IMG/VR virus record: IMGVR_UViG_3300020156_000012
Span: 1 to 42,667 of that record
Reading direction: 5' to 3' (one strand)
DNA: 42,667 bases
DNA from: a virus
Shown: piece after piece, positions 1 to 42,667 of the stretch
Layout: each line of letters opens with the position of its first letter
Numbering within the stretch: position 1 is the stretch's first letter
The notes under the pieces: generated by a model
Databases searched by the model: none
What the model was told of the DNA's origin: nothing
What the model saw: only the letters and a program-made list of their open reading frames with translations
Translations under genes and position numbers: made by a program

Positions 1-127
1 AGTGGGTAAGGCCCTTCACGCGCTTGCCGTCCACGATCGGCCCTTCCGGGTACTGATCTTCGGCAATCTGCACATTGATTTCGAGTTGATGCCTGATTTT
101 TGCGATGATCTCGCTAACCCGCAAATG
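1..127. repeat. 127-bp terminal direct repeat, left copy
   Basis: Bases 1-127 are identical to bases 42541-42667 in direct orientation. A 127-base overlap equals a commonly used maximum assembly k-mer, so it most likely marks a circular contig, not a biological terminal repeat. An open reading frame continues without interruption when the two copies are merged, which supports circularity or a permuted genome. Confidence 0.97.
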
Positions 128-352
128 GTTCTGCGGAGATGGGTCGGACAGCAAATCACCGGCAGGTATTCCAATGGCTGCCGCAATGCGCGTAAGGTCA
201 TATACGCTGACGCGGTGTTTTCCCGTTTCGAGGCGCTGATACTGGTTGACGTGGATCGAAAGCGCGTCCGCGACCTGCTGCTGCGTCTTCCCGGCGTCCT
301 TTCTGGCTGAACCAATGCGTTCGGCCAGAGCGGCGTTGAAGTCCTCAACCAT
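1..352 (-). CDS. XRE-family HTH regulator, N-terminal part (gene crosses the contig join)
   Basis: The ATG is at 352 and the frame stays open to base 1. Once the 127-bp repeat is merged it continues into 42218-42667, giving a 224-aa protein. Residues ~8-62 form a Cro/C1-type helix-turn-helix: an AERIGSARKDAG helix, then TQQQVADALSIHVNQYQRLE, then a helix ending in AAAIGIPAGDLL. The ~150-aa C-terminal region is not recognised. The start overlaps the stop of the upstream gene by 8 bp, so it is co-transcribed in the leftward early operon. It is a DNA-binding regulator distinct from the immunity repressor; its target is unknown. A caller treating the contig as linear would miss or split it. Confidence 0.9.
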   Translation of the reverse strand, partial: MVEDFNAALAERIGSARKDAGKTQQQVADALSIHVNQYQRLETGKHRVSVYDLTRIAAAIGIPAGDLLSDPSPQNHLRVSEIIAKIRHQLEINVQIAEDQYPEGPIVDGKRVKGLTH

Positions 353-926
353 TGTCCGACTCCTTCAGCGGGCCACACATCGTTGATGCGTCGTCGCGGA
401 TGAAGCCGCGCGCCCTGGCATATCCAAGTGCAGCTTCCTCATAGGAAAGCGTGCAGACCCCAGCTGCGCTGACGATCATCGTCATCGCTTCCTCGTGGGT
501 GTCGTCGCGTTTCCGTTCAAGCTGGATTGGCCCCATCCAGCGTTGAGGCTTCCACCCCGCCACATTCGTTTCGGGTGATGGTAGGGCTGCGATAGCGCGG
601 GCGATGTCACCGGCTCGAACGTTCCCGATGATGCGGGCTTCTGGAACCCACGCCCTTGCACATTCGAGAACAGCCGAAAGAACTTCGTGCGGCGTCCCGT
701 TGTCCGGCGCGACGATGGTCGCAAGCTTCTGTTCGCGGCGATCCTCGATTTCGAACCAGTCTTCGCCCACCACATGAGACTCGGGCGCTGGGTCTGCTGC
801 CTCTTCTCCATGTGGGGTGAGGGCGGCGGAGAGGGCTCGCCGGACTGTTGCAGCGCCGACATATACGCACTCGCGACCTAGTTGCTCTTGCGCAAGTTCG
901 ACCATTTCATCCGTCACGGTAGTCAT
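345..926 (-). CDS. hypothetical early protein (193 aa)
   Basis: I chose the ATG at 926 because an SD-like GGGAGGG lies 8 nt upstream and it overlaps the previous stop as ATGA; a TTG six bases further out is also possible. The protein is soluble with no membrane segment. It begins with a TDEMVELAQEQ helix and has an acidic, Trp-containing middle. The N-terminal phrase is common among short phage proteins of unknown role. It lies between the Ref-like nuclease and the XRE regulator in the leftward operon. No function can be assigned. Confidence 0.8.
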   Translation of the reverse strand: MTTVTDEMVELAQEQLGRECVYVGAATVRRALSAALTPHGEEAADPAPESHVVGEDWFEIEDRREQKLATIVAPDNGTPHEVLSAVLECARAWVPEARIIGNVRAGDIARAIAALPSPETNVAGWKPQRWMGPIQLERKRDDTHEEAMTMIVSAAGVCTLSYEEAALGYARARGFIRDDASTMCGPLKESDNG

Positions 927-1318
927 GCACAATCCCTCCCGGCCCGAATAAGCGCAGTCCCGCGCTCTATCGCCGTGTCAAGGTCATAGTCGGACCAGAT
1001 GCCGAACAGCACCAATGCCAGCCTATGAGGGTTGATTTTCGTTTGGTTCCAGTAGTCCATTTCGTTCTGGGAATGCTGCTTGCGATGCTCGTCGGGGTGC
1101 AGGGGCAAAGCCCACCGATCGCTGGCTTTGGTACCGCGACCTCTCCCATAATGGCCATATGCGGGATATGCCGTGGACAGGTGCGCAGCTTCGACGCCGT
1201 ATTGGCCTGTCACCACGCAAGGAAGTCGACGGATGTATTCCAGGTATGCCGGCTTCTTTGCCGGACGTTTCGGTGGCGAGAACGTCTGCGTGTTTGCTGC
1301 GATACGGAAGCCGCTCAT
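923..1318 (-). CDS. Ref/DUF968-like HNH nuclease family protein
   Basis: This 131-aa protein has the pattern of phage P1 Ref and DUF968 proteins: a short basic N terminus, PCVVTG around residues 33-38, a His at ~46, DRWALPL at 67-73, then HPDEH and QHSQ before a Trp. These His-rich elements are the likely HNH-type metal-binding and nuclease residues. Family members assist RecA-dependent or phage recombination, which fits its place two genes after NinB and Bet. The ATG at 1318 overlaps the preceding stop as ATGA, which favours it over the ATG at 1330. A nuclease role is inferred from the family. Confidence 0.78.
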   Translation of the reverse strand: MSGFRIAANTQTFSPPKRPAKKPAYLEYIRRLPCVVTGQYGVEAAHLSTAYPAYGHYGRGRGTKASDRWALPLHPDEHRKQHSQNEMDYWNQTKINPHRLALVLFGIWSDYDLDTAIERGTALIRAGRDCA

Positions 1319-1512
1319 TTGCCCATCCACTTCTTCAGCAGACGGAACCAGCCCACGTACTCGATGGAGTCTCGGAAGCGGTTGACCTGCTTTGCGGCCT
1401 CTATTTCCTGACGGAGACGTTCAGTTGTCTCATGGCGGCGGGCGAGGTACTGGACTGTGCTGGTACGCGCATGGGGGTATTTGATGAGATGTGATTTTAT
1501 AACATCGCTCAT
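1315..1512 (-). CDS. hypothetical small basic protein (65 aa)
   Basis: A short basic, helical protein with no membrane segment or recognised domain. Its ATG at 1512 forms an ATGA overlap with the stop at 1509 in the frame that would restore a normal NinB C terminus. In the present sequence it overlaps the extended NinB frame by 83 bp. Its stop overlaps the next gene as ATGA. The coupling marks it as a real operon member. Confidence 0.7.
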   Translation of the reverse strand: MSDVIKSHLIKYPHARTSTVQYLARRHETTERLRQEIEAAKQVNRFRDSIEYVGWFRLLKKWMGK

Positions 1513-1909
1513 GCTGCAGCCTTTCGCTTAGGTTCGGACCAGACAACGCCGTGCCGGTCCGGTCCCCGTATTCCTGGATAACGGTGATCAAATCGGCCAT
1601 CTGCCGCACGGTCAGGCGCGAGGATCGAAAGCCGATCGGGAATGGCCCGGTATCGTCCAGCCCTTGGCAGAACTGCACCTGATGTCCTAGAACGTGCATG
1701 AAGGCGCACTTCCATACCTCGGGTGTCCAGCGCCTTCCTTCAGGCTTGGCGCGGCTGATGTCGGACAGCATGGCCCACATCTTATCGTTCTGATCTCCGG
1801 AGCGCGTTGCTTCCCGAACAGTGACGACCGCATCCATAGGAGCGCGATCGATCAGGCTCTTTGCGAAGGCCCTTTGCGATGAGCCGTGGAGGATGACGGT
1901 CTGTGACAT
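1430..1909 (-). pseudogene. ninB: NinB-family recombination protein with frameshifted C terminus
   Basis: Residues 1-115 match lambda NinB (Orf), a recombination mediator acting with single-stranded DNA and SSB in Red-type recombination. The pattern includes an N-terminal ILHGSSQRAFAKSL, a DQNDKMWAML helix, RRWTPEVWKCAFMH and a Ser/Arg-rich LTVRQMADLI helix. After EYGDR the frame changes. Bases 1554-1563 read ccggtccggt, a tandem 5-mer. Removing one copy would give EYGDR followed by HGVVWSEPKRKAAA and a stop at 1509 that overlaps the next start. The current frame instead runs on ~35 residues to 1430 with an unrelated Pro-rich tail. The core may still be functional; a sequencing error or slippage is also possible. 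Confidence 0.8.
1554..1563. repeat. 5-bp tandem duplication causing the ninB frameshift
   Basis: The plus strand reads ccggt twice in succession. The duplication lies exactly where the NinB-like frame leaves the family pattern. A single copy restores both the expected C terminus and the ATGA junction with the next gene. Confidence 0.75.
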
Positions 1910-1912
1910 AGG

Positions 1913-2881
1913 CTAACCCGCCATCAACGGGTGCTGGTGGAGCGCATCTATAGACCTGCGATCCATCGGGACAGGCTTTTTGGATTCCGCTGCCTCCAGC
2001 TTCTTTCGAAGCTCAAGCGCGTCTCCTGGATGCCTAGCCCAAAAAATCTGCAGACTTGCCCTGTTCGCATCCTTCCACTTGGATACGGCAGGGCCGTCAA
2101 GTTCCTTGACGTGCTCAAGTACGCGATCCATAAACTGACCGTCTGGAACGTTCTCCAGAGCGAAGCCATCGCCCCACCAGACAGTAAGGGCGTTTTTGCC
2201 GCCGATCGCATTCATGCGAATTTCTTCCCGCTCATGCTCGACAATCTCGGACGCCGTCATATCCGCAACCTTCGCACGGTCCATCTCGGCTTCGTCATAG
2301 AGGCCGGTGAATTGCTCGGGCCAGCCAGCGCGAAGGGCTTGCATTTCGGCGCACTTGGCGATCATAAGGCGCGGCATGCGGCACCAGTTGCCGGAATCAT
2401 CCAATGTCTGCTTGCCGGTCTTGTAGTTCTTGCCGGTCTGGTCGTTCTTCGCCCATTCGTCTTTGATCGGGGCGAACTCTTCCCAGAAGGATTGACCTGC
2501 GACCTCGTACCATTCGCCGGTTTTCTGGTCCTGCTTCCAAAGGAACGTTGTTGCGGAAACGATCCCTTGCGGGTTTAGCGGAGAGATCGAATCCTTATCG
2601 ATCTCGTAGACCGGAGGCTTGCTTGCCGGCCGATAGTCGCCGCAGCGCTGCGCAATGACCCGCTGGCCGTCGCGGCTGATGATGATGGTCATCTTCCGCT
2701 TGTCGGCCTTGTCCTTGTTGAAGACCATGGGAATGATCTGGCCGAGGAACGGATCTAGACCCTTTGCCCGAGCAACTTCGCAGAACAGATTGAACTCGTC
2801 TTCGTTGCAGTCCTTGGCGATCGTCTGCTTGACGAGGGTAAGCTGACGCGGCGTAAGGTCGAATTTGGTAATGGCGTTCAT
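1913..2881 (-). CDS. bet: Phage recombinase Bet (RecT/Red-beta superfamily)
   Basis: This 322-aa single-strand annealing protein belongs to the lambda Bet class. The conserved core covers residues ~1-210: an N-terminal LTLVKQTIAKDCNEDEFNLF helix, then ARAKGLDPFLGQI, then an IIISRDGQR strand with a basic patch, a DSGNWCRMPRLM segment, and the helix AKCAEMQALRAGWPEQF. It binds the 3' overhang of resected DNA and anneals complementary strands. The Gp157-like gene precedes it and NinB follows. A lambda-Exo-type partner was not recognised nearby. The ATG at 2881 has GGAGATAGCC in front. The C-terminal third is variable, as is usual for the family. Confidence 0.93.
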   Translation of the reverse strand: MNAITKFDLTPRQLTLVKQTIAKDCNEDEFNLFCEVARAKGLDPFLGQIIPMVFNKDKADKRKMTIIISRDGQRVIAQRCGDYRPASKPPVYEIDKDSISPLNPQGIVSATTFLWKQDQKTGEWYEVAGQSFWEEFAPIKDEWAKNDQTGKNYKTGKQTLDDSGNWCRMPRLMIAKCAEMQALRAGWPEQFTGLYDEAEMDRAKVADMTASEIVEHEREEIRMNAIGGKNALTVWWGDGFALENVPDGQFMDRVLEHVKELDGPAVSKWKDANRASLQIFWARHPGDALELRKKLEAAESKKPVPMDRRSIDALHQHPLMAG

Positions 2882-2883
2882 GG

Positions 2884-3405
2884 CTATCTCCTGCGGACAG
2901 AGAGTGAAACGGTTCCGTTGTCGAGATTGGCACCGGCTACCTGCTCTTTGTTCTTGAGAGCTTCGGCCAGTGCTTTCTTGTCCAACTTCGGGGCAGGGCG
3001 TTCCTGCTCGATCCAGAAGCGAGTCGGGATTTCGGCTTCGTTGGTGATGACGACGCCAGGCTGGCGGCGAGTTAGCGATATGGTCGCCGTGGGAAGGCGC
3101 AAGTTCATTTGATCAGTGGCAACCATCGCCTGCTCGATCAGCGCACGAATGCGTTCGGCGCGGGCCTCTGTTGCCTTCCGTCGCGTCTCAAAAGCCTGTT
3201 CCTTGGCCTTCAAGCCTGCTATGATCACTTCGCATTCATCTATTTCCGACAGCGCGGCGTCGATAGCTTCCTTCAGCCCGGTTTCGCCTTCGATCGTGTC
3301 GGCAACCAGTTCTTTGTCATCCTCGCCATCTTCGAACAGAGACCGGATTAGCTTCTTCGCGGCTTCGGTCTGGCGAAGGACGTTGTGCTCAATGTCTTGC
3401 GACAT
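2884..3405 (-). CDS. Siphovirus Gp157-like protein
   Basis: This 173-aa protein fits the Gp157 family: a long acidic helical N terminus (EAIDAALSEIDECE), a central coiled coil rich in Ala, Arg and Glu (residues ~60-95), then a beta-rich C terminus with RLPTATISL, a Pro-Gly turn, IPTRFW and a KLDKKALAEALK helix. Gp157 members sit beside RecT/Bet genes and were linked to phage resistance in Streptococcus thermophilus. Here it directly precedes bet. I chose the second of two nearby ATGs (3405) because AGGAGG lies 6 nt upstream; the first ATG abuts that site. Confidence 0.87.
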   Translation of the reverse strand: MSQDIEHNVLRQTEAAKKLIRSLFEDGEDDKELVADTIEGETGLKEAIDAALSEIDECEVIIAGLKAKEQAFETRRKATEARAERIRALIEQAMVATDQMNLRLPTATISLTRRQPGVVITNEAEIPTRFWIEQERPAPKLDKKALAEALKNKEQVAGANLDNGTVSLSVRRR

Positions 3406-3643
3406 GGACATCCTCCTGCGTTTTCAGCTTAACCCGCTCGAAAGCAGGAGCCGCTACGAACACCCAAACGAAGCAAGCAGCGAGGAGGACAAACAGCCCT
3501 AGTAGCGCATACTGCGGTGTTGTCGTGTCGTAGGGAGCGGGGCGAGGCTTCGTAAACCTTCCAAGGTGAACAGCATGGGACTTGCACTCTGTTTGGGTGC
3601 AGGTGCATTCTTGGAATGGGCGAATTGTGCAGTCGTTAGGCAT
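3389..3643 (-). CDS. small Cys-rich single-pass membrane protein (84 aa)
   Basis: The N terminus carries a Cys/Thr cluster (CTIRPFQECTCTQTEC). One membrane helix follows at residues ~49-70 (LLGLFVLLAACFVWVFVA), then a short charged tail. The ATG at 3643 overlaps the previous gene and follows the GGAG of a purine-rich run. The Cys spacing could bind metal, but no family is recognised. Confidence 0.75.
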   Translation of the reverse strand: MPNDCTIRPFQECTCTQTECKSHAVHLGRFTKPRPAPYDTTTPQYALLGLFVLLAACFVWVFVAAPAFERVKLKTQEDVHVARH

Positions 3644-3953
3644 TGTCTCTCTCCCGCTCTCCTGCGGTACGCCCAAATTGGTCGGTGTCCGTCCAGTAGT
3701 AGACGCCGTCGACCGAGGTAAATCCGATTGCCCCCTCAGGCGCTGCGAATTCGGTTGTGCGAACCCGTAACCCAACCTTGTTGGCCCTAATTTCCGGGTT
3801 CAACTCCATAGGGCCAAGGTTGCCCCATTCCTCGCAATGTAGGCGTACTGGCGACCTTTCCTCCTTGGGTAACCACGTCTCGCCACCAAGCATGTACTTG
3901 ATGCCCTTCGGAGGCTGAGGATCGATGATGCCGATGATCTTGGGCTCACTCAT
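3636..3953 (-). CDS. hypothetical protein (105 aa)
   Basis: A soluble acidic protein, probably beta-rich (segments such as GLRVRTTEF and DGVYYWTDT), with no recognised domain. The ATG at 3953 has GGGGGAG just upstream and starts one base before the preceding stop ends. Its 3' end overlaps the Cys-rich membrane gene by 8 bp. Confidence 0.72.
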   Translation of the reverse strand: MSEPKIIGIIDPQPPKGIKYMLGGETWLPKEERSPVRLHCEEWGNLGPMELNPEIRANKVGLRVRTTEFAAPEGAIGFTSVDGVYYWTDTDQFGRTAGERERDNA

Positions 3954-4472
3954 CTACTCCCCCTCCCGGCTTTCGTTGAGAGCGGTTGGCATGCCGCATT
4001 CGGCAAGCCACTCTTCAATGTTTTTCGGGCTGTTGGATGGAAGTTGAAGATCCGACAAGCGGTCCTTCATCCACTCCCGTTGCGCGCTAAGAAGTGCCAG
4101 TTCCGCATCCTTGGCGGCGAGGTTCTGATCGTATATCCGCTTGTAGACATCGATCTGCTCGCCCCGGTTCTTCATCTCGTGGAAGAACTTGATGCTGGCC
4201 TTGTCTCCGATCAGGTATTTGCCATCCCATGAAATGCCACTGATCTCGGTGGCATCGGCATATGGAAATAGCTTTTGGCGAAGAGCCTTGTTCTCCTGGA
4301 TCAAGGAAGTGTTGGCATCGACATATGCGACGTTAGCTTTCTCAAGTTCAGCTATGCCCTGAGAAACCTCCCTCAGGGTGTCTATGTCGTAGCCATCCAC
4401 ACCATGGCAGACCGGCACTTTGCGGAGTCTAGTGGCGAGGTCGCGCAGGTAATCAGTTGGGTTGATCGGCAT
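3954..4472 (-). CDS. hypothetical coiled-coil protein (172 aa)
   Basis: Residues ~15-70 and ~105-150 are heptad-like and rich in Leu, Glu and Lys, separated by a segment with GISWDGKYLIG. This suggests a dimeric coiled-coil protein. I chose the ATG at 4472 over a GTG at 4478 because AAGGAG lies 7 nt upstream. It follows the previous gene by 2 bp. Function unknown. Confidence 0.75.
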   Translation of the reverse strand: MPINPTDYLRDLATRLRKVPVCHGVDGYDIDTLREVSQGIAELEKANVAYVDANTSLIQENKALRQKLFPYADATEISGISWDGKYLIGDKASIKFFHEMKNRGEQIDVYKRIYDQNLAAKDAELALLSAQREWMKDRLSDLQLPSNSPKNIEEWLAECGMPTALNESREGE

Positions 4473-4474
4473 CT

Positions 4475-4867
4475 TCACACTCCTTCGCTATCTGGGGTGG
4501 AGGTGGCCGCGACCTCGCGGGCGACGATGCCGAGTTCGACGCATGCCTTGGCCGCGATTTGCGGCAGGATCACCCGCAACTGTTCGATCTCAGCTGATAT
4601 CTTGGCGATTTCCGCAGACCGTTCCGCCCGTCCTGCAGCTTCGTATCGCAGAGCAAGCTCTTCCCTGATCTGCTTCGCTGCCTCGATATCTTCCGGCTTG
4701 GCTTCCCTGGCCCAGCTACCGTCGCGGGCAGAAATGGAGACGGCCTCGACGCGGCGCTTCCACGCGTATGGGATGGCGTTAGCCTTGCCGATCGCGCCGT
4801 ATTGCTCACGGTCAACCAGATGGGAGAGGCGTTGCGTGATCTTCAGAAGTTCGGCTATGTGGCTCAT
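4475..4867 (-). CDS. hypothetical helical protein (130 aa)
   Basis: An Ala/Glu-rich, mostly helical protein with a coiled-coil-like stretch at residues ~55-105. The centre resembles short phage proteins with a YAWKRRVEAV motif, but no function is known. The start overlaps the upstream stop as ATGA at 4864-4867. Confidence 0.72.
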   Translation of the reverse strand: MSHIAELLKITQRLSHLVDREQYGAIGKANAIPYAWKRRVEAVSISARDGSWAREAKPEDIEAAKQIREELALRYEAAGRAERSAEIAKISAEIEQLRVILPQIAAKACVELGIVAREVAATSTPDSEGV

Positions 4868-5115
4868 GCCCCGCCCTCCACTTCTGTACGGCCTTCGCTA
4901 TCGGAAGGGGTGGAGCGGGTGACCAGCTCAAGTCGTTGAGCACCACAGGTCAGAGCGAAGTAGGCCGTCTCACCATCTTCGCGCTTCACGTCGCACCGTT
5001 GGCGACCATCAGTCGAGACTACCTCGACAATGTCACCAAGCTTGGCGAACCCCGGCGCTCCCATGCCCACGATCTTTAGTTTGTCGCCGGGCTTTATCTT
5101 CGAATACTCAATCAT
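4864..5115 (-). CDS. hypothetical small beta-rich protein (83 aa)
   Basis: The first ~65 residues look like an SH3-type or KOW-type barrel: KPGDKLKIVG, a KLGDIVEVVS strand pair, then CDVKREDGETAYFAL. A polar tail follows. Such small barrels occur in many phage early operons. It is coupled by overlap on both sides. Function unknown. Confidence 0.7.
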   Translation of the reverse strand: MIEYSKIKPGDKLKIVGMGAPGFAKLGDIVEVVSTDGRQRCDVKREDGETAYFALTCGAQRLELVTRSTPSDSEGRTEVEGGA

Positions 5116-5348
5116 CAGGCTCTACCACTCTGTTGCGGCTGACCTTCAAAGCGGGAGACGATCTCCTTGAGGGCGACGATGATGTCTTTGCGCTGGCCGT
5201 TGGAGACGTAGTTCGTGCGCTGGCCTTCCGGCCCCTCAAACGGGAAAACCAGGAGAACGAAGCCGTTCTTCTTCGGCTTTCCCTTTTCGTTCAGCACCTC
5301 ATCAAGTGCTGACGCCATCGATTGCATGAGATTCCGCGTGTCAGACAT
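5115..5348 (-). CDS. hypothetical protein (77 aa)
   Basis: A small soluble protein with a strand (GFVLLVFPFEG), a turn containing GQRTNYVSN and a C-terminal amphipathic helix. It resembles uncharacterised proteins common in phages. The ATG at 5348 overlaps the end of the upstream gene by 8 bp; the ORF start at 5378 lies deep inside that gene and is less likely. Confidence 0.7.
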   Translation of the reverse strand: MSDTRNLMQSMASALDEVLNEKGKPKKNGFVLLVFPFEGPEGQRTNYVSNGQRKDIIVALKEIVSRFEGQPQQSGRA

Positions 5349-5769
5349 TTCTCGTCCCCTCATTGAGAGACGCGCCACGGACGCGGAACGAGGAATAGGC
5401 TTTGGAAGGAACGACCGGCAGTTGGCTTTCGAGGTCGTCTTTCCAGTTCGACCATGCGATGCTGTTGCGGACGTAAGCCGGGAAGCTGTCTTCGTCGTCC
5501 AACTCTACGCCTAGGCCACTTCCGTCGCGGTCGTAGAGGTACTGACGGGCGCAGTATTCCGTGATATCCTCAGACTTCCACGTCGTTGTATCGACGCGAA
5601 GGACGGTCACGATTTCGTCGTCTGCCAGTTCGTCCAGAACCTCGGAGATAGGCATGTCCTTTCCGAAGAAAGAGCTTTCCCGGAGATACTGGCGCTTGAT
5701 ACGTGCACTACAGACCACGGCGACGAGGGTTTCGTTAGCCTGGATGGGGAATTTGCGGGTGTCTGACAT
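5341..5769 (-). CDS. hypothetical acidic protein (142 aa)
   Basis: An acidic soluble protein with two Asp/Glu-rich stretches and several Trp and Tyr residues. No domain is recognised; acidity alone does not establish a DNA-mimic role. AGGAGG lies ~6 nt before the ATG at 5769. It is the first of a tightly coupled run of genes leading to bet. Confidence 0.72.
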   Translation of the reverse strand: MSDTRKFPIQANETLVAVVCSARIKRQYLRESSFFGKDMPISEVLDELADDEIVTVLRVDTTTWKSEDITEYCARQYLYDRDGSGLGVELDDEDSFPAYVRNSIAWSNWKDDLESQLPVVPSKAYSSFRVRGASLNEGTRNV

Positions 5770-5801
5770 GTTCTGCCTCCTACGAGGGGGTGGGGAGAGG
5801 G

Positions 5802-6044
5802 TTAGGAGCGCGGGCCGTGCTTGATGAACTTGATCTGACCGGCGGCAAGCTGGCGCCTGTATCGGGCGATCTGGCGTTCGGAGCAGTGAGGGTACTTGGC
5901 TCCTGTCTTCCGGCGCTTTGGCTGTGAGAAGTCAGCGACGGGCTCGGGAGCGATAACCTTCGCCGCGAGTGACATCTCTGCTGACATTGTCGCCGCTATT
6001 GCCGCCGAAATCCCGTACGATCCGATAAGCATCACTTTCCGCAT
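5802..6044 (-). CDS. hypothetical protein with N-terminal hydrophobic segment (80 aa)
   Basis: From the ATG at 6044 the protein begins MRKVMLIGSYG followed by an Ala-rich hydrophobic stretch, resembling a signal or anchor. A basic C terminus follows with KRRKTGAKYPHC and a RYRRQ helix. An ATG at 6077 would add 11 polar residues; neither start has a strong SD. The basic, Cys-containing tail could bind nucleic acid, but no family is recognised. Confidence 0.6.
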   Translation of the reverse strand: MRKVMLIGSYGISAAIAATMSAEMSLAAKVIAPEPVADFSQPKRRKTGAKYPHCSERQIARYRRQLAAGQIKFIKHGPRS

Positions 6045-6086
6045 TTCCCCATCATCCTTCTCTGTTGCTGCGACCATTGGGCCGGG

Positions 6087-6281
6087 TCAGGCGTTGCGGA
6101 AACGGCCCTGAGATGACCTGTCCTTCTTGGTGCGGACAGACCGTGCGTCGATCGAAACTCGTTCCGACAGGATTTGATTCTGAGCGAAGTTGGACACTCC
6201 GGCCCGCGTCATCGGGGAAAGTCGCTCCAACGCTGCGAGCTGACGCTGCCTTTTTCGTTCTGGGAAATTCTTCGGGTTCAT
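6087..6281 (-). CDS. hypothetical small basic protein (64 aa)
   Basis: A very basic protein with an Arg/Gln-rich helix (ERKRQRQLAALERL) and a basic C terminus. The ATG at 6281 has GAGGAG 7 nt upstream. The same frame is open much further upstream, but that part is out of phase with, and hidden beneath, the next gene. Function unknown. Confidence 0.62.
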   Translation of the reverse strand: MNPKNFPERKRQRQLAALERLSPMTRAGVSNFAQNQILSERVSIDARSVRTKKDRSSQGRFRNA

Positions 6282-6363
6282 CGGTCTTCTCCTCGGTTGC
6301 TGCGACCAGATGGCGGAGGCCTTCGTGTGTCGCTTGGTGGCTGCCGTAAGCGTTGGTGTGGTT

Positions 6364-6603
6364 TCAGGCTGCGTTCTGTTTTTCCCAGAACCGATCGATG
6401 TATCGGTGAGCACCATTGATGCCGGCCATCTGCATCTGGCAGACCGGGCCATCCAAGTCGTCCAGCACGCAATCGAACCGCATGTGATGGACGTGGTAGA
6501 TCTTGAAGCCCTTGTATTCGGTCGGCCGAACGTCTGTTTCGTAGAAGGCTGGGCCATAGGAGCCGTCATGCGGCTTGTGCCAGGGGTTCCTATATCGAGC
6601 CAT
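6364..6603 (-). CDS. first gene of the leftward early operon, hypothetical (79 aa)
   Basis: A compact protein with many aromatic and His residues (HKPHDGSYGPAFYE, YHVHHMRFDCVLDD). It is probably an alpha/beta fold; no family is recognised. It starts about 90 bp downstream of the predicted PL, making it the first leftward product. In lambda this position holds N, but this protein lacks N's Arg-rich signature, so no antitermination role is claimed. Confidence 0.72.
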   Translation of the reverse strand: MARYRNPWHKPHDGSYGPAFYETDVRPTEYKGFKIYHVHHMRFDCVLDDLDGPVCQMQMAGINGAHRYIDRFWEKQNAA

Positions 6604-6693
6604 TTCATCCCATCCTCAGTTGCGCGGTATCCCGCTTGGTGGCTGCGGCGAGAGATCGGCGGTTGCTTCTTCGTCTCGCTGTCTACGAGGATG

Positions 6694-6723
6694 AAGGTAC
6701 GATATGTACCCTAGCGATGTCAA
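6694..6723 (-). promoter_or_regulatory. predicted early leftward promoter PL
   Basis: On the minus strand a TTGACA -35 box (6718-6723) is followed after 18 bp by TACCTT (6694-6699) as a weak -10. The spacer and -10 contain an operator palindrome. PR has the same layout with TTGACT and TACCTT. Transcription would run into the leftward early operon. Confidence 0.65.
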
Positions 6724-6774
6724 CAGTATTGGGTACGAAAAATACCTTTTTGTTGACGGGGTACGAATCAGAGC
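6696..6774. promoter_or_regulatory. left operator cluster (three GGTAC-type sites)
   Basis: Three 15-bp sites occur here: GGTACGATATGTACC (6696-6710, a perfect palindrome in its arms), GGTACGAAAAATACC (6732-6746) and a half-conserved GGTACGAATCAGAGC (6760-6774). The same consensus occurs three times upstream of the cro-like gene. The first site overlaps PL. This is the expected arrangement for repressor/Cro binding at an OL-like region. Confidence 0.8.
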
Positions 6775-6777
6775 GTA

Positions 6778-6813
6778 GAAAAAGAAAAACCCCCGCTGGT
6801 GAGGCGAGGGTTT
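6778..6813 (-). terminator. Rho-independent terminator of the repressor operon
   Basis: On the minus strand a 10-bp stem (6804-6813 pairing with 6787-6796) closes a 7-nt loop. It is followed by TTTTTCTTTTTC. It would stop transcripts of the leftward repressor operon before they reach the left operators and PL. Confidence 0.8.
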
Positions 6814-7143
6814 GAAAATCAGTCGAGCGGTTGAAGACGATGGAGACTGATCTGCTTTTGAAAGCAGTTGTGGTTTACCATCGGGCGCAGACAAAGACAA
6901 GCCCCACTCCGAAAGACCGAAGGGGCGTCTGCCGTGTCCTTACCAGAGGAGACGAAAAAGTGCGGTCAAGGTTTGGCGCTGGATATCGACCAAATCGGAA
7001 GGGGTGACGGGCGGCTCCGGCGGTCAAGATCACTTCCTGCATAGGGGCTAACCTGGCTTAAGACGCCGGGCTTAGCCCTCCTATGTTCGGGGCTCTAGGC
7101 TCACCATCGGTCATGAAGCTTAGGAAGATAGAGATGAAGAAGG
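6814..7143. other. non-coding stretch with three hairpins between repressor operon and terminator
   Basis: No convincing gene is seen in these 330 bp. Three structures are visible. CTGCT/AGCAG is at 6852-6867. A nested stem has outer arms 6887-6892 and 6927-6932 and inner arms GCCCC (6901-6905) and GGGGC (6922-6926). The hairpin at 7045-7078 pairs GGGCTAA-CCTGGC with GCCGGG-C-TTAGCCC. It could be a 3' UTR or a small RNA of the repressor transcript. Confidence 0.5.
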
Positions 7144-7545
7144 TTAGTGACGGTTTCCATGGAGAAGTTGACGAACATCCTCCATCTGCTGGAACAATTC
7201 ATCAAACTCGATGGACGAAAAAGCTAGATTTACCTCCAGTCCGCCTTCTAGAGATATCTTCCACGCAAGATCACCGCTCGGAGCCATCGCAGCGCTCATA
7301 TTCAGAACTTGTAGGGCCTGATCCCCAGAGTTCGCGAGTTCCGGAAGCTTGGAGCGTAGGGCATTGGCTTCACCCGATATGGCGGAAACAAGCGCGCCTA
7401 AAATAGATGGGTCCAGCTCGATAGCGTATTTCTCGTCATCCTCGGCCAGGAAGAGGATATCAACTGACTTTGTTTCAGTATTGGCGTGGCTCCCTTGAAC
7501 TTCCACGAAACGAGGAGCCTTTTTTACCATGAGAGCCATTTTCAT
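7144..7545 (-). CDS. hypothetical protein of the repressor operon (133 aa)
   Basis: A soluble acidic protein with an N-terminal strand, LDPSILGALVSAI and EFDELFQQMEDVRQLL helices. No family is recognised. It lies 18 bp downstream of the lipoprotein gene on the repressor strand, so it is probably expressed in the lysogen. That makes it a candidate lysogenic-conversion or exclusion gene by position only. Confidence 0.72.
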   Translation of the reverse strand: MKMALMVKKAPRFVEVQGSHANTETKSVDILFLAEDDEKYAIELDPSILGALVSAISGEANALRSKLPELANSGDQALQVLNMSAAMAPSGDLAWKISLEGGLEVNLAFSSIEFDELFQQMEDVRQLLHGNRH

Positions 7546-7563
7546 ATCCTAAAGGGCTTGAGT

Positions 7564-7824
7564 TCAGTTTGCCACTCTTACTGTCTGATCAATCTGAACG
7601 CGCTGAGGCTGAGGCTTTCCAAAGCACCCTTCATTTCTTCCGACCTCCATAGCCACCATCTGCTGGGCAGGTGTCGCCCATTCGTTCGACAAAAGTGCAG
7701 CCACTCGTTGGCATTGCGTCATTGTCGAGGGGTCAGGGCGGCGTTGTTTTTCTTGCGTCTGGCAACTTGATAAAAGAATTGCCACCGCTAGGATTAAAGA
7801 AAACGTTCCCGTAATATCAATCAT
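7564..7824 (-). CDS. small lipoprotein co-transcribed with the repressor (86 aa)
   Basis: The N terminus is a hydrophobic signal (SLILAVAILLSSC) with a lipobox LLSSC at residues ~17-21, predicting signal peptidase II cleavage and a mature protein of ~66 residues starting at Cys. The rest is polar with two further Cys. It begins immediately after the repressor stop on the same strand. Expression from a prophage with surface localisation suggests a superinfection-exclusion or host-envelope role by analogy; this is inference. Confidence 0.78.
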   Translation of the reverse strand: MIDITGTFSLILAVAILLSSCQTQEKQRRPDPSTMTQCQRVAALLSNEWATPAQQMVAMEVGRNEGCFGKPQPQRVQIDQTVRVAN

Positions 7825-8547
7825 TCAAGGCTTCCTGAGTATCCACAGAACCTTGCCTATCACCTCTATATTCTCGTCTTCCGGAACGTCGTAAAGCTTT
7901 ATCGGTTCTTGGTGTAGTGGGTCCGTGCTTTCCGGCCATAGTTCAAAGCCATTGGCGGCTTGGCGAACGCGCTTTGCCGTCCGCATCACCATCTGGCCGC
8001 TGAACCGTTTCCGCTCTATGATGGCTAGGTCCCCAGGCTCAAGGTCAACGCCGGCCGCTATCGTATTCAGGCATACGAGCCGATCACCATTTTGCGCGAT
8101 CTTGTTGAGGCAGTTCCCCTCCACAACTAGGCCAAATTGCCATTCAGTGGGGTATCCACCGACACTCGGAACATAGTCGATGTCTTCGTAACTGAAGTCC
8201 ATATCCTCGACGCTCAACCAGCTATTCGCTGCTACTTTACCAGTTACCCGGACCATTCCGATGGATGCGCTTGATGACGCCAAACCGTCTCGGGTCGGTT
8301 GTTGTTTCGGTTCCTCTCCTTCGCCAGTCTGCAGCCAAGCAGTAGATACACCGAAGGCATGAGCGTAACGCTTGGCATCCGAAATGCCAAATCCATTGCG
8401 CCCCGACTCGTGCGCCTTGTAGCTGTTGACGTTCCAATTGAAGCGCTTCGCAGCCTTCTCGCCACTGGTAAAGCCAGCGGCTTTTCGAGCCTGCTTTAGT
8501 CGCTCTGCGCGGGCGTCTTTCTCGTGTTGTTCATTAAATTTCAACAT
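7825..8547 (-). CDS. CI-like immunity repressor (XRE HTH plus S24-like C-terminal domain)
   Basis: Residues ~14-75 form an XRE helix-turn-helix (RLKQARKAAGF, then a NSYKAHESGRNG recognition region). The C-terminal ~140 residues follow the LexA/CI S24 fold. The motif that is normally G-x-S-M reads GNCLN, with Cys at ~146 in place of catalytic Ser. Lys at ~192 (RTAKRVR) fits the Lys of the dyad. The usual Ala-Gly cleavage region reads VAANSW. The ATG at 8547 immediately follows the operators and has no SD, suggesting a leaderless or short-leader message. A TTG at 8565 is an alternative. It should repress PL and PR. Confidence 0.88.
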   Translation of the reverse strand: MLKFNEQHEKDARAERLKQARKAAGFTSGEKAAKRFNWNVNSYKAHESGRNGFGISDAKRYAHAFGVSTAWLQTGEGEEPKQQPTRDGLASSSASIGMVRVTGKVAANSWLSVEDMDFSYEDIDYVPSVGGYPTEWQFGLVVEGNCLNKIAQNGDRLVCLNTIAAGVDLEPGDLAIIERKRFSGQMVMRTAKRVRQAANGFELWPESTDPLHQEPIKLYDVPEDENIEVIGKVLWILRKP

Positions 8548-8620
8548 GTTGCGAATCGTACCCAAAAATAGGGTACAAGTAATACCGATGTCGCTTGACT
8601 TTCAGGGTATGTTATGTACC
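8548..8620. promoter_or_regulatory. right operator cluster (three GGTAC-type sites)
   Basis: Three 15-bp sites lie between the divergent repressor and cro-like genes: GTTGCGAATCGTACC (8548-8562, one good half), GGTACAAGTAATACC (8572-8586) and GGTATGTTATGTACC (8606-8620). The last two closely match sites in the left cluster. Bases 8558-8576 also form GTACCC-N7-GGGTAC. The third site lies between the PR -35 and -10. Confidence 0.8.
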
Positions 8621-8622
8621 TT
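8595..8622 (+). promoter_or_regulatory. predicted early rightward promoter PR
   Basis: TTGACT (8595-8600) and TACCTT (8617-8622) are 16 bp apart, with an operator in the spacer. The predicted start would fall just a few bases before the ATG at 8632, so the cro-like message may be nearly leaderless. TTATAT a few bases downstream is an alternative -10 at a longer spacing. Confidence 0.6.
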
Positions 8623-8631
8623 ATATCAATC

Positions 8632-8856
8632 ATGACGACGCACACAGACATCATCAATGAATGGCCCTCTCTCTCGGACTTTGCCGACGATCTGGGCGTG
8701 CAATATGGGACGGCGAAGGCAATGCGCCGTCGCGGGTCCATACCTCCCGAGCATTGGATCGTACTGATCGCTAGAGCGAGAGAGAGGAAAATTCGAGGCG
8801 TGACCCTTGAAACCCTGGCTTCTGCTGTGTCGAGGCAGATTGAGGGCGCGGCATGA
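8632..8856 (+). CDS. Cro-like regulator (74 aa)
   Basis: This small protein has a helix-turn-helix like that of phage Cro analogues with the 'carph-isopro' pattern: an IINEWPSLSDFADDLG helix pair, VQYGTAKAMRRRGSIPPEHW, then a helix of hydrophobic and basic residues. It is divergent from the repressor and starts just after the third operator site, the classic cro position. I chose the ATG at 8632 over an upstream one at 8614 that lies in the operator. No SD is present. Confidence 0.78.
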   Translation: MTTHTDIINEWPSLSDFADDLGVQYGTAKAMRRRGSIPPEHWIVLIARARERKIRGVTLETLASAVSRQIEGAA

Positions 8857-9014
8857 GTATGCTCGGGTTTATTATCGCTATGGCATGCATGATCGGGGCT
8901 CTCATTAACCTTTACGTTTGGCGAGCCCACCATCAAAGGAAATGCCTACCGTTAGCTATCGCTCTGTCGATCATTTTCGTTGTGATCCTGATTGTTGACG
9001 CGAGGGCTGCATGA
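8853..9014 (+). CDS. small two-helix membrane protein (53 aa)
   Basis: The ATG overlaps the Cro-like stop as ATGA and its own stop overlaps the next start as ATGA, so translational coupling supports it. Two hydrophobic segments are seen (MLGFIIAMACMIGALINLYVW and LAIALSIIFVVILIV), split by a basic RAHHQRK loop. This predicts a double-spanning membrane hairpin. Function unknown; too short for many gene callers. Confidence 0.72.
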   Translation: MSMLGFIIAMACMIGALINLYVWRAHHQRKCLPLAIALSIIFVVILIVDARAA

Positions 9015-9364
9015 CAGCGGCGTCCATCCTCTTCAAAGCCCAAGACCTCATCCGAAATCCGAAGCGGTGGACGCAAGAGGCGGTAGCCCGCGACAAGTTC
9101 GGAAACGAGGTTAGCCCACTGGACGACAAGGCAAGCCGCTTCGACATGATCGGCGCTATCCAACGCCAAAACCCGCCGGCCGACGAATACGGCAGCGTTA
9201 TCAACTGCCTTCGTCGCGCCTGCGGTGGTCTGTCTCCGTACGAATTCAATGATGGTCACGGGCATAAGGCGGTCATGAAAGCTTTCGGTCGAGCATCGGA
9301 TTACTTGATCCCTCCAAACCCCGGCAGGTGGAGGAGGCGCAGTCATGAGCGAGTACCCATCTGA
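9011..9364 (+). CDS. hypothetical protein, DUF6197-like (117 aa)
   Basis: The order LFKAQDLIRNPKRWTQEAVARDKFGNEV, SRFDMIGAIQR, CLRRACGG, EFNDGHGHKAVMKAF resembles DUF6197, a family frequent in actinobacterial and rhizobial phages. The Cys of that family at the 'RFC' position is Asp here. Its biochemical role is unknown. It overlaps the next gene by 20 bp. Confidence 0.72.
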   Translation: MTAASILFKAQDLIRNPKRWTQEAVARDKFGNEVSPLDDKASRFDMIGAIQRQNPPADEYGSVINCLRRACGGLSPYEFNDGHGHKAVMKAFGRASDYLIPPNPGRWRRRSHERVPI

Positions 9365-9719
9365 CATAGTAGGCGCTGCGAATTGGGCTGTTCTCGGCCT
9401 CGGAATAGCTAAGGATTTCGGGCAGGAACGGAAAGACAAGCTCATCAACGACATATGCTACGTCCTTCTTTCCGAGCGCGAATGGAGAACTGAGTGGAGA
9501 GACGTCAAGTTCGCTCCTACAGACGGCACTCGGATTTTGATCTGGGATGAGCTGAATGATGAGGCTTCCATAGCCTTCTACAGCCAAGAATCGGACGAGG
9601 CTTTTACGGGCTGGTTTCATGTGAATGACTGGACCGGGACCGCTAAGTTTTCGTGGTGGTTGCCCCTCCCTGCAAAGCCGTCTCCCTCCAAACCCAACCA
9701 GATAGAGGCAACCAGATGA
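9345..9719 (+). CDS. hypothetical protein with DUF551-like C terminus (124 aa)
   Basis: The first ~45 residues are helical. The rest follows the pattern W..VKFAPTDGTRILIWD, a variable stretch, GWFHV and a final SWWLPLPAKP, resembling DUF551-like small phage proteins. The end overlaps the next start as ATGA. The following two short genes look like shorter relatives. Confidence 0.7.
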   Translation: MSEYPSDIVGAANWAVLGLGIAKDFGQERKDKLINDICYVLLSEREWRTEWRDVKFAPTDGTRILIWDELNDEASIAFYSQESDEAFTGWFHVNDWTGTAKFSWWLPLPAKPSPSKPNQIEATR

Positions 9720-9919
9720 GCGAGTGGATCGAGTGGAAAGGCGGACCAAGGCCTCACGACCCACGCACGGAGGTTGAGGTGCAGTTTAGAAGTGGTCGTC
9801 AAGAAAAGGGCCTGTCTGCTTTTTGTCGCTGGTGGCACGAAGGCGATGCGGAGGACATCTGCTGGTTTCGCGTCCTCTCCGCCCATCCCAAGCCCAACCA
9901 GACAGAGGATGCCGCATGA
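9716..9919 (+). CDS. hypothetical DUF551-like small protein, paralogue 1 (67 aa)
   Basis: The protein begins MSEWIEWKGG, has EVEVQFRSGR and ends with Trp-rich and Pro-rich segments (CRWWHEGD, SAHPKPNQ). It shares its start and overall pattern with the next gene, suggesting local duplication. The ATG at 9716 overlaps the previous stop; longer in-frame starts lie inside the upstream gene. Confidence 0.7.
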   Translation: MSEWIEWKGGPRPHDPRTEVEVQFRSGRQEKGLSAFCRWWHEGDAEDICWFRVLSAHPKPNQTEDAA

Positions 9920-10116
9920 GCGAGTGGCTCTATCACAAAGGGACAAAGTTCGCGCCTGTCGATGAACAGATGTCGGTAGACGTCATCACCAATAAGGGCC
10001 GCGTCCTCGAAAACGAGCCAGCCGGAACGTTGGATTGGTCGCGTGAGGGGTCGGACTGGATCATCGGCTATCGCCCACATTTCGCGCAATCCCAAGCAGA
10101 GGCAGAGAAACAATGA
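9916..10116 (+). CDS. hypothetical DUF551-like small protein, paralogue 2 (66 aa)
   Basis: It starts MSEWLYHKGTKFAPVDEQ, then MSVDVITNKGR, DWSREGSDW and YRPHF. The start, strand pattern and length parallel the preceding gene. Both ends overlap neighbours by 4 bp (ATGA), so it is translationally coupled. Confidence 0.7.
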   Translation: MSEWLYHKGTKFAPVDEQMSVDVITNKGRVLENEPAGTLDWSREGSDWIIGYRPHFAQSQAEAEKQ

Positions 10117-10454
10117 TCACGTTTCATGTCGGACAGAAGGTCGTAGCGGTGGGGCGGCAAGGTCGCCCAGCGCCTCCTTCGAGGAGGTTGATCGATCGTA
10201 ATGAAGGCAGTGCGGTCAAGGCAACCTATCCGGTTCTGGGACAGGTCTACACGATAAGGCAAATCAATGCCTGGGATGATGGCGTGACTCTCCTCTTGGA
10301 GGAGATCTGCAATCGCCGCCTGATCGGGTGGAAGGGTTCAACAATGGAGCCAGGTTTCCCTGCCGAGTGCTTCCGCCCCGTCGTCCAGCGCAAGGCCGAT
10401 ATCTCCATCTTCAAATCCATGTTGAACCCGGTTCGGGAAAGGGCAGGCGCATGA
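10113..10454 (+). CDS. hypothetical protein common in rhizobial phages (113 aa)
   Basis: A beta-rich protein: FHVGQKVVAVG, a GQVYTIRQI strand, TLLLEEI, a Pro-containing EPGFPAECFRPV, and a C-terminal DISIFKSML segment. I recognise the general pattern from alphaproteobacterial phage genomes but know no function. It is coupled by ATGA on both sides. Confidence 0.75.
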   Translation: MITFHVGQKVVAVGRQGRPAPPSRRLIDRNEGSAVKATYPVLGQVYTIRQINAWDDGVTLLLEEICNRRLIGWKGSTMEPGFPAECFRPVVQRKADISIFKSMLNPVRERAGA

Positions 10455-10672
10455 CCGCAACTGAAGCATTCTTCATAGGCCTCCAGGGTATCGGATTAGC
10501 CGCGCTCATCATCAGCCCGTTTGTTCTGTTGTTCGTCGCTGGATGGCTTCGTCAGTCCTCCATGCTTCGGGAGAAAGACGACGACGAGTTCTCCGCAAAC
10601 GAGGTCGCCTTGAGCTACGAGCTTAATGCTTTCGTCCGCTCGATCAACGAGCAAGGCCAGAAGGCCGCATGA
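10451..10672 (+). CDS. small single-pass membrane protein (73 aa)
   Basis: A hydrophobic segment at residues ~10-32 (GLQGIGLAALIISPFVLLFVAGW) is followed by an acidic cytoplasmic-type tail. The ATG at 10451 overlaps the upstream stop. It is too early in the genome to be a clear holin. Function unknown. Confidence 0.72.
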   Translation: MTATEAFFIGLQGIGLAALIISPFVLLFVAGWLRQSSMLREKDDDEFSANEVALSYELNAFVRSINEQGQKAA

Positions 10673-10706
10673 TTTCGAGTTGATGGTGGGCGGGGAACGC
10701 TAGCCA

Positions 10707-10988
10707 TCACGCAGGTCCGGGGTGTTCCTCCCCATCCTGGACCTGCACCAACACCTGAAGCCTCGGCAGGGACCATGAGGCAGTGAGTTTAACCGCGAGG
10801 AAGCCGATCGGATAGACATCATCGTCCAGATCCATCGGCTCCCCCGCATCCCCCAACCAAGGCGGCGGCAATGGGGTGGGGAATGGAATTATCTCGGCTA
10901 TTTGCCCAGAGCGGCGGGCCAGCGGGACGCTCAGATCTCCGGCAAGAGAACCGGGCGTCCCGTTAATATCATGGCTCCTGGTGGTCAT
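10707..10988 (-). CDS. putative antisense-oriented small protein (93 aa)
   Basis: A minus-strand frame with an ATG at 10988 preceded by AAAGGAG at 6-nt spacing, a strong SD. The product starts MTTRSHDINGTPGSLAGDL, has a Pro-rich centre (FPTPLPPPWLG), an acidic DLDDDVY turn and a C-terminal strand. It is convergent with the preceding rightward genes and fills an otherwise empty gap, which supports reality. No promoter was clear and no family is recognised. Confidence 0.55.
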   Translation of the reverse strand: MTTRSHDINGTPGSLAGDLSVPLARRSGQIAEIIPFPTPLPPPWLGDAGEPMDLDDDVYPIGFLAVKLTASWSLPRLQVLVQVQDGEEHPGPA

Positions 10989-11090
10989 CGGCAACTCCTT
11001 TGCACGAGTTGGAAGATGACAGGAAAGGACGCCGAAGTGTTGGACATGAACCCCGATGATTTGGAGCGTTACTCCAAGAGGGACAGGAAG

Positions 11091-11438
11091 ATGAGTGACG
11101 TAGTTTTTGCACAAGGGATGATTAGGGAAGCGTTCCCGAAGGACTTGTATGGCGGATACAAGGCTGCGGTTTACGCTGCATATCGCTTTATTTCACCAAG
11201 GGTTTCCAAGCGTTTCACTGAGCGCCGCGCCAGAGCGATCTGGGACGGGGAGGCTCGTCGCATTGACATGGAAGAAGCGGACGCCCTGCGAGCCGCGCTT
11301 ATCGAGGAAGCAAAAAATGAAACAGCACGACTCCGTGCCCGTCTGGCTTCTCTGGACGAGAAGATTGCCGCGTTCGATGCGGTCACGGCTAGCCAAGCAC
11401 TGGCGAAAAGTGGCGTCCATCAGGATCGCGTGGGCTGA
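11091..11438 (+). CDS. hypothetical helical protein with C-terminal coiled coil (115 aa)
   Basis: The pattern VFAQGMIREAFPKDLYGGYKAAVYAAYRFISPRVSKRFTERRARAIW is typical of an uncharacterised alphaproteobacterial phage family. An Ala/Glu/Arg coiled coil follows at residues ~60-100. The YxAYRF and RR...IW elements suggest a helical nucleic-acid-binding domain, by inference only. I chose the ATG at 11091; the frame is open to 10902 with another ATG at 11016. Confidence 0.7.
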   Translation: MSDVVFAQGMIREAFPKDLYGGYKAAVYAAYRFISPRVSKRFTERRARAIWDGEARRIDMEEADALRAALIEEAKNETARLRARLASLDEKIAAFDAVTASQALAKSGVHQDRVG

Positions 11439-11462
11439 GTTTATCACGAAGGATCGGGACGA

Positions 11463-12437
11463 ATGACCGCCTACTACAACGAGATCGACCCATACGCCGC
11501 TCAGTGGCTCCGCAACCTCATAAGCAAAAACCTCATCGCCCCAGGCGATGTAGATGAAAGGAGCATCGTGGATGTCCAGCCAGACGACCTCAAGAGCTAC
11601 AGCCAGTGCCACTTCTTTGCGGGAATTGGCGGATGGAGCCTCGCCGCACGAATGGCTGGTTGGCCAGACGATCGACCTCTTTGGACTGGTTCCTGCCCCT
11701 GCCAGCCATTCTCAGCCGCCGGAAAAGGCGAAGGCCAAGCGGACGAAAGACACCTCTGGCCAGTCTTCTTCTCACTCATCAGTGCCCGACGGCCCGATGT
11801 CGTCATGGGAGAACAGGTTGCGGCTGCGGTTGGAAAGGATTGGCTCGACGGAGTGCATTCTGACCTGGAAGGCATCGACTACACCAGCGGGGCAGCCGTT
11901 GTCCCGGCTTGTGCCGTCGACGCGCCCCATCGACGGGACCGCCTCTGGTTTGTGGCCCACCCCAACGCTTCCGAACGGGGGAAGGTCGATAGCTTGTGCG
12001 GACGAGTGGCGGGGCAACACGCCGTATCACAAGGGCAAAAAGCTGCAGGTGGACCTCGGCCAGGTCGTGAAGATGTCCATGTGGCCAACGCCGACATCTC
12101 TGGCGAAAGCAAAGGATGGGAACAACGAAGCGGGCAATTCAGCGGGATTGGTAGCAATTCGCGCGGCAGCGCTTGGATCGGAGCAGAATGGCTCCCAGGC
12201 GCAGACGGAAAAGCCAGGCGCTTTGAACCCGGCATTCGTCTCCTGGCTCATGGGGTTCCCGCCCGAATGGGAAAACTCCGCGCCTACGGAAATGCCATCG
12301 TCCCGCAAGTCGCGGCCGAAGTGATCGGGGCATATCTCGATCTCCACCCAGACAGCCCGTCCGCCCGATCCGCTCCGAGCTTTGATCCACTACTCGGATC
12401 GGGCGGACTACCGTTGGAGCAAGGGAATGAACAATGA
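11463..12437 (+). CDS. C5-cytosine DNA methyltransferase A
   Basis: This 324-aa protein has the C5 methyltransferase motifs in order: motif I FFAGIGGWS (51-59) for S-adenosylmethionine binding, motif IV GSCPCQPFS with catalytic Cys at ~80, motif VI GEQV (Glu ~117), motif VIII RRDRLWFVA (~157-165) and motif X YGNAIVPQVAAEVI (~275-288). The target-recognition stretch lies between VIII and X. It methylates cytosine C5 in a short, unknown sequence, probably protecting phage DNA or altering host gene control. SD AAGGA lies before the ATG. No cognate endonuclease is adjacent. Its interior also carries a long +1-frame ORF (11572-12324). Confidence 0.92.
   Translation: MTAYYNEIDPYAAQWLRNLISKNLIAPGDVDERSIVDVQPDDLKSYSQCHFFAGIGGWSLAARMAGWPDDRPLWTGSCPCQPFSAAGKGEGQADERHLWPVFFSLISARRPDVVMGEQVAAAVGKDWLDGVHSDLEGIDYTSGAAVVPACAVDAPHRRDRLWFVAHPNASERGKVDSLCGRVAGQHAVSQGQKAAGGPRPGREDVHVANADISGESKGWEQRSGQFSGIGSNSRGSAWIGAEWLPGADGKARRFEPGIRLLAHGVPARMGKLRAYGNAIVPQVAAEVIGAYLDLHPDSPSARSAPSFDPLLGSGGLPLEQGNEQ
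11572..12324 (+). CDS. putative overlapping-frame protein inside methyltransferase A (250 aa)
   Basis: This frame is +1 relative to methyltransferase A and open for 250 codons. ATG 11572 has AAAGGAG 8 nt upstream. The product is Ser/Thr/Pro/Arg-rich with DLFGLVPAPASHS, SWENRLRLRLERIGST, a LTWKASTTPAGQPLSRLVPS segment, repeated WPTPT motifs and, near the end, LNPAFVSWLMGFPPEW. The WPTPT/LNP..WLMG module also ends many phage C5 methyltransferases in their main frame, and similar stand-alone proteins are common in databases. The second methyltransferase has a related frame at the same offset. It could be a genuine dual-coded partner or a relic of an ancestral longer enzyme; not proven. Confidence 0.55.
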   Translation: MSSQTTSRATASATSLRELADGASPHEWLVGQTIDLFGLVPAPASHSQPPEKAKAKRTKDTSGQSSSHSSVPDGPMSSWENRLRLRLERIGSTECILTWKASTTPAGQPLSRLVPSTRPIDGTASGLWPTPTLPNGGRSIACADEWRGNTPYHKGKKLQVDLGQVVKMSMWPTPTSLAKAKDGNNEAGNSAGLVAIRAAALGSEQNGSQAQTEKPGALNPAFVSWLMGFPPEWENSAPTEMPSSRKSRPK

Positions 12438-13201
12438 CCGTATCAACCTCGGAAGACGAAAGCAGGAGGGGACCCCCGAATGTCAGATCAACCTCAGAAA
12501 TCGCAAAGCCGAATTTGATCGCCCCTGGTGACGTAGACGAACGGAGCATTGTGGATGTCCATCCAGACGACCTCAAGGGATATACTCAATGCCATTTCTT
12601 CGCCGGTATTGGCGGCTGGAGCTACGCCCTTCGCCTCGCAGGCTGGACCGATAGTAGACCTGTTTGGACAGGAAGTTGCCCCTGCCAGCCCTTTAGTAAG
12701 GCCGGCAAGAGAAACAGCGCGTCCGACCAGCGTCATCTTTGGCCTACATGGTTCGGCCTCATTGCAAAGCTCTCGCCTCCAGTTGTCTTTGGAGAACAGG
12801 TTCCGGTCGCGATTAAAGACCATTGGCTTGATGCCGTCGCTCATGACCTGGAAGAGGAAGGTTACGCCGTGGCGTCGGCCGTTCTTCCAGCTTGCAGTGT
12901 CGGCGCGCCTCATGCGCGAGACAGGCTATGGTTTGTTGCCGACCGTATCAGCGAGGGAGTGGAAGGACAGTTCGGCCGGCCGAATCCTGGCTCAGATGGA
13001 CAATGGCAGTGGCGTGGCGAAGCGGATCTGCAGACTATCTCCAACGCTCCAATCGAGCGTGGAGATCGTTGGCCTCAACCCATCATTCGCAGGGTGGATC
13101 ATGGGCTATCCGGCTGCGTGGGAAGACTGCGCGCCTACGGAAACGCCATCGTCCCGCAAGTCGCGGCGGAAGTGATCGGTGCATTCATGGAGGTTTCCTA
13201 A
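12434..13201 (+). CDS. C5-cytosine DNA methyltransferase B
   Basis: This 255-aa paralogue of the preceding gene overlaps its stop as ATGA. Motif I FFAGIGGWS (~55-63), motif IV GSCPCQPFS with Cys ~84, motif VI GEQV, motif VIII ARDRLWFVA and motif X YGNAIVPQVAAEVI are all present. The recognition region between VIII and X is about 60 residues, much shorter than in copy A. Specificity therefore probably differs or is reduced. The N-terminal segment (NLIAPGDVDERSIVDV) is nearly identical to copy A, pointing to tandem duplication. It also holds a +1-frame ORF. Confidence 0.9.
   Translation: MTVSTSEDESRRGPPNVRSTSEIAKPNLIAPGDVDERSIVDVHPDDLKGYTQCHFFAGIGGWSYALRLAGWTDSRPVWTGSCPCQPFSKAGKRNSASDQRHLWPTWFGLIAKLSPPVVFGEQVPVAIKDHWLDAVAHDLEEEGYAVASAVLPACSVGAPHARDRLWFVADRISEGVEGQFGRPNPGSDGQWQWRGEADLQTISNAPIERGDRWPQPIIRRVDHGLSGCVGRLRAYGNAIVPQVAAEVIGAFMEVS
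12555..13175 (+). CDS. putative overlapping-frame protein inside methyltransferase B (206 aa)
   Basis: The frame is +1 relative to methyltransferase B, the same offset as in copy A. ATG 12555 has GGAG 8 nt upstream, at the position equivalent to the alternative start in A. The product starts MSIQTTSRD (A: MSSQTTSRA) and shares DLFGQEVAPAS, a SLENRFRSRL helix, MTWKRKVTP, LLPTVSAREWKDSS, LNPSFAGWIMGYPAAW and a CAPTETPSSRKSR tail with A. This pattern recurs in phage and prophage proteins annotated as hypothetical or methyltransferase-like. Reality as a translated protein needs proteomics. Confidence 0.55.
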   Translation: MSIQTTSRDILNAISSPVLAAGATPFASQAGPIVDLFGQEVAPASPLVRPARETARPTSVIFGLHGSASLQSSRLQLSLENRFRSRLKTIGLMPSLMTWKRKVTPWRRPFFQLAVSARLMRETGYGLLPTVSAREWKDSSAGRILAQMDNGSGVAKRICRLSPTLQSSVEIVGLNPSFAGWIMGYPAAWEDCAPTETPSSRKSRRK

Positions 13202-13383
13202 TGCCCCAGCACGTCCCGGAAAAGATCACCTTTCTCACCAACGAGATCACCGGCCTCCAGGCCCGCATGGTCACGATGGACAACGCAGTCCAGCACAGCA
13301 AGCTCGACATGCTGAAGGACATACGCTCGGACTACGAGAAATCAGTTGCCGCATCCAAGGCAAGAGAGGCGGAACAGCAATGA
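13201..13383 (+). CDS. hypothetical small coiled-coil protein (60 aa)
   Basis: A short helical protein with heptads (EKITFLTNEITGLQARM and LDMLKDIRSDYEKS). Its ATG shares bases with the TAA of methyltransferase B (TAATG), indicating coupling. Function unknown. Confidence 0.7.
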   Translation: MPQHVPEKITFLTNEITGLQARMVTMDNAVQHSKLDMLKDIRSDYEKSVAASKAREAEQQ

Positions 13384-13619
13384 ACCTCGACCGCTCGCTT
13401 TTGGAAATGTTCCGCGCTGGCGCTGACACATCGGTGCTGAAGACCGCACTCAAGGCCCACGGCTTCAACGTCACAGAGGCCGATGTCTACAACGAACTTC
13501 ACCGACTTCGCGAGGAAGAAAGAGCGGAGATCGAGAAACGGGAGCGCCGTCGCCTTTATCAGCGTGACTGGCAGCGTAGGTATCGCGAGGATCTGCGACA
13601 GGCGAGGGCCGGCCGATGA
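13380..13619 (+). CDS. hypothetical small basic protein (79 aa)
   Basis: An N-terminal HTH-like helical region (SVLKTALKAHGFNVTEADVYNEL) is followed by a strongly charged Arg/Glu helix (ERAEIEKRERRRLYQRDWQR). It may bind nucleic acid. Both ends overlap neighbours by 4 bp. Confidence 0.7.
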   Translation: MNLDRSLLEMFRAGADTSVLKTALKAHGFNVTEADVYNELHRLREEERAEIEKRERRRLYQRDWQRRYREDLRQARAGR

Positions 13620-13906
13620 GACGAGCAGCGAAGCGAGATGCATCGGAGCCTGAGATCGTCTCGGCACTCATCCAGTGCGGGTTCAGCGTCTACAGGCTCA
13701 ATCAGCCGGTGGACCTCCTTGTTGGACATAGGGGCCGGAATTTTCTTGTCGAATGCAAGTCAGGAACGAAGGGCTACGGCAAGAGCCTGAACGACAATCA
13801 GCGCGATTTTAACGACGGCTGGCGAGGTGGCAAGGTTGTGACGCTGCATAGCGCACAAGACGCGATCGACTGGGCCGTGATGGTTTCTAGCGGAGAAGCA
13901 GCATGA
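13616..13906 (+). CDS. PD-(D/E)XK nuclease, VRR-NUC-like (96 aa)
   Basis: A minimal nuclease fold with an N-terminal Glu (SEPEIVSAL, ~residue 11), Asp in QPVDLLVG (~33), the ECK signature in FLVECKSG (46-48) and a following Gln (NQRDF, ~62). This matches small phage VRR-NUC or Holliday-junction-resolvase-like proteins of about 100 aa. It probably cuts branched or replicating phage DNA; the substrate is unproven. It is coupled to both neighbours by ATGA overlaps. Confidence 0.82.
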   Translation: MRRAAKRDASEPEIVSALIQCGFSVYRLNQPVDLLVGHRGRNFLVECKSGTKGYGKSLNDNQRDFNDGWRGGKVVTLHSAQDAIDWAVMVSSGEAA

Positions 13907-14136
13907 CAGCAATCCCTAACGACGTATTGGAGGCGGCTTTGAACGCTGGCAACGTCGCGCTCCGTAACTTGGATCAGGACGATCTGTCCGTGGAAGTTGG
14001 GGCCATTGCACGAGCAATTCTGGCCGAACGCCGCCGCTGCGCTCTTCTCGCCCGTCAGTGGCAGGAGTCCTCGTTCAAAGACGAGGTGTTTGCCGCCAAT
14101 TCAATAGCAGATCAGATCATGGCAGGTGCAAAATGA
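13903..14136 (+). CDS. hypothetical helical protein (77 aa)
   Basis: An Ala-rich all-helical protein with an ILAERRRCALLARQ helix. The form 'AIARAILAERRRC' is common in small phage early proteins of unknown role. It overlaps both neighbours by 4 bp. Confidence 0.7.
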   Translation: MTAIPNDVLEAALNAGNVALRNLDQDDLSVEVGAIARAILAERRRCALLARQWQESSFKDEVFAANSIADQIMAGAK

Positions 14137-14480
14137 CAAAAGAGCAATTGGAACAGTTCGAAGCGTTCTGGCGTACATTCCCCCGTCGTGTCGGCAAAGG
14201 CGCGGCCCGCAAGGCTTATGAGAAGGCGATCAAGATTGCGCCTCCCGACGAGATAATGACCGGCCTCGCCAGGCAGCTCGAATATCTCGAAAGCCGCCCC
14301 ATGGAGTTCCGGCCGCATCCCAGCACTTGGCTCAATCAGGAGCGTTGGAGCGATGAGCCGCAGCCGGTCGCCAACAACAATCAACGTAGGACGATAACCG
14401 ATGTCGCGAGAGACTTCATCGAGAGAAGCAACAACGATAGCCGCTCTCCTTTCGGGATTCCCTACCTCCAGCGCCATTGA
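14133..14480 (+). CDS. putative replication protein, replisome-organiser C-terminal type (115 aa)
   Basis: Residues 5-75 follow a pattern seen at the C terminus of phage replication initiators: FEAFWRTFPRRVGKGAARKAYEKA, then a helix ending ARQLEYL, then HPSTWLNQERW. Such domains help load the host helicase. Here the domain stands alone without an N-terminal winged helix. The next gene overlaps it by 80 bp, as in an O/P-like pair. Role inferred. Confidence 0.65.
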   Translation: MTKEQLEQFEAFWRTFPRRVGKGAARKAYEKAIKIAPPDEIMTGLARQLEYLESRPMEFRPHPSTWLNQERWSDEPQPVANNNQRRTITDVARDFIERSNNDSRSPFGIPYLQRH

Positions 14481-14802
14481 TCCAGGCGCACAGTTTCACG
14501 CCTACCGGATGGCTGTTGATGGCCTGCCTATCGAGGCAATCGAGAATGCGGCCAGAGCCTACCTGCAAGGCAAGGTAAAGCGAGACGACAACCGTTTCGC
14601 CCCTTCCTGCGCAGAATTTGCAGAACGTTGCAGGGATGAGGCGAACATGATGGCAGCACAGCGCCGGCCAAGGATAGAGCCGCCGCCTGCGAAGCCCGAA
14701 GCCCCAAAGGTCAGCAAGGAAAAGATGGATCTCCTACGCCTTGCCATGAAGGGCAGCGAAGGCGCCAAGAGCAAGCTTAGAAAGATGGGTTACAGCATAT
14801 GA
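14401..14802 (+). CDS. putative replication-associated protein (133 aa)
   Basis: A helical protein with ALLSGFPTSSAIDP, then YRMAVDGLPIEAIENAARAYLQG and FAPSCAEFAERCRD, followed by a Pro-rich linker and a basic C-terminal helix. This organisation occurs in alphaproteobacterial phages right after replication genes. The 80-bp overlap with the preceding frame is large; a later start is possible but no better SD is visible. A helicase-loader role is a guess from position. Confidence 0.65.
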   Translation: MSRETSSREATTIAALLSGFPTSSAIDPGAQFHAYRMAVDGLPIEAIENAARAYLQGKVKRDDNRFAPSCAEFAERCRDEANMMAAQRRPRIEPPPAKPEAPKVSKEKMDLLRLAMKGSEGAKSKLRKMGYSI

Positions 14803-15452
14803 ACGCCGTTCAAGGATTCACCGAAGCAAACACCATCATCATAACCAATCCTCATATCGACGCTCTGAAGGCGGTGGAACTTTACCGCGACGGTGTTTCG
14901 CAGGAGAACATGGCCGTTGAATTGGGAATCACCAAGGACAGTCTCATCACCTTCCTGCGTCGAAACCCAGGAATTTTCCCAAAGAGGCCGCGTCCTCAAG
15001 GGGCATTGTCGCCATCGGATATAGAACGCGCCTCTTCCATGTGGAAAGCTGGCGCCGAACTCAAGGACATAGCTGCAAAATTCCGGGTAACGAAGAATGT
15101 TATCATCGGGCAAGCCAACTCAAACCGCGAACTCTTCCCGCATAGACGCCAGCCGACAGGGCAAAGGCCAAAAAGGGAACCCGTCGTCGTTCCGGTCAAG
15201 CGGAAAAAGACGCGCGGGAATGGCAACTGGAACACAAACCTGTTCGGTGTTGCCAAGTCCACCATAGCGAAAGACCCTAGCTACATTGCCGTAAAGACCG
15301 AGTACGACGCCGAGCGTATGAGGCACGCCAAGCCCCTTCATGAGCTGGAGGAATGCGAATGCCATTGGCCTCTGACGGATCGAGGCCCGTATCTGTTCTG
15401 CGCTGCAGAGGCTTCAAGAACATACTGCGACCATCACGAGGCGCGAGCATGA
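14799..15452 (+). CDS. GcrA-like transcriptional regulator (217 aa)
   Basis: Two tandem HTH-like units are seen at residues ~22-62 (AVELYRDGVSQENMAVELG) and ~72-118 (ASSMWKAGAELKDIAAKF). A basic linker follows, and a C-terminal ~35-residue module ends CHWPLTDRG...LFCAAEASRTYCDHH. That final pattern, with Trp-Pro and paired Cys/His, is typical of GcrA. GcrA is the alphaproteobacterial cell-cycle regulator that acts with sigma70 RNA polymerase at CcrM-methylated GANTC promoters. A phage copy near the end of the early operon could steer host polymerase or time later expression. Confidence 0.8.
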   Translation: MNAVQGFTEANTIIITNPHIDALKAVELYRDGVSQENMAVELGITKDSLITFLRRNPGIFPKRPRPQGALSPSDIERASSMWKAGAELKDIAAKFRVTKNVIIGQANSNRELFPHRRQPTGQRPKREPVVVPVKRKKTRGNGNWNTNLFGVAKSTIAKDPSYIAVKTEYDAERMRHAKPLHELEECECHWPLTDRGPYLFCAAEASRTYCDHHEARA

Positions 15453-15483
15453 AAAGGTCAAATGAACTCGCTGGAGAGGCCAG

Positions 15484-15735
15484 ATGAACATCGCGCTCTA
15501 CATAGAAAACGGGCTGGAGCAGATCGTTCTAACGCCTCAAAGCGACACAGAGAAGGCAATCCTCGGCAAGTTGCACGACGGCAGCCGGGCGCTAGAAATC
15601 CTCAAGGGCAGCTTTTACCAATGCCGGGGCGGCTGGGTTAGGCAAGGCTCTGACGACTGCAGCACAATGATCGTTCTCAAGATGAAAGCGGAGACCGCTC
15701 CCTTCTCCCAAGCCAACACAGAAGGAGAGAGCTGA
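15484..15735 (+). CDS. hypothetical protein (83 aa)
   Basis: A small alpha/beta protein: an N-terminal strand MNIALYIENGLEQIVL, a central helix, then FYQCRGGWVRQ and a final strand. No family is recognised. A 12-codon open frame lies just before it (15449-15487) and may only be a leader. Confidence 0.68.
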   Translation: MNIALYIENGLEQIVLTPQSDTEKAILGKLHDGSRALEILKGSFYQCRGGWVRQGSDDCSTMIVLKMKAETAPFSQANTEGES

Positions 15736-15920
15736 TGTGGCGTTGGATCTGCCGGGTTTTAGGACTCCGGTACTACGTTGTCTACTCATTCCCCAGCAAA
15801 GAATGCCAAGGCAAGACAGTTATAGGTAGGTCTGGGCCATATCTGAAGAGATCAGCTGAACATCTAGCGGCATACTCCAATGTCCATTTCACCGGGACAC
15901 ATTGGGTCGAGGAAGGCTAA
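15735..15920 (+). CDS. hypothetical small basic protein (61 aa)
   Basis: A basic, aromatic-rich protein (MWRWICRVLGLRYYVVYSF) with a weakly hydrophobic N terminus and two Cys. The start overlaps the upstream stop (TGATG). Function unknown. Confidence 0.66.
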   Translation: MWRWICRVLGLRYYVVYSFPSKECQGKTVIGRSGPYLKRSAEHLAAYSNVHFTGTHWVEEG

Positions 15921-15933
15921 CGAGGTAACAGGC

Positions 15934-16536
15934 ATGGCGGCGGCAAAGGCACAGAAACTGAGAATGAAGCGGGCTTCACGAGGAGCCGGCAGGCCACGAA
16001 AGGAGAATGTAGAGCGTTTCCCATCTGGCAAGATTAAGCCATTCGAGACGGAAAAGGAAAACATGAGCGTGGCGATCGAAGCAAGGAAGCGCATCCATCA
16101 CATGACCGCAGCCAATGACGAGACGGCCAAGAGCCAACATGCCGGCTATACGCTCGGCAGGATCTACCTGGATGGAAAGATCAGCAAGGAACAGCTTGAG
16201 GCCGGCGACGAATACGCAGAGGTCATGGCTCGCTATCATCGCCTCGTCGGCATTCCTTTCCCTAGCGCAAGGGCTCAATCGCTGTTCAGCATCAAGGGCC
16301 ATGACGGGGAAGTCTCCGAGGATCACGCAAGCCGGGCCCGCCGTGCGACCAACAAGATGATGGAGCTGCAGACCATATTGCTTGACTGCGTGGACGGCCC
16401 ACAGGTGAAGACTACAATCCATAACGTGGCAGTCATGGATTACGAAAATCTCCGAGGAATGCCGGATCAACAAATGTTGTGGCTAAAGAGGGGTTTGAAT
16501 GCTTTGATCAAAAACAAGGGCCTTGCAAAATCGTAA
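15934..16536 (+). CDS. hypothetical protein with AT-hook-like motif, last early gene (200 aa)
   Basis: The N terminus is highly basic and includes RGAGRPRKENVERFPSG, an AT-hook-like GRPRK core. A helical region follows with HAGYTLGRIYLDGKISKEQLEAGDEY, common in uncharacterised rhizobial phage proteins. It is the last gene before the 530-bp non-coding gap and late genes, the position of Q in lambda. A late-regulator role is inferred from position only. I chose the ATG at 15934, after GAGG; the frame opens at 15880. Confidence 0.7.
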   Translation: MAAAKAQKLRMKRASRGAGRPRKENVERFPSGKIKPFETEKENMSVAIEARKRIHHMTAANDETAKSQHAGYTLGRIYLDGKISKEQLEAGDEYAEVMARYHRLVGIPFPSARAQSLFSIKGHDGEVSEDHASRARRATNKMMELQTILLDCVDGPQVKTTIHNVAVMDYENLRGMPDQQMLWLKRGLNALIKNKGLAKS

Positions 16537-16561
16537 TTGGCATATTACCGTAATTTCATGA

Positions 16562-16579
16562 TTTGGACGTTTGTCCAAA
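16562..16579. promoter_or_regulatory. TTTGGAC-N4-GTCCAAA inverted repeat, possible operator
   Basis: Arms of 7 bp (16562-16568 and 16573-16579) are perfectly complementary around GTTT. It sits 26 bp after the last early gene. It could be a regulator site for late transcription or an RNA hairpin; no T-tract follows. Confidence 0.55.
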
Positions 16580-16684
16580 ATCCACAGTTTCAAGCTTGCT
16601 GACCTTCGCGGGTGCAGCAATCCCCGAAAGGGGCGCCATAAGCCAAGGATACGCTGCCGGCGAGGCCCTTGGAGCCAATTCGAG

Positions 16685-16819
16685 TTTGGAATGGTAAATG
16701 GTCCCGGGTGACGGGTGTGAACGCTTCGCTTACGAAGCTGCCATCAGGGTACCAGGTAACCCGCGTTTCCGCTCCGTAACCAATCGGTAGATATTGCGCT
16801 TAACACCTTCCATTCCAAA
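16685..16819 (+). ncRNA. candidate structured RNA element
   Basis: TTTGGAATGG (16685-16694) pairs perfectly with CCATTCCAAA (16810-16819), closing a 115-nt domain. Inside is GCTTCG-CTTA-CGAAGC (16723-16738), a perfect 6-bp hairpin with a 4-nt loop, and a GGGT...ACCC pairing near 16747-16762. The arrangement suggests a folded RNA in the late leader. The minus strand of this stretch is also open for 68 codons without an ATG, so a decayed gene is an alternative. Confidence 0.4.
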
Positions 16820-16924
16820 GCCTAACCCCTAGGGGTCGTACCAGGAGAGAGGCAAAGGGAGTTGTGACCCGGCGTCTCTCTTCAAAGCCATCCAGCCTCA
16901 TAGGCTAAAGAGATAGCACCACAG

Positions 16925-16965
16925 ACCCGTCTTCGGATTATCACCGAGGGCGGGTTTCGCTTTTC
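16925..16965 (+). terminator. strong intrinsic terminator before the late genes
   Basis: A 12-bp stem including G-U pairs (16925-16936 with 16944-16955) closes an ATTATCA loop and is followed by TTCGCTTTTC. It would end the rightward early transcript. Late genes start 104 bp further on, so read-through or antitermination at this site would control late expression, as at lambda tR'. Confidence 0.78.
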
Positions 16966-17068
16966 ATGCAGGCAAGCGAATAAGGGGCTCTAGTAGCGCC
17001 TATCACCGAGTGCCCCCGAAAGACCCAGAGGCCGCTAGGCCAGTTCAAGCTCTTAGGATAGGCCCTGC

Positions 17069-17401
17069 ATGGAATCGATGTTGATGATGGCCCTGATGCT
17101 TATCGGTGCCCACTGGCTTTGCGATTACCCGTTGCAAGGGCCCTTCCTCTCGGACGCAAAGCAGAACGGCCCGCTGCGTTTCTATCACCTCGTCGCCCAT
17201 GCCGGCATTCAAGGTGCTGCCGTAGTTCTCGTGACGGGCAATATATGGCTTGGCCTGGCGGAGTGGGCTGCTCATACGGTCATTGATGAGGCGAAGGTTA
17301 GGGGTAAAACCTCGTTCGCGGTGGATCAAGCACTTCACATAGGTTGCAAGGCTGTATGGCTAGTGGTCCTTTTCCACGGCAAAACAGCAATTGGAGGTTG
17401 A
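17069..17401 (+). CDS. DUF3307 membrane protein (110 aa)
   Basis: The pattern GAHWLCDYPLQGPFLSDAK, YHLVAHAGIQGAAV, LAEWAAHTVIDEAKVRG, DQALHIGCKAVWLVV is characteristic of DUF3307, a family of small multi-pass membrane proteins. Three to four hydrophobic stretches are visible. Conserved His and Asp residues suggest metal binding or enzyme activity, but the function is not known. It is the first late-region gene. Confidence 0.85.
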   Translation: MESMLMMALMLIGAHWLCDYPLQGPFLSDAKQNGPLRFYHLVAHAGIQGAAVVLVTGNIWLGLAEWAAHTVIDEAKVRGKTSFAVDQALHIGCKAVWLVVLFHGKTAIGG

Positions 17402-17402
17402 A

Positions 17403-17549
17403 ATGTACCTCATTCTCATAATTTTGCTGGTTCTCGTCATCGCAGGCTATCCCGGCTTCGGCTACCACGGATACGGATGGGGACCGTCTGGTCTGGCCGG
17501 CGTGATCGTCATCATTCTGATTGTGCTGCTTTTGCTCAAGGTCATCTGA
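17403..17549 (+). CDS. DUF3309-like small membrane protein (48 aa)
   Basis: Two hydrophobic helices (LILIILLVLVIAG and GVIVIILIVLLLLKVI) flank a Gly/Tyr/Trp loop with YHGYGWGPSG, the DUF3309 hallmark. The start is one base after the DUF3307 stop, and its stop overlaps the next ATG (TGATG). It is too short for many gene callers. Function unknown. Confidence 0.8.
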   Translation: MYLILIILLVLVIAGYPGFGYHGYGWGPSGLAGVIVIILIVLLLLKVI

Positions 17550-17806
17550 TGAAAACGAACAGACGTGGTTTCCTTAGCTTGCTTGGCATTGGAGCAGCAG
17601 CACCGATAGCAATCGCGCCCGAGCAATCTCCAGCAGGTCATTTTGTTGCGGTCATCCCGCAAGGCCAAGTGCCAAGAGAGGGTGAATCGTATCCCGCCGC
17701 TTTGGTGTCCGACCCTGGTCATCATCACACCTTCTACTATCAAGAGCCTCCCGCACACGCTCATGTAACTTGGGACGAGCGCCGGCAGGCATACAGGACG
17801 TTGTAG
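17549..17806 (+). CDS. small exported protein with Tat-like signal (85 aa)
   Basis: The N terminus NRRGFLSLLGIGAAAPIA fits a twin-arginine signal (RRxFL) with an Ala-rich cleavage region. The mature part has a His cluster (DPGHHHTFYYQEPPAHAHV) that could bind metal. A Tat-exported protein encoded among phage late genes is unusual. No family is recognised. Confidence 0.68.
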   Translation: MKTNRRGFLSLLGIGAAAPIAIAPEQSPAGHFVAVIPQGQVPREGESYPAALVSDPGHHHTFYYQEPPAHAHVTWDERRQAYRTL

Positions 17807-17810
17807 GTTA

Positions 17811-17954
17811 ATGAACTCGCAAGGTTTCTTCCACACTTCGGGCCATGGTTGGCTTGAGCATCTCGCGGCAACCAAGCCCCATGTCTATGCCCTCGTCTGC
17901 GCAATCATCCGAGGCGCTGGCAACTGCAACGGGCTGACCGTCAAGGATCTGTGA
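17811..17954 (+). CDS. hypothetical small protein before terS (47 aa)
   Basis: A short frame starting MNSQGFFHTSGHGWLEHL with two Cys and a central helix. Its TGA shares bases with the terS ATG (TGATG), suggesting coupling. Function unknown. Confidence 0.6.
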   Translation: MNSQGFFHTSGHGWLEHLAATKPHVYALVCAIIRGAGNCNGLTVKDL

Positions 17955-18361
17955 TGGCCGTCCTCGACAACCCCAAGCATGAAGCATTCGCCCAGGCCCT
18001 CGCAAAGGGGTGCACGGCAGATGAAGCCTATCAACTTGCGGGCTATGCGGAGAACAGAGGCAATGCCATTCGGCTGAAAGCAAATGAACGCATTCAGGCG
18101 CGTTTGGCTGAGTTGCAGGAAATCGCTGCCGAGCGCGTCGTTGTCACTCGCGAATGGGTTCTGGCTCGATTGATCGAGAACGCGAAGAACACGCAGGAAA
18201 GCAACCCGGCAGCCAGCAATAAGGCCCTCGAATTGCTCGGCAAGGAAATCGGCATGTTCGTGGATCGCTCCGAGAACGTGAACACGAACTTCACGATCAG
18301 CGGAGAGCCATTGAACGAAGATGAGTGGCTTGCAGAACACGGCAGCGAAACAGCGCACTGA
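17954..18361 (+). CDS. terS: terminase small subunit
   Basis: This 135-aa protein starts with the DNA-binding pattern of small terminases: NPKHEAFAQALAKGCTADEAYQLAGYAENRGNAIRL (residues ~5-42), a helix-turn-helix. A helical oligomerisation region follows (RLAELQEIAAERVVV), then an ENAKNTQESNPAASNKALELLGKEIGMF segment. It recognises the packaging site and feeds DNA to TerL. I chose the ATG at 17954 rather than the GTG at 17951. It overlaps terL by 41 bp. Confidence 0.88.
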   Translation: MAVLDNPKHEAFAQALAKGCTADEAYQLAGYAENRGNAIRLKANERIQARLAELQEIAAERVVVTREWVLARLIENAKNTQESNPAASNKALELLGKEIGMFVDRSENVNTNFTISGEPLNEDEWLAEHGSETAH

Positions 18362-19790
18362 GATTGCATGGGCTCCACAGGGAGGCCCGCAGAAAGCTCT
18401 TGTCGATTGCCCATTCAGAGAAATCTTCTTCGGTGGCGCTCGCGGCGGCGGAAAGACTGACGGGGTTCTTGGCAAGTACGCCATCAAGGCGGCTCGATAT
18501 GGCGACGGGTTCAATGCCCTCTTCTGCCGGAGAGAGCTTCCGATGCTTGATGACGCGATCGAGCGCAGCAAGGAAATATACGGTAAGATCGGCGCCAGTT
18601 GGAATGACCAGAAGAAGACATGGTTTTTCCCCGGCGGAGGAAGGTTAAGGTTTCGCCCTCTTGAGCGAGTCCAGGACGCAGACAAATACCAAGGGCAAAA
18701 CGTTTCGGACGCTTGCATTGAAGAGGCCGGCATTTATCCCGATCCAAAGCCGATCGATCGCCTGTTCGGTATCCTACGTTCCGCGAAAGGCGTTCCAACG
18801 CAACTGATCTTGACTGGCAACCCTGGCGGCGCTGGTCAGCATTGGATCAAGCAGAGATACATTGATCCCGCTCCGCAAGGCATGAAGCTCCTCGAAAGGA
18901 AGCTGCCGAACGGGAAGGTGCATCGTTACGTTTTCATTCCGTCGCGCATTCAGGACAACAAGCTTCTGATGCGGAATGACCCTGAGTACATCAACAACCT
19001 TTACCTCGTCGGCTCTGATCAGCTTGTCAAGGCATGGCTGGCCGGGGACTGGAACGCAGTAGAGGGCGCGTTCTTCGATTGCTGGGATAGTCTGCGGCAC
19101 GTCGTCAGGCCGTTTACGATCCCGGAGGAGTGGGTTCGCTTCCGTTCAATGGACTGGGGCTCTGCAAAGCCTTTCTCTGTTGGCTGGTGGGCGATTGCTT
19201 CAGATGATCACCCGATAGAGGGCGGGACCATCCCGAGGGGATCTCTAATCCGGTATCGCGAATGGTACGGCTGCAAGCCAGGAGAACCGAACGTCGGCCT
19301 AAAGATGACTGCCGAAGAGGTCGGCAAGGGCATTCTGGAGCGTGAAAGCCGAGACAACGTGTCTTACGGCGTTCTCGACCCGGCTGCGTTCGCTGAGGAT
19401 GGCGGTCCATCCATTCACGAGCGATTGAGCGCGGCGACTGGTTACAAGGTCATATTCCGCAGGGCTGACAACAAGCGCGTTGCCCAGCATGGCGCGATGG
19501 GTGGTTGGGACCAGATGCGGGCGAGGATGAAGGGCGATGGCGAAAGGCCGGCCCTTTTCGTGTTCTCGACCTGCGTTGACTTCATTCGCACGGTTCCGGC
19601 TCTCCAGCATGACGCCGATCGTCCGGAAGACCTCGATACAGAGGCGGAAGACCATATCGCAGACGAAGCCCGCTATGCCTGCATGTCCAGGCCATATGTC
19701 CCGGTTCGGGAAGTTCCGAAAACTGGATTGCCAAACGATTACCGCCAGAACCGTGAACCGGCCGAGGCCAATGATTGGATGAGCTACTGA
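18321..19790 (+). CDS. terL: terminase large subunit
   Basis: This 489-aa packaging motor has a Walker A GGARGGGKT at residues 38-46 and a Walker B-like region SDACIEEAG with catalytic Glu at ~134-135. A coupling segment LILTGNPGGAG follows, and a C-terminal RNase H-like nuclease includes FRSMDWGSAKPF (metal Asp) and GVLDPAAFAED. It cuts concatemers and pumps DNA into the prohead. The start overlaps terS by 41 bp and has a weak SD. Its stop overlaps the portal ATG. Confidence 0.95.
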   Translation: MSGLQNTAAKQRTEIAWAPQGGPQKALVDCPFREIFFGGARGGGKTDGVLGKYAIKAARYGDGFNALFCRRELPMLDDAIERSKEIYGKIGASWNDQKKTWFFPGGGRLRFRPLERVQDADKYQGQNVSDACIEEAGIYPDPKPIDRLFGILRSAKGVPTQLILTGNPGGAGQHWIKQRYIDPAPQGMKLLERKLPNGKVHRYVFIPSRIQDNKLLMRNDPEYINNLYLVGSDQLVKAWLAGDWNAVEGAFFDCWDSLRHVVRPFTIPEEWVRFRSMDWGSAKPFSVGWWAIASDDHPIEGGTIPRGSLIRYREWYGCKPGEPNVGLKMTAEEVGKGILERESRDNVSYGVLDPAAFAEDGGPSIHERLSAATGYKVIFRRADNKRVAQHGAMGGWDQMRARMKGDGERPALFVFSTCVDFIRTVPALQHDADRPEDLDTEAEDHIADEARYACMSRPYVPVREVPKTGLPNDYRQNREPAEANDWMSY

Positions 19791-21754
19791 TGCTTGCAAC
19801 CAACTTCACCGGATACGTTCAGGGCAGCGGGCCAGCGCAAGGCCCGACCGAGGCAATTGAGACGGTGGACCATCTCGCGCTCAAGAAGGGCTATCTCGCG
19901 TATCTTGAGACGAAGAACGAGGAAATCAAGGAGCAGCAAAACGCCCGCCGCTATTACCATGGCGCGCAGTGGACGGACAAGCAGATCAAGGCGTTCAACC
20001 AGCGCCGGCAGCCTGTCGTCACCTATAACCGCATCGGCCGCAAGATCAACGCGGTTGTCGGGCTTCTGGAACGTCAGAGACAAGACCCTCGTGGCTTTCC
20101 CCGCACTCCGCAGCATGAAGAGGGAGCCGAGATTGCAACGGCTGTCCTGCGCTATGTGTGCGACGAACAGGAATGGTCCACGAAATCTCCGATCTGCGGC
20201 TTGAATGGTGCTGTTGATGGGATTGGCGGGATTGAACTGCTTCTTGAGCAGGGGGATCGGGGAGACGTTGAGATCGGAATGGAGACGGTCGATCCGTCAT
20301 CCTTCTTCTATGATCCTCGCTCGCTGAAATGGGATTTCTCCGATGCTCGTTACATGGGCATTGGCAAATGGGCCGATCTGGATTCGGTGATTGAGCAATT
20401 CCCGGATAAAGAGGCCGATATTCGCGCGTCTCTGCAGTCCGGTTCGGAACTGACCAGCAATCCGGATACGGACAACAAATGGTATTCGACCGGAGAGAAC
20501 GGCAATCGCATCCGCGTCATTGACCATTGGTACATCAAGGGCGGCGAGTGGAGATATTGCGTCTATACCGGCGCCACGGTTCTTGCCGAGGGTGTTTCCC
20601 CCTTCATCGATGAGAAAGGCCGCACGGAATGCAAGTTCATCATGTATTCCGCCAACATCGACCATGAGGGCGATCGGTACGGTTTCGTACGCAACATGCG
20701 GTCGTCTCAGGACGAGATCAACCAGCGCCGTTCGAAGGGCCTGCACCAGCTCAACTCGCGCCGGCTCATCATCCATAAGGGTTCCGGCGACGATATCGAG
20801 AAGATCCGCAAGGAAGCCGCTCGACCTGACGGCGTGATCGAATACATCAACGAACAGCCTCAGTTCGATGACTCGGCCAAGAATGCCGAACTCCAAGGCC
20901 AGCTTGCTTTCCTTGAAGACGCCAAGAACGAGATCGAGAACTACGGCTTCAACCCGGCTCTGATCGGGCAGGGCGTGGACAAGCTCTCTGGTCGCGCCAT
21001 GCAGATCCAGCAGCAGGCAGGCATTGCCGAGCTTGGTCCGTATCTCCTGGCTTTCAAGGGCTGGAAACTCCGTGTTTATCGCTCGCTCTGGTCTGCCATT
21101 CAGCGCCATTGGACGGCGGAGCGGTGGATTCGCGTCACTGACGATAATCAGATTGCGCAGTTCTTCGCGGTCAACCAGTTGACGGTAGGCCCGAATGGCC
21201 AGCCGACGATCATGAACGCACTCGGCTCGCTCGATGTGGACATCATCATCGATGAAGGCCCAGACACGATCAATCTGCAGCAGGACGCTTACGACACGCT
21301 ATCCATCATGGCTCAGAAGGGCCAGCAGGTTCCTCCGCAAGTGCTGATCGAGCTTTCTCCGCTCACGGGTTCCGTGAAGAAGAAGGTTCTGGACATGATC
21401 GAGCAGGCCCAGAACGCTCCACCGAACCCGCTTCAGGTGGCCGGCGCCGAGGCCGAGCTTCGCAAGGTCAACAGCGAGGCGCTTCGCAATGAAGCAATGG
21501 CGCAAAAAGCCATGGCCGACGCTGGCACGGCAGGAATGAACGGCGAGACAGGCCCAAGCGAGATCGAAATCGCCAAGGCTCTCGCCGAGATCCGCAACAA
21601 GAACGCCTCAACGGACAAGACCGTGGCTGAAACGGCCAAGATCACCGTCGAGACGCAGTTGAAGCCGATCGAGATGGCAAATCAGCAGATCGAACAGGAG
21701 CGCAGCCGCGAGGAACGCATGGCCGCGCTGAGAGATAGGAGCCGCCTTCCTTGA
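19790..21754 (+). CDS. portal protein, P22 gp1-like (654 aa)
   Basis: Length and pattern match P22-type portals: NARRYYHGAQWTDKQIKAF, RRQPVVTYNRIGRKINAVVG and DPSSFFYDPRS (residues ~40-190), a stem/wing with INQRRSKGLHQLNSRR, then LSGRAMQIQQQAGIAELGPYL and a long Gln/Ala/Glu coiled-coil C terminus that would form the barrel. It forms the dodecameric vertex through which DNA enters and leaves. I chose the ATG at 19790 (TGATG overlap with terL) over a TTG at 19775. Confidence 0.92.
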   Translation: MLATNFTGYVQGSGPAQGPTEAIETVDHLALKKGYLAYLETKNEEIKEQQNARRYYHGAQWTDKQIKAFNQRRQPVVTYNRIGRKINAVVGLLERQRQDPRGFPRTPQHEEGAEIATAVLRYVCDEQEWSTKSPICGLNGAVDGIGGIELLLEQGDRGDVEIGMETVDPSSFFYDPRSLKWDFSDARYMGIGKWADLDSVIEQFPDKEADIRASLQSGSELTSNPDTDNKWYSTGENGNRIRVIDHWYIKGGEWRYCVYTGATVLAEGVSPFIDEKGRTECKFIMYSANIDHEGDRYGFVRNMRSSQDEINQRRSKGLHQLNSRRLIIHKGSGDDIEKIRKEAARPDGVIEYINEQPQFDDSAKNAELQGQLAFLEDAKNEIENYGFNPALIGQGVDKLSGRAMQIQQQAGIAELGPYLLAFKGWKLRVYRSLWSAIQRHWTAERWIRVTDDNQIAQFFAVNQLTVGPNGQPTIMNALGSLDVDIIIDEGPDTINLQQDAYDTLSIMAQKGQQVPPQVLIELSPLTGSVKKKVLDMIEQAQNAPPNPLQVAGAEAELRKVNSEALRNEAMAQKAMADAGTAGMNGETGPSEIEIAKALAEIRNKNASTDKTVAETAKITVETQLKPIEMANQQIEQERSREERMAALRDRSRLP

Positions 21755-21873
21755 AGGGCGAAACACGGTGAGCTGAACCGTCAATCAGCAAAAGTGCCGC
21801 CGACTGAGACGGGCGACAAGCCGCCGCCGGGCCACGGGCGATTCGTGAATCTTCCTACGTATTGGAGACGACT

Positions 21874-22737
21874 GTGAACGAACTGGACGAAATCATGTCC
21901 GGTGCTGGCGAAGCCATGCCGGAAACCACCACTCAGGAGCCAACACAACAGCCTCGCGACGAAGCGGGACGCTTTTCCACATCCTCCCCGCCTGCCAACA
22001 CCCATGTGGTAGCGGAAATCGAGGCGACCGGCGAAGCTACCGAAGAACCGCAGCAGCCCCACCCAGAAACAAAGCCCAACGGCGGCGTTCCGGTAAAGGC
22101 AGTGCAAGAGGAGCGGGAAAAGCGCCAGGCAGCCCAGGCAGAGGCCGAAGCTCTCCGTCGCGAACTCGCGGAACTACGCGGAATGGTCATGGCTCGTCAG
22201 CAGCCAGCCGCCCCACAGCCACAGCAGGAGCAGAAGCCGGCGTCTCTCTGGGATGATCCGGACGCTTACCTGCAAAGCCAGCTTACGCCAGTGCAAAGGG
22301 AAATGCAGGAAACCCGCGAAATGTTGTGGGAAATCCAGGCATCCAGCCGCCACGGCGCGGAGAAGGTCGAAGCCGCCAAGAAGGCAGCCGAGGCATCCAC
22401 TCCGGAAGAGAAGGCCGCTCTCCATCGCCAGTTGATGGCCGGCGGGAACCCCTTCGACAATCTGGTCAAGTGGCATCAACAGAACCAGGTCATGAGCCGC
22501 ATTGGCAATGATCCTGACGCATGGCTCCAGCAAGAAATCGAGCGCCGTCTTAATGATCCCGCCGAACAGGCGAAGATCCTTGAGCGCATCCGCACAGGCG
22601 CCGCAGCAAACACCAGCCGATCGCAGCCTGCAACGAACCTGCCTCCATCGCTTAATCGTCTCCCTGCCGGCGGTAACCAACCTGCCGACACGGACATGAG
22701 CGACGGGGCGCTATTCAACTTCGCCACATCGCGGTGA
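21874..22737 (+). CDS. putative scaffolding protein (287 aa)
   Basis: An acidic, Gln/Glu/Ala/Pro-rich protein with a coiled coil at residues ~70-110 and a second helical segment. It lies directly between portal and capsid, the usual scaffold position, and has the low-complexity make-up of podovirus scaffolds. A GTG at 21874 has GGAG about 6 nt upstream; a TTG at 21862 would overlap that SD. The ~115 bp before it are non-coding. Confidence 0.78.
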   Translation: MNELDEIMSGAGEAMPETTTQEPTQQPRDEAGRFSTSSPPANTHVVAEIEATGEATEEPQQPHPETKPNGGVPVKAVQEEREKRQAAQAEAEALRRELAELRGMVMARQQPAAPQPQQEQKPASLWDDPDAYLQSQLTPVQREMQETREMLWEIQASSRHGAEKVEAAKKAAEASTPEEKAALHRQLMAGGNPFDNLVKWHQQNQVMSRIGNDPDAWLQQEIERRLNDPAEQAKILERIRTGAAANTSRSQPATNLPPSLNRLPAGGNQPADTDMSDGALFNFATSR

Positions 22738-22775
22738 CCTGACACGGCGCCGCCCGTCTCAAAAGGAAAACCCTC

Positions 22776-23927
22776 ATGGCCTTGACCACGGTCCAGGACA
22801 ACAACAAGCTTGTCCGCTATACCAAGGAAATCAACCGCGAATACGTTCGCGGCAACATGTTCTCTCCCTACATGGGGCAGGACCTTAACGCCATCATCCG
22901 CATTCGGCAGGAGCTGAAGCAGGGCGGCGACCAGATGAACATCCCGCTCGTCACCAAGCTCAAGGGCCGTGGCACGGGAACCGGTACTCTCGTCGGCAAC
23001 GAAGAGAAGATCGACAACTACGGCATGCGCGTCTGGCTCGATTGGGCCCGTCACGCCGTCGTCACCAAGAAGAGCGACCAGCACAAGGATTCCGCCGACA
23101 TCTTCGGGGAAGCCAAGCCGCTCCTCACCGATTGGGGCCTTGAGCGCCAGCGCGACGACATCGTTGAGGCCTTCATGGCTCTCCCGAGCGAAGCCGCTCC
23201 GGCGAACATGGGCGAAAGCGATACCGTCAACGGAATTCGCTATGAAGACGCGACAGCCACGCAGAAAAACACCTGGAACGCGGACAATTCCGATCGCGTC
23301 CTCTATGGTTCGGCTGTCTCGAACTACAACGCCACCCATGCAACGGCTCTGGCCAACATCGACACCACGAACGACAAGCTTTCCGCTGCCGTCGTCTCTC
23401 TGGCAAAGTCCCAGGCAGAGCTTGCCGATCCGGCCATCAAGCCATTCAAGACCCGCGACGGTTACGAGTATTTCGTCATGTTCGTCGGCTCGAATGCTTT
23501 CCGTGACCTGAAGGCAGATCCGACCATAGTCGCAGCCAACCGGGACGCTCGCGCCCGTGAAGGCAACGGCATGGACAAGAACCCGCTGTTCCAGGACGGC
23601 GATCTGATCTGGGATGGCGTCATCATCCGCAAGGTGCCGGAAATCTCCAAATACGTCACCAGCGTATGGACCACGCTTCTCACGGCCGGCAATACGTCCA
23701 GCCGTGTCGAGCCGGCGTTCCTCTGCGGTCAGCAGGCTGCTGTTGTTGCCTGGGGCCAGATGGCGAAGCCCACGTTCCGCAAAGAGGACGATTACGGCTT
23801 CATCACGGGCGTCGGTACGGAAATGGCTTACGGCGTCTCCAAGATGTTCAAGAAGCCGCAGTCCGGCACCGCCCTGAAGCAATGGGGCGTCTTTACCGTG
23901 TTCGTCTCGGCTGCAGCCAACGCCTAA
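22776..23927 (+). CDS. major capsid protein, N4 gp56/DUF4043-like (383 aa)
   Basis: The order of segments resembles the N4 gp56-like HK97-fold capsid family: NREYVRGNMFSPYMGQD, IRIRQELKQGGDQMNIPLVTKLKG, TLVGNEEKIDNYGMRVWLDWARHAV, a long middle, YFVMFVGSNAFRDLK and FLCGQQAAVVAWGQ. AAAGGAAAAC precedes the ATG. A hairpin terminator follows immediately, as often seen after abundant capsid genes. The family name is by eye; the capsid role is well supported by order. Confidence 0.88.
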   Translation: MALTTVQDNNKLVRYTKEINREYVRGNMFSPYMGQDLNAIIRIRQELKQGGDQMNIPLVTKLKGRGTGTGTLVGNEEKIDNYGMRVWLDWARHAVVTKKSDQHKDSADIFGEAKPLLTDWGLERQRDDIVEAFMALPSEAAPANMGESDTVNGIRYEDATATQKNTWNADNSDRVLYGSAVSNYNATHATALANIDTTNDKLSAAVVSLAKSQAELADPAIKPFKTRDGYEYFVMFVGSNAFRDLKADPTIVAANRDARAREGNGMDKNPLFQDGDLIWDGVIIRKVPEISKYVTSVWTTLLTAGNTSSRVEPAFLCGQQAAVVAWGQMAKPTFRKEDDYGFITGVGTEMAYGVSKMFKKPQSGTALKQWGVFTVFVSAAANA

Positions 23928-23933
23928 CGGCAT

Positions 23934-23960
23934 GGGGCGGGGAAACTCGCCCCTTTTCTC
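23934..23960 (+). terminator. intrinsic terminator or attenuator after the capsid gene
   Basis: GGGGCG (23934-23939) pairs with CGCCCC (23948-23953) and is followed by TTTTCTC. It would partly terminate or stabilise capsid mRNA relative to downstream genes. Confidence 0.75.
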
Positions 23961-23987
23961 ATTCACCAATCAGGAAAGGGCAAAACC

Positions 23988-24380
23988 ATGCCTCTCGCTC
24001 GTACCATTCCCGCGCGGAATGACCTCTATCAGGGTATCCAATACCTTCGCTACGACTTCACCTTTGCCGACAATGGCAAAGTCCTGAAGGTCGGTACTCT
24101 CCCGGCTCATGCCGTCATTGCTAAGGCGATCTCGGGCGTCAACGTCTCGACCGTCTTCAATGCCGGCACGGACAACGTTCTCGACATCGGCACGTCTGCG
24201 GACGACGACCTGTTCGGCACTGACATCGCACTCGGCACAGCGGGCCTCATCCCGCTTGATGAGGCTGTCAGCGAATATGTCGCGGTCGATACCGAAATCA
24301 CCGCGACTGTTGCCCTATCGGGCACGGCGGCAACCACGGGTGTCGGTCAGATCGTCATCGCGTACTTCACCCGCAACTAA
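23988..24380 (+). CDS. putative head decoration or structural protein (130 aa)
   Basis: A small all-beta protein rich in Thr, Val, Ala and Gly (HAVIAKAISGVNVSTVF, ITATVALSGTAATTG). It directly follows the capsid gene, the common position of decoration or head-stabilising proteins. No specific family is assigned. Confidence 0.7.
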   Translation: MPLARTIPARNDLYQGIQYLRYDFTFADNGKVLKVGTLPAHAVIAKAISGVNVSTVFNAGTDNVLDIGTSADDDLFGTDIALGTAGLIPLDEAVSEYVAVDTEITATVALSGTAATTGVGQIVIAYFTRN

Positions 24381-24393
24381 GGAGGAAGGACCA

Positions 24394-24771
24394 ATGGCAA
24401 AGGTCACCTACAAGCCGGCTGATGGGGAGTCGAAAGATACCACTCAGTTCGGCTACGATTTCAAGGGCGGAAAGGCCGTTGAAGTCACCGATGCCGCCCA
24501 TCTCAGGAAGTTCCGAGGCAATCGGTTCTTCGAGGTGAGCGAAACCAAGGCAGAGGCCAAGAAGGCAGAGGAACAAGCTCCCGCGCCGGCCTCTGACCCG
24601 ACAACGCCCCAGCCGAATACCACCAGCGAACTGCAGGCGGTCCATCGGGGTCGGGGTACGTTCTCCATCATGCAGGGTGCAGATGAAATCCGCGAAGGCC
24701 TCTCCAAGGAAGAAGCGGACAAATTCAACAAGCTCAGCCCGGAAGACCGGGCCAAGTTCATCAACCCGTAA
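24394..24771 (+). CDS. hypothetical structural protein (125 aa)
   Basis: An N-terminal beta domain (VTYKPADGESKDTTQFGYDFKGG, AHLRKFRGNRFFEV) is joined by an Ala/Pro/Glu linker to a C-terminal helical segment (FSIMQGADEIREGLSKEEADKF). AAGGAGGAAGG before ATG 24394 is a very strong SD. The order suggests a virion or head-completion protein. Confidence 0.7.
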   Translation: MAKVTYKPADGESKDTTQFGYDFKGGKAVEVTDAAHLRKFRGNRFFEVSETKAEAKKAEEQAPAPASDPTTPQPNTTSELQAVHRGRGTFSIMQGADEIREGLSKEEADKFNKLSPEDRAKFINP

Positions 24772-24786
24772 AATCGGCAGGCGGCA

Positions 24787-25122
24787 ATGAAAACACGTGC
24801 AGATCTCATCGCTTCGACCTTGAAGCTACTGAACGCCATTGCCGCCGGCCAAACTCCCGAACCGGAAGACGTTGCCGAAGTTGACGCCATTCTCGACGGG
24901 AAGCTGGACGAGCTGAACGATCGAGAGATCATCTATCTCTCCGACTATGACGAGATTGACGACAAGTTCATCGATCCTCTCGCGATCATCCTGGCAAACA
25001 CCGTTGCTCCCGCCTTCGGCCAGCCTCGAAATCCGGATTCCGTTGCGACAGCGGAACGGACGCTTCACGCGATGAAGGCCAATTCCTACGTCGGCCAAGC
25101 CCTCCAGGTCGATTACTTCTGA
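24787..25122 (+). CDS. putative head-tail adaptor, P22 gp4-like by position (111 aa)
   Basis: A helical protein with LIASTLKLLNAIAAGQTPEPEDV, DAILDGKLDELNDR and a C-terminal LHAMKANSYVGQ helix. In P22-like phages of alphaproteobacteria a protein of this type sits between the capsid and gp10-like genes and attaches to the portal. It is immediately upstream of the gp10-like gene. Confidence 0.7.
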   Translation: MKTRADLIASTLKLLNAIAAGQTPEPEDVAEVDAILDGKLDELNDREIIYLSDYDEIDDKFIDPLAIILANTVAPAFGQPRNPDSVATAERTLHAMKANSYVGQALQVDYF

Positions 25123-25123
25123 C

Positions 25124-26548
25124 ATGGCAGACATTCTCTTCCCAAATTCCACGTCTCCCGGCATTCGCCCCGGTGAAGGCGCAGGAAGGCTCATCAATTG
25201 CTATGCCTCCAAGCTGGATGATGGCGCTCGATCAACGTTTGCCCGCCGTCGCGCTCCCGGCTTGCGGCAAATTGCGGTCACCACCCGAGACGTGGGACGC
25301 GGCGCGCACTATCACAACGGCGTTTTGTACATCGCGCAGACTGACCGGCTTACAAAGGTAACGATCAGCGGCGGAAACTACGTCGTAACCGATCTGGGCT
25401 CGCTTCCCGGCGACGATCGGGTGACATTCGCGAGGAATAACAAGGCTCCGGTTCCGGACATCCTCTGCGTCACGGAAAACGATGTCTATGTCATCACGGA
25501 CAGCGCGCCTCCTGCGTCATTGGGGGACGGGGATCTTCCGCAGCCGGTATCAGTGACATTCCTTGACGGATATTTCATTTTCCCGATCCGTCATGGGGAA
25601 TTTTTCTTCTCTGGGATCAACGATACGACCGTCTCGGCCCTTGATTTCGGCGCCGTAACGAAAAAACCGGATGGTCTACTGAATGCCGTTCCATATGCGG
25701 GGCAATTGCTTCTTTGCGGTCCTTCCGGGATGGAAGTCTGGAGCAATACCGGCAACGCGACGGGTTCGCCCTATTCATTCACGGCCATCATTGAGAAGGG
25801 TCTTGCATCAACCTACGCGATAGCGGGTTTCGAGCAGGGCTTTTCCACCATTGTTTTCGTGGGGGATGACAACGCGGTTTACCGCCTCGACGGGGGGTAT
25901 TCACCGACACGGATTTCCAACCAGGATCTTGAAGCGCTTATCGAAGGAGTTTCGGACAAGACGCTGATCGACGTGACTGTTGGCGTTTCCTCAGGTCATA
26001 TGTGGGCCACTGTCACCGGCCCGACATTCTCTTGGACCTATGAGGTAGGAACCGGCCTTTGGCATGAGCGCAAGTCCTACAACTGGTCGAACTGGCGCGG
26101 CATTGCCTCGTGCCAGGCGTTCGGCGGTTGGGTCATGCTGGACCGCGAGAGCGATGCGGTCTGGATGCTGGATGCAGACTATCAGCGGGAAGGAACTGAG
26201 CCTCTGGTGATGGAATGCTGGTCCCTGCCGTCCAGCGGGTTTCCGAACCGCACCATTATTTCGCGAATGGATTTCGACATCATCGTTGGTCAGGGCCTCG
26301 TGTCGGGAGAAGAACCGATCGAGACAGACCCGGTTTGCCTCATCTCATGGTCGGATGACGGAGGCGTGACGTTCGGGAATCCTCTTTCCCGGCAATTGGG
26401 GCGTCTGGCGAAGAACAGAACGCCGGTTTCCGTCAATCGGGCCGGCATGGCGAGCCGCTATGGCCGCGTCGTGAAGATTGCAATCTCTGATCCGGTTTAC
26501 GCCTCGATCCTGGCAGGAACCGCCGATGGCGCAGGAGTTTCCCGCTAA
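25124..26548 (+). CDS. packaged DNA stabilisation protein, P22 gp10-like (474 aa)
   Basis: A beta-rich, propeller-like protein with the family start pattern FPNSTSPGIRPGEGAGRLINCYA. Repeated blades follow (FLDGYFIFPI, YAGQLLLCGPSGMEVWSNTG, FVGDDNAVYRLDGG) and a C-terminal SWSDDGGVTFGNP. P22 gp10 plugs the portal/gp4 channel and connects to the tail needle, keeping packaged DNA inside. It is preceded by the adaptor and followed by ejection proteins, as in P22. Confidence 0.88.
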   Translation: MADILFPNSTSPGIRPGEGAGRLINCYASKLDDGARSTFARRRAPGLRQIAVTTRDVGRGAHYHNGVLYIAQTDRLTKVTISGGNYVVTDLGSLPGDDRVTFARNNKAPVPDILCVTENDVYVITDSAPPASLGDGDLPQPVSVTFLDGYFIFPIRHGEFFFSGINDTTVSALDFGAVTKKPDGLLNAVPYAGQLLLCGPSGMEVWSNTGNATGSPYSFTAIIEKGLASTYAIAGFEQGFSTIVFVGDDNAVYRLDGGYSPTRISNQDLEALIEGVSDKTLIDVTVGVSSGHMWATVTGPTFSWTYEVGTGLWHERKSYNWSNWRGIASCQAFGGWVMLDRESDAVWMLDADYQREGTEPLVMECWSLPSSGFPNRTIISRMDFDIIVGQGLVSGEEPIETDPVCLISWSDDGGVTFGNPLSRQLGRLAKNRTPVSVNRAGMASRYGRVVKIAISDPVYASILAGTADGAGVSR

Positions 26549-26754
26549 TGCCCTCAGAACTTGGTGAAATCACACCTATCCCAAACCCTCAAGTGCCGGT
26601 CATCAACCTTCGCACGGGGCTGATGGATGCGACCTGGTACGTCTTCTTCAAGCGCATCTACGATCATGCCCGCGAGGACGCCACAAGGCTTGACGGTATC
26701 GATGCTGAACTTGCGGCCCTTGACGCCCGCGTAACCGATCTGGAGACGCCATAA
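26548..26754 (+). CDS. small virion-associated protein (68 aa)
   Basis: A short protein with an N-terminal Pro-rich strand region (ITPIPNPQVPVINL), MDATWYVFFKRIYDHA, and a C-terminal coiled coil (IDAELAALDARVTDLE). This pattern is common next to tail genes in alphaproteobacterial podoviruses. It shares single bases with both neighbouring genes. Confidence 0.72.
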   Translation: MPSELGEITPIPNPQVPVINLRTGLMDATWYVFFKRIYDHAREDATRLDGIDAELAALDARVTDLETP

Positions 26755-27431
26755 TGGGATTTCTTTCCGGCCTTCTTGGCCTTGATGCTGGCAAGGCAAC
26801 CTCCCGCGCCGCCCGAGAAAACCGGGATATGCTCAACACCCTCAAACAGGTCGGGCATACCGCGATCAACGAGGGTCAGGCCCAGGCTCAGGACGCCTAC
26901 AATCATTCCATCGACGTGTTTTCGCCCTATGCCAAGACAGGTCAGGCAGCGAACACCATGTATTCCAATGCTCTCGGATTGAATGGTGCGAAAGGGAATA
27001 CGGCGGCGACGGGCGCTTTCCAGGCGGGGCCGGGATATCAATTCGCTCTCGACCAAGGGACGCAGGCGGCTCTCCGTGGCGCTTCCGCAGGCGGGATGCT
27101 GAACAGCGGAAACACGCTAACCGCTCTCGCGCAGTACGGGCAAGGGCTAGCCAATCAGGAATATGGCTCCTGGCTCAATCGTCTTCAGGGGCAGTCGGCG
27201 CAAGGCCTTCAGGCGGCAAGCGGTCAGGCGGGCGGATACACCAATATCGGGAACCTGTTCCAGAACTCGGTCGATCGTCGTCTTGGGCTGGAAACAGGCG
27301 TTGTGCAGGGCCTTCTTGCTCAAAACAACCAGAACGCACAGGGCCATGAAGCCGGGGCGGCTGGTCTTGCTGGCCTTGGTGGCAATCTCATCGGCGGCGC
27401 GTTCAAACTCGCTTCGGGAGGCCTGTTCTAA
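26754..27431 (+). CDS. DNA ejection/internal virion protein A (225 aa)
   Basis: A Gly/Ala/Gln-rich protein with an N-terminal hydrophobic GFLSGLLGL, repeated Gln/Asn-rich helices (INEGQAQAQDAYNHS, GQSAQGLQAASGQAGG) and a C-terminal glycine-rich hydrophobic segment. It resembles P22 gp7-like ejection proteins, which leave the capsid at infection to form a trans-periplasmic conduit. It is first of three tightly packed ejection genes. Confidence 0.78.
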   Translation: MGFLSGLLGLDAGKATSRAARENRDMLNTLKQVGHTAINEGQAQAQDAYNHSIDVFSPYAKTGQAANTMYSNALGLNGAKGNTAATGAFQAGPGYQFALDQGTQAALRGASAGGMLNSGNTLTALAQYGQGLANQEYGSWLNRLQGQSAQGLQAASGQAGGYTNIGNLFQNSVDRRLGLETGVVQGLLAQNNQNAQGHEAGAAGLAGLGGNLIGGAFKLASGGLF

Positions 27432-29311
27432 TGGCGATTTCGAGCCTTCTCGTTCCCGGCGTATCCATCCCGAAGACGGATCATAGCTGGCTTTCCGGTG
27501 TCTTCGACAGCATCGAGGGCGCACGGCAGCGGATCAGCGAAAACAAATCGTTCAGCTCCCTGGCAGACCGCATCGGCGCCCCGGTTACGGCTCCTTCCGC
27601 GCCAACGTCTCCCGCTCCGATCACCTCCACGGCTTCCTCGTATGGCTCTGCGCCGGTTACGCCTGTTGACCGTGGCGCACCGCAGGGCAGCACGTATGAA
27701 CCGTTCATCTCGACTGTTCGCGGGCGCGTGACGAATCCCTATGGACTCGCTGCTATCGCCGCGACGGGCCGGGCCGAAAGCGGATGGTCTGCCGGCAACG
27801 CCGATCGCACTTGGTCCGATCCGAGCCAATCCGGTCAACCTGGCATGGCCGGCGGCGTTATGTCGTGGCGCGGCCCTCGTCTGGCGAGTCTCCAGAACTA
27901 CGCCAAGAGCAAGGGCGAACAGGGCAACGGCTCTCCGCAGACGCAGGCCGAATTCTTCCTCCAGGAAAACCCGCAGCTTATCGAGCAATTGAATAAGGCA
28001 GGCTCCCCGCAGGAAGCTGCCGACATCATGGCGAATGCCTGGCGCTTTGCTGGATACGACCAGCAGGGCGGGGAAGCTGCACGTCGCCGGGCTTTGGCGC
28101 AGAACTACTATGCGCAGGAATTCGGCAAGAACAATGCCGCGGCTGCGATTGATGCTGTTGCTCCTCCTTCCGGTTATGTCGATCCGGTCGTGTCCACGCC
28201 AAACTCGCGCGGCTTCGACGCCGGCCGGTTTGCATCTGGCCCGGTTGCTCAGGGGGAGGGTGCGATGGTATCGGCTCTGACTGTCGGAAACGCTCCTGCC
28301 TCGGCCTTCTCGGCAGCACCTCCCGCATCGTCACCAGCGGCAAACGCTCCCACGATGCTCGCCCAGGGCATCACGCCAGTTCAGCGCGGCGGCGTCGATC
28401 CTTCGTTGATCCAGTTCATGCTTCGCGATCCCAACCTCCGGGAGATGGGAATGAAGCTATGGGCAGCCAATGCCGGCCGGCAGCAGTCGAGCGAGCCATG
28501 GCAGTTCGTCACGCTTCCCGATGGAACTCTGGCGCGGGCAAACCAGCAGACCGGAGCAATCGAGCGGGTAGGGCAGTTTGCCAAGCCGCAGGAAGCGCCG
28601 ACAAGCTACCGCGAATATCAGCTCGCCAAGGAAAACGGCTTCCAAGGCACTTACGCCGATTGGGAGAAGGTGAAGACACCTGGAACGAATGTCACCGTCA
28701 ACAATCAGGACCAGAACGAGTTCTCCAAGAAGGCCGCAGCTCGGAATGTTGAACGGTTCGGGAACCTGGCTGATGCGGGCACGGCCTCCGGTGCTGTAGC
28801 CCAATCGATGCCTGTCCTTCGGGAGTTGCTGACGCAGGCTCCTCAAGGCCCTGTCTCCGGTCGTTTGGCCGAGATGTTCCCCGGTTTTTCGACGGCGGGC
28901 GATGCGTTCATGGCGCAAGTCAACCAAATCGCGCCGACGCTTCGGGTTCCTGGATCTGGTGCGATGTCGGACAGGGATATGGATATCCTCATGTCAAGTC
29001 TTCCAAGGCTCCGCAGCGATCCGGCGGCAAACCAGATGATCTTGAACGTCTTCGAACGCAAGGCGCAACTCAATGCCGAGCGTGGGGCTATCGCACAAGC
29101 CGCTCTCAGGGGCGAGATCACGCCGGAAGAAGCCGACAAGCGGATTTCTGCGATCGACAAGCAACCGCTCCTCGATGAGCGTTCGCGCTCTATGCTGCAG
29201 AACAGCAAGGGCGGAACGGCTCGCCCTCAGACGCAGGCAGACTTTGACGCTTTGAAATCGGGTGAACTGTATATCGATCCCGACGACGGCCAGACCTACA
29301 GGAAGCCCTGA
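27431..29311 (+). CDS. ejection protein with tail-lysozyme domain (626 aa)
   Basis: Residues ~100-215 look like a phage tail lysozyme (Phage_lysozyme2 type): GLAAIAATGRAESGW with probable catalytic Glu, SGQPGMAGGVMSW, TQAEFFLQENPQL and MANAWRFAGY. A Pro/Ser/Ala-rich linker follows, then a large helical C terminus with FPGFSTAGDAFMAQ and RDMDILMSSLP. The enzyme part would open the peptidoglycan during DNA entry. The stop overlaps the next start. Confidence 0.83.
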   Translation: MAISSLLVPGVSIPKTDHSWLSGVFDSIEGARQRISENKSFSSLADRIGAPVTAPSAPTSPAPITSTASSYGSAPVTPVDRGAPQGSTYEPFISTVRGRVTNPYGLAAIAATGRAESGWSAGNADRTWSDPSQSGQPGMAGGVMSWRGPRLASLQNYAKSKGEQGNGSPQTQAEFFLQENPQLIEQLNKAGSPQEAADIMANAWRFAGYDQQGGEAARRRALAQNYYAQEFGKNNAAAAIDAVAPPSGYVDPVVSTPNSRGFDAGRFASGPVAQGEGAMVSALTVGNAPASAFSAAPPASSPAANAPTMLAQGITPVQRGGVDPSLIQFMLRDPNLREMGMKLWAANAGRQQSSEPWQFVTLPDGTLARANQQTGAIERVGQFAKPQEAPTSYREYQLAKENGFQGTYADWEKVKTPGTNVTVNNQDQNEFSKKAAARNVERFGNLADAGTASGAVAQSMPVLRELLTQAPQGPVSGRLAEMFPGFSTAGDAFMAQVNQIAPTLRVPGSGAMSDRDMDILMSSLPRLRSDPAANQMILNVFERKAQLNAERGAIAQAALRGEITPEEADKRISAIDKQPLLDERSRSMLQNSKGGTARPQTQADFDALKSGELYIDPDDGQTYRKP

Positions 29312-31365
29312 TGCCACGTTTTAACGGAATTCCTGCTGAATCGACTTCGGCTAGTCCTCGCTTCAAAGGTGTGCCGGTCAACCAGCCACAAGGCGGTCGC
29401 CACCTGTCATTCGAAGAAGGGCAGCGTCTTCTTGAGGAAGAACGTTTGTCGGGAGCGGGCGGCGAAGTCGGAGCAGGCCTATCCAGCTTCCTTGAGGGGT
29501 TCCCGGTTGTCGGTCCTGCTATCCTGGGCGGGGCTCAACGGGCCGCTGCCGGCATTGCCTCACTGATCGATGGTGAGGATTACGCCACGAACCTGAAGCA
29601 AGGCCAGGATATCACACAAACGGCACAAGAGCAGAACCCGATCGTTTCGACCGCCGGAAGTATAGCCGGCAGTGTCGCCGGGACTGCTCCGCTTGTCGCT
29701 GCGGCTCCGGCTGCCTTTGGCGTCAGTGGCGCAAGTCTCCCGGCCAGAATGTTGGCGTCTGGTGCGTCGGGTGCTGCTCTTGGGGCTGCTGACGGCGGCG
29801 TCAGGGATGGCGCAGAGGGTGCCATGTGGGGCGCGGGCATCGGGGGCGCTCTTGGGGTTGCTGGGCCTGCTGTTGGTGACGTAGCTGGCCGCGTTGTCCG
29901 AAACGTCATGAACGGACGGGCGCAGAATGAGGCCGCGCGCATCGCCGGGACCAATCGCGGCTCGATCGACAACGTTGCGCGCGTCCTGGCTGCCGACAAC
30001 GCATCCGGAGGGACAAACGCCAATATCGCGGCGGCTGGTCCTCGTGCCATGCTGGCCGATGCAGGCGACTCAACGCTTGGCCTGCTCGATACCGTCATAG
30101 CGAGGGGAGGCCCGCAGGCAGGGACGGCGCGGCAACGCATCAACGCCCGCGCTGCTGGCGCCGCAGACGATATCACCGCCGCCATGGATAATGCGCTTGG
30201 CCCTGATGCCGGGATCGCGGCGCCGATCGCGCAACTCCGCCAGCAAACCGGCCCTGTCACCCATGCCGCCTATCATGATCCGGTCAGGGGCGCTTATGCA
30301 CAGCCGATCAACTATGCCGATCCGCGCGGCCAAGCTTTGGAAAGAATGATCCGCAACCGTGTCCCCGCTGGAGCAATCCAGAAGGCTAATGACCTGATGA
30401 GGATCAACGGCGAGGAAAGCCAGCAGATCCTTGCGCGGATTGCCGACGACGGAACCGTGACGTTCGAACAGATGCCCGACGTTCGACAGATCGACTACAT
30501 CACCCGCGCTCTTCGCCAAACCGGCCAGAGGGGCGATGGAAAGGGTGCGATGGGTGGCAACACCGATGAAGGCCGCGCCTATATGAACCTGGCATCCCAG
30601 ATGCGCAACACGCTGCGCAGCCTTGTTCCGGAATATGGCGTTGCTCTCGATACCGCTTCTGATGCCATTGGGAGAAGGGAGGCCCGAGAGTTTGGCCGCA
30701 CCTTCCTAAATCGGAATGTGCCTCGGGATGAAGTGGACGATTTCGTCGGGGGTCTTTCTCAGATTGAGTTACAAGATCTTCGCAGCGGCTTGCGGTCGCA
30801 GATTGGCGAGACGCTGGCAAATATCAAGCGGACGGCGACAGATCCAAACGTGGATGCGCGCCAAGGCCTGACGGCTTTGAAAGAGTTCTCCAGCGATGCT
30901 GCCAGGCACAAGATCCGGGCAATCCTGCCGCAGAACGAAGCCGACGCCTTCATCCGACAGATCGACCAAGCCGCCCGGTCATTCGAAATCAGGGCCGGTG
31001 TTGCCTCCAATTCCAGAACCTACGGTCGGCAAGCTGGTGACCGGGCAATCCGCCAACAGGCCGCGCCAGGGTTCATTGAAGAGGCCGCAAGCGGCGCGCC
31101 GCTAAAGAGCGCTCAAAGCTTCTTCCAAAATCTCATGGGGACTGGTCCAGAGGCGCAATTGGCTCGCGAAGATGCGATTGCCGGTGAGCTGGCAAATCTG
31201 TTGACGCAGCCTGTAAATCAGGGGGGAGGGACGTTCCTGCAAGCAATGCAGAGGGCAGCCCAGCAAATCCCCGTTTCGGATCGTCAGGCGCAGGCGGTGA
31301 CCAATGCGGTCACGCGCGGGGTGGCCCTGACCGCGCAGCCAGGACGCCGGCTACTGCAAAACTGA
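29311..31365 (+). CDS. DNA ejection/internal virion protein C (684 aa)
   Basis: Residues ~95-195 are dominated by glycine/alanine hydrophobic stretches (AGSVAGTAPLVAAAPAAFG, GAGIGGALGVAGPAVGDVAG) able to insert into membranes. The rest is long helical Gln/Arg-rich sequence. It is third in the ejection block, matching P22 gp16/gp20-type proteins that line the injection channel. There is no catalytic motif. Its 3' end is overlapped by a minus-strand ORF (31310-31540). Confidence 0.8.
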   Translation: MPRFNGIPAESTSASPRFKGVPVNQPQGGRHLSFEEGQRLLEEERLSGAGGEVGAGLSSFLEGFPVVGPAILGGAQRAAAGIASLIDGEDYATNLKQGQDITQTAQEQNPIVSTAGSIAGSVAGTAPLVAAAPAAFGVSGASLPARMLASGASGAALGAADGGVRDGAEGAMWGAGIGGALGVAGPAVGDVAGRVVRNVMNGRAQNEAARIAGTNRGSIDNVARVLAADNASGGTNANIAAAGPRAMLADAGDSTLGLLDTVIARGGPQAGTARQRINARAAGAADDITAAMDNALGPDAGIAAPIAQLRQQTGPVTHAAYHDPVRGAYAQPINYADPRGQALERMIRNRVPAGAIQKANDLMRINGEESQQILARIADDGTVTFEQMPDVRQIDYITRALRQTGQRGDGKGAMGGNTDEGRAYMNLASQMRNTLRSLVPEYGVALDTASDAIGRREAREFGRTFLNRNVPRDEVDDFVGGLSQIELQDLRSGLRSQIGETLANIKRTATDPNVDARQGLTALKEFSSDAARHKIRAILPQNEADAFIRQIDQAARSFEIRAGVASNSRTYGRQAGDRAIRQQAAPGFIEEAASGAPLKSAQSFFQNLMGTGPEAQLAREDAIAGELANLLTQPVNQGGGTFLQAMQRAAQQIPVSDRQAQAVTNAVTRGVALTAQPGRRLLQN

Positions 31366-31540
31366 GAATTATCACGGCGCCGCAGCCAGCCAGGCCGACG
31401 CCTAATCCAAACTCGCTCTTTAGCCACTTCAGGCACAGGGCAATCCCGCAAAGAACAACGACAGTGATGACCGTTACGGCGATCTCCTCTCCCTTCATCG
31501 GGCGGGGAGGTTCGTTCGGGTCGTGGTCGATCGTCTTCAA
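31310..31540 (-). CDS. putative minus-strand two-helix membrane protein (76 aa)
   Basis: The product has a polar N terminus (DHDPNEPPRPMKGEE) and two strong hydrophobic helices (IAVTVITVVVLCGIALCLKW and GVGLAGCGAVIILSFAVAGVLAA). It starts with TTG at 31540, preceded by AAAGG about 7 nt upstream. It occupies the gap between ejection protein C and the collar fibre on the opposite strand. It overlaps the former by 56 bp. It could be a membrane moron; no promoter was confidently seen. Confidence 0.6.
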   Translation of the reverse strand: MKTIDHDPNEPPRPMKGEEIAVTVITVVVLCGIALCLKWLKSEFGLGVGLAGCGAVIILSFAVAGVLAARSGPPRA

Positions 31541-31566
31541 GCAAAACCTTTCTATGAGGGCATTAC

Positions 31567-32508
31567 ATGGCAGGTTACTGGCCTAACTCTCGATCCCAGC
31601 CCCACGATCTTAACGGAAAGCCCATGGTCAACGCTAGGGCCTATTTCACGTTGGGCGGGACAACCACACCAATTACCGTCTATCGCGACAACGGCCTTGC
31701 CTCGGCTCACCCGAACCCGGTCGTTTCCGATGGGTATGGCTTTTTCCCGGCCGTGTTTCTGGACGAGACGGACGGGTTTTACAACGTCCGCGTGACCAAT
31801 TCCTCTGGTGTCCTGCTTTATTCGGACGATTCCATTCCGATCATTGGGCCGAACGAGGGTGGCGGCGGTTCGGAAACGCCCGTTGATCCTGATGCCATCT
31901 ATGAAACCGGCGACATGCTGCTTCGATACGGTTCGGAAGTGCGCCCCGGCTTTGTTCGATTGAATGGTCGCTCTATCGGCTCGGCCACGTCTGGAGCTTC
32001 GGAGAGGGCCAACAGCGACACGCAAGCGCTGTTCGAATACCTATGGAACCTCGATTCTGCCATTGTCATCACCGGGGGACGTGGCGCGTCTGCGGCGGCG
32101 GATTTCAGCGCAAACAAGCCGTTGATACTACCTGACTATCGCGGTCGCGCTCTGATCGGCCTCGATACCATGGGCAACACGGCTGCGGGCGTCATGCCCG
32201 ATGCGGATGACCTGGGATGGATCGGAGGCGCCCGTACCCATACCCTGACCACGGCGCAGATGCCTGCCCATACGCACGGCGTCACAGATCCAGGCCATGA
32301 TCACGGCTTCAGCTATACTGTCCCGACAAGGGTGAACGACGCGGACAGAGGCAACACGGGAACGTCAAGCCTTTTCTCCATCGACACATTCGCCACGCCT
32401 GACACTGACGAGGCAACGACCGGGATCACCATCAACAGCGCTGGTGGCGGCGAGGCTCACAACATCGTCCAGCCGTCCAAGGCTATCAGCGTCTACATGA
32501 GGCTCTGA
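31567..32508 (+). CDS. tail fibre with phage collar domain (313 aa)
   Basis: The N-terminal ~100 residues look like a virion-attachment domain shared by short-tailed phage fibres (WPNSRSQPHDLNGKPMVNARAYF, TDGFYNVRVTN). The C terminus is a collar-type domain: MLLRYGSEVRPGFVRLNGRSIGS, LPDYRGRALIG and the histidine-rich MPAHTHGVTDPGHDHG loop that binds metal in T4 gp12-like trimers, ending AISVYMRL. It is a probable receptor-binding or short fibre. Confidence 0.87.
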   Translation: MAGYWPNSRSQPHDLNGKPMVNARAYFTLGGTTTPITVYRDNGLASAHPNPVVSDGYGFFPAVFLDETDGFYNVRVTNSSGVLLYSDDSIPIIGPNEGGGGSETPVDPDAIYETGDMLLRYGSEVRPGFVRLNGRSIGSATSGASERANSDTQALFEYLWNLDSAIVITGGRGASAAADFSANKPLILPDYRGRALIGLDTMGNTAAGVMPDADDLGWIGGARTHTLTTAQMPAHTHGVTDPGHDHGFSYTVPTRVNDADRGNTGTSSLFSIDTFATPDTDEATTGITINSAGGGEAHNIVQPSKAISVYMRL

Positions 32509-32510
32509 CC

Positions 32511-32855
32511 ATGTTCCAGGGCACTCTTGAGACTATTTCAAACCGCGCCGACTGGTTCGGAACCATCGAGCTAATCAACGACGACACGGGCGAGGTTATC
32601 ACCGATCTCGACGGCGCAACCATCAAAATCGTGGTGCGGGAGAGGGGGTGCTACTCCCCCATCCTTTCAGCAGAAACGGGCGACGATCATATCACTATTC
32701 TCGGTGATGGGGTGATCCAGTGGCATTTCACACCTTCCGATCTCTGCCGGCTTTGCGCGGGCACATACGAAATCGGGATCACGGTTACCCGAGACGATAT
32801 CACCGATCAGGAATTGATCGCACTTCTCCCCATCATTGACGGGATTGTCAGATGA
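32511..32855 (+). CDS. hypothetical tail-associated protein (114 aa)
   Basis: A beta-sandwich-like protein (DWFGTIELINDDTGEVI, ATIKIVVRERG, VIQWHFTPSDL, TYEIGITVTRDD). Small proteins of this make-up sit between fibres in many rhizobial phages and may be fibre adaptors or chaperones. It overlaps the tailspike start by 4 bp. Confidence 0.72.
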   Translation: MFQGTLETISNRADWFGTIELINDDTGEVITDLDGATIKIVVRERGCYSPILSAETGDDHITILGDGVIQWHFTPSDLCRLCAGTYEIGITVTRDDITDQELIALLPIIDGIVR

Positions 32856-34942
32856 GCAATCGCACTGCCCTCCGCATGCGCGTCCTTCCGCGCTTTCCGG
32901 CCCGCATTACCGCAACGAACGGCCTCGAAATCGTTCAGGACAATCTCGATCTCGTCTTGCGTCCGGATTTTGGGTCTCTGATTCAGGTTCCTTCGGTATC
33001 CAACCCGACGACGACGTTCTTCTGGGGCTGGGACCAGTCGCTAGACAGCTATTCCTCGATTTCGTTCCAGAACCTTGTCGATAACATCCAGGATGTCATC
33101 ATCGGGGAAAACCTCGCTGGGATTGCGGATCTGACGGTTTCCGCCGATCAGGTTCCGTACTACCTGGATGGCGACGGAACCGCATCGACATACACCGTTT
33201 CCAGCTATGTCAGGTCGGTTTCGGACGCAGCCGACGAAGCCGCTTTCCTAGACGCTATCGGTGCGGCACCCGACACTGCTATCCAGCCAACCGACACTTC
33301 GACTGCGGACTTCGATTTTGTGGTTGATGAAGACGACATGTCGTCTGACAGCGCGACTAAGGTTCCTACGCAGCAAAGCGTGAAGGCATATGTTGATGCT
33401 CTCACAGTTGATGACAACCGTCTGGCCGCGCCTTCTCGTATCCGCAACAAGCTGGATTTCTGGACGGTCTACGACTTCTTTTCCAGTTATAGCGAGGCCC
33501 AGGCCGTACGCGCGGGTACGGCAACCGGCGATCATGTGACTTACCTTCAGGCCGCAGCCGATAGCCAAGAGGTTGTGCAGTTCCCTCCACGTATCTTCAA
33601 CGTCGGAAGTGAACTCGTCATCAAAAACGGAACGAAGTTCTTCGGCGCGGGGGCGATGTGGAAGCGCAGGACAGGTTACACTCAAGCTCAGGCGCCGACC
33701 ACGACCATTAAATGGATCGGCGCGGACGCTGCAAATACGGCTGTCGTGCGCGTCTCCAGAACCGCCGTGGGAACTCAAGGTACCGTTTTTACACCGCCAA
33801 ATGGTGACGATCTGGTTGGCTTCATTCTGCGTGACATACATGTCAATGCCGACAACAAAGCCCGTTACGGCTGGTATATGTACCGTTGCGGCAACAATGG
33901 CAATGTCGGGAACCTGACCGCCGAGAAGGCTAGGCTTCGATGCTTTCTCATGAATGGTATTTTTGCTGCGGATTGGGGACACTTCGGTGCCTATGAGTGC
34001 GAAAGCCATGGTGTTTCGGTCGGAGAAGACACTTTTGGATGGGGGGCCGAAGCATACTGTTTTGAGTTCAAAGCGTCATTCCACCTATGTAACAACGGCA
34101 CGAACGGGACTTTCGTGTTGGGGACTGCTACCGATCTTGTCGAGAGCGGCGGCGTCTTCTCTGTTGGCAGGGGTAGTTCTTTAAAGATCTGCTCTGAAAG
34201 CAATTTTGGGCGGGCTTGCATAATCAAGCCCAATATCCAGGCAAACAGCACAGATGGCCCCGCCTTTTACGAATTTACCTATCTGGAGGGCAACGGGGGA
34301 GGCCCGTACTACTATTCTTACCCAGGCGCTCGCGGTCATGTCATGAGGCAGGGCTTTATCCACCCAGGCAATGCGGCCTCTCCCGGCGTCGATCGTTTTT
34401 CGGGCACCCTGAAGCCTCAAGACATCTACATTCGCGCCTATACGAACGCAGGTGTGTTGACTTCGAATGAAGGTCCAACGGATCGCAGCCAATGGCCTGT
34501 CATCGAGAAATGCTATGGGGAAAATCAGGGCGTCGGGTTCGGCATTGACTCCAACACGACAAAATACCACGTTCGTGATGTCCCGACTGGCGTTGTCTAC
34601 GTCGGCTCCCGTCCCGATACGCCAGGCGTTTTCGCCAGAGCCTTTTTCAAGGCGGACGCAACTCTGTCTGATACGCGCTTGGTTGTCGGTGCGGCTTTGA
34701 CCAGGCTCGCGGCTGGCCGGTATCGTCTTACCTTCGATGCCGCTCAGGTAGACGCTAACTATAGCGTCACCGTGAACAGATTCGGGTCTGGCTCAATCAC
34801 TCACTTTCTGCAGGTTGGCCCATCGAAAAGCACAACAGTCGTGGAGATCGAGCAATTTGCTGCTGGCGCGCTCGGAACTCCCGTTGATACGGCAACCGGA
34901 TTTGTCGAGATCGTTTGCACCCGGCTTGAAGATGGTCGGTAA
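32852..34942 (+). CDS. tailspike / receptor-binding fibre (696 aa)
   Basis: The N-terminal ~200 residues carry a repeated fibre-type pattern with SSDSATKVPTQQSVKAYVDA, typical of virion-bound shafts. Residues ~205-590 look like a right-handed parallel beta-helix (VVQFPPRIFNVGSELVIKNG, a TKFFGAG strand series, aromatic loops). The final ~90 residues form a beta-rich domain. It probably binds, and may degrade, a surface polysaccharide. The esterase gene downstream fits modification of the same glycan. Confidence 0.82.
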   Translation: MSNRTALRMRVLPRFPARITATNGLEIVQDNLDLVLRPDFGSLIQVPSVSNPTTTFFWGWDQSLDSYSSISFQNLVDNIQDVIIGENLAGIADLTVSADQVPYYLDGDGTASTYTVSSYVRSVSDAADEAAFLDAIGAAPDTAIQPTDTSTADFDFVVDEDDMSSDSATKVPTQQSVKAYVDALTVDDNRLAAPSRIRNKLDFWTVYDFFSSYSEAQAVRAGTATGDHVTYLQAAADSQEVVQFPPRIFNVGSELVIKNGTKFFGAGAMWKRRTGYTQAQAPTTTIKWIGADAANTAVVRVSRTAVGTQGTVFTPPNGDDLVGFILRDIHVNADNKARYGWYMYRCGNNGNVGNLTAEKARLRCFLMNGIFAADWGHFGAYECESHGVSVGEDTFGWGAEAYCFEFKASFHLCNNGTNGTFVLGTATDLVESGGVFSVGRGSSLKICSESNFGRACIIKPNIQANSTDGPAFYEFTYLEGNGGGPYYYSYPGARGHVMRQGFIHPGNAASPGVDRFSGTLKPQDIYIRAYTNAGVLTSNEGPTDRSQWPVIEKCYGENQGVGFGIDSNTTKYHVRDVPTGVVYVGSRPDTPGVFARAFFKADATLSDTRLVVGAALTRLAAGRYRLTFDAAQVDANYSVTVNRFGSGSITHFLQVGPSKSTTVVEIEQFAAGALGTPVDTATGFVEIVCTRLEDGR

Positions 34943-34977
34943 AAGGTAGCAATCATATTGCCTTGGTTGCAACCTTT
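34942..34977. terminator. hairpin after the tailspike gene
   Basis: An 11-nt arm (34942-34952) pairs with 34967-34977 with one mismatch. The ends are AAAGGT/ACCTTT. It directly follows the tailspike stop and precedes the esterase leader. A true terminator is uncertain because no clean T-tract follows. Confidence 0.45.
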
Positions 34978-35018
34978 AAGCTAAAACGCTGCCTGCCGCC
35001 TTCCTTGGAGCCTCATTA

Positions 35019-35801
35019 ATGCAGTTGTCTAGTTCGGGGCCAATCTCTGTTTTAGCGATTGGTCAATCTAATATGGAAGGCCGATATGGACCGATGCCAA
35101 CCCAATTCCCACCAACCAAGAATGTTCGGTTCTGGGACTGGAAAGCCAAATCGCTTGTCCCTGCTGAGCTAGGGAAATGGCCTCTTAATCATGTCGTCGG
35201 CAATAAACGACCCGCCGGCAATCCGGCCTACTCCTTCGCCCATGCTGTGGCACAGGCTAAAGGCTGTGAGGTCAACGTGGGCTTCTATGCCAGTGGGGGC
35301 AAGAGGATTGAGTTTTTCCTCCCCGATTCGGTCTTAGAAAAGAACGGGTGGGAGAACAATCAGGACTGCAACCAGTTCAGGCGCTCGATAGCCCCGATGT
35401 TTTTCGAAGGGAATGCGGCTTCGTTTCTGGAAGCATCCCGATCGTCACGGGTTGATGTTGCTATCATTCACCAGGGCGAGGCTAATTTTTCTCCTGTCCC
35501 GGATGAGCCAGAAGAGTATGCGAAAAAGGTGGTTTCCCTTCTCGAAGAGCTGCGGACATCCGGCCTAATAGCGAATTCAACGCCGATCCTGTTGGGCCAT
35601 ATCAGCCCTTACTACCATCATGCGCCTAAGCACAGGGAAGCACTTTCGATGATCGATGACCCGATGGTCCAGGTTGTCGAATGGGACGGTATCGAAACCA
35701 TGGCGGACATCGGCGCCAAAGGCAACGCACACGCCACGGGGACCGGACTTCACGAGCTAGGCCTCAGATACGCCGAGAAATATCTAAGTCTCACGGGATG
35801 A
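35019..35801 (+). CDS. SGNH-type sialate O-acetylesterase-like hydrolase (260 aa)
   Basis: Block I is IGQSNMEGR with the catalytic Ser at ~16. A glycine block FYASGGKRI follows near ~92, then IIHQGEANF near ~151 (the QGE motif of the SASA family) and a late His in GLHELGLRY. No signal peptide is present. It probably removes O-acetyl groups from capsule or lipopolysaccharide during adsorption. GGAG lies ~8 nt before the ATG. No virion-binding domain is obvious, so it may act as a separate subunit. Confidence 0.83.
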   Translation: MQLSSSGPISVLAIGQSNMEGRYGPMPTQFPPTKNVRFWDWKAKSLVPAELGKWPLNHVVGNKRPAGNPAYSFAHAVAQAKGCEVNVGFYASGGKRIEFFLPDSVLEKNGWENNQDCNQFRRSIAPMFFEGNAASFLEASRSSRVDVAIIHQGEANFSPVPDEPEEYAKKVVSLLEELRTSGLIANSTPILLGHISPYYHHAPKHREALSMIDDPMVQVVEWDGIETMADIGAKGNAHATGTGLHELGLRYAEKYLSLTG

Positions 35802-35892
35802 AGAAGTTCGCTGGCACGGCTCGTTTGATCAACGCTTGAGTTTCGATTACGTTGTCGATACCGCCGCAAACCCTTTGAAATAGGATATCTAT

Positions 35893-36108
35893 ATGAGGCA
35901 ATACTCCTTTGATGAAATAGAAACGATGCGTCGCCAAATCAGGGAAATCATGGAAATCAGGATTAACTACCATTCTCTGGCGCCTGATCGGATTACGTTA
36001 TCGGAGGTAGAAGGTGAGCTTAGGACAGCTATACTAGCGTCTGTTGACCCTGCTGAAGTTGCAGAAGCTCACGCGAAGGCCAAAGCAACGGATGATAGAG
36101 ATGTTTGA
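35893..36108 (+). CDS. hypothetical small acidic helical protein (71 aa)
   Basis: A helical protein (YSFDEIETMRRQIREIMEIR, then EVEGELRTAILASVDPAEVAEAHAKA) with AGGA upstream of the ATG. The sequence is AT-richer than neighbouring late genes, a hint of later acquisition. A bidirectional hairpin follows. Function unknown. Confidence 0.66.
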   Translation: MRQYSFDEIETMRRQIREIMEIRINYHSLAPDRITLSEVEGELRTAILASVDPAEVAEAHAKAKATDDRDV

Positions 36109-36119
36109 CATTAGTCGTG

Positions 36120-36141
36120 TGAGCAAAATTACGGTTGCTCA
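36120..36141. terminator. hairpin between convergent genes
   Basis: TGAGCAA (36120-36126) and TTGCTCA (36135-36141) form a perfect 7-bp stem around AATTACGG. It sits between the ends of a rightward gene and the leftward Acb2-like gene. It could serve both directions. Confidence 0.6.
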
Positions 36142-36152
36142 TTTAGTGGATG

Positions 36153-36491
36153 TCAGAAAAATGGGCCAATGGTGATCGCCGGTTCTGTATCAGGACTTCT
36201 CCCATTTTCGATGCTTTTTTCCAGTTCGATATCCGAACGGAAGCGCCCGTCCAACATTGACTTATCTTCTGGAAGATCCACCCGTGGAGGCTGGAAGACG
36301 GCTCGGTTTAGCCACATAAACCCCTCCTGTATTCGGATGAAGGCGATTTGCGCCATTTCAGCATCGTACTGCGCGGAGTTTTTTATTAGTTCAATATGAC
36401 GCAGAATTCTTTCCTCGAAATATTTACTTTCAGTCGCAAGAGCAACGTCTAAGGCAGACGTACGAGGGATATCTATAATATCTTCAGACAT
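36153..36491 (-). CDS. Acb2/Tad1-like anti-defence protein (112 aa)
   Basis: A helical-hairpin pattern spans residues ~7-72: an RTSALDVALATESKYFEERILRHIELI helix, then MAQIAFIRIQEGFMWLNRAVFQP. The GFMxLxRAV ending of the second helix and the total length match the Acb2/Tad1 hairpin family, whose members bind cyclic nucleotide signals of CBASS or Thoeris. An acidic C-terminal tail is extra. I chose the ATG at 36491 for its AAAGGA SD. It is on the opposite strand to the late genes with its own sigma70-like promoter, so it is probably expressed early or in the lysogen. Assignment is by pattern only. Confidence 0.7.
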   Translation of the reverse strand: MSEDIIDIPRTSALDVALATESKYFEERILRHIELIKNSAQYDAEMAQIAFIRIQEGFMWLNRAVFQPPRVDLPEDKSMLDGRFRSDIELEKSIENGRSPDTEPAITIGPFF

Positions 36492-36520
36492 TGTTTTTCC
36501 TTTTGCGTAGACCATCCTTT

Positions 36521-36549
36521 TATATAGCTGGCTGACGCATCGATCTCAA
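36521..36549 (-). promoter_or_regulatory. sigma70-type promoter for the Acb2-like gene
   Basis: On the minus strand TTGAGA (36544-36549) is separated by exactly 17 bp from TATATA (36521-36526). The predicted start falls near 36514, about 22 nt before the ATG. It is among the best-matched promoters seen in the window and does not overlap an operator of the GGTAC type. Confidence 0.72.
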
Positions 36550-36582
36550 GCCTGATCAAGTAGCTCATACGTCTAGGCATCT

Positions 36583-36603
36583 GGCTCCTCCGGGGGCCTT
36601 TTT
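36583..36603 (+). terminator. intrinsic terminator upstream of the lysis genes
   Basis: GGCTCC (36583-36588) pairs with GGGGCC (36593-36598, one G-U) around TCCG and is followed by TTTTT. It precedes the endolysin SD by ~10 bp, so lysis genes would need read-through from late transcription. Confidence 0.75.
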
Positions 36604-36630
36604 CTATTCCCACCACAAGAGGAAACCACC

Positions 36631-37314
36631 ATGAACCGACGCATCAACGCGGAGGGGCTTTCGCACATCAAGAAGTTCGAAGGCCTGAAGACCCGCGCCT
36701 ATCGTGATGTCGCCAACATCCTGACGATCGGCTACGGCCACACCTCTGCAGCCGGCGCTCCGGAGGTACGTGACGGAATGACCATTTCGGAGACCCAGGC
36801 GGAGCAAATACTTCAGTCCGATCTTCGGAAGTTCGAGGATCGGGTTTCCCGCCTCGTGAAGGTACCGCTATCGGACAATCAGTTCGCGGCGCTCGTCTCC
36901 TTCGACTTCAACACTGGCTCGCTGCACAAGTCCACGCTGCTCAAGAAGCTGAACAAGGGCGACTACAATTCAGTCCCCGTCGAGTTGATGAAGTGGGTGA
37001 ATGCCGGCGGCAAGAAGGTCAAGGGTCTAGTCAACCGTCGCGCTGCGGAAGCCGGTCTTTGGGCAAAGGGCGAGTTTGTCTCCTCCAACTTCGTCGATGC
37101 TGAAAAGCGGGTTCCGAACAAGGAAGTTGCAGCGATCGGCGGCGGCGGCGCGGCTGCGACGGCTACGACGGCCGCTCCGGTTATTCCGGATGTCCTCGAT
37201 GCCGTTTCCGGTCAGCAATATGAGCTTTCCAGCGGTGATTGGATCCGCATCACGATTGCTGCAGTGATCCTGGGGCTGACGATCTGGGGCATCTACCAGA
37301 AGGTCAAGAACTGA
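36631..37314 (+). CDS. GH24 endolysin with C-terminal membrane anchor (227 aa)
   Basis: The catalytic domain (1-150) is T4-lysozyme-like with the E-8-D-5-T triad: Glu17 in KKFEG, Asp26 in AYRDV and Thr32 in LTIGYGHT. LSDNQFAALVSFDFNTG and a late RRAAEAGLW follow. An Ala/Gly linker precedes a C-terminal hydrophobic helix (WIRITIAAVILGLTIWGIY, ~202-221) and a basic end. It cleaves peptidoglycan beta-1,4 bonds. The C-terminal anchor replaces the N-terminal SAR anchor seen in some phages. AGAGGAAACC precedes the ATG. Confidence 0.92.
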   Translation: MNRRINAEGLSHIKKFEGLKTRAYRDVANILTIGYGHTSAAGAPEVRDGMTISETQAEQILQSDLRKFEDRVSRLVKVPLSDNQFAALVSFDFNTGSLHKSTLLKKLNKGDYNSVPVELMKWVNAGGKKVKGLVNRRAAEAGLWAKGEFVSSNFVDAEKRVPNKEVAAIGGGGAAATATTAAPVIPDVLDAVSGQQYELSSGDWIRITIAAVILGLTIWGIYQKVKN

Positions 37315-37667
37315 TGTTCGCTCTTCTCGCCTTGATCCCGGATTGGGTCAAGATTCCCGCCGCAATGGTTGTCGGGGGCGGCCTCATGTTCTTCCCCGCC
37401 AAGTGGATCGGCCAGTCAGAGGGCAAGCAAATGGCTGCCACTGCTGCTCTCGCCAATTCAGTTCAGGTTCTCCGCGAAAGGAATACGATCGATGAAGAGG
37501 TCACTGCTTCTGATGCTGCCGCTTTGTGCGGTTCTTACGGCCTGTCAGACGACGAACAAGCAGAATGTGTGCGACGGGTTCAAGAAGCTGACGCCCTCGC
37601 TGGAGACGACGGTAACGATCCTTCGCAAGGACCGGCCGTTTGCGGACCAGGTAGCAAGCCACAATAA
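37314..37667 (+). CDS. Rz-like inner-membrane spanin (117 aa)
   Basis: It follows the endolysin with a TGATG overlap. A membrane helix at ~9-32 (DWVKIPAAMVVGGGLMFFPA) is followed by a helical periplasmic part and two Cys. A lipoprotein gene is embedded in another frame, the classic Rz/Rz1 layout. With Rz1 it would fuse inner and outer membranes at lysis. Assignment rests on topology and the nested gene more than on sequence similarity. Confidence 0.8.
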   Translation: MFALLALIPDWVKIPAAMVVGGGLMFFPAKWIGQSEGKQMAATAALANSVQVLRERNTIDEEVTASDAAALCGSYGLSDDEQAECVRRVQEADALAGDDGNDPSQGPAVCGPGSKPQ

Positions 37668-37707
37668 GTTCGGCGCCTCACAGGACTGCTGGAGCCTAGT
37701 CAAGTGA
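37492..37707 (+). CDS. Rz1-like outer-membrane spanin lipoprotein (71 aa)
   Basis: It starts inside the Rz-like gene in a different frame, with AAAGGA upstream. The signal MKRSLLLMLPLCAVLTAC contains the lipobox LTAC (Cys at 18). The mature protein has a helical body and extends 40 bp beyond the Rz stop. It is predicted to sit in the outer membrane and contact the inner-membrane spanin. The GTG of the next gene overlaps its stop. Confidence 0.85.
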   Translation: MKRSLLLMLPLCAVLTACQTTNKQNVCDGFKKLTPSLETTVTILRKDRPFADQVASHNKFGASQDCWSLVK

Positions 37708-37880
37708 ACTCCTCCGAGATCATCGCCGGCAAGTCCTATCGCGGCTGCAATGGCGCTACGTACACCGTTGAGAAGGTAGAGGACAGGGTTGTCTTTTACC
37801 GGACCAATGGCAAGGGAACGCGTGTGTCGTTCGAACTGGAGGCTTTCGCGAGCCTCATGGTCAAAGAAATAAAACAATAA
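37704..37880 (+). CDS. hypothetical small protein after Rz1 (58 aa)
   Basis: It starts with GTG at 37704, overlapping the Rz1 stop by 4 bp. The product is a small beta-barrel-like protein (AGKSYRGCNGATYTVEKVED, VVFYRTNGKGTRVSFELE) with no membrane segment. It is below the usual length cut-off. Function unknown. Confidence 0.66.
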   Translation: MNSSEIIAGKSYRGCNGATYTVEKVEDRVVFYRTNGKGTRVSFELEAFASLMVKEIKQ

Positions 37881-37886
37881 GCGGCC

Positions 37887-37913
37887 GGAGTGTCTGTTGC
37901 AACCAGGCACCCC
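37887..37913. other. stem-loop downstream of the spanin genes
   Basis: GGAGTGTCTG (37887-37896) and CAGGCACCCC (37904-37913) pair at nine of ten positions around TTGCAAC. No U-run follows, so it may be an RNA-stabilising hairpin rather than a terminator. Confidence 0.5.
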
Positions 37914-38020
37914 GACCTAACCGCAATGATCGGGTGAGGATCATCGCAGCTCGGTACAGATTACCGGGCTATGGTTCCTCAATAATTAACAAAACATCGC
38001 AGTCTGAGGGCCGGGGATAA

Positions 38021-38395
38021 ATGACAGGAAACGACGATATGGCAACCGTTAAAGCTCCAGCCTGGAAATGGGAATGGAATTTGAATACGGTGGTGATTAT
38101 TCTTGGGTTCGCTACCGGCATTGCTGCTTGGGGTGCGACTTGGAACGAGGTAAAATCCACCACCACCAATAACTCAGCTTCGATTGATCGTCTGGATAAG
38201 CGGCTGACTGCCGTTGAGGTATCCATTCGAACTCTCGACACCCAAGAGCTTCGCCTTTCTGCTGTCGAAAAGCAAGCAAGCGATGCCTCGGTTTCGATGC
38301 GCTCCCTTGAGACGACGCTCAACTCCCTCGGGACAGATATCCGGGTCGTGAAGGAAATTCTCCAGAGGTTGGAGAATGGGAGCTCAAAGCCCTGA
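38021..38395 (+). CDS. holin-like membrane coiled-coil protein (124 aa)
   Basis: The order is a polar N terminus, Trp-flanked membrane helix (WNLNTVVIILGFATGIAAWGATW, ~20-43), then a long coiled coil (SIDRLDKRLTAVEVSIRTL, repeated heptads). Similar proteins follow endolysin/spanin genes in rhizobial phages and are often called holins or haemolysin-XhlA-like. A holin role is likely from location but unproven. An in-frame ATG at 38039 is an alternative start. Confidence 0.7.
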   Translation: MTGNDDMATVKAPAWKWEWNLNTVVIILGFATGIAAWGATWNEVKSTTTNNSASIDRLDKRLTAVEVSIRTLDTQELRLSAVEKQASDASVSMRSLETTLNSLGTDIRVVKEILQRLENGSSKP

Positions 38396-38629
38396 AAGCC
38401 ACCCCATCCAGTCCGCAACCGGGACCAGCACGAGAATAAGCAGGGCGATAAGGAGGATGGGGGAGCCGCGGTTCATGGGCTCTGGCTCCAAATGCCGCCG
38501 AGTTTTGATACGTCCGCTCATTATCATCTCGTGGGTATAGCTCGTAGCGATGAAGCGCTCTATCTCCCGCCGATTTCCATCACGACCCAGCCGCCACGCC
38601 TCTCGTTCAAGTTCGTAGAGCGTCGTCAT
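38384..38629 (-). CDS. hypothetical single-pass membrane protein (81 aa)
   Basis: A polar N-terminal helix rich in Arg and Glu (LYELEREAWRLGRDGNRREIERF) is followed by a C-terminal membrane helix (ILLIALLILVLVPVADWMGW). It overlaps the upstream minus-strand gene by 4 bp and converges with the holin-like gene, overlapping its last 12 bp. Confidence 0.7.
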   Translation of the reverse strand: MTTLYELEREAWRLGRDGNRREIERFIATSYTHEMIMSGRIKTRRHLEPEPMNRGSPILLIALLILVLVPVADWMGWLSGL

Positions 38630-39120
38630 CCCTTCATCCTCTCTATAGCCTGTACAAACGGGTCATACGCCCCAGGCAGAGCCTTCTCGCTACTCTCTCC
38701 ATAGCCAAAGGCCTTCAGCTCTTCTATGAAGGCGGCGGCGGTGCGGAGGAGGTCGGAGACGGTATCGGCCCGAACGTATTCCGCACCATCTCCCTCACTG
38801 TCTCTCCACCGCCTCGTGAAGGAGCGATCCTCAAAAGCCCATATCCTGATCGGTGTGTCGGCCGTCCCATCCCCTTCTCTCGTGGCATGTCTTTCCGCCA
38901 GCGCGTCCAGATCGTTCTTTGACCAAGTCGAGCCCACATCTCGCTTGCCGTATTTTTCGATGACGGCTTTGAATTCATGCAGGATGTAGAATGGCCTATT
39001 GCCGTCCGAGTACCCGCCAAGTTTATTAGACTGAAGGTCTCGCCACAGTCGCTCAGCGTCGGCAAGGATCTCCTTCCTTTCTTGCTCGGAAAGAAGTTCC
39101 GGTGGTTCTCTCTCACTCAT
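38626..39120 (-). CDS. hypothetical protein (164 aa)
   Basis: A soluble charged protein with an N-terminal helix (LLSEQERKEILADAERLWRD), a Trp-containing middle (IRIWAFEDRSFTRRWRD) and a helical C terminus. AGGAAGGG lies before the ATG. It forms a short leftward operon with its neighbours, next to attP. Function unknown. Confidence 0.72.
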   Translation of the reverse strand: MSEREPPELLSEQERKEILADAERLWRDLQSNKLGGYSDGNRPFYILHEFKAVIEKYGKRDVGSTWSKNDLDALAERHATREGDGTADTPIRIWAFEDRSFTRRWRDSEGDGAEYVRADTVSDLLRTAAAFIEELKAFGYGESSEKALPGAYDPFVQAIERMKG

Positions 39121-39152
39121 CCCATTCCCTTCCTATTGTGGCTAGGCGTCCG

Positions 39153-39266
39153 TCAAAATCTCGGTCCAGCGCTTCGATCCAGCCAGACAATCAAGCCGAT
39201 GCCCAGAAGCATTCCTGCAATCGAGCATCCGCCACCGATTATTACAAGCCAAAGTGTGTCGCTCAT
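39153..39266 (-). CDS. very small membrane peptide (37 aa)
   Basis: The ATG at 39266 has AGGAGA 4 nt upstream, a strong SD. The peptide is one hydrophobic helix (LWLVIIGGGCSIAGMLLGIG) with a short basic end. It lies 33 bp before the next leftward gene and beside attP. It is typical of phage microproteins; function unknown. Confidence 0.6.
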   Translation of the reverse strand: MSDTLWLVIIGGGCSIAGMLLGIGLIVWLDRSAGPRF

Positions 39267-39298
39267 CTCTTCTCCTATAGGCCCTCCGAAGAGGCAAT

Positions 39299-39512
<214 letters not shown>

Positions 39513-39515
39513 GTT

Positions 39516-40553
39516 TCAATCACGCTTCGTTCCACGTCCGATAGCGTCGATGACATCCTGGCCGGCCAGATAATGCTTCCTGATGATCGATTCGGCATCA
39601 TCTGGAGAATGGCCGGAAATCTCCGAAATAAGCTTGATCTTCTCGTCATGCGATTTGTCGAGGCTGGCATATGCGAAGGTGATCGCCGTTCCTCGCAAGT
39701 CGTGGAAGGTGACGCCCTTGATGTTGAGCCTCGCCATTTCCTTGCGCCATGATGCCCGAAAGCCGCTGGAAGTCCAATTCTGCCCGAACGAGTTCACCAG
39801 AATTCTTTGCCGGTTCTTTTCCTTGGCTTCTCTCAGAAGCGGCAACAGATCCGGGGCGGCGACAACGCGCACCTTTGCGCCGGTCTTCCCCTGCTTGATC
39901 GAAACCCTTTCCCCGTCGAAAGCCAGTGTGGGCATGGTTAGGATGTCTGCCTGTCGCTGCATGGTCCACAGGGCGAGCTTTGCCACGTTGCGGATATGAG
40001 GGGCAGATTCCGTCAGGAGCTTGTGGAGCTGATCGTCTGACCAGATGATATCGCGGCGAGTCCCCTCGTGCAGTCGTTCAACGCGCTCAAGAGGATTCCG
40101 TAATATGATCTCGTTTCCCTTGGCCCATGCGAACAGACGGGCAAGGAGAGCGATGTGCATGTCTGCCGATCGGGGGGAATCCTGCATGGTGTCTCGCCAG
40201 CGCAGGAACATCATTCGGCTGCCTCGTGCCTCTACGGCCTTTATAGGCATCGTCTCATATGCAAGCCGGATCGTGGCGAACTGGCGTTCGTAATCTCGTC
40301 TTGTCGAGGGGGATAGCTTTGTGAAGGTGGCTGTTTTTCGGAAGTCATCGATCAGAGAGCCGACCGTCCCGGCCTGTGCGTCCTTCTGCCGGTCTTTCGT
40401 CAGGCGGATGAATTCCTGCGTGAAAGCCTTTGTCCCAGGCTTCGATTTCAGGCGAGGTGCGCCCTTGCCGCGCCAGGCATAGTAATAGACTTCATGCGTT
40501 CCATCGGCAAGTTTGACCCTGACCTTATGAACGCCGACCAACTTCCCTTCCAT
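39516..40553 (-). CDS. int: tyrosine integrase (345 aa)
   Basis: An N-terminal arm-binding and core-binding region (~1-165, with SPSTRRDYERQF) precedes the catalytic domain. Catalytic residues are visible: Arg ~200 (LWTMQRQADIL), Lys ~223 (QGKTG), His284-x-x-Arg287 (FHDLRGTA), His ~315 (SGHSP) and Tyr ~328 (KHYLAG). It inserts the phage at a tRNA-Lys gene. It is at the far end of the leftward operon, with attP just beyond its stop, so retroregulation as in lambda is possible. Confidence 0.93.
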   Translation of the reverse strand: MEGKLVGVHKVRVKLADGTHEVYYYAWRGKGAPRLKSKPGTKAFTQEFIRLTKDRQKDAQAGTVGSLIDDFRKTATFTKLSPSTRRDYERQFATIRLAYETMPIKAVEARGSRMMFLRWRDTMQDSPRSADMHIALLARLFAWAKGNEIILRNPLERVERLHEGTRRDIIWSDDQLHKLLTESAPHIRNVAKLALWTMQRQADILTMPTLAFDGERVSIKQGKTGAKVRVVAAPDLLPLLREAKEKNRQRILVNSFGQNWTSSGFRASWRKEMARLNIKGVTFHDLRGTAITFAYASLDKSHDEKIKLISEISGHSPDDAESIIRKHYLAGQDVIDAIGRGTKRD

Positions 40554-40731
40554 TCATCCACCTCTCCAGCGCCGCTTCCGCGCTGTCATCCTTCTCTTGT
40601 TTTAACGCAAAGCGGCGAGGGGAAAACTCTATCTCCCCTGTCGGGTGCATAATAACCCGGACATCGTGCAGGGCGGCAGCAGCGGCAGCGTCGGCAATTT
40701 CGGATTTCGTATAGGTGCGGGCCCTGCTCAT
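40525..40731 (-). CDS. small basic protein preceding integrase, possible directionality factor (68 aa)
   Basis: The pattern YTKSEIADAAAAAALHDVRVIMHPTGEIEFSP is seen in small proteins located just before integrases in rhizobial prophages. It overlaps the integrase start by 29 bp. Size and place fit an excisionase, but no winged-helix motif is clear. I chose the ATG at 40731 because it overlaps the upstream stop as ATGA. Confidence 0.66.
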   Translation of the reverse strand: MSRARTYTKSEIADAAAAAALHDVRVIMHPTGEIEFSPRRFALKQEKDDSAEAALERWMNGREVGRRS

Positions 40732-40955
40732 ACAAATGCTCCCACAATCCAGAGAACAGCCTGCATAACCGCGCAAAGCCCGCCAACAATGATAATTCGT
40801 CCTGCATATTCGATGCAGAACCTATAGCGTGGCGTCCATTGTTCCTCGTGTCCACGTAGCTGCGGGCCGTGAACCATGTCTTCTCGCAAAGCGATGACGA
40901 TGCAGAAGACCGAGATTAGAACGAACGGAATCCAGAAGGTAGGCAGCGCCGTCAT
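40728..40955 (-). CDS. small two-helix membrane protein (75 aa)
   Basis: Two hydrophobic segments (FWIPFVLISVFCIVIALR and IIIVGGLCAVMQAVLWIVGAF) flank a polar loop with HGPQLRGHEEQW. The ATG at 40955 overlaps the upstream stop and follows GGAG. Function unknown. Confidence 0.7.
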   Translation of the reverse strand: MTALPTFWIPFVLISVFCIVIALREDMVHGPQLRGHEEQWTPRYRFCIEYAGRIIIVGGLCAVMQAVLWIVGAFV

Positions 40956-41224
40956 GCTTCCCGCTCCTTCTGCTGGAGGGCGCGGTATACTTCGCGAGCG
41001 CGGCGGAAATCGCCGACGTTCAGATGCCACCGTTCTTCGTGGAGATCGTTAAGTTTCTTTGTCGCAGGCCATACTGCTGGAAACTCTTTCTCCAATTGCT
41101 TTACAAACGGCTTCAGCGCCTCTCGCGCCTTCGCTAGTTCTGCTTGGAGGACAGCGTTCTTCTGGGCAAGTTCACGAGCCTTGTTGTTCCAGAAACGCCA
41201 GAGGAATTCTTCACTCTGACTCAT
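40952..41224 (-). CDS. hypothetical helical protein (90 aa)
   Basis: A coiled-coil-type N-terminal half (ARELAQKNAVLQAELAKAREALK) is followed by a Trp-containing charged C terminus (HEERWHLNVGDFRRARE). It is translationally coupled at both ends by ATGA overlaps. No family is recognised. Confidence 0.7.
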   Translation of the reverse strand: MSQSEEFLWRFWNNKARELAQKNAVLQAELAKAREALKPFVKQLEKEFPAVWPATKKLNDLHEERWHLNVGDFRRAREVYRALQQKEREA

Positions 41225-41325
41225 GGCTGCACCCCGCAATAAGCAACGCAGCCGATACCTTCCGCAGCAATTGCGAGGCATATAGCGCAGACGATGATAG
41301 CGAGCGTTTTCTGATAGCCGGTCAT
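41221..41325 (-). CDS. very small membrane peptide (34 aa)
   Basis: The ATG at 41325 has AGGAGGG 7 nt upstream and overlaps the preceding stop; its own stop overlaps the next ATG. The peptide is one hydrophobic helix (LAIIVCAICLAIAAEGIGC) with three Cys. Coupling and the near-perfect SD support translation. Confidence 0.62.
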   Translation of the reverse strand: MTGYQKTLAIIVCAICLAIAAEGIGCVAYCGVQP

Positions 41326-41762
41326 TCGCTTCCCTCCTGCTCTTGGGTGGAGGTGGGCTCCCGCGTCGAGGGCGATGGGGTGACAGCGATCGAAGCGTCG
41401 GCTGACGCGAGCGCGAGGCTCAGTTTCGTGATCGCGTCGTACGGCGCGCGATACCTGAGCGGCCAAGGCTCATTGTCGTGGATTGCTTTTGTCTCGTCGA
41501 TCACGGCTTGAGCCGCCTTTGCGAGAGCATTGTAGGCGCGGGTCGTTTTCACCCACTCTTCCCACCAGTTCGGATCCATCCCGCCGCGCGGGGCTGGAAT
41601 AATGACGCCGCGATGGTCGTCGATGAGCTTTTGAAGCTGCGCAATCTCTTCGTCCGTCAGGTTTAGCGTCATCGTCTTGCGGTTTCCGCCAACACCGATT
41701 TCGTGATCGCCCTCTGCTGTCGCGCGCTTCTCAAACCATTCCTTGTCGATCGGCATTTTCAT
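41322..41762 (-). CDS. hypothetical protein (146 aa)
   Basis: A soluble protein with TMTLNLTDEEIAQLQKLIDDHR near the N terminus, then a helical Ala-rich centre and a Ser/Thr/Pro tail. The first Met at 41762 shares bases with the upstream TAA (TAATG). A second Met follows two codons later. Function unknown. Confidence 0.7.
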   Translation of the reverse strand: MKMPIDKEWFEKRATAEGDHEIGVGGNRKTMTLNLTDEEIAQLQKLIDDHRGVIIPAPRGGMDPNWWEEWVKTTRAYNALAKAAQAVIDETKAIHDNEPWPLRYRAPYDAITKLSLALASADASIAVTPSPSTREPTSTQEQEGSE

Positions 41763-42028
41763 TAGCGCGGCTCCTTTACACCAAGGACTTCCCGGATCTC
41801 TCGCTTTGCGTGAGACCGGCCAAGCTCGTAGGCTTTTTCGAGGAAGGCTATGAGGGCGTCACGGCGATAGATGGATTGGGGGTTGTTTTCGAATGACTGC
41901 TCGCCGTAGGTATAAGCCCCGAGCGGCGTCACATTGCAGGTGTCCCAATCTCCGTCGGCAGAAGCCGCCGTGTGGTTCTTCCAGTAGTTGACCCGGCAGA
42001 ACGGGTAGCGTTCGGTGTGCTCGCTCAT
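41762..42028 (-). CDS. hypothetical protein (88 aa)
   Basis: Starts MSEHTERYPFCRVNYWKNHTAAS and ends with a charged helix (FLEKAYELGRSHAKREIRE). It overlaps the upstream gene by 4 bp (ATGA). Two Cys and several aromatic residues are seen near the N terminus. No domain is recognised. Confidence 0.7.
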   Translation of the reverse strand: MSEHTERYPFCRVNYWKNHTAASADGDWDTCNVTPLGAYTYGEQSFENNPQSIYRRDALIAFLEKAYELGRSHAKREIREVLGVKEPR

Positions 42029-42228
42029 TCCCGGCCCTCCGATGCGAGGGCGGCGCGCTGGACGAGGGCAACGACGGCCTCGACGCCGCACCAGTATCCG
42101 AGCGGATCATTCTCCGCCCGCTTTACCACGCGCGATTTACGACCCCGGCCAAAGCTGACCTTTTCCTTGCCCATGGCGATATCGATGATGATGCCCGCTT
42201 CGGCGTAGATTTGAGCTTCAGTCAGCAT
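42025..42228 (-). CDS. hypothetical small protein (67 aa)
   Basis: A basic central segment (KEKVSFGRGRKSRVVKRAEND) lies between two helices (AQIYAEAGIIIDIAMG and VEAVVALVQRAALAS). It may bind nucleic acid. It overlaps the end of the XRE gene by 11 bp. Confidence 0.68.
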   Translation of the reverse strand: MLTEAQIYAEAGIIIDIAMGKEKVSFGRGRKSRVVKRAENDPLGYWCGVEAVVALVQRAALASEGRE

Positions 42229-42667
42229 CGTGACCTCCTCGCAGCGCCCTGACGGCCTCTTTTAGGATTGCCTTGTTGCCGATTGAGCAGCCGGACCAAT
42301 CACAGAGTTCCAGCGCATCGGCAATCCGCTCATACGGAGCGGACGCAAGACTGATCGCCGTATCAAGTTGGGCGAAAGTGTAGCGGCGCCTCGGGTCGCC
42401 TTCCTTGACGTCATATTTTTCAACGTGGGAGATTATCGAAGGCACCCGCCCATGCGTCGAGGGTGCGGGCGCTGGTGAGACGATGACCAACTCTAGTTCG
42501 CTCAAATGGTCGCGGATGTGCTGGGCAAGAATATCCTGAGAGTGGGTAAGGCCCTTCACGCGCTTGCCGTCCACGATCGGCCCTTCCGGGTACTGATCTT
42601 CGGCAATCTGCACATTGATTTCGAGTTGATGCCTGATTTTTGCGATGATCTCGCTAACCCGCAAATG
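42218..42667 (-). CDS. XRE-family regulator, C-terminal part (joins 1-352)
   Basis: This is the same gene as the left-edge XRE regulator; with one 127-bp copy removed it is 224 aa. Taken alone, the frame here starts only at a TTG (42664), which is an internal Leu of the full protein. The C-terminal region has a helical HSQDILAQHIRDHLSELEL segment, a Ser/Pro linker and a helical end (QLDTAISLASAPYERIADALE). No effector domain is recognised. Confidence 0.9.
   Translation of the reverse strand, partial: HLRVSEIIAKIRHQLEINVQIAEDQYPEGPIVDGKRVKGLTHSQDILAQHIRDHLSELELVIVSPAPAPSTHGRVPSIISHVEKYDVKEGDPRRRYTFAQLDTAISLASAPYERIADALELCDWSGCSIGNKAILKEAVRALRGGHDAD
42541..42667. repeat. 127-bp terminal direct repeat, right copy
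   Basis: Identical to bases 1-127. See the left copy. Joining at this overlap gives a 42,540-bp circle in which the leftward operon is continuous from PL to the integrase. Confidence 0.97.

Follow-up and report, generated by a model that had tools for sequence, protein, structure and literature searches.

The locus described here raises the question of whether one stretch of phage DNA encodes two selected proteins in different frames and, if so, whether both belong to a single enzyme. The window (the whole stretch that was analyzed, 42,667 bases) is an entire IMG/VR virus record in which an integrase, a repressor, a RecT-like protein, a terminase, a portal protein, a major head protein and an endolysin were found; judged by this gene content, its source is a temperate tailed phage. 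A protein encoded at 14799-15449 (+) contains a GcrA cell-cycle regulator domain (PF07750, E 1.7e-9), which suggests an alphaproteobacterial host. Two C5-cytosine methyltransferase genes, designated “alpha1” (11463-12437, 324 aa) and “alpha2” (12434-13201, 255 aa), lie in tandem on the + strand, as do all features below, and the stop codon of the first overlaps the start codon of the second as ATGA. No restriction enzyme was recognized beside them when ten neighboring open reading frames (ORFs) were compared with Pfam and PHROGs.

Each alpha gene contains a second ORF in the +1 frame. The first, “beta1” (11572-12324), has 250 codons from its ATG at 11572 and is open from 11554; the second, “beta2” (12555-13175), has 206 codons from its ATG at 12555 and is open from 12537. 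A Shine-Dalgarno-like (SD-like) GGAG is located 8 nt upstream of each ATG, at 11560-11563 for beta1, inside alpha codons for a conserved ERS, and at 12543-12546 for beta2. The two products have in common the motifs MS-QTTSR, DLFG, TWK, LNPxFxxWxMGxP and PSSRKSR. All of these features (ORFs and coordinates, lengths, offset, GGAG spacing and common motifs) had been reported in the first-pass annotation, and each was found as described there.

Both alpha proteins match phrog_363 and PF00145 and contain the PCQ, E, RxR and GN motifs of this enzyme class. Alpha also gives a profile match to M.HhaI and a fold match to M.HhaI/HaeIII. The catalytic cysteine of motif IV (PCQ) is Cys80 in alpha1 (codon at 11700-11702; C80 and Q81 are invariant in 55 homologues) and Cys84 in alpha2 (12683-12685). 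Motif X of alpha1 (the GNAIVPQVAAEVI helix, 12288-12344) lies partly past the beta1 stop codon; alpha1 carries motifs I-VIII and X. Both beta proteins match phrog_1008. No match of beta to Pfam was obtained, and no solved structure for it was found by sequence or by fold, the fold query being a poor model. The beta segment LNPxFxxWLMGFPxxW is similar to motif IX and also matches the segment directly before motif X in a Streptomyces relative (L331), and on this resemblance motif IX would be located in beta. The segment is LNPAFVSWLMGFPPEW in beta1 (12223-12270; W225, L226, M227, P230 and W233 are each at least 90% conserved) and LNPSFAGWIMGYPAAW in beta2 (13074-13121). Note that the Pfam match does not extend to motif IX, even in single-chain relatives. 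Because the nearly invariant N-terminal YYNE..AA..LRNLI segment that precedes motif I in the family is absent from alpha2 (window 12434-12510), copy 2 may be impaired or may start differently.

Homologous loci were gathered by scanning viral contigs and bacterial genomes, and 319 loci or records were analyzed, a set that includes the window and six phage records and in which some contigs are present twice. Beta overlies alpha at +1 in 319 of 319, including all 78 loci that were located through alpha alone; breaks or frame changes are also present in 10 of the 319. Of the 78 alpha-seeded loci, 69 have an open +1 frame across a fixed span (5.1 expected), and none has an open +2 frame there. When alpha codons were shuffled synonymously, the beta frame of copy 1 remained open in only 3.9% of shuffles and its profile score fell from 313 to about 143 bits; for copy 2, the corresponding values were 1.6% and a fall from 237 to about 110 bits. 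Across 191 representatives treated in the same manner, beta was open in a median of 1% and the median profile score fell from 259 to 110 bits. Since about 110 bits persist after shuffling across the family, the resemblance of the two beta proteins is in part a by-product of alpha conservation; the remainder is not. The shuffling results and the openness of the +1 frame reject chance or codon bias as its origin. The +1 frame is confirmed as a real gene under selection that has been kept across hundreds of phages.

Overlap-aware selection was assessed by counting differences in 83 independent pairs, with neighboring genes as controls. Sites were classified with two letters, where the first refers to alpha, the second to beta, “S” is synonymous and “N” is non-synonymous. 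The ratio SN/SS (changes silent in alpha and not in beta, relative to changes silent in both) was 0.43, versus 0.94 in controls, and for pairs that are 80-97% identical it was 0.28-0.30, versus about 1. Sites silent in both frames are scarce (440 in total) and limit this ratio; it was therefore backed by NN/NS, which is 0.27-0.28 in pairs 80-97% identical versus 0.73 in controls, and by four-fold sites, where change is 0.197 inside the overlap versus 0.340 before it. Beta is under purifying selection that is absent from the control genes. These tests apply at the level of the family, as copy 2 has too few close relatives to be tested by itself. Comparison of both frames across homologues had been proposed in the first-pass annotation, and neither frequent stops nor drift in the +1 frame emerged from it.

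Which frame is selected depends on the position in the gene. Alpha is tightly constrained across motifs I-VIII (NN/SN 0.12-0.25) but nearly free between motifs VIII and X (NN/SN 0.83-0.91, about 0.9 in close pairs), where close pairs show constraint on beta instead (NN/NS 0.33). Both frames are constrained in the final 60 residues, and the N-terminal part of beta is constrained as well in close pairs (NN/NS 0.41 versus 0.73 in controls). In bins of 20 residues, SN/NS declines from 13 to 2.7 over alpha residues 1-120, is 1.4-2.8 over 121-160, 0.4-0.9 over 161-240 and 1.1-1.3 over 241-280, and then rises to 6 after the beta stop codon, the control average being 2.7. Selection thus moves from alpha (motifs I-VIII) to beta (the variable region, 11943-12182 in copy 1, SN/NS 0.37-0.87 per bin), then to both, and returns to the alpha frame at motif X. 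This profile suggests that the target-recognition region is placed in beta. The AlphaFold2 model of alpha is confident at residues 1-170 and about 281-295 (pLDDT 91 at 281-290) and disordered between, with pLDDT below 50 at residues 173-236, which agrees with the hand-off of selection between frames. Modeled by itself, beta is poor (mean pLDDT 57) and is ordered only at residues 76-117 and in part of the C-terminus. Residues 76-117 of beta1 (11797-11922) are predicted to form a helix and a beta hairpin with pLDDT of about 84-94, and constitute the confident core of the protein. A fold search with the beta model gave no significant match, the model being too poor to inform.

The beta start codon is built from an aspartate codon of alpha, GAT, and the valine codon that follows it. 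Among homologues with aspartate at this position, GAT is used in 81%, versus 39% of all aspartate codons in the genes concerned. A start codon together with an SD-like site is present in 99 of 166 homologues, versus 26.4 expected from synonymous choice; the remaining 67 lack a recognized pair under the simple rule used. Internal initiation of beta is favored because the start and SD-like site are kept beyond synonymous expectation.

Taking these results together, we consider it very probable that a two-subunit C5-cytosine DNA methyltransferase is specified at each locus by a single DNA segment that is translated in two frames. Alpha, translated from its own start, would supply the AdoMet-binding catalytic domain (motifs I-VIII) and the motif X helix. 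Translation of beta would begin internally, in the +1 frame, at the GGAG/ATG inside alpha, and its product would provide the target-recognition region and the motif-IX-like end. By analogy with M.EcoHK31I, the two chains would associate into one active enzyme. The tandem arrangement would then yield two enzymes, probably differing in sequence specificity and having no recognizable partner nuclease, which most likely protect phage DNA from host restriction. The first-pass annotation had offered a split enzyme with part of it in another frame as an alternative to an overlapping partner gene. The split is supported, and the two descriptions refer to the same thing.

Other explanations can be set against this one. 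The +1 ORFs might not be genes at all, having stayed open and alike through alpha conservation and a codon usage that disfavors stops. The beta similarity that survives synonymous shuffling is what such an origin would leave, but openness, beta score, substitution counts and the frame switch all exceed shuffles or controls, and we give this possibility almost no credence. It is also unlikely, though less so than any other alternative considered, that beta is a separate protein, such as an anti-restriction factor or a regulator, rather than a subunit of the enzyme to which alpha belongs. Beta has neither a Pfam match nor a significant fold match, which would suit a separate protein. Against this, close pairs show alpha nearly free and beta constrained at the very place at which the recognition region of a C5 methyltransferase is required, the motif-IX-like end of beta is encoded just upstream of motif X of alpha, and in actinophage relatives the main chain or an adjacent split gene contains beta-like sequence.

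A further proposal is that frameshifting or slippage in alpha is the main source of the beta part, giving a fused chain of motifs I-VIII, recognition region and motif IX. It would account for the change of selected frame directly after motif VIII, which is also where an enterobacterial clade has a G-tract that, in its G7 form, joins the N-terminal part of alpha to the C-terminal part of beta. The copies in the window have no G-tract, however, the beta ATG and SD-like site are kept beyond synonymous expectation, and the N-terminal part of beta is also constrained in close pairs. We regard this route as improbable, somewhat more so than a separate beta protein, and programmed frameshifting is not favored as the main route to beta.

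The two-subunit reading has a precedent in M.EcoHK31I, an enzyme with the target YGGCCR. Its small gene is reported (Lee and coworkers, 1995) to be nested within the large one in a different frame, as the beta genes of the window are. In the published description, to which the window loci are likened here, the large subunit of M.EcoHK31I has motifs I-VIII and X, as alpha does, and the small subunit has motif IX (PMC3404938). The first-pass annotation knew of no described function for proteins such as beta; that statement does not hold, given this known division and the fact that beta belongs to PHROG 1008, labeled “DNA methyltransferase”. The recognition domain of M.EcoHK31I was predicted to be in the large subunit (PMC3404938), whereas selection places that of the window family in the small one; this difference is a point to test and no established correction. 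The window phage also differs in having two alpha/beta pairs in tandem. In M.AquI, another natural two-polypeptide C5 enzyme (PMC3404938), the small subunit carries motifs IX and X, whereas the window pairs keep motif X in alpha, and an AquI-type layout was rejected for them on this basis.

Nested PHROG 363/1008 pairs are annotated as two genes in Kagunavirus K1ind2, phage fTaEco01 and Paenibacillus phage Shelly, but these annotations do not call the two products one enzyme, and many public records annotate just one of the two frames. Pseudomonas phage PMG1 (L088:1328-2246) has beta alone annotated, and its alpha reading shifts frame near the N-terminus. Streptococcus phage MM1 orf13/orf14 (“C5 methyltransferase alpha/beta subunit”; L332:1303-2460 and 1454-1879) are annotated as nested, but PF00145 covers residues 1-381 of MM1 alpha, which is a complete methyltransferase, and MM1 beta does not match the beta profile of the window family. 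Furi 2019 gives an m5C target for a pneumococcal phage, and its searched passages do not discuss subunits. A literature search on overlapping methyltransferase genes in phages returned nothing specific, and papers on Paenibacillus phages do not discuss the internal gene.

The first-pass annotation had also proposed that an overlapping partner was kept through duplication. Shuffling and substitution counts bear out the selected overlapping gene, but not the duplication. On the family tree (FastTree), the path between alpha1 and alpha2 is 1.15 changes per site, with copy 2 on a long branch, and the nearest relatives differ (L001 at 92% for alpha1, L212 at 65% for alpha2). These distances lend no support to a recent duplication of the pair and mark the copies as distantly related. 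The overlap characterizes the family as a whole, and no special retention has to be invoked for two members that lie side by side. L130/L200 and L258 likewise have two pairs in one locus. Around motif X, about 49 bases (approximately 12280-12330 and 13128-13178) are near-identical between the copies, with 2 differences, as compared with 42-65% identity in the variable middle. These near-identical 3′ ends may reflect recombination between the tandem copies or a common constraint.

Actinophage relatives present a series of other layouts. Gordonia phage Phinally gp5 is a single chain with motifs I-VIII, an (L/F)PTP-rich stretch, a motif-IX-like segment and motif X. Camperdownii gp76/gp75 is split after motif VIII, with motif X in the second protein, and is AquI-like. 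The Streptomyces plasmid locus L331 has the IX-like segment and motif X in alpha, and its +1 ORF is weakly beta-like. This series would be explained if the recognition segment had been displaced from a once single chain; the direction is conjectural, as the tree is unrooted.

In one enterobacterial clade (L036-L070, L302 and L313; for example L059:3378), a poly-G tract is found directly after motif VIII, within the overlap. Both frames are open at G8 (about 20 loci) and at G11 (one locus), and both are shifted at G7 (L066, L302) and G9 (L056, L063, L067/L313, L069). In the G7 state, one ORF (L066:2751-3998) fuses the N-terminal part of alpha, with motifs I-VIII, to the C-terminal part of beta and resembles the single-chain order without motif X; in the G9 state, the N-terminal part of beta is fused to the C-terminal part of alpha. 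The tract looks like a phase-variable switch that acts on both subunits together, the alternative being sequencing error.

We judge the chances to be about even for a broader proposal, in which dual coding is obligate throughout the family, with catalysis (motifs I-VIII and X) encoded in one frame and both recognition and motif IX in the +1 frame, the arrangement having arisen from a single-chain ancestor by frame displacement, and in which the G-tract of the enterobacterial clade phase-varies both subunits. Judging from accessible papers, which exclude most subscription journals, this kind of enzyme was already known, and the near-universal dual coding, the frame hand-off, the likely placing of the recognition region in beta and the G-tract that would switch both subunits are apparently new.

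Two selected genes seldom overlap extensively on the same strand, and such cases are usually difficult to prove; in this family, the signal from hundreds of homologues is clear and reveals the selected frame point by point. One of the two parts of a common phage enzyme often goes unannotated, and cloning such a methyltransferase gene by one frame may yield an inactive or mis-specified enzyme. With its tandem pairs, the phage offers a convenient setting in which to ask whether recognition subunits are exchangeable.
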